IMG/VR virus record: IMGVR_UViG_3300025070_000323 | Location: 1-20,052 of that record | DNA length: 20,052 bases | DNA from: a virus | Reading direction: 5' to 3' (one strand) | Part shown: one piece after another, positions 1 through 20,052 of the stretch | Numbering within the stretch: position 1 is the first letter of the stretch | Layout: each line of letters opens with the position of its first letter | Notes under the pieces: generated by a model | Databases searched by the model: none | Told to the model about the DNA's origin: nothing | The model's input: only the letters and a program-made list of their open reading frames with translations | Program-made: the position numbers and the translations under genes

Positions 1-2
1 TA

Positions 3-92
3 ACAATCTATAAAGGCAAAAAAATGTTTTTTGCAGAATTAGAACGCTCTGAGATAAGGCACATTATAGAAATTTTAGACAACGCAATTTAA
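3..92 (+). CDS. C-terminal end of an unknown protein (cut by window edge)
   Basis: A reading frame is open from the window edge and ends at TAA 90-92. The visible 29 residues end in a charged helix-like stretch (ELERSEIRHIIEILDNAI). The stop overlaps the next start as TAATG, which suggests that the two genes are translationally coupled in one operon. Too little is visible to name a family. An internal ATG at 24 exists, but the frame is open upstream of it, so a truncated larger gene is more likely. Confidence 0.5.
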   Translation, partial: TIYKGKKMFFAELERSEIRHIIEILDNAI

Positions 93-463
93 TGGCTAGA
101 GCAAATCCATATCAAAAGTATTTAAAGGGCGAGGATTTACTACAAAGGGCCGTAATTAATTATATTCAGATGCAATATCCTGATGCAATTTTTACGCATC
201 CAATGAATGAGGGTAAAAGGTCGCCTTTTGAACAATACAAATTAAAATATCTTGGCACTAAGCCAGGTATTCCTGATTTACTTATTTTTACGCCAAACTC
301 AAAAAAAAGCGGTTTAGCGATAGAATTAAAATATAAGTATAACAAACCTACACCAAAGCAAAAAGAATGGCTTAAATGGCTAAAAAAATGTAATTGGGAG
401 GCTATTTGGTTAAATAACTTTGAAGATTGTAAAGAAGCTATTGATAATTACTTTAAAAATTAA
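92..463 (+). CDS. VRR-NUC domain nuclease
   Basis: This 123-residue protein matches the small stand-alone phage VRR-NUC type, a PD-(D/E)xK nuclease fold. Visible motifs are an N-terminal acidic residue (E14 in GEDLLQ), HPMNEG at 36-41, GIPD with D62, and the catalytic E-x-K at E78/K80 (IELK), followed by the basic helix PTPKQKEWLKWL. Family members act on branched or structured DNA and are common in phage replication modules. Here it lies at the head of the replication genes, overlapping the previous stop by one base. The exact substrate is unknown. Family assignment is strong; the role in recombination or fork processing is inferred. Confidence 0.88.
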   Translation: MARANPYQKYLKGEDLLQRAVINYIQMQYPDAIFTHPMNEGKRSPFEQYKLKYLGTKPGIPDLLIFTPNSKKSGLAIELKYKYNKPTPKQKEWLKWLKKCNWEAIWLNNFEDCKEAIDNYFKN

Positions 464-468
464 AAAAA

Positions 469-714
469 ATGCAATATAAAACTATCTACTTTGACGCTGA
501 AAAACAAAAAGTGCGTTATACCCAAAGTTCAACAACAGATAAAATAACTAATTATAGTTATATCGGAAAATCAACACGAGTTGAGTTTGATCTATTAATT
601 GAGTTGCTTTGGTATAAGTACGAGGATAGCGAAATTCCGATAGAAGATTTTAAAAAAATCTTTAATGAACTAAGAAAATTTTGCGATTCATTAAAATATC
701 AGCTAAATTTGTAA
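469..714 (+). CDS. small unknown protein in replication operon
   Basis: An 81-residue protein that I do not recognise. The first half is polar and looks beta-rich (YKTIYFDAEKQKVRYT). The second half has acidic, aromatic helical stretches (EFDLLIELLWYKYED, EDFKKIFNELRKF). There is no membrane segment or metal-binding cluster. It follows the nuclease gene after 5 bases, starts behind the A-rich tract AAATTAAAAAAA typical of Bacteroidetes translation starts, and precedes the initiator gene by 15 bases. It is therefore probably co-transcribed with replication genes. Confidence 0.6.
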   Translation: MQYKTIYFDAEKQKVRYTQSSTTDKITNYSYIGKSTRVEFDLLIELLWYKYEDSEIPIEDFKKIFNELRKFCDSLKYQLNL

Positions 715-729
715 AAATATTTTTTCAAA

Positions 730-1620
730 ATGGAAAACAAGAAAAACTATTATGCCGTTATACCGGCAGAGGTACGATACGCTAAAAATTTAAAGGCTAA
801 CGAAAAATTAATGTACGGCGAATTAACCGCCTTGGCAAATGAAAAAGGGTATTGTTACGCCTCAAATGAGTATTTTGCACAACTTTATGAGGTGTCAAAA
901 TCTACTGTTTCACGATGGGTTTCTAATTTAGAAAGAAACAAATTTCTAAAAATAAAAATGATTTATGAAAAGGGTACAAAGAACATAAAAGAGAGAAGAA
1001 TTTACATTTCTACCCTATTGACGAAAAGCGCAATACCTATTGACGAAAAAATCAATACCCCTATTGACGAAAAGCGCAAGGTTATATATAAATATAATAA
1101 TATTAATAATATAAAAAAGAATAATGTACGAAATGTAAAAGCGCCTATATTTACTGAGATTACTGAAAAGGCGTTTCCACATTTCATAAGCCTTTTTCCT
1201 TTAAATTATAGACCGAAAACAAAAGCACAAAAAAATAAATGGTTGGAGTGCTTAGATAAAATTCAGCGAATTGATAAATATAATTTACGTGATGTTTACA
1301 ACGTGGCAAAAGATTTAAGAGATGACCAATTTTGGGCCAAAAACTTTTTAAGTATTCTTAAATTAAGAAACACAGATAAAAACGGCATTAAGTACATTGA
1401 TAGGTTTATGGATGATTACCGCTCTAAAACTAAACCAATAGGTTACAACAAAATAAAAGGTATTATTGAATACTTTATTTATACCTCCCCGGCAACTGGA
1501 CAAAAAGAACTAGGAGCAAAAACAAAAGGCGGAGAGTTATACGAATTTAATATAAAACAAACATTGCAAACAAACGAGTTCCAGGAACTAAAAAAATACG
1601 TTCAAGATGGCAACAAGTAA
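730..1620 (+). CDS. winged-helix replication initiator (lambda O / DnaD-like role)
   Basis: 296 residues. The N-terminal ~95 residues form a helix-turn-helix/winged-helix domain of the type seen in phage replication initiators: AVIPAEVRY, LKANEKLMYGELTALAN, then the recognition-helix region YFAQLYEVSKSTVSRWVSNLERNKFLKI, and a wing ending in RRIYIS. A low-complexity linker (about 97-140, Asn/Lys/Ile-rich) is encoded by three DNA repeats and an A+T-rich tract (see origin). A C-terminal helical domain (about 150-235; KAQKNKWLECLDKIQ, FWAKNFLSILKLRN) would be the partner-binding part. By analogy with lambda O, it would bind iterons in its own gene and recruit the helicase encoded downstream. The HTH is clear; the initiator role is inferred from motif order, the repeats and the neighbouring primase-helicase. 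Confidence 0.75.
   Translation: MENKKNYYAVIPAEVRYAKNLKANEKLMYGELTALANEKGYCYASNEYFAQLYEVSKSTVSRWVSNLERNKFLKIKMIYEKGTKNIKERRIYISTLLTKSAIPIDEKINTPIDEKRKVIYKYNNINNIKKNNVRNVKAPIFTEITEKAFPHFISLFPLNYRPKTKAQKNKWLECLDKIQRIDKYNLRDVYNVAKDLRDDQFWAKNFLSILKLRNTDKNGIKYIDRFMDDYRSKTKPIGYNKIKGIIEYFIYTSPATGQKELGAKTKGGELYEFNIKQTLQTNEFQELKKYVQDGNK
1011..1118. other. candidate phage replication origin inside the initiator gene
   Basis: Three direct repeats with the core CCTATTGACGAAAA lie at 1014-1027, 1036-1049 and 1060-1073. Starts are 22 and 24 bp apart, about two helical turns. The flanks are partly conserved too (TACC before; GCGCAA after copies 1 and 3). Immediately after the third copy, about 1082-1117 is almost entirely A and T, fitting a DNA-unwinding element. 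This is the lambda ori arrangement (iterons, then an A+T-rich stretch, inside gene O). The repeats are seen directly; origin function is inferred. Confidence 0.65.
1014..1073 (+). repeat. three iteron-like direct repeats (CCTATTGACGAAAA)
   Basis: Exact 14-base copies are at 1014-1027, 1036-1049 and 1060-1073. They encode (P)IDEK in one frame in the linker of the initiator. Gaps of 8 and 10 bases are too short for CRISPR spacers, and the spacing favours stacked protein binding on one DNA face. Confidence 0.85.
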
Positions 1621-2017
1621 AAGCCTATCTAAATGGCGTGAATCTGATTTGTTTGATTGGTTATCAAAAAACTATTATAGTTTGTTAGTTGATACTAGCG
1701 ATAATTTTTCAAAATCTGATTGTTACGATATTGAAACAAAAAACAGAATCGAATTAAAATGCAGAGCAACGCATTATGACAAACTAATAATTGAAAAACC
1801 TAAATACCAATATCTAATAAAAGAATCAAAAAAGTTTGGCGATGTTCCAATTTACATAAATAGCACACCAAAAGGAATTTTTTTATTTGAGTTAAAGGAT
1901 CTAAAATTAAAATGGTTTGAAAAACCTCTGCCAAAAACAACAGACTTTGAAAACAACAATTTAACAAACAAAGAAGTAGCGACAATAAATATTAATAAAT
2001 CAAAACAATTAAAGTGA
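1607..2017 (+). CDS. PD-(D/E)xK-like nuclease fold protein
   Basis: 136 residues, starting inside the end of the initiator gene (14-base overlap), so translation is probably coupled. The pattern CYDIETKNRIELKCR places an acidic residue (D41) a short distance before E49-L-K51, the usual D...E-x-K core of PD-(D/E)xK nucleases, followed by a basic/aromatic stretch (YDKLIIEKPKYQYL) and a beta-rich tail. The last ~25 residues look disordered (Asn/Lys/Thr). Position in the replication block suggests a DNA-processing role such as a resolvase or repair nuclease. The family is not certain and activity is inferred from the motif only. Confidence 0.6.
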   Translation: MATSKSLSKWRESDLFDWLSKNYYSLLVDTSDNFSKSDCYDIETKNRIELKCRATHYDKLIIEKPKYQYLIKESKKFGDVPIYINSTPKGIFLFELKDLKLKWFEKPLPKTTDFENNNLTNKEVATININKSKQLK

Positions 2018-2187
2018 TGGAAGAAACATTAAAAGAAATAGAGAAATATTTAGAGGTAACATATCCGGATGATTGGTTTTTACCTGGTAAATTAGATATT
2101 TTAAGACTTAAATTTTTATCAGAGTTAAAACAACAAAAGATTGACGATTTAAAAAAACAAATATCAAAATTAGATAAATTAAAATAA
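2017..2187 (+). CDS. small charged helical protein
   Basis: A 56-residue frame begins at ATG 2017, overlapping the preceding TGA (TGATG). The predicted protein has an N-terminal helix (MEETLKEIEKYL), a short hinge with tryptophan and proline (PDDWFLPGK), and a C-terminal Lys/Gln/Leu-rich helix (LKQQKIDDLKKQISKLDKLK) that could form a coiled coil. No known family is recognised. The overlap and matching composition support a real gene in the replication operon. Confidence 0.6.
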   Translation: MEETLKEIEKYLEVTYPDDWFLPGKLDILRLKFLSELKQQKIDDLKKQISKLDKLK

Positions 2188-2193
2188 TTTTTT

Positions 2194-2201
2194 TAATTTA
2201 G
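2194..2201 (+). promoter_or_regulatory. promoter -7 element, TAATTTAG variant
   Basis: TAATTTAGC lies 22 bases before the ATG at 2223 and fits TAnnTTTG except at one position. The same nonamer occurs at 6073 and 13035 in intergenic DNA. No clear upstream TTG is visible at the usual distance, so strength is uncertain. Confidence 0.45.
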
Positions 2202-2222
2202 CGAAAACAAATAATATTTTTT

Positions 2223-2360
2223 ATGAAAACAAGATTAAGAACTAACAATGAAAAAACATCTTTTAGATTAGATGTTATTAAAAATGGAGAATTACAAAAG
2301 TTTTATTTTAATGATGAAACAAAGGCTAAAATTTTTCAAAAAAATATAACAAAAATCTAA
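2223..2360 (+). CDS. small basic unknown protein
   Basis: A 45-residue frame starts at ATG 2223 and ends at TAA 2358-2360. It is strongly basic and polar, with two short beta-like stretches (TSFRLDVIKNGELQKFYF) and a lysine-rich end. It follows a promoter-like TAATTTAGC, and a GC-rich palindrome lies just after it. No family is recognised. The intervening position and a sensible start context support it moderately. Confidence 0.5.
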   Translation: MKTRLRTNNEKTSFRLDVIKNGELQKFYFNDETKAKIFQKNITKI

Positions 2361-2365
2361 AACAA

Positions 2366-2385
2366 AAAGGGCGCATGCGCCCTTT
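2366..2385. repeat. 20-bp perfect GC-rich palindrome
   Basis: AAAGGGCGCATGCGCCCTTT is self-complementary and stands out in very AT-rich surroundings. On the + strand it is followed by A's; on the - strand the hairpin is followed by TTGTTTT, so it could terminate antisense transcripts. It could also be a binding site for a dimeric regulator, or an RNA hairpin just before the primase start. It overlaps the upstream alternative ATG (2375) of the primase frame. Confidence 0.8.
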
Positions 2386-2407
2386 AAAAAAAAACAAACA
2401 AAACTTA

Positions 2408-4084
2408 ATGAAAACATTTCAAGACTTCAATATTGATGTCGGCAACAAAACGACCGGCAAAATTAAAACACAATGCCCAAAGTGTAGCCATACAAGAAAA
2501 AACAAACGTGATAAATGTTTGTCAGTAGATTTAGACAAAGGCCTATGGAATTGCCACAACTGCGGTTGGGGAGGAACTACAAAATTTGAGAAAAAGCAAG
2601 AATATATTGTTCCTCAAAAAATCAAATTAAATATTTCGGAGCCAGTTATTGAATGGTTTAAAGGTAGAGGCATTACAGAGCCAACTTTAAAACATTGGAA
2701 AGTAGGGCAATCAATGGAGTATTTTCCGCAAGTAAACGCAAAGCGTAGGGCCGTAAACTTTAACTACTACCGAGAAAATGAACTTGTAAACGTAAAATAT
2801 AGAGATTCGCAAAAGAATTTTAAAATGGTTTCAGGTGCGGAACTTATATTTTATGGCGTTGACAATATTAAAGAAATGGACAAAATTTATATTGTTGAGG
2901 GAGAAATGGATGCTTTGACTTTACACGAGGCCGGTATTTATTCCGTTTGTTCTGTTCCAAATGGTGCTTCTAAAGGAAGCCAAAGGCTTGAATATTTAGA
3001 CAACTGTTGGCAGTACTTTAAAGATAAAAAAGAAATAATACTTTGCACAGATAATGACAATCCGGGAATTGAACTAAGAAAAGAACTCGCTAGAAGGTTT
3101 GGAGCATATCGTTGCAAATACGTTGATTTTGGCGATTATAACGACGCTAACGAGATTTTAATATCTAAGGGAGCAGAAACACTAAGGAATGTTATCAAAG
3201 GCGCTAAGAACTTTCCTTTGGAGGGCGTTTTAAATGTTGATGATATTTGGCAATCGGTTTTAAATTACAATGAGGCTGGAGTTAAAAACTATTCAATAGG
3301 TTTGCCAAACTCAGATACATATTTTAAAATGTCTTTGGGAGAGTGGTCAGTTGTTACCGGAATACCAAATTCAGGTAAATCTGATGTTATGGATCAAATA
3401 TTTTGCAACCTTGCAACTACCTACGATATGAGATGCGCAATCTTTGCTCCTGAGTCATTTCCATACGAGGGCCACATAAAAAGAATTGCAAATAAATTAA
3501 ATGAAACTAATTGCGATAGCAACCAATTAAACAACACAAAAGATTTTATTGAAGACCATTTTTTTTGGGTAAAAATAGATTTAGAAAATTTAACTTTAAA
3601 AGCAATATTAAACCATTTTAAAGAGTTAGTATTTCAAAAAGGAATTAATGTTTGTGTTATAGATCCCTGGAATATGCTCGACCATTCAGCGCAAAGAGAC
3701 CATTCTTATATTGGAAAAGTATTATCAGAAATTACGCAATTTTGTCAGCAAACTAATACACATTTGTTTTTAGTAGCGCACCCTAGAAAAATAGAAAGCG
3801 AAAACGGAAACTATAAAAAGCCAACTCTGTATGATATAAGCGGCTCGGCTGATTTTTTTAATAAAGCGTACAACGGATTGATAGTTTACAGATGCATTGG
3901 ACAACGTACTAAATTTGATTCTGATATTGTAAAAATGTATGTTGAAAAAGTTAAACGAAAAGAAAACGGCCAACTAGGCGATTTTGATATTGCTCCTGAT
4001 TTTAAAAACGGCGGTGTTTATAGGGATGTTGATTTAAATACAAAAAGGTTTGAGGTTGTAACCGATGATAATGTACCATTTTAA
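2408..4084 (+). CDS. primase-helicase (T7 gp4 / Twinkle type)
   Basis: 558 residues from ATG 2408. I prefer this start to ATG 2375 because it follows a long A-rich tract, whereas the earlier ATG sits within a GC-rich palindrome. Numbered from 2408, an N-terminal zinc-binding domain carries CPKC (C23, C26) and CHNC (C49, C52). The TOPRIM primase domain has VEGEMDA (about 163-169) and TDNDNPG (about 214-220). The C-terminal RecA-like helicase has Walker A GIPNSGKS (about 318-325), APES (about 348-351), Walker B VCVIDPWN (D419) and a FLVAHPRK motif near 454-461. The family unwinds DNA at the fork and makes RNA primers. Together with the initiator this forms the core replisome encoded here. Confidence 0.93.
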   Translation: MKTFQDFNIDVGNKTTGKIKTQCPKCSHTRKNKRDKCLSVDLDKGLWNCHNCGWGGTTKFEKKQEYIVPQKIKLNISEPVIEWFKGRGITEPTLKHWKVGQSMEYFPQVNAKRRAVNFNYYRENELVNVKYRDSQKNFKMVSGAELIFYGVDNIKEMDKIYIVEGEMDALTLHEAGIYSVCSVPNGASKGSQRLEYLDNCWQYFKDKKEIILCTDNDNPGIELRKELARRFGAYRCKYVDFGDYNDANEILISKGAETLRNVIKGAKNFPLEGVLNVDDIWQSVLNYNEAGVKNYSIGLPNSDTYFKMSLGEWSVVTGIPNSGKSDVMDQIFCNLATTYDMRCAIFAPESFPYEGHIKRIANKLNETNCDSNQLNNTKDFIEDHFFWVKIDLENLTLKAILNHFKELVFQKGINVCVIDPWNMLDHSAQRDHSYIGKVLSEITQFCQQTNTHLFLVAHPRKIESENGNYKKPTLYDISGSADFFNKAYNGLIVYRCIGQRTKFDSDIVKMYVEKVKRKENGQLGDFDIAPDFKNGGVYRDVDLNTKRFEVVTDDNVPF

Positions 4085-4095
4085 AAATAAAACAA

Positions 4096-4755
4096 ATGAA
4101 AAAAATTAAAATTTTAAATTTATACGCTTGTTTAGGCGGAAATCGTTACAAATGGGATGAGGTAACAGAGGTTGAAGTTACTGCTGTGGAATGGGATAAA
4201 GAACTTGCAAACCTATACCAAGAACGTTTCCCAAATGATAAAGTAATAGTAGCAGATGCACACCAATACTTATTAGACCATTACAAAGAGTTTGATTTTA
4301 TCTGGAGTTCCCCACCTTGTCCAACGCATAGCCGCGCAAGATATTGGAATTCATCTAATTATGATACAAAAACAAAACCGATTTTTCCAGATATGAAATT
4401 ATATGAGGAAATTTTATTTTTAAAACATTATTTTAAAGGTAAATTTGTTGTTGAAAATGTAATTCCATACTACGAACCACTTATTATTGCGCAAAAAAAA
4501 GGTAGGCATTTATATTGGACAAATTTTAATTTACCTAATAATTTAAACGATAGGCGTTTTAAAATAAGTTCAGCAAAAAATGAGTTTAATGGTTTATGTA
4601 AATTTCACGAATATGATTTTAATAAATACAAAGGTGATCAACCATTAAAAAAAATAGCAAGAAACCTGGTAGATTATGAAGCTGGCAAAACTATTTTAGA
4701 AACTGCATTAGGAATTATTACAAAACAAAACGTTAAACAAACAACTCTTTTTTAA
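4096..4755 (+). CDS. short C5 cytosine DNA methyltransferase
   Basis: 219 residues, well below the 300+ usual for C5 methyltransferases. The SAM-binding motif I region is LNLYACLGGN (8-17), an acidic AVEWD follows at about 30-34, and AD at 53-54. Motif IV SSPPCPTHSR contains the catalytic Cys75, motif VI is VENV (119-122), and a motif VIII-like GRHLYWTNF sits at 136-144. A motif IX/X-like tail reads IARNLVDYEAGKTILETALG. The target-recognition region is therefore very small. It probably methylates phage DNA to evade host restriction, and its target cannot be read from sequence. Its stop overlaps the next start as TAATG. Confidence 0.85.
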   Translation: MKKIKILNLYACLGGNRYKWDEVTEVEVTAVEWDKELANLYQERFPNDKVIVADAHQYLLDHYKEFDFIWSSPPCPTHSRARYWNSSNYDTKTKPIFPDMKLYEEILFLKHYFKGKFVVENVIPYYEPLIIAQKKGRHLYWTNFNLPNNLNDRRFKISSAKNEFNGLCKFHEYDFNKYKGDQPLKKIARNLVDYEAGKTILETALGIITKQNVKQTTLF

Positions 4756-4991
4756 TGCCTAAAAAGAAAAAAATAAACATTCCGCAAACTGATCAACACA
4801 GAAAAGCAATGCAATGGTGTATAAAAAACAATGTTACAGTTGGCGTTCTACCTACAAAAAAAGGTTTAAAAGTTGAAATTAACGAAAATGGCGACAAAAA
4901 AATATCGCCAAAAATATACACACAAGAGGAAGCACAAAAAAAAGTTATTGAATTATATTTGTATATTTACAAAAAATACTGGCAAGTATGA
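4755..4991 (+). CDS. small basic unknown protein
   Basis: 78 residues, overlapping the methyltransferase stop (TAATG) and overlapping the next gene (ATGA at 4988-4991). It has a lysine-rich N terminus, a beta-like centre (VTVGVLPTKKGLKVEIN) and a C-terminal helix (QEEAQKKVIELYLYIYKKYW). It has no membrane segment and no cysteine cluster. I do not recognise the family. The tight coupling on both sides makes it a real gene, probably translated with the methyltransferase. Confidence 0.65.
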   Translation: MPKKKKINIPQTDQHRKAMQWCIKNNVTVGVLPTKKGLKVEINENGDKKISPKIYTQEEAQKKVIELYLYIYKKYWQV

Positions 4992-5173
4992 ACATAAACT
5001 TCAACACAACTATTTTTGCTTTATTCGGCATTTGCTTTGGCGCTAATTATTGGAACTCTAATATGGATGACGATTTTGGCGAAACAGATTTAACCGGAGA
5101 AACAGAACATTGTTTGCAATTCTTTATTGCGGTAGTTGGAATTTCTTTTGTTTGGTTTACACAAGATAAATAA
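4988..5173 (+). CDS. small membrane protein
   Basis: 61 residues starting at an ATGA overlap. Two hydrophobic segments flank an acidic loop: about 8-22 (TIFALFGICFGANYW) and about 43-58 (CLQFFIAVVGISFVWF), with DDDFGETDLTGETE between them. No family is recognised. A hairpin-like inner-membrane protein is the simplest reading. Confidence 0.6.
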   Translation: MNINFNTTIFALFGICFGANYWNSNMDDDFGETDLTGETEHCLQFFIAVVGISFVWFTQDK

Positions 5174-5192
5174 CAAATAAAACAAAATAGAT

Positions 5193-5399
5193 ATGGAAAC
5201 AGTAATAACGATAATAGGCATATTAATCTTTTTAGGAGGTGCTTATTTTATGGGAAATTTGATAATAGGTACTTTTGATGAACACATTATAGAAAGGATA
5301 ATGTCTAGTCTTGTTGGAGTTTTATGTTGGATTGTTATTGTTTCAATATTTATTATTTGTAAATTTATTCAATCAGGAGTGTATTATTTAATGAATTAA
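5193..5399 (+). CDS. small two-span membrane protein
   Basis: 68 residues with two long hydrophobic segments, about 4-26 (VITIIGILIFLGGAYFMGNL) and about 39-60 (SLVGVLCWIVIVSIFIICKF), joined by a charged loop (DEHIIERIM). It starts behind an A-rich leader that is similar to the one before the gene at 5413. It could be a membrane-located phage accessory protein; nothing specific links it to lysis, and a holin-like gene occurs elsewhere at 18519. Confidence 0.6.
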   Translation: METVITIIGILIFLGGAYFMGNLIIGTFDEHIIERIMSSLVGVLCWIVIVSIFIICKFIQSGVYYLMN

Positions 5400-5412
5400 A
5401 AACAAATAAGAT

Positions 5413-5604
5413 ATGGAGAACATTAGATTAGAAGCTACAAGAGGAGATGACCAAAAGTTAGTTTTAAATGCTAAAACAATGAATGAATTAGTTGAAAAAA
5501 TAATTGATTGGCAACTATGGGAAAACCAGGCTTTAGATCATTACAAAAAGAAAGGTATTTTAGAAAAAGAAAAAACAAGCGGTTGGTATTACTTTAAAAA
5601 ATAA
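5413..5604 (+). CDS. small unknown acidic/basic protein
   Basis: 63 residues without recognisable motif. The middle and C-terminal part looks helical (NAKTMNELVEKIIDWQLWENQALDHYKKKGIL), with a conserved-looking tryptophan-rich face. It sits 13 bases after the preceding stop and 5 bases before the TTG start of the ParB-domain gene, consistent with one operon. Function unknown. Confidence 0.6.
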   Translation: MENIRLEATRGDDQKLVLNAKTMNELVEKIIDWQLWENQALDHYKKKGILEKEKTSGWYYFKK

Positions 5605-5609
5605 GTAAT

Positions 5610-6047
5610 TTGAAAAAAAAAGTAAACATTGCATCTGTAAAAGAAAATCCGGACAATCCAAGATTCATAAAAGATTCTAAATTTAAAAAATTAGTCAAGT
5701 CAATTAAGGCGTTTCCTGAGATGTTAGAGAAACGGCCAATAGTAGTTGATGAGAATATGGTTGTTCTTGGCGGAAATATGCGTTTAAAGGCTTGTAAGTC
5801 TGCCGGGTTGTTTGAGGTTTGGATTGATATTGCACAAGGTTGGACAGAGCAACAAAAGCAAGAGTTCATTGTTAAAGACAATGTTGGCTTTGGAGAGTGG
5901 GATTGGGATATACTAGCAAATGAATGGGATGTTCAAAAGTTGGTTGAATGGGGGGTTGATTTACCCGTTTATGATGTTCCTATTGATGACGACCAAGACG
6001 ACAAAAACGATACAGACAAAGAAGTTTGCGAATTGTGTGGAAAATAA
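5610..6047 (+). CDS. ParB/Srx-domain protein with a partial C-terminal zinc motif
   Basis: 145 residues from a TTG start (5610); no ATG lies nearby. The ParB N-terminal fold is visible as VNIASVKENPDNPRFI, IVVDENMVVLGGNMRLKACKSAG (GGNMR at 54-58), then EFIVKDNVGFGEWDWDILANEW. In phages this domain is common near DNA methyltransferase genes, and related folds bind or hydrolyse nucleotides. The C terminus ends abruptly in an acidic linker and a single CELC, looking like half of a zinc ribbon, so the tail may have been shortened. DNA modification or regulation is a guess from context. Confidence 0.8.
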   Translation: MKKKVNIASVKENPDNPRFIKDSKFKKLVKSIKAFPEMLEKRPIVVDENMVVLGGNMRLKACKSAGLFEVWIDIAQGWTEQQKQEFIVKDNVGFGEWDWDILANEWDVQKLVEWGVDLPVYDVPIDDDQDDKNDTDKEVCELCGK

Positions 6048-6048
6048 A

Positions 6049-6080
6049 TTTGCACAATTAAAAGAAAAATTATAATTTAG
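6049..6080 (+). promoter_or_regulatory. promoter with no gene directly downstream
   Basis: TTTG at 6049-6052, a 20-base spacer, then TAATTTAG at 6073-6080 resemble the Bacteroidetes TTTG/TAnnTTTG promoter. The next feature is a terminator at 6135, with no ATG between. Confidence 0.5.
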
Positions 6081-6083
6081 CAG

Positions 6084-6161
6084 AGGATTTAAACTGCCAA
6101 GTAAAAAATCCTTTTTCATAAAATTTAAGTTTGTACCTCTCAGAAATGGGAGGTTTTTTTT
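6084..6161 (+). ncRNA. candidate short non-coding transcript
   Basis: About 75 bases lie between a promoter-like sequence and a strong intrinsic terminator without any start codon. The stretch can form a first stem AGGATTT (6084-6090) with AAATCCT (6106-6112) followed by TTTTT, then the terminator stem. It could equally be the trailer and terminator of the ParB-gene operon. The RNA is inferred, not shown. Confidence 0.35.
6135..6161 (+). terminator. intrinsic terminator
   Basis: Stem ACCTCTC (6135-6141) pairs with GGGAGGT (6148-6154) with one G-U, loop AGAAAT, then a run of T. It ends the replication operon or the short transcript upstream. Confidence 0.85.
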
Positions 6162-6182
6162 AAAATTTTTTTTGTTTTTTCT

Positions 6183-6212
6183 TTTGTAATTAAAAAAAAT
6201 CTTTTACTTTTG
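6183..6212 (+). promoter_or_regulatory. promoter of the 6300 cassette
   Basis: TTTG (6183-6186), an 18-base spacer and TACTTTTG (6205-6212) match the Bacteroidetes consensus exactly at the -7 element. The transcript would start near 6217 and begin with the 6227-6252 hairpin, giving a leader of over 80 bases before ATG 6300. Confidence 0.75.
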
Positions 6213-6226
6213 CGTAGAACCTTTGG

Positions 6227-6252
6227 ATAAGGTGCGTTTTAATGCACTTTAT
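6227..6252 (+). repeat. CGTTTTAATG-loop hairpin 1
   Basis: ATAAGGTGC pairs with GCACTTTAT over nine base pairs (one G-U), with loop GTTTTAAT at 6236-6243. The same loop recurs six more times in the window. It is followed by ACG and the left arm of the inverted repeat around the next gene. Confidence 0.85.
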
Positions 6253-6256
6253 ACGT

Positions 6257-6565
6257 TGTTGGGTTTAGTACGGGTTATTAACAGACAAAATTAAATAAAA
6301 TGGAGACAAAAAAAACATACAAATACAAAGTAAAAGAAACAGGTAATGAATTTGAAGCAGTTTTAGTTAAAGGTAAAGATAGATGTTATTTGTATTTAGA
6401 CAAAAATCAAAAAAAACCTATTGCTTCTTGGGATTTAGAAATGTACGATGATTTTAATTTTTACTACATATTAGAGCCTTTTACAAATCCAGACAAAATT
6501 ACAGAGCCAACAAAAGAGGATATACTTGATTATTTGAAAATTACAGTTTAGCATTAAACCCAACA
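6257..6565. repeat. inverted repeat flanking the 6300 gene (cassette A)
   Basis: Left arm TGTTGGGTTTA (6257-6267) is the exact complement of right arm TAAACCCAACA (6555-6565). The left arm lies in the leader and the right arm begins four bases after the stop codon. The arms enclose a single gene. Confidence 0.75.
6300..6551 (+). CDS. cassette A gene: small unknown soluble protein
   Basis: 83 residues. It is lysine-rich with alternating aromatic beta-like stretches (KKTYKYKVKETGNEFEAVLVKG, RCYLYLDKN, YDDFNFYYILEPF) and an acidic end (EPTKEDILDYLKI). No cysteine motif or membrane segment is present, and no family is recognised. The gene stands alone: it has its own promoter at 6183-6212, an ACGG-TTATTAAC leader resembling that of other cassette genes, flanking inverted repeats, and two hairpins after the stop. 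It looks like an exchangeable accessory gene placed between the replication and packaging modules. Confidence 0.65.
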   Translation: METKKTYKYKVKETGNEFEAVLVKGKDRCYLYLDKNQKKPIASWDLEMYDDFNFYYILEPFTNPDKITEPTKEDILDYLKITV

Positions 6566-6570
6566 CTAAG

Positions 6571-6597
6571 ATAAAAACACGTTTTAATGTGTTTTAT
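6571..6597 (+). repeat. CGTTTTAATG-loop hairpin 2
   Basis: AAAACAC (6574-6580) pairs with GTGTTTT (6589-6595), loop GTTTTAAT at 6581-6588; outer bases AT/AT may extend it past a bulge. It is preceded by ACACTAAGATA, also found before the hairpin at 14915. Confidence 0.8.
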
Positions 6598-6601
6598 TAA
6601 C

Positions 6602-6636
6602 TGTTGCATCACGTTTTAATGTGGGGTTTAGTTTTT
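6602..6636 (+). terminator. CGTTTTAATG-loop hairpin 3 and possible terminator
   Basis: CTGTTGC, then CAC-GTTTTAAT-GTG (loop 6613-6620) with a weak stem, then GGGGTTTAG and six T. GGGTTTA (6624-6630) can also pair with TAAACCC (6555-6561), which would fold the whole trailer. The equivalent element at 14951 is a strong terminator. Confidence 0.5.
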
Positions 6637-6673
6637 TAATTTTTAATTAAATTCTTATGTATTTATATTTTTT

Positions 6674-6681
6674 TAACTTTG
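6674..6681 (+). promoter_or_regulatory. promoter of the packaging/head genes
   Basis: TAACTTTG is an exact TAnnTTTG element only four bases before ATG 6686. With a start site about 5-7 bases downstream, the mRNA would have almost no leader. No clear upstream TTTG is visible at the usual distance. Confidence 0.6.
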
Positions 6682-6685
6682 CGTT

Positions 6686-7060
6686 ATGGCAACAAAAACC
6701 GACATATTAAAAAATAATCTTTTAGACGCATTAGAAAAATCACTTGGAGTAGTCACAAGTGCTTGTAAAATAGTTAAATGTAATAGATCAACCTTTTATA
6801 AGTATTACAACAATGACCAGGATTTTAAAGCGTCTGTTGATGAATTGCAAAACTTAACTTTAGACTTTGCTGAAACGCAACTGCATAAGCAAATACAAGA
6901 CGGAAACACAACTGCAACAATATTCTATTTAAAAACCAAAGGCAAAAAACGTGGTTATGTAGAACGTAAAGAGGTAGAGATGACCGCAGAGGTTAGCACG
7001 AGCAAATTATCAAACGAAGCAAGAAAAAAAATTGACGACATTCTAAACGATGAATATTAA
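6686..7060 (+). CDS. terS: terminase small subunit
   Basis: 124 residues. The N-terminal helix-turn-helix (NNLLDALEKSLGVVTSACKIVKCNRSTFYKYYNNDQDFKASVDE) matches the DNA-recognition region of small terminases. It is followed by LDFAETQLHKQIQDGNTTATIFYLKTKGKKRGYVERKEVE, a common small-terminase oligomerisation segment. It would bind the packaging site and regulate the large subunit. It overlaps the large-subunit start by 11 bases. The start is fixed by the promoter directly in front. Assignment rests on motifs plus position next to the large terminase. Confidence 0.88.
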   Translation: MATKTDILKNNLLDALEKSLGVVTSACKIVKCNRSTFYKYYNNDQDFKASVDELQNLTLDFAETQLHKQIQDGNTTATIFYLKTKGKKRGYVERKEVEMTAEVSTSKLSNEARKKIDDILNDEY

Positions 7061-8405
7061 CGAAATAATTAAACAAAAATGTGAGGATTCGCTTTTGTTT
7101 TTTACTCGTTATATTTTCAAAGAGAATACCGGAAATAAATTCGAAGTAGCAGAGTTTCATAAAACATTAGCCAACACATTACATAAAGTACATAACGGCG
7201 AAATAAAGCGCCTTATAATTAATATACCTCCAAGGTATGGTAAAACTGAAATAGCCGTTAAAATGTTTATTGCCTGGACACTTGCTAAAAATCCAATGGC
7301 AAAGTTTATTCATTTATCTTATTCTGATTCGTTGGCGCTTGATAATAGCTCAATGACAAAAGAATATATTAATTCAGACGCTTACCAAAGTATTTGGAAT
7401 TTACAACTTAAAAAGGATTCACAATCACAAAAAAAATGGTACACAACGCAAGGCGGTGGAGTTTATGCAACATCTTCAGGGGGTGCAATTACGGGTTTTG
7501 GTGCGGGTACTGGTGGAGCAATTATAATTGATGATCCATTGAAACCTGATGACGCTTTGTCTGATGTTAGGCGGTCGTTTATAAACAATCGATACAATAC
7601 AACTATTCGGTCAAGGGTTAATGATAGAGACGTTCCTATTATTGTTATTATGCAAAGACTACACGAGGAAGATTTGAGCGGTTATTTATTAGATGGCGGT
7701 AGTGGAGAGCAATGGCATCATTTAAAGTTATCAGCATTAGATGACGATAACAAAGCGTTATGGCCCGAAAAACATTCTTTTGAGGAACTTGAAGCAATAC
7801 GCCAAGCCGATAGATATACTTTTAGTGGTCAGTATTTACAAATCCCGTCGCCTCCTGAAGGTGGAGAGTGGCGAAAAGATTGGTTTAATATTATACACAG
7901 AGCCGAGTTACCGAGCGATATATCTTTTGAAATGTACATTGATGGCGCTTATACCAAAGACACAAGAAACGATCCGACGGGAATACAAATAAGCGGTAAA
8001 AGTGGCGACAATCTTTACATATTTAAAAGCATTGACAAGTACTTGGAAATGCCTGAACTAAAAAACTTTGTTACTTCTTTTGTGCAATCTTGTGGCGTTC
8101 CAATATCGCAAATATTAGTCGAGCCTAAAGCATCCGGAAAATCGCTTGTGCAGCTACTAAGGCGTGAAACTAGATACAATGTATCAGAAATAAAAACAAA
8201 CTTTGTCAGGTACTCTAAAATCGAACGTGCGAGAGCATCCTCGCCATTTATTGAAGGCGGTAGAGTTTTTCTAGTTAAAGATAATTGGAATGATGCGTTT
8301 TTACAACAAGTTAGCACGTTTCCAAACGCTAAACACGATGAGCATATTGACGTAACATCATACGCTATTGAAAGGAATTTAATTAACAACTTTTTTGTAG
8401 TTTAA
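7050..8405 (+). CDS. terL: terminase large subunit
   Basis: 451 residues, normal length. The N-terminal packaging ATPase has LIINIPPRYGKTE (Walker A-like, K65), a HLSYSDSLALDNS segment at about 88-100, and GGAIIIDDPLKPDDA with Walker B D161/D162. MQRLHEEDLSGYLL (201-214) follows, as in the Terminase_6 type. The C-terminal RNase H-like nuclease domain shows FEMYIDGAYTKDT (D298) and DEHIDVTSYA (D430, D434) as metal-ligand candidates. It cuts concatemers and pumps DNA into proheads. The small-subunit gene overlaps upstream and the portal gene follows after a promoter-like sequence. Confidence 0.96.
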   Translation: MNINEIIKQKCEDSLLFFTRYIFKENTGNKFEVAEFHKTLANTLHKVHNGEIKRLIINIPPRYGKTEIAVKMFIAWTLAKNPMAKFIHLSYSDSLALDNSSMTKEYINSDAYQSIWNLQLKKDSQSQKKWYTTQGGGVYATSSGGAITGFGAGTGGAIIIDDPLKPDDALSDVRRSFINNRYNTTIRSRVNDRDVPIIVIMQRLHEEDLSGYLLDGGSGEQWHHLKLSALDDDNKALWPEKHSFEELEAIRQADRYTFSGQYLQIPSPPEGGEWRKDWFNIIHRAELPSDISFEMYIDGAYTKDTRNDPTGIQISGKSGDNLYIFKSIDKYLEMPELKNFVTSFVQSCGVPISQILVEPKASGKSLVQLLRRETRYNVSEIKTNFVRYSKIERARASSPFIEGGRVFLVKDNWNDAFLQQVSTFPNAKHDEHIDVTSYAIERNLINNFFVV

Positions 8406-8423
8406 AAACAATTTTAAATTTTG

Positions 8424-8431
8424 TATTTTTA
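8424..8431 (+). promoter_or_regulatory. promoter-like TATTTTTAC before portal
   Basis: TATTTTTAC is 25 bases before ATG 8457. The TATnTTTAC form recurs before the protease (11028), nuclease (14986) and 15443 genes, differing from TAnnTTTG at the last base. Confidence 0.45.
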
Positions 8432-8456
8432 CGAAAATTTTATATTACTTTAAAAT

Positions 8457-10184
8457 ATGGCATCTTTCCTTGACAGATTTAAATTTTCAAAAAAAAATCA
8501 AAACACAAACGAACAATATAACAGAGCCATTTATAACTGGCTAGGTAATTCTGTTCATTGGAATAAAGAAAATGATGATTCTTATATTACGCAAGGGTAT
8601 CAAAAAAACGCAACAATATACTCTTTGATAAATTTAATTACAAAGGCGGCAACAACAATTCCGTTTCAAATTTATGAAAAGACAAATGAAAACGATTATA
8701 AAAGATATAAGGCTTTAACTTCGGGAATGATGGATGCAGCGTCTATACAAAAGGCGTCTTTATTGCAAAAAAACGCATTGGTTGAGTTACAAGATACTGA
8801 ATTACATAAAATATTAGAGCGCCCAAATCCGGCACAATCTTACAACGCCTGGATAACTGAATTGATTGCTTTTGGTAAATTAACCGGGAATAGATACATT
8901 TACGGAATTGGCCCTGATACTGGAGCAAATGTTGGCAAATTTACTGAGTTGTATGTTATGCCTTCGCAAGTGATGGAGATTATATCAAATGGTATAATGG
9001 AGCCAGTATCTAAATATAAATTAGAATATAACGGAACAAAATTTATTGACGCATCTGAAATCTGCCACATTAAAGACTTCAATCCTTACTATGATGGTAC
9101 TGGATCACATTTGTACGGACAATCGCCATTGAGAGCGGGTTTGCGTTCTTTAACAACCAATAACGAAGCGGTACAAACGGGAGTAAAATATTTACAAAAC
9201 CAAACTGCAAGAGGTTTATTAACTTCTGAGATGGGCGATATTAACGAGGTACAAGCGCAACAATTAAAAGATAAATTTAAACGTCAGCACCAAGGATCGG
9301 ACAATGCCGGAGATATTATAATAACTCCAAATAAAATGTCTTGGGTTAATTTTGGACTAAATGCGTCTGATATTTCTTTGATAGCACAATACAACGCCTC
9401 AGTAAAAGATTTATGTAATATTTACAATGTACCGGTGCAATTACTAAACAATACTGATTCATCTTCATATAACAATATGAAAGAGTTTAAAAAGGCATTG
9501 TATCAAAACGCAGTTATCCCGGAACTTATTAAAATTAAAGACGAATTAAATAGATGGTTAGCGCCTAAATATGGCGACAAACTTTGTATTGAGTTTGATT
9601 TTTCTGTAATTCCTGAAATGCAAGAGGAAACTGAAAAGGTGGTTGATCAACTATCTAAAGCGTGGTGGATTACGCCAAATGAAAAGCGTTCTGCAATGAA
9701 TTACGGAAAAGATGAGGATAATACTCAATTAGACGATTATTTTATTCCGGCTAATTTAATTCCAACAAATCCAAGCGATATTGATTTACCTATTGAGTCA
9801 ATAGATGTAGACGTAAACAAGTTTTTAAGTCAAAAAAAAAACGAAATAATTAAGGCCGAAACGTATAATAATTATCCTCAATCTGCAACTAACAACGCCA
9901 AAAGGATGATTGAATGGCGAGAAAAATATGGTCGTGATGTTGTTACTGCCGGAACTGAGGTTGGTTGGCGTAGAGCATCGCAACTTGCAAACAGAGAAAA
10001 CATTTCATTGGATGTTGTTAAAAGAATGGCGCAATTTAATCGCCACAGAGATAACGCAAAGATAGATCCTAAATATAAGGGAGAGCCTTGGAAGGACAAC
10101 GGCTACGTTGCCTGGAACTTATGGGGTGGAACTGCCGGGGTTGATTGGGCAATTAGAGAAGTAAACAAATTAAAAGACGACTAA
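8457..10184 (+). CDS. portal protein with extra C-terminal domain
   Basis: 575 residues, longer than the ~400-450 of HK97-type portals. The portal part covers about 1-440: NATIYSLINLITKAATTIPFQIYEK, HKILERPNPAQSYNAWITELIAFGKLTGNRYIY, YYDGTGSHLYGQSPLRAG, then a Pro-Val-Gln-Leu-Leu-Asn segment and EFDFSVIPEMQEETEKV. It forms the dodecameric DNA gate. Residues ~476-570 form a separate domain with VGWRRASQLANRENIS, VKRMAQFNRHR, and EPWKDNGYVAWNLWGG followed by GVDWA, a conserved pattern I associate with phage head-region proteins of unknown function. It is followed immediately by the MuF-like gene. Confidence 0.92.
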   Translation: MASFLDRFKFSKKNQNTNEQYNRAIYNWLGNSVHWNKENDDSYITQGYQKNATIYSLINLITKAATTIPFQIYEKTNENDYKRYKALTSGMMDAASIQKASLLQKNALVELQDTELHKILERPNPAQSYNAWITELIAFGKLTGNRYIYGIGPDTGANVGKFTELYVMPSQVMEIISNGIMEPVSKYKLEYNGTKFIDASEICHIKDFNPYYDGTGSHLYGQSPLRAGLRSLTTNNEAVQTGVKYLQNQTARGLLTSEMGDINEVQAQQLKDKFKRQHQGSDNAGDIIITPNKMSWVNFGLNASDISLIAQYNASVKDLCNIYNVPVQLLNNTDSSSYNNMKEFKKALYQNAVIPELIKIKDELNRWLAPKYGDKLCIEFDFSVIPEMQEETEKVVDQLSKAWWITPNEKRSAMNYGKDEDNTQLDDYFIPANLIPTNPSDIDLPIESIDVDVNKFLSQKKNEIIKAETYNNYPQSATNNAKRMIEWREKYGRDVVTAGTEVGWRRASQLANRENISLDVVKRMAQFNRHRDNAKIDPKYKGEPWKDNGYVAWNLWGGTAGVDWAIREVNKLKDD

Positions 10185-11021
10185 TTGAGGTTAGACAAAG
10201 ATAAATGGCAAAAGGCTTTTGAAAAGGAATTAGACAAGGCCGAAAAAAGGCAATCCTCTAAAGTAAGGCGATACTATAAAAACCAATACTATAAAGGAAC
10301 AGAATCTTTTTTGTCTAGTGGCCAAACATCTTTTCAACTTTTATTTAGTACAAGCGAATTACTTAAAATTTATCGTGATTTATATTCTGATATTGGTTTA
10401 CAATTTGCTAAATGGTATGCAAGAAATTTTGATAAATACATAAAAAAGGGAGTTAATCCGAATCAATACGTTGATGAATGGCAAAATTCTTTTGCGTCTT
10501 ATGGCTCTGCCGTAGGTGCTGAAAGGGTTACTTTAGTAAGTGGAACGGCAAAGGCAACACTTGTAAAAGTTACGCAAAATTTAATGACTGATTTAGACTT
10601 TCAAAATTTAGGTATTGCCGAAAAGACTAGGATTTTAAGAAGCCAATTCAATAAGTATTCGGCGTTTCAAGCGGAGCGATTAGTTAGAACAGAGGCGACA
10701 AGTGCTGCAAACTTTGCAACTTTAAAATCTGCAAACACAATATTTCCGGCGGAAGATTTACAAAAAGAATGGATTTCTGCGACAGACGAAAGAACAAGGC
10801 CAACACATAGGGCCGTAAATGGTGTTGTTGTAAATCAAACTGATTTTTTTACTGTTGGCGATAGCTTAATGATGTACCCTGGCGATCCTAGAGGATCGGC
10901 TAAAGAAGTAATTAATTGTCGTTGTTCAATCGCCTATTTTCCTAAAGAAACCGCACAAGCGACCGGAGAAATTACTGACATTGGTTTTGGCGTTTCATTT
11001 GGTACAAATCAAAAAATTTAA
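10185..11021 (+). CDS. MuF-like head morphogenesis protein
   Basis: 278 residues from TTG 10185, directly after the portal stop; no ATG is close. The N terminus is a basic helix (KWQKAFEKELDKAEKRQ). The C-terminal MuF domain shows ERLVRTEATSAANFATL, EWISATDERTRPTHRAVNG (D-x-RT-x-x-x-H) and PGDPRGSAKEVINCRC. Family members sit between portal and capsid and act as minor head or scaffolding-associated proteins, sometimes carrying injected effector domains. Here nothing beyond the MuF domain is visible at the C terminus (IAYFPKETAQATG and a short tail). Confidence 0.9.
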   Translation: MRLDKDKWQKAFEKELDKAEKRQSSKVRRYYKNQYYKGTESFLSSGQTSFQLLFSTSELLKIYRDLYSDIGLQFAKWYARNFDKYIKKGVNPNQYVDEWQNSFASYGSAVGAERVTLVSGTAKATLVKVTQNLMTDLDFQNLGIAEKTRILRSQFNKYSAFQAERLVRTEATSAANFATLKSANTIFPAEDLQKEWISATDERTRPTHRAVNGVVVNQTDFFTVGDSLMMYPGDPRGSAKEVINCRCSIAYFPKETAQATGEITDIGFGVSFGTNQKI

Positions 11022-11027
11022 AAATCG

Positions 11028-11035
11028 TATATTTA
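11028..11035 (+). promoter_or_regulatory. promoter-like TATATTTAC before protease
   Basis: TATATTTAC starts 23 bases before ATG 11051, in the only gap of this part of the head cluster. It belongs to the same TATnTTTAC group as 8424, 14986 and 15419. Confidence 0.45.
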
Positions 11036-11050
11036 CAAAAATTTTTCTAT

Positions 11051-11740
11051 ATGAACACAATTCTTTATAAAGCGGCTCCAGTTGGAGAGTTAATTGATGC
11101 GGACGAAAAAGCCGGAATCATAAAAGGTTACGGATCATTTTTTGGAAACAAAGATTCTGATTCTGATATAATTATGAAAGGCGCTTACAAAAAGACAATC
11201 GCCGAGAATGGCTCTAGGGTTAAATATTTATATCAACACGATATGAATCAGCCAATCGGTAAAATGACCGAACTTTATGAGGATGACAAAGGTTTAGTTT
11301 TTGTTGCAGAGATTGCTAAAACGCAACTAGGAAAAGATGTTGTTGAACTAATGAAAAGCGGAGTAATAACCGAAAATAGTGTCGGTATATTACCAATCCA
11401 AAAGCAAAACAAGGGAGATTATAGGGAAATCAACGAGGTTAAACTATATGAAATTAGCGCCGTTACATTGGCAGCTAATGACCAAGCTAAAATATTAGAT
11501 GTAAAAGGAAACGTCGATTTAGAAAAAGTTTCTAAGCGATACGATAGCCTTTCTAAACTATTGCGCAAAGGCGACATTTCAGACGAAATGGGTTACGCTA
11601 TTGAGGCAGAAGTATTAAAATTAAAATCATTATTTATTGAGTTCACGAAGCCGACAGAAATTATCACTTCGCCGAATGTTGAAGTAAAAAGCAATGATTC
11701 CGAAGTGTATAATTATTTATTAAATTCATTAAATTCATAA
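11051..11740 (+). CDS. HK97-type prohead protease
   Basis: 229 residues. The S78 peptidase pattern is clear: GIIKGYGSFFGNKDSDSDIIMKGAY, catalytic-type His63 in YLYQHDMNQPIGK, and Ser110 in GVITENSVG, then VKLYEISAVTLAAND. It processes the capsid precursor during maturation. The C-terminal ~60 residues (RYDSLSKLLRKGD... VEVKSN) are helical and polar, with possible self-cleavage. Three bases separate its stop from the capsid gene, so protease and capsid are co-expressed. Confidence 0.94.
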   Translation: MNTILYKAAPVGELIDADEKAGIIKGYGSFFGNKDSDSDIIMKGAYKKTIAENGSRVKYLYQHDMNQPIGKMTELYEDDKGLVFVAEIAKTQLGKDVVELMKSGVITENSVGILPIQKQNKGDYREINEVKLYEISAVTLAANDQAKILDVKGNVDLEKVSKRYDSLSKLLRKGDISDEMGYAIEAEVLKLKSLFIEFTKPTEIITSPNVEVKSNDSEVYNYLLNSLNS

Positions 11741-11743
11741 AAA

Positions 11744-12937
11744 ATGAACGAAGAACTAAAAGGTCAATTAGACGGAATAAGCAAGTCTATTGACGCAAAG
11801 ATTGAAAAATCTAATTCAGACGTTGTAAACAATGTCGTAGAAAAAGCTAACGAGATTGTAAAATCAGAAGTTAGCGGAATGGCTACTAAATTAAACGAGC
11901 GTTTAGACGCTATGGAAGTAGCAAACAAAAAACAATTCAATAGCCAAAAGAAAGTAACTTTTAAAAGTGCTTTACAAGAGGCGTTGGATAATGGAGCGGT
12001 AGAAGGAATTGCAAAAGGTAATTCTAGAAGCGCATCATTTGAATTAAAAGCAGATATGACTATTGGCGCTGATTTTACTGGAGAGGTAATTCCGGCGGAC
12101 AGAGTACCAGGTTATAAATTTGATCCTACAAGACCAGTCCACGTAAGACAATTACTTGCTACCGGATCAACTCAATCTGATGTTGTAAGATATGTAAAAG
12201 AATCAGGATATTCTAATGGCGCTGCTGCAACTGCTGAAGGTGCAACTTTAGGACAGTCTGACTTTGATATGACTGCGGCTGATGCTAACGTAAGAAAAAT
12301 CGGAACTTACTTCCGTATTTCTGAGGAAATGTTAGCTGATACGCCACAATTAACGTCGTACCTTTCTGCAAGAGCGCCTGAGAAACTTTTAGAGGTTGAA
12401 GATGCCCAAATATTAAACGGAAGTGGAAGCGGTGCTAATTTAAGCGGAATCATTACTGATGCGGCTGACTTTGATACTTCTGCGAGTGGTGCATTTTATC
12501 AGTCTGTTGAGTCTGCAAATGAGTTTGACGTTATCGTTGCTGCATTAAATCAATTATCATTATTGAATTATAGCGCTGACTGTATTATGTTAAATCCTAC
12601 TGACTTTAACAAAATCTTATTGTTAAAAGATTCAACTAACAAATACTTGAAAGACCAAGTTTATAACGGATTACAACCTTCTTTTTCAGGTGTTAAAGTA
12701 ATTCAAAATACTGCTATCGCTGCCGGAACTTTCTTAATTGGAAACTTTGGTGTTGGTACTCAGTTATGGGTTAGACAAGGTGTTAATGTTGAGTTCTTTA
12801 GAGAGGATGGAACTAACGTAAGAGATGGTTTTGTAACTGTTAGAGTAAGCGAAAGAGTTGCTTTAACTAACTACTTACCAAATGCGTTTGTTAATGGATC
12901 TTTTGCTACTGCAATCGCAGCTTTAGAGACTCCATAA
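11744..12937 (+). CDS. major capsid protein (HK97 fold)
   Basis: 397 residues. The N-terminal ~100 residues form a charged coiled-coil delta domain (LDGISKSIDAKIEKSNSDVV...KLNERLDAMEVANKKQFN), the usual internal scaffold removed by the protease. The capsid part begins near 110-125 (GADFTGEVIPADRVPG). It includes VRQLLATGSTQSDVVRYVKESG (E-loop region), EGATLGQSDFDMTAADANVRKIGTYFRISEEML, EDAQILNGSGSGANLSGI, and the C-terminal VNVEFFREDGTNVRDGFVTVRVSERVAL. An intrinsic terminator follows after about 20 bases. Confidence 0.95.
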   Translation: MNEELKGQLDGISKSIDAKIEKSNSDVVNNVVEKANEIVKSEVSGMATKLNERLDAMEVANKKQFNSQKKVTFKSALQEALDNGAVEGIAKGNSRSASFELKADMTIGADFTGEVIPADRVPGYKFDPTRPVHVRQLLATGSTQSDVVRYVKESGYSNGAAATAEGATLGQSDFDMTAADANVRKIGTYFRISEEMLADTPQLTSYLSARAPEKLLEVEDAQILNGSGSGANLSGIITDAADFDTSASGAFYQSVESANEFDVIVAALNQLSLLNYSADCIMLNPTDFNKILLLKDSTNKYLKDQVYNGLQPSFSGVKVIQNTAIAAGTFLIGNFGVGTQLWVRQGVNVEFFREDGTNVRDGFVTVRVSERVALTNYLPNAFVNGSFATAIAALETP

Positions 12938-12957
12938 TAACTAAAATAATATATTTT

Positions 12958-12991
12958 AAAGGGCCTAGATTAATTTCTAGGTCTTTTTTTT
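12958..12991 (+). terminator. intrinsic terminator after the capsid gene
   Basis: AAAGGGCCTAGA pairs with TCTAGGTCTTT around loop TTAATT (one bulged G), followed by eight T. It closes the packaging/head operon and marks the left edge of the accessory block. Confidence 0.88.
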
Positions 12992-13034
12992 GCGTTAAAA
13001 ACTAAAAATATTTTTTTAATTAAATAATTTTTTT

Positions 13035-13042
13035 TAATTTAG
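13035..13042 (+). promoter_or_regulatory. promoter-like TAATTTAGC of the accessory block
   Basis: TAATTTAGC begins 26 bases before ATG 13061 and repeats the motif at 2194 and 6073. It lies after the capsid terminator in strongly A+T-rich DNA, so it would give the accessory genes their own transcription. Confidence 0.5.
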
Positions 13043-13060
13043 CCAAACAAAACAAATATT

Positions 13061-13351
13061 ATGAAACCTAAATTACAACTTCCAAATTACACAAAGCAAG
13101 ATAAAGAAAATTCAAGAAGAATGAGTATTTTTAGAAAGTATGAGAAGCTAATGAAAGCTGCAAGAAGTGCTAAAGAAGATTATTTAGATTGTAAAGGTAA
13201 AAATACTTTTAATTTAGATGAGGAAAATAGAGGAGCTTTAGCTAGATTAATAGTAATATTTAAAGCAGATGCTTTAGAAAATTGGAATAATGCAGAAGCA
13301 TTGAGAAAGAAGTGTCCTTTTTTGAATGAAATGATTAGGTTAAAAAAATAA
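13061..13351 (+). CDS. small basic helical unknown protein
   Basis: 96 residues, almost all helical and rich in Lys/Arg/Glu (SRRMSIFRKYEKLMKAARSAKEDYLDC; NRGALARLIVIFKADALENWNNAEALRKKCPFLNEM). Two cysteines (in DCKGK and KKCPF) are too far apart for a plain zinc finger. There is no family that I recognise. It is the first gene behind the promoter-like motif at 13035 and is thus the head of the accessory operon. Confidence 0.65.
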   Translation: MKPKLQLPNYTKQDKENSRRMSIFRKYEKLMKAARSAKEDYLDCKGKNTFNLDEENRGALARLIVIFKADALENWNNAEALRKKCPFLNEMIRLKK

Positions 13352-13370
13352 CAATTTAAACAAAAACAAA

Positions 13371-13457
13371 ATGAAAAAACTACAAACATTAGTATTGATT
13401 TTAGCGCCTAGCTATTTCATCGTCAGATTATTAACCGGATTAATTTTTAACGTATAA
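13371..13457 (+). CDS. 28-residue hydrophobic peptide
   Basis: ATG 13371 follows an A-rich tract (AAACAAAAACAAA) and the frame ends in TAA overlapping the next start as TAATG at 13455-13459. The peptide MKKLQTLVLILAPSYFIVRL plus TGLIFNV has a basic N terminus and one hydrophobic span. It could be a tiny membrane protein or a leader that couples translation to the DUF3310 gene. Confidence 0.45.
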   Translation: MKKLQTLVLILAPSYFIVRLLTGLIFNV

Positions 13458-13675
13458 TGAGCAAGACACCAAAACACTACGACAATGGCGCCAACTATGA
13501 CGTTATAGATATTGCAAACGATTACAATTTGTCCTTTGCTAGAGGAAACGCCGTTAAATACATTGTAAGGGCGGGAGTAAAAAAACAAGACACAGAGATT
13601 GAGGATTTAGAAAAGGCGATTGTTTGCCTGGAGAGAGAAATTAATTACCTAGAAAAAAATAAGTTATGTGTATAG
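13457..13675 (+). CDS. DUF3310 family protein
   Basis: 72 residues spanning the whole short domain: HYDNGANYDVIDIANDYNLSFARGNAVKYIVRAG, then KKQDTEIEDLEKAIVCLEREINYLEK. This matches the DUF3310 pattern common in phages (Y-x-x-ID-x-x-x-x-x-x-L-x-x-x-x-G-N-x-x-KY-x-x-RAG-x-K, then DL-x-KA-x-x-YL). The biochemical role is not established; phage members often occur with nucleotide-metabolism or replication genes. Starts at TAATG behind the 28-residue peptide and overlaps the next small gene by 10 bases. Confidence 0.85.
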   Translation: MSKTPKHYDNGANYDVIDIANDYNLSFARGNAVKYIVRAGVKKQDTEIEDLEKAIVCLEREINYLEKNKLCV

Positions 13676-13803
13676 TTGATCACGAATTAAACGAGCATTT
13701 AGATTCTTTAGAGGAAAAGAGCGAATGTATGGAGTGCGGAGTCGATGTCCAACTTGGAAAACATTATTGTTGTTTTAGTTGTTTGAACGCATCTAATAGG
13801 TAA
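13666..13803 (+). CDS. 45-residue zinc-ribbon protein
   Basis: The frame starts at ATG 13666 inside the end of the DUF3310 gene and ends at TAA 13801-13803. It encodes an acidic N terminus (DHELNEHLDSLEEKSE) and two cysteine pairs, CMEC and CCFSC, 14 residues apart with GVDVQLGKHY between, the spacing of a small zinc ribbon. Such mini zinc ribbons are common in phages and may bind nucleic acid or RNA polymerase. Overlap and intact metal ligands argue that it is real; the function is unknown. Confidence 0.7.
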   Translation: MCIVDHELNEHLDSLEEKSECMECGVDVQLGKHYCCFSCLNASNR

Positions 13804-13812
13804 CGTGAAAGT

Positions 13813-14080
13813 GTATGATTAGTAGCGTGTTAAATAACTAAAGATAATAGAAATGACAGAACAAGAAAGAAACTTAATTAGAGATGCAATGATGTTTGCA
13901 GTAAAAGATATAACTGGTAGAGTAATGCGTGAAGCTACTGTACAAAGTATGATAGATGACTTTAAAAAAGCTATTAATTATACACATTGTTGTGAGGAGT
14001 TGTGTGATAAATGCAACAAAGAAAATCATCTACAAAAATTAACAGACCAAGCACAAGATTTAGGTTTAGGGTATGATTAG
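13813..14080 (+). repeat. direct repeat GTATGATTAG flanking the 13853 gene
   Basis: Exact copies at 13813-13822 and 14071-14080. In the second copy the sequence encodes the last residues and stop (YD-stop) of the 13853 gene. In the first copy, GTGTATGATTAG could likewise be the tail of a lost or displaced gene. It suggests duplication or insertion of the gene between them. Confidence 0.5.
13853..14080 (+). CDS. small cysteine-containing unknown protein
   Basis: 75 residues. The N-terminal part is helical (EQERNLIRDAMMFAVKDITGRVMREATVQSMIDDFKKAI). A His/Cys cluster follows: H-CC-EEL-C-DK-C (THCCEELCDKCNKENH), possibly a metal site. The C terminus is LTDQAQDLGLGYD. No family is recognised. The leader (ACG-T boundary, then TTAAATAACTAAAG) resembles those of the later cassette genes, but no convincing flanking inverted repeat was found. 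Confidence 0.6.
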   Translation: MTEQERNLIRDAMMFAVKDITGRVMREATVQSMIDDFKKAINYTHCCEELCDKCNKENHLQKLTDQAQDLGLGYD

Positions 14081-14138
14081 CACAATTACTTACAACGAAC
14101 ACGTATATAAATTGAAAATAAAACGGATTAATAACTAA
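14073..14138 (+). CDS. possible 21-residue peptide
   Basis: ATG 14073 overlaps the end of the preceding gene (in TATGATTAG) and the frame ends at TAA 14136-14138 just before the next start. Product MISTITYNEHVYKLKIKRIN then N. The matching position upstream (ATG 13815) gives an eight-residue frame beginning MISS and also ending in NN-stop. It may be a leader peptide or a degenerate remnant; the leader motif TTAATAACTAAAA is its 3' end. Confidence 0.25.
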   Translation: MISTITYNEHVYKLKIKRINN

Positions 14139-14366
14139 AAAAAATAAACAAGATGCCAACATTAGTAAGAAAGTACGATTTACACGAATTAGCACACAAA
14201 GAAAGTAAAAACGAAATACTGTTAGATGCTAAATTAAATACAGAATTGCACATAATAGCAAAAAGTGATAGAACTATTATTAGACTGCCTTTTGGCAACA
14301 AGTTTGATTTAGTAGATGGAATGATAATTATACACGAAAAGTAGTTTTATTTTTTGTTTATATACG
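14102..14366. repeat. inverted repeat flanking the 14153 gene (cassette B)
   Basis: Left arm 14102-14124 (CGTATATAAA...AAAATAAAAC) and right arm 14344-14366 (GTTTTATTTT...TTTATATACG) are complementary at 20 of 23 positions. The right arm starts on the last base of the stop codon. The enclosed DNA holds one gene only. Confidence 0.75.
14153..14344 (+). CDS. cassette B gene: small unknown soluble protein
   Basis: 63 residues: a basic start (MPTLVRKYDLHELAHKESKNEILL), then beta-like stretches (AKLNTELHIIAKSDRTIIRLPFGN, FDLVDGMIIIHEK). No recognisable family. The leader reads ACGG-A-TTAATAACTAAAA before the ATG, nearly the same as the leader of the 14680 gene. The gene is bracketed by inverted repeats and followed by a CGTTTTAATG-loop hairpin, so it appears to be one unit of a modular array. 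Confidence 0.6.
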   Translation: MPTLVRKYDLHELAHKESKNEILLDAKLNTELHIIAKSDRTIIRLPFGNKFDLVDGMIIIHEK

Positions 14367-14368
14367 AT

Positions 14369-14397
14369 GTTAGCAAATCGTTTTAATGTCTGCTAAC
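14369..14397 (+). repeat. CGTTTTAATG-loop hairpin 4
   Basis: GTTAGC (14369-14374) pairs with GCTAAC (14392-14397), with an interrupted inner stem and loop GTTTTAAT at 14380-14387. It lies three bases past the right arm of cassette B and is followed by G and the start of cassette C. Confidence 0.85.
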
Positions 14398-14402
14398 GTA
14401 AT

Positions 14403-14599
14403 AGAATATGAATTTTAAAAATTATACGATGATAAAAAAAATGAACAAAGGCTTATTGTTTGCCTTGCTTGTATTGATAATGACGCTATTAATATGGATA
14501 GAACCAAAGGCAACACCATTGATAATTATACCTATTTGTTTTACTTGGATATATGCAAACGAAAAGCACTTTTAGTATAATTTTTATTATTTATATTCT
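14403..14599. repeat. inverted repeat flanking the 14429 gene (cassette C)
   Basis: Left arm 14403-14426 (AGAATATGAA...AAAATTATA) and right arm 14576-14599 (TATAATTTTT...TTATATTCT) are complementary at 21 of 24 positions. The right arm begins right after the stop codon. A+T richness raises the chance level, but the position matches the other three cassettes. Confidence 0.65.
14429..14575 (+). CDS. cassette C gene: tiny membrane protein
   Basis: 48 residues from ATG 14429. Alternatives are ATG 14408 (inside the left inverted-repeat arm) or ATG 14441, which has the best A-rich tract in front. Two hydrophobic spans follow a basic N terminus: GLLFALLVLIMTLLIWI and PLIIIPICFTWIYA, joined by EPKAT. 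It is most likely a small inner-membrane protein. It is not related to the other cassette proteins, which supports the idea that the units share flanks rather than genes. Confidence 0.55.
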   Translation: MIKKMNKGLLFALLVLIMTLLIWIEPKATPLIIIPICFTWIYANEKHF

Positions 14600-14601
14600 G
14601 T

Positions 14602-14630
14602 GTTATGTGCTTTTTTAATTGCACCATAAC
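14602..14630 (+). repeat. hairpin with related TTTTTTAATT loop
   Basis: GTTATG-TGC (14602-14610) pairs with GCA-CATAAC (14621-14630, one bulged C), with loop TTTTTTAATT. It is the variant form of the CGTTTTAATG hairpins, located between cassettes C and D exactly where hairpin 4 sits between B and C, and is likewise followed by G. Confidence 0.8.
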
Positions 14631-14635
14631 GTAGT

Positions 14636-14878
14636 TGTATAACAGTAGTAACGGAAATTAATAACTAAAATTATAAAAAATGAACGAATTTAAAGACGTT
14701 AATAAAAAAATAATAAAAGCTGGAGATGTAATATACAACTCTTTTAATAACCCTAATTATGAAAAAATAATTGAAATAAATAAACTACTTTGCTTTGAAG
14801 ATGGGTCTATTTTAGATGATAGGTATCAAACAGAAAAATTTTGGAAAATAAGCAATAGGTAGTTATTACTGTTATACA
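14636..14878. repeat. inverted repeat flanking the 14680 gene (cassette D)
   Basis: Left arm TGTATAACAGTAGTAAC (14636-14652) and right arm GTTATTACTGTTATACA (14862-14878) are complementary at 16 of 17 positions. The right arm begins with the final G of the stop codon. This is the clearest of the four because the sequence is of mixed composition. Confidence 0.85.
14680..14862 (+). CDS. cassette D gene: small unknown soluble protein
   Basis: 60 residues: MNEFKDVNKKIIKAGDVIYNSFNNPNYEKIIEINKLLCFEDGSILDDRYQTEKFWKISNR. It looks like a small beta barrel (KKIIKAGDVIYN; YEKIIEINKLLCFEDGSIL) without a known family. The leader ACGG-AA-TTAATAACTAAAA closely matches cassette B. It is enclosed by a strong inverted repeat and followed by three successive CGTTTTAATG hairpins, the last of which is a terminator. 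Confidence 0.6.
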   Translation: MNEFKDVNKKIIKAGDVIYNSFNNPNYEKIIEINKLLCFEDGSILDDRYQTEKFWKISNR

Positions 14879-14880
14879 TT

Positions 14881-14909
14881 GTTGTGAAATCGTTTTAATG
14901 TTTTACAAC
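14881..14909 (+). repeat. CGTTTTAATG-loop hairpin 5
   Basis: GTTGTGAAA..C pairs with G.TTTACAAC (one bulge, one G-U) around loop GTTTTAAT at 14892-14899, directly behind the right arm of cassette D. It is followed by ACTAAGATA, the block also found at 6566-6573. Confidence 0.85.
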
Positions 14910-14914
14910 ACTAA

Positions 14915-14942
14915 GATATGAAGCGTTTTAATGCTTTATATC
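14915..14942 (+). repeat. CGTTTTAATG-loop hairpin 6
   Basis: GATATGAAGC pairs with GCTTTATATC over ten base pairs (one G-U), with loop GTTTTAAT at 14925-14932. It occupies the same place after ACTAAGATA as hairpin 2 and is followed by GACTGTTGC. Confidence 0.88.
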
Positions 14943-14950
14943 GACTGTTG

Positions 14951-14978
14951 CCCAACGTTTTAATGTTGGGTTTTTTTT
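14951..14978 (+). terminator. CGTTTTAATG-loop hairpin 7, intrinsic terminator
   Basis: CCCAAC pairs perfectly with GTTGGG around loop GTTTTAAT (14957-14964), followed by eight T. It ends transcription of the cassette run and lies just upstream of the nuclease promoter. Confidence 0.88.
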
Positions 14979-14993
14979 ATTTTGCTATCTTTA
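14966..14993 (+). promoter_or_regulatory. promoter of the 14999 nuclease gene
   Basis: TTG (14966-14968), a 17-base spacer and TATCTTTA (14986-14993) resemble a Bacteroidetes promoter. The ATG at 14999 is five bases past the element, giving a nearly leaderless mRNA. The promoter overlaps the upstream terminator. Confidence 0.6.
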
Positions 14994-14998
14994 CAGAT

Positions 14999-15358
14999 AT
15001 GGATAGCAGTCAAATTGGATGTTTAGCTGAATATAAGTTTGCAACTACCGCAATGGAACAAGGCTTTTATGTTTCTTTTCCTTTATTACATACTTCAAGA
15101 TATGATTGCATTATTGAAACGCCTAAAGGGTTGTTTAAAGTACAAATAAAGTCAGTTAATAATCACAAAAATAGAACAAGAGTTTTTTTAAGAGATACAA
15201 AGAAAAAATCATACAGTAAAAAAGACGTAGATTTTTTTGCTATTTATTACAGAGATAAGGACGGATTCTTTATTTTAAAAAATGACGGCAAACGAAAATC
15301 ATTTGAATTAACATCGCCTAAATATTTAAAATTTTTTAATAACTTTGCAGAACTTTAA
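14999..15358 (+). CDS. PD-(D/E)xK endonuclease-like protein
   Basis: 119 residues from ATG 14999. The longer frame from 14918 is rejected because its start lies in a hairpin upstream of both a terminator and the promoter. Motifs: GCLAEYKFATTAMEQGFYV (E11), RYDCIIE (D36) and VQIK (Q49-x-K51), the pattern of the PDDEXK_5 group, which includes archaeal resolvase-like and intron-endonuclease-like proteins. The rest is a lysine-rich beta region (VFLRDTKKK; DFFAIYYRDKDGFFIL). The gene has its own promoter and terminator and lies between late structural genes, which is typical of a 'moron'. Function may be DNA repair, resolvase or anti-competitor cleavage. Confidence 0.75.
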   Translation: MDSSQIGCLAEYKFATTAMEQGFYVSFPLLHTSRYDCIIETPKGLFKVQIKSVNNHKNRTRVFLRDTKKKSYSKKDVDFFAIYYRDKDGFFILKNDGKRKSFELTSPKYLKFFNNFAEL

Positions 15359-15383
15359 ATGTTTTCAATTTTGTTTTCCAACG

Positions 15384-15419
15384 AAAAGGCGTCGCAAACT
15401 AATGTGGCGCTTTTTTTTT
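15384..15419 (+). terminator. intrinsic terminator after the nuclease gene
   Basis: AAAAG-CGTCGC (one bulged G) pairs with GTGGCGCTTTT around loop AAACTAAT, followed by nine T. It is immediately followed by the next promoter-like element. Confidence 0.82.
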
Positions 15420-15426
15420 ATCTTTA
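15419..15426 (+). promoter_or_regulatory. promoter-like TATCTTTAC before connector genes
   Basis: TATCTTTAC, identical to the element at 14986, begins 24 bases before ATG 15443 and overlaps the end of the terminator's T run. It would restart transcription of the head-tail genes. Confidence 0.5.
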
Positions 15427-15442
15427 CAAAAATATTCATAAT

Positions 15443-15649
15443 ATGAAACTAAAAATCAAACAATCCATTTTAAAAGGAGACAAGCGTTATAATGAAGGCG
15501 ATGTTATAGATTTAGACGCAAATACTGCTGAGAACTGGATTAAAAAAGGTTTAGGATCTAAAATATCTAAAAAGAAAGAGAAGCAAACCTTTGAGACTAA
15601 AGAACTAAAGGTTGAATATAAAGAAATCAAATCAGATGAGACAAATTAA
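15443..15649 (+). CDS. small phage structural-cluster protein
   Basis: 68 residues from ATG 15443; the earlier ATG at 15359 is rejected because that extension runs through a terminator and promoter. The core MKLKIKQSILKGDKRYNEGDVIDLDANTAENWIKKGLG reads like the short phage domain in which a beta pair precedes 'A..WI.KGLG'. This kind of protein often lies just before the connector gene. The tail is highly charged (KKKEKQTFETKELKVEYKE). It overlaps the next gene by 14 bases. Role unknown, possibly structural or connector-associated. Confidence 0.7.
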   Translation: MKLKIKQSILKGDKRYNEGDVIDLDANTAENWIKKGLGSKISKKKEKQTFETKELKVEYKEIKSDETN

Positions 15650-16151
15650 AATCAACGCAACAACCGGGAATGAAATATTAACGGCCCAAAATGTTAAAGA
15701 CTACGCACGTATTGATACAAGCGCAGATGATAATTTAATTACTGCAATGATTTCTCAGGCTCGTATATGGTGCGAAAATTATATTTCAAGAGATATTGTT
15801 CCAAAAAATAGAACTTACTACCTGGACACAACCAATGGTTTGTTTGATTTACCTTTTGGCCCAATTGCTAGTATTTCGGAAATAACTATTGACGGAACGA
15901 CTACAACTGATTATGAAATACTTGGTTTGGATAATGAAACGATTGAACTAGATGGCGGATCTGCCGAGAGAGTTAAAATAACTTATGTAACAGTAGGAAT
16001 AAACGATGCTTTAGTAAAACAAGCGATGTTGCAACTTATATCGACGTATTACGATAATAGGGCGGATTTTACAACTGGGCAAAACGATGTCGCAGAAATA
16101 CCAACATCAACAAGAAATATTTTAACGTCTTATAAAACTATGTTTATTTAA
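15636..16151 (+). CDS. head-tail connector (gp6-like)
   Basis: 171 residues from ATG 15636; a longer frame would need a TTG at 15612. Pattern: LTAQNVKDYARIDTSADDNLITAMISQARIWCENYISRDIV, then YYLDTTNGLFDLPFGPIASISEITIDG, and DALVKQAMLQLISTYYDNRAD, as in phage connector proteins of the HK97 gp6 type (Phage_connect_1). It forms a ring between portal and tail. Its stop overlaps the adaptor start as TAATG. Confidence 0.88.
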   Translation: MRQIKINATTGNEILTAQNVKDYARIDTSADDNLITAMISQARIWCENYISRDIVPKNRTYYLDTTNGLFDLPFGPIASISEITIDGTTTTDYEILGLDNETIELDGGSAERVKITYVTVGINDALVKQAMLQLISTYYDNRADFTTGQNDVAEIPTSTRNILTSYKTMFI

Positions 16152-16477
16152 TGGATGCCGGAAAACTAGATTCTAAAATAACAATAAAGCGATTAATTAA
16201 GTCGCCTGATGAATTTGGCGGGTTTACTTCTACTTTGTCAGAGGTTGCAACTGTATGGTGCAATTTAAAGCAGATTAGCGGAGATATAAGCGACAAACTA
16301 GGTAAAAGAACGCAAGACATTCAGATTGAAATAATGATGCGTAAAAATACCGCAGATTTAATTCAGTTAGGAGATATATTTACATTAGAGGGCGGTACAA
16401 AGAATTATCGTATAAATGAAAAGTATGAGTTTGATTTAGATTTTTATACTAAATTATTAGCAACAAAATCTGAATAG
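16151..16477 (+). CDS. head-tail adaptor / stopper
   Basis: 108 residues. Pattern MDAGKLDSKITIKRLIKSPDEFGGFTSTLSEVATVWCNLKQISG, then a beta-rich part ending in LGDIFTLEGGTKNYRINEKYEFD, typical of the phage head-tail joining (stopper) family with its small beta-barrel fold. It closes the DNA channel and docks the tail. It begins at TAATG and ends one base before the next start. Confidence 0.88.
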   Translation: MDAGKLDSKITIKRLIKSPDEFGGFTSTLSEVATVWCNLKQISGDISDKLGKRTQDIQIEIMMRKNTADLIQLGDIFTLEGGTKNYRINEKYEFDLDFYTKLLATKSE

Positions 16478-16478
16478 A

Positions 16479-16910
16479 ATGGATATAAAAATAAATCAGT
16501 CAGATTTGGCCCAACTTAAAAAAAAGTTAGACAATTTAAGAACATTTGATAAAACAACGCTTTCAAATGAACTTGGAAAGACTGGTGCTGATATTTCAAG
16601 AATTTCAAAAAAGGCTGCGCCGTCTGATTATGGTACATTAAGGCAATCAATAAGGTATCAAAAACAAGGCAAAACCGTTGAAGTTATAGCCGGAGCAAAA
16701 TATTCGCCTTATGTAGAATTTGGAACGGGTGCTTTTGTAACTTTTGACGATATGCTAGAACTTGGAATACCAAAGAGTTATGCGGCACAATTTAAAGGCT
16801 CAAAGCCAGGTTATATGAAACCTCAGCCATTTTTCTTTGGCTCTGCTAGAATAGGTCTAAAAAAATTATTAACTCGTTTAGATGGCGAAATTAAAAAAGC
16901 AATAAAATAA
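16479..16910 (+). CDS. HK97 gp10-like tail completion protein
   Basis: 143 residues. Features are a helical start (DLAQLKKKLDNLRTFDKTTL), KAAPSDYGTLRQSIRY, VIAGAKYSPYVEFGTGAF and GYMKPQPFFFGSARIGLKKLLTRL, the classic HK97 gp10 series (A-P-D-x-G-x-L-R-x-S, Y-x-x-Y-V-E-F-G-T, P-x-P-F). It takes part in head-tail joining. Gaps to both neighbours are one base. Confidence 0.92.
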   Translation: MDIKINQSDLAQLKKKLDNLRTFDKTTLSNELGKTGADISRISKKAAPSDYGTLRQSIRYQKQGKTVEVIAGAKYSPYVEFGTGAFVTFDDMLELGIPKSYAAQFKGSKPGYMKPQPFFFGSARIGLKKLLTRLDGEIKKAIK

Positions 16911-16911
16911 T

Positions 16912-17490
16912 ATGTTAGAGGCGATTCACTATGTAAGGAAATCAATTATTGCAAAATTAAACGGCAATGTTTTAATTAACAATGTCGCCGTACCGGTTTA
17001 CAATCGTATTCCGACGGATGCAACCTATCCATTAATTAGAGTTTATTCAGTTTCAACAGACGAAACAGACCAAAACCAACAATCTTTTAACACCGAAACA
17101 ATAACACGAATAGAATGTATTTCAAAATTTTATTCAGATGACGGCGGACAATTAGATACAAATTTAATGGTGTCGCAATGCTTACAAAAACTCAGAACTA
17201 GGTCTGCAAACTATATTGATTTAGCGCCAAACGGATTTAATGTTTATACAAGTCAAAACAACGGCGTAACTTATTTAGAGGATGATTTATCAGATTCAAC
17301 TTATTTTAGAGGAATAATTGAATTGTCAAATAAAATTCAGCAAACTGTTCCGGTAATTGTTTCATATACTGATCCCTTACAAAGCGAGTTGCAACTAGAA
17401 TACAGAAACCAATATACAGATAGAATTGTAGCAGACGGTGGACAATATGAATCCATTGAATGTGCAACAGACGTATTATACAACCAATAA
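16912..17490 (+). CDS. tail terminator-like (DUF3168-like) protein with C-terminal extension
   Basis: 192 residues, somewhat longer than the ~130 usual for DUF3168-like proteins. The N-terminal part (ML..IHYVRKSIIAKLNG; VYNRIPTDATYPLIRVYSVSTDETDQ; LQKLRTR; YFRGIIELSNKIQ) fits the tail terminator family by pattern and by position after the gp10-like gene. Residues ~145-192 add PLQSELQLEYRNQYTDRIVADGGQYESIECA, a 'Y..R..ADGG..E..EC' pattern that I associate with structural proteins of Bacteroidetes phages. The extension may be a small adhesion or attachment element. Confidence 0.65.
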   Translation: MLEAIHYVRKSIIAKLNGNVLINNVAVPVYNRIPTDATYPLIRVYSVSTDETDQNQQSFNTETITRIECISKFYSDDGGQLDTNLMVSQCLQKLRTRSANYIDLAPNGFNVYTSQNNGVTYLEDDLSDSTYFRGIIELSNKIQQTVPVIVSYTDPLQSELQLEYRNQYTDRIVADGGQYESIECATDVLYNQ

Positions 17491-17502
17491 AATAATAAAA
17501 AA

Positions 17503-18099
17503 ATGGCTAAAATAACCTATTCAGCAAAATTTGACAATGTAACCTCAGATTTACCGGCAATAAACAAAGTGACTGCTGCTGATATGAACGAAGTAAAAGA
17601 ATCAGTAAATGCTTTGTATGATTCGCAAGGTGGTTGGGTTGATTATGAAGACTCAGCAACAACTACAACGCCAATAAATTTGACTGCAAATGTTTGGACA
17701 GATTTAACAAATGACAAGGCCGGAAACGGAACAGTAACAACATACAAGCCTAGTTTTGTAAGTGGCGAATTATGGGATTCGGCGTCTAACTCGTTAGATT
17801 TTTCTGAACTTGGAGCGGGTAGAGTTATAATTGTTAGAAACGATTTCGATATAACCGCCGGAGCATCTAATACAAGACTTGACGCACGTTTATATTTTCC
17901 TGATACCGGTAAAAGTGTTGAATTTATGCACGATAATATTGCAAGTAATAATGATTTAGTAAGGTATTCAAGAACTACTCAATTATTTACGCATACAGAT
18001 ATTTTAACAAGTGGTTGCAAAATTCAAGTTAAAGTTGATAAATCAGGAGCAACGGCAACAGTAGAGAATTTTTTAATTACAGTTATATCACATTTTTAA
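17503..18099 (+). CDS. phage fibre/tip-like structural protein
   Basis: 198 residues. The N terminus (AKFDNVTSDLPAINKVTAADMNEVKESVNALYDSQGGW) matches the short helical segment of phage fibre proteins where a 'taadmNe(i/v)k.sVNal' stretch precedes a beta domain. The remainder is rich in Thr, Asn, Asp and beta-like (LTANVWTDLTNDKAGNGTV; ITAGASNTRLDARLYFPDTGK; CKIQVKVDKSGATATVENFL), with the look of a jelly-roll receptor-binding or decoration domain. The location just before the lysis genes fits a tail or capsid fibre. The specific family is uncertain. Confidence 0.6.
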   Translation: MAKITYSAKFDNVTSDLPAINKVTAADMNEVKESVNALYDSQGGWVDYEDSATTTTPINLTANVWTDLTNDKAGNGTVTTYKPSFVSGELWDSASNSLDFSELGAGRVIIVRNDFDITAGASNTRLDARLYFPDTGKSVEFMHDNIASNNDLVRYSRTTQLFTHTDILTSGCKIQVKVDKSGATATVENFLITVISHF

Positions 18100-18108
18100 A
18101 ACAAAACA

Positions 18109-18519
18109 ATGCGACAAATAAACAAAATTATCATTCATTGTAGCGCTACGCCGGAAGGTAGAAAAACAAGCGCTGAGGAAATAAAGAGCTGGCATTTAGA
18201 AAGAGGCTTTTCTGATATTGGTTATCATTATATTGTCCATTTAGACGGCTCAATTTCCTATGGTAGAAACATTGATAAAATTGGCGCACATTCAAGAGGG
18301 CAAAATAAAATGTCGATAGGCGTTTGCTATATTGGAGGTTTAGACGAATGTTTAGATCCTAAAGATACAAGAACGCCACAACAAAAAGAAAGTCTTTTAA
18401 TCTTGCTAAAAACACTAAAAAAATTACACTCTAAAGCGGTTATTTACGGCCACAGAGATTTTAGCGAAAAGGCTTGTCCGAGTTTTAATGCGTTTGATGA
18501 ATATAAATACATTGAGTAA
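18109..18519 (+). CDS. N-acetylmuramoyl-L-alanine amidase (T7 lysozyme type)
   Basis: 136 residues, an Amidase_2 domain only. His10, Tyr39, His115, Lys121 and Cys123 correspond, with a constant offset of seven, to His17, Tyr46, His122, Lys128 and Cys130 of T7 lysozyme, which are the zinc ligands (H, H, C) and catalytic residues (Y, K). Other motifs: IIIHCSATPEG, GYHYIVHLDGSI, GAHSRGQNKMSIGVCYIGG and YGHRDFSEKACPSF. It cuts the amide bond between N-acetylmuramic acid and L-alanine for host lysis. No signal peptide is seen, so export would depend on the holin-like protein encoded by the next gene. Confidence 0.95.
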   Translation: MRQINKIIIHCSATPEGRKTSAEEIKSWHLERGFSDIGYHYIVHLDGSISYGRNIDKIGAHSRGQNKMSIGVCYIGGLDECLDPKDTRTPQQKESLLILLKTLKKLHSKAVIYGHRDFSEKACPSFNAFDEYKYIE

Positions 18520-18962
18520 TGGCAAAGAAAAAATTTAAAGACACAAAAGTTGGTCAATTTATCTTAAAAAAAATACCTGGTTTTGTTGGCGATATACTTC
18601 CGGAAAAAGGAGTTTTAGGAGTTGTTAAAAATTTAATTGATAACGAGCCTAGCATTTCTCCTGAACAAAAAAAAGAATTAAAAGACGAATTAATAGAGTT
18701 TTACAAACTAGAAGTTGCGGACAGAGATTCAGCTAGAAAACGAGAGGTTGAAAAGGCTAAATCAGGAGGCTTTGACTTTATGTTTAATTTAACCGGTGTT
18801 ATTGGCTTAGGCGCTTTTGCTTTTATTATTTATGCTATTGTATATTTACAAATACCGGAATCTAACAAAGAAGTTTGGATTCATTTGATTGGAATTTGTG
18901 AAGGAATTGTATTATCTATTTTTGGATATTTCTTTGGCTCTGCGGTTAGAAAAAACAACTAA
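18519..18962 (+). CDS. holin-like membrane protein
   Basis: 147 residues beginning at the TAATG overlap with the amidase stop. A soluble N-terminal half contains a charged helix (SPEQKKELKDELIEFYKLEVADRDSARKREVEKAK), followed by two membrane spans at about 87-109 and 119-140 with a short loop (PESNKEVW) and a basic end (RKNN). This architecture, with the 'ELIELEVADRDSARKREVE' type helix before two spans, is found in a phage holin family common in Bacteroidetes and other phages. Coupling to the endolysin supports a lysis role. Confidence 0.78.
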   Translation: MAKKKFKDTKVGQFILKKIPGFVGDILPEKGVLGVVKNLIDNEPSISPEQKKELKDELIEFYKLEVADRDSARKREVEKAKSGGFDFMFNLTGVIGLGAFAFIIYAIVYLQIPESNKEVWIHLIGICEGIVLSIFGYFFGSAVRKNN

Positions 18963-18985
18963 CTAATAAAGTGTTTTAATTTTTG

Positions 18986-18993
18986 TATTTTTG
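18986..18993 (+). promoter_or_regulatory. promoter-like TATTTTTG before the spike gene
   Basis: TATTTTTG is an exact TAnnTTTG element 26 bases before ATG 19012, in the gap after the lysis genes. No clear upstream TTG is at the expected distance. Confidence 0.55.
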
Positions 18994-19011
18994 TTTTTAA
19001 ATTACAAAAAT

Positions 19012-20052
19012 ATGTCGTTAGCGGATAAAGCAAGTCTTTTACTTATACCAACCGGTTACAAATCACAAAAAGTTTATTCTATTTTTCCTACTGATGGAGT
19101 TGGAGATTTTGATTTTTCACGATCAAGTAGCGCCACAAGAATAGCAAAAAACGGATTAATAACAACTGTTGCTGCAAATGTACCTAGACTTGAATACCCT
19201 TTAATTGATGGGGAAGTTGTAGGTTGTCCTAGTTTATTATTAGAGCCACAGAGGAGCAATATAATAACTTATTCAGAATCTTTTAATGAGTCTGTTTGGT
19301 CAAAATTAAACACAACAATATCTTCAAATACAACAATATCTCCAGATGGAAGTTTAAATGCAGATAGTTTGTTTGAAACTACTACAAATTTATACCACGA
19401 TTGTTTACAAAATCGTCTCGTTTCTTCTGGTGTTACATATACTTTTTCTTGCTTTGTAAAATCAAACGGAAGAGATAGTTGTTATTTATATACTAATATT
19501 GGAAGTGGTAAAGCTATTAAATTTAATTTAGCTAATGGAACAATAATTGCTGCAGTAATTGGCACTGATGATGGCTCTAAAATTACATATTTTGGTAATG
19601 GTTGGTATCGTATTGAAATGCAAGTAACTGCAACTTCAACTGCATCTCAACAGTTTGCAATAAGTATATCAGATAATAATTCTGAAACAATATCTGCTTA
19701 TGTTGGCGACCCATCTAAAGGGATTATAATTTACGGAGCACAATTAGAAGCTGGTTCTTATTCAACAAGCTATATCCCAACTAACGGAAGTGCAGTTACT
19801 CGTTCAGCAGAAACTGCTAATGGCTCTGGAAATGCTAATACGTTTAACGATTCAGAAGGTGTTTTGATGGCAGAGATTAGTGCTTTGGCTGATGATTTAA
19901 CAAATAGAGGAATTACAATTAGCGATGGTAATGTAAACAATAGAGTAACAATGTTTTACACAAATGTAAGTAATGCCATACAAGTTAAGGTTGTTGTAGG
20001 AGGTTCAAATTCTTTAAATACTTTTATTACTATACCTAATATCTCTTTATAC
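19012..20052 (+). CDS. phage spike/fibre protein, N-terminal part (runs off window)
   Basis: The frame is open from ATG 19012 to the window end (347 residues visible, no stop). The N-terminal pattern (LLLIPTGYKSQKVYSIFPTD, GVGDFDFSRSSSATRIAKNGLI, ANVPRLEYPLIDG, CPSLLLEPQRSNIITYSESF) is the 'head spike fibre'-type beginning widespread in Bacteroidetes phages. Residues about 90-265 form a carbohydrate-binding-like beta sandwich (YTFSCFVKSNGRDSCYLY; GNGWYRIEMQVTATS; YGAQLEAGSYSTSYIPTNGSAVTR), followed by the start of another beta domain. It likely recognises the host surface. Assembly position, head or tail, cannot be decided here. Confidence 0.8.
   Translation, partial: MSLADKASLLLIPTGYKSQKVYSIFPTDGVGDFDFSRSSSATRIAKNGLITTVAANVPRLEYPLIDGEVVGCPSLLLEPQRSNIITYSESFNESVWSKLNTTISSNTTISPDGSLNADSLFETTTNLYHDCLQNRLVSSGVTYTFSCFVKSNGRDSCYLYTNIGSGKAIKFNLANGTIIAAVIGTDDGSKITYFGNGWYRIEMQVTATSTASQQFAISISDNNSETISAYVGDPSKGIIIYGAQLEAGSYSTSYIPTNGSAVTRSAETANGSGNANTFNDSEGVLMAEISALADDLTNRGITISDGNVNNRVTMFYTNVSNAIQVKVVVGGSNSLNTFITIPNISLY

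Follow-up and report, generated by a model that had tools for sequence, protein, structure and literature searches.

The 17-bp inverted repeat that encloses a gene of 60 codons (gene D) in this virus DNA is most probably stem L of a folded single-strand recombination site that moves together with the gene. The site belongs, on this interpretation, to an integron-like system of reversed polarity, represented here by phage arrays that have no recombinase of their own. The window, i.e. the whole stretch of DNA that was analysed, comprises 20,052 nucleotides of the IMG/VR virus record IMGVR_UViG_3300025070_000323. It carries phage terminase, portal and capsid-type genes, which were named by reading, the terminase with further support. 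No near DNA match to the window was found in INPHARED, and no recombinase was noted in the window.

The original prediction had placed a 17-bp inverted repeat at positions 14636-14878, and this repeat is real. Its arms are separated by 209 nt and are complementary at 16/17 positions (94%). The sole non-Watson-Crick position is G14648.T14866, and all 17/17 positions are paired if G.T is counted. The 3′ arm begins on the last base of the stop codon, as had been claimed. Chance pairing had been called unlikely, and by our own estimate the probability of 16/17 pairing within ~2 kb at the local base composition is on the order of 0.01. Stronger evidence comes from the recurrence of the arrangement in cassettes A, B and C and at 6224-6564, and from covariation. 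The coordinates are right for stem L but cut the element short: it extends from a 5′ spacer starting at 14631 to a second hairpin that ends with AAC at 14909, and the second hairpin and the AAC-G junction are both needed. Cassette D consists of the following features:

14631-14635, + strand: spacer GTAGT, following the AAC of the preceding unit (14628-14630); the junction is AAC/G
14636-14652, + strand: stem L, 5′ arm TGTATAACAGTAGTAAC, assigned by arm pairing
14680-14862, + strand: gene D, 60 aa, TAG stop, without known family
14862-14878, + strand: stem L, 3′ arm GTTATTACTGTTATACA, whose first base is the last base of the stop codon
14881-14909, + strand: hairpin II (stem R), GTTGTGAAAT-loop CGTTTTAATG-TTTTACAAC, empty

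When the arms of cassette D are joined as they would be in a circle, folding gives one long hairpin with a 17-bp outer stem and a 9-bp inner stem. The same layout is found in cassettes A, B and C and in a second array at 6224-6564, and all small genes of this part of the window sit in such two-hairpin units:

13811-13985, + strand: cassette A hairpin I, arms 13811-13826/13970-13985, the 3′ arm being coding (AINYTHCC)
13853-14080, + strand: cassette A gene, 75 aa, straddling hairpins I and II
13989-14096, + strand: cassette A hairpin II, containing the 3′ half of the gene
14102-14124, + strand: cassette B stem L, 5′ arm
14153-14344, + strand: cassette B gene, 63 aa
14344-14366, + strand: cassette B stem L, 3′ arm
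14369-14397, + strand: cassette B hairpin II, loop CGTTTTAATG
14401-14427, + strand: cassette C stem L, 5′ arm
14408-14575, + strand: cassette C gene, 55 aa
14575-14601, + strand: cassette C stem L, 3′ arm
14602-14630, + strand: cassette C hairpin II
14910-14973, + strand: array tail ACTAAGATATGAAG-CGTTTTAATG-CTTTATATC-GACTGTTG-CCCAACGTTTTAATGTTGGG, a motif seen at the 3′ ends of arrays in 43 viral loci
6224-6255, + strand: second array, hairpin I, empty, loop with CGTTTTAATG
6258-6564, + strand: second array, hairpin II around gene 6300-6551 (83 aa)
6565-6627, + strand: tail of the second array, same family as 14910-14973

Each unit thus reads AAC-G-spacer-[hairpin I, stem L, AT-rich]-[hairpin II, stem R, GTT...AAC]. 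Open reading frames are contained in one of the two hairpins, or begin in hairpin I and run to the 3′ arm of hairpin II. At locus L034 a chain parser found ten units in a row. A stricter detector identified 197 units in IMG/VR contigs and isolated phages; this detector was tuned on the signature itself, and on reversed sequence it gave ~25. The isolated phages with units are Polaribacter phages P12002L and P12002S, Tenacibaculum phage JQ, Flavobacterium phage filifjonk9-1 and Cellulophaga phage phi13:2, and their cargo includes DNA methyltransferases and HNH nucleases. In P12002L, a signature scan located seven hairpin-I sites, all on one strand. Searches with two tail patterns returned 15 and then 43 viral loci, in partly overlapping sets. 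The tail loop CGTTTTAATG is invariant and the flanking stems vary in step. In host genomes the tail motif was found as one solitary copy, in Hyunsoonleella, and nowhere else in 299 genomes of the family. The tail therefore looks phage-specific, which does not apply to hairpin I. The Hyunsoonleella copy is a lone phage-type tail (AACACTAAGATA-hairpin-CTGTTAGGC) between ordinary genes of H. aquatilis contig2 (L017; G001:C12:149401-149438). Beside the first array of the window, the ORF of a PD-(D/E)XK nuclease (PF11645) covers 14918-15358; since its first ATG lies within the array-tail hairpin, translation probably begins at the ATG at 15000.

To describe the stems, we used phage loci as well as chromosomal arrays of Flavobacteriaceae. 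In 30 chromosomal sites, 98.1% of the stem L cells are paired and double changes occur in 12 of the 16 pairs. Covariation of stem L is 0.490, compared with 0.116 after shuffling (0/500 shuffles reach the observed value) and at most 0.132 in slid alignments. At positions 4-10 of stem R, 6.69 of 7 pairs are Watson-Crick with the arm's own partner, compared with 2.64 for shuffled partners and 3.24 for the next cassette. Stem L therefore shows, across homologous sites, the compensatory changes by which the original prediction had proposed to judge the repeat. Loss of arm complementarity with the gene retained was not seen among homologues; gene D itself has no detectable homologue among viral contigs. 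A covariance model, R1, was built from chromosomal hairpins I only. It has hits in 76 of the 247 genomes sampled from the phylum and in the phage arrays, and in the window it matches 13802-14002 (E=6.5e-6) and 6218-6271 (E=2.8e-4). Cassette D is absent from its hits, and belongs to the group by layout, not by score.

Wobble pairs occupy constant positions. The chromosomal stems carry fixed G.T pairs at L position 7 (38/44), L position 12 (41/44) and R position 11 (50/51), and most of the remaining stem positions covary. With G.T and A.C penalised equally, phage hairpins I contain 139 G.T/T.G and 4 A.C/C.A pairs and phage hairpins II contain 34 and 5, respectively. The wobble pattern of hairpin I is [T.G] 6 bp [G.T] 4 bp [G.T] 4 bp. 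The stem of the gene strand is more stable than that of its complement in 44/44 L stems and 51/51 R stems, because a G.T on the gene strand becomes an A.C on the complement. Strong covariation, G.T pairs at fixed positions and the near absence of A.C argue that the gene strand is the folded strand. All 51 R stems have GTT/AAC ends; the next four positions are mixed, and the RRRY of the R boxes GTTRRRY / RYYYAAC is only partly matched. None of the 44 chromosomal L stems has a fixed bulge or extrahelical base; fixed G.T pairs are present. Taken together, the site has R and L stems, an unpaired central spacer and a variable terminal structure, as attC sites do. Chromosomal hairpins I are mostly sites of ~108 nt that precede hairpins II of 300-1300 bp, and their ~76-nt loop often contains an inner palindrome GAAAATCC...GGATTTTC (L086, L088, L089 and others). 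In 12 array loci, no Rfam family reached its gathering threshold. Three hits below threshold in the window, one of them to c-di-GMP-I at 10543, were judged to be chance, and a hammerhead-like string spotted by eye in hairpin I of L004 was dropped for want of Rfam support.

Exchange of whole units was assessed by comparing related phages. The differences between P12002L and P12002S consist of whole units, and their shared segments are 99-100% identical and end at unit junctions. In P12002S a single additional methyltransferase unit of ~0.9 kb is cleanly placed between GCAGGTAACG and TTTGGTTATATGG. A further insertion between the two phages comprises about three units, and its right border lies in the spacer, not exactly at AACG. 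Of the 47 distinct breakpoints that lie outside tails in phage loci, 24 coincide with AAC, where 6.7 would be expected. Between near-identical phages the breakpoints lie at AAC or AACG with a resolution of 3-5 nt, in agreement with a crossover at AA/C with G as the next base. Breakpoints of another kind fall on the border between hairpins I and II. The protein of window cassette A and that of L065, for example, are identical in their first 47 residues (MTEQERN...AINYTHCC) and different afterwards. In several genes the middle is encoded by the hairpin (AINYTHCC, KQLTLTDVS) and the N- and C-terminal halves vary independently (window 13853-14080, L065 2253-2489, and L004 with L063).

A candidate enzyme is found beside the chromosomal arrays. 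In 199 Flavobacteriaceae genomes, no protein scored above the cut-off of the integron-integrase profile, and many tyrosine recombinases scored below it. In 20 regions around the best of these sub-threshold recombinases, 67 units were detected, mostly in arrays, whereas 20 regions taken at random from these genomes yielded 3 scattered hits, none in series. One of the random regions (L109) holds a strong solitary site according to the covariance model. In a strict test, 20 of 40 chromosomal loci have a convergent recombinase gene whose stop codon is 26-103 bp away from the final AAC of the array; as the loci were chosen by IntI similarity, this is not a census. Units were on the strand opposite to the recombinase in 122 cases and on the same strand in 3. 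The recombinases match NF040815 and TIGR02249. The TIGR02249 score is 203-211 bits (cut-off 265) and falls into two stretches, the first ending at profile position 177-179 and the C-terminal pieces starting from ~239. The middle region of the profile is not matched, and the IntI-specific insert is missing. As both the profile score and the insert fail the definition of IntI, the system is to be regarded as an integron-like variant and not as a classical integron. The catalytic residues R-K-H-R-H-Y are invariant across the array-adjacent recombinases, and the nearest solved structures are XerA (5hxy, Z 24.4) and IntI4 (2a3v, Z 20.9). A conserved N-terminal extension of ~100 residues (ITLKHLLI...IFKTFRGVAWIN) without convincing Pfam family was observed in L083, L084, L094, L097, L099 and others. 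Several recombinase genes are located at contig ends (L082, L087, L092, L096, L130, L138), as if repetitive arrays break assemblies. At recombinase-proximal array ends (e.g. L084, L126, L140), the last AAC is followed by AATTG-GATA...palindrome...TATC, recalling the phage tail hairpin. Judged by sequence resemblance, the phage array tail and the recombinase-side AAC with palindrome could possibly correspond to an attI-like end site.

Our data suggest the following mechanism. A unit would have the form AAC/G-spacer-[stem L]-[stem R: GTT...AAC]/G, with the open reading frame in the loop of L, in the loop of R, or across both. After excision of the unit as a circle, the L and R arms would form one long gene-strand hairpin composed of a stem, an unpaired spacer and a stem. 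The tyrosine recombinase encoded beside like arrays in Flavobacteriaceae chromosomes would recombine this hairpin at AA/CG. In cassette D the gene would take the place of the variable terminal loop on stem L. The circular intermediate, folding of the single strand in vivo and catalysis by the array-adjacent recombinase are thus predicted steps, and recombination in these arrays is itself something that we infer from sequence comparison. The chromosomal recombinase looks like the engine of an unrecognised kind of integron, whose arrays are common to phages and Flavobacteriaceae chromosomes. A tyrosine recombinase was sought in five complete phage records that carry arrays and in the 37-kb contig of L034, and only phi13:2 has one. 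As four of the five complete records lack one, mobility in phages is assumed to need a trans-acting enzyme, and phages may use the host recombinase on their arrays. The phi13:2 protein (gp038; L074 8662-9948), encoded directly downstream of the phage array, is weakly XerD-like. It is of a different type from the array-adjacent recombinase and was dropped as an array-type enzyme.

The original prediction had offered two readings of the repeat, as the stem of a folded recombination site in DNA or as an RNA element that ties the ends of the mRNA. The DNA reading is borne out by the compensatory arm changes, the unit-wise insertions with AAC/G breakpoints and the recombinase adjoining host arrays. 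If the arms instead paired in the transcript and tied the leader to the 3′ end, they would control translation, stability or RNase III-type processing, and recombination would be incidental. The retention of G.T(U) on the gene strand with A.C nearly absent, the extension of the arms to the stop codon and the presence of open reading frames within hairpins are all consistent with such a role. However, it predicts neither the AAC/G breakpoints nor the linkage to a recombinase in fixed orientation, nor the ~108-nt chromosomal hairpins I upstream of 300-1300 bp hairpins II, and there is no Rfam match. We therefore regard an RNA element as an unlikely explanation of the repeat, although pairing in the mRNA is a possible side effect.

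Very unlikely, in our view, is a classical integron array without integrase (CALIN) worked by IntI, as was reported for P12002L. In its favour, P12002L, which carries the array described here, has been classed as a CALIN, and IntI1 recombined its attC2 in E. coli (PMC9892861); the layout of R stem, spacer, L stem and terminal structure and the AA/CG cut also fit attC. On the other hand, IntI was above the cut-off in 0/199 Flavobacteriaceae genomes and its insert is missing from the adjacent recombinases, while the genes lie on the better-folding strand, convergent with the recombinase, and fixed G.T pairs stand in place of extrahelical bases. Passive mosaicism, in which phages exchange small genes by homologous recombination in conserved linker hairpins, could draw on short homologies from the conserved tail and stem consensus and on the breakpoints at the hairpin I/II border, but is extremely improbable because most breakpoints share no more than the 4-5 identical bases of AACG, complementarity exists within a cassette and not between neighbours, and the chromosomal arrays are linked to a recombinase.

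Integrons are the best-known bacterial gene-capture platform. The IntegronFinder 2.0 survey found almost no integrons in Bacteroidetes, with one complete integron in Salinibacter (PMC9024848), and a set of taxon-specific attC models contains none for Bacteroidetes. In open-access papers on CGTTTTAATG and on Bacteroidetes or Flavobacteriaceae integrons, we found no description of the system. On balance we lean towards a separate class of integron that is widespread in Flavobacteriaceae and missed by integron finders, with an insert-less Xer-type recombinase, strand choice set by G.T pairs, reversed polarity and in-gene phage sites that shuffle protein halves. If this is true, Flavobacteriaceae have their own version of the integron in common with their phages, and the phages carry DNA methyltransferase and HNH cassettes. 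Replacing extrahelical bases by G.T pairs would then be an independent solution to the problem of recombinases reading structure over sequence, and the phage arrays would represent natural domain shuffling at an in-frame recombination site.

Like the attC arrays of integrons (IntI; CALIN, sedentary chromosomal), the arrays described here consist of tandem gene cassettes with a palindromic two-stem site and an unpaired spacer. The cassette's own start and end are complementary, the cut is at AA/C followed by G, and a tyrosine recombinase lies beside the array. The cleaved bottom strand of canonical attC likewise reads AA/C then G (PMC2727003). In the present arrays it is the gene strand that has AAC-G at the junction and folds better, and the genes thus seem to be on the recombinogenic strand, a mirror of the classical layout. 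This agrees with a recombinase that is convergent and not divergent. Qi et al. (2023) predicted two attC sites in the P12002L CALIN, in divergent directions, one of which was active with IntI1 (PMC9892861). In the same phage we find seven same-strand hairpin-I sites, of which attC2 may be one. That this hairpin-I type is common to Flavobacteriaceae chromosomes with their recombinase is not part of the picture given by Qi et al. The best profile and structure match of the array-adjacent recombinase is with Xer/dif and archaeal XerA (NF040815). Unlike Xer/XerA, it has the ~100-residue N-terminal extension, for which most members show no convincing Pfam family, and is linked to hairpin cassette arrays. 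In contrast to integrons, the recombinase has no IntI insert and its gene converges with the array, the cassette genes lie on the better-folding strand with the site upstream of the gene, the stems of 14 and 16 bp carry fixed G.T pairs that replace extrahelical bases, and phage open reading frames are contained in the site or span it. In its general layout the system resembles known integrons, from which it departs in its recombinase, site anatomy, polarity and in-gene sites.
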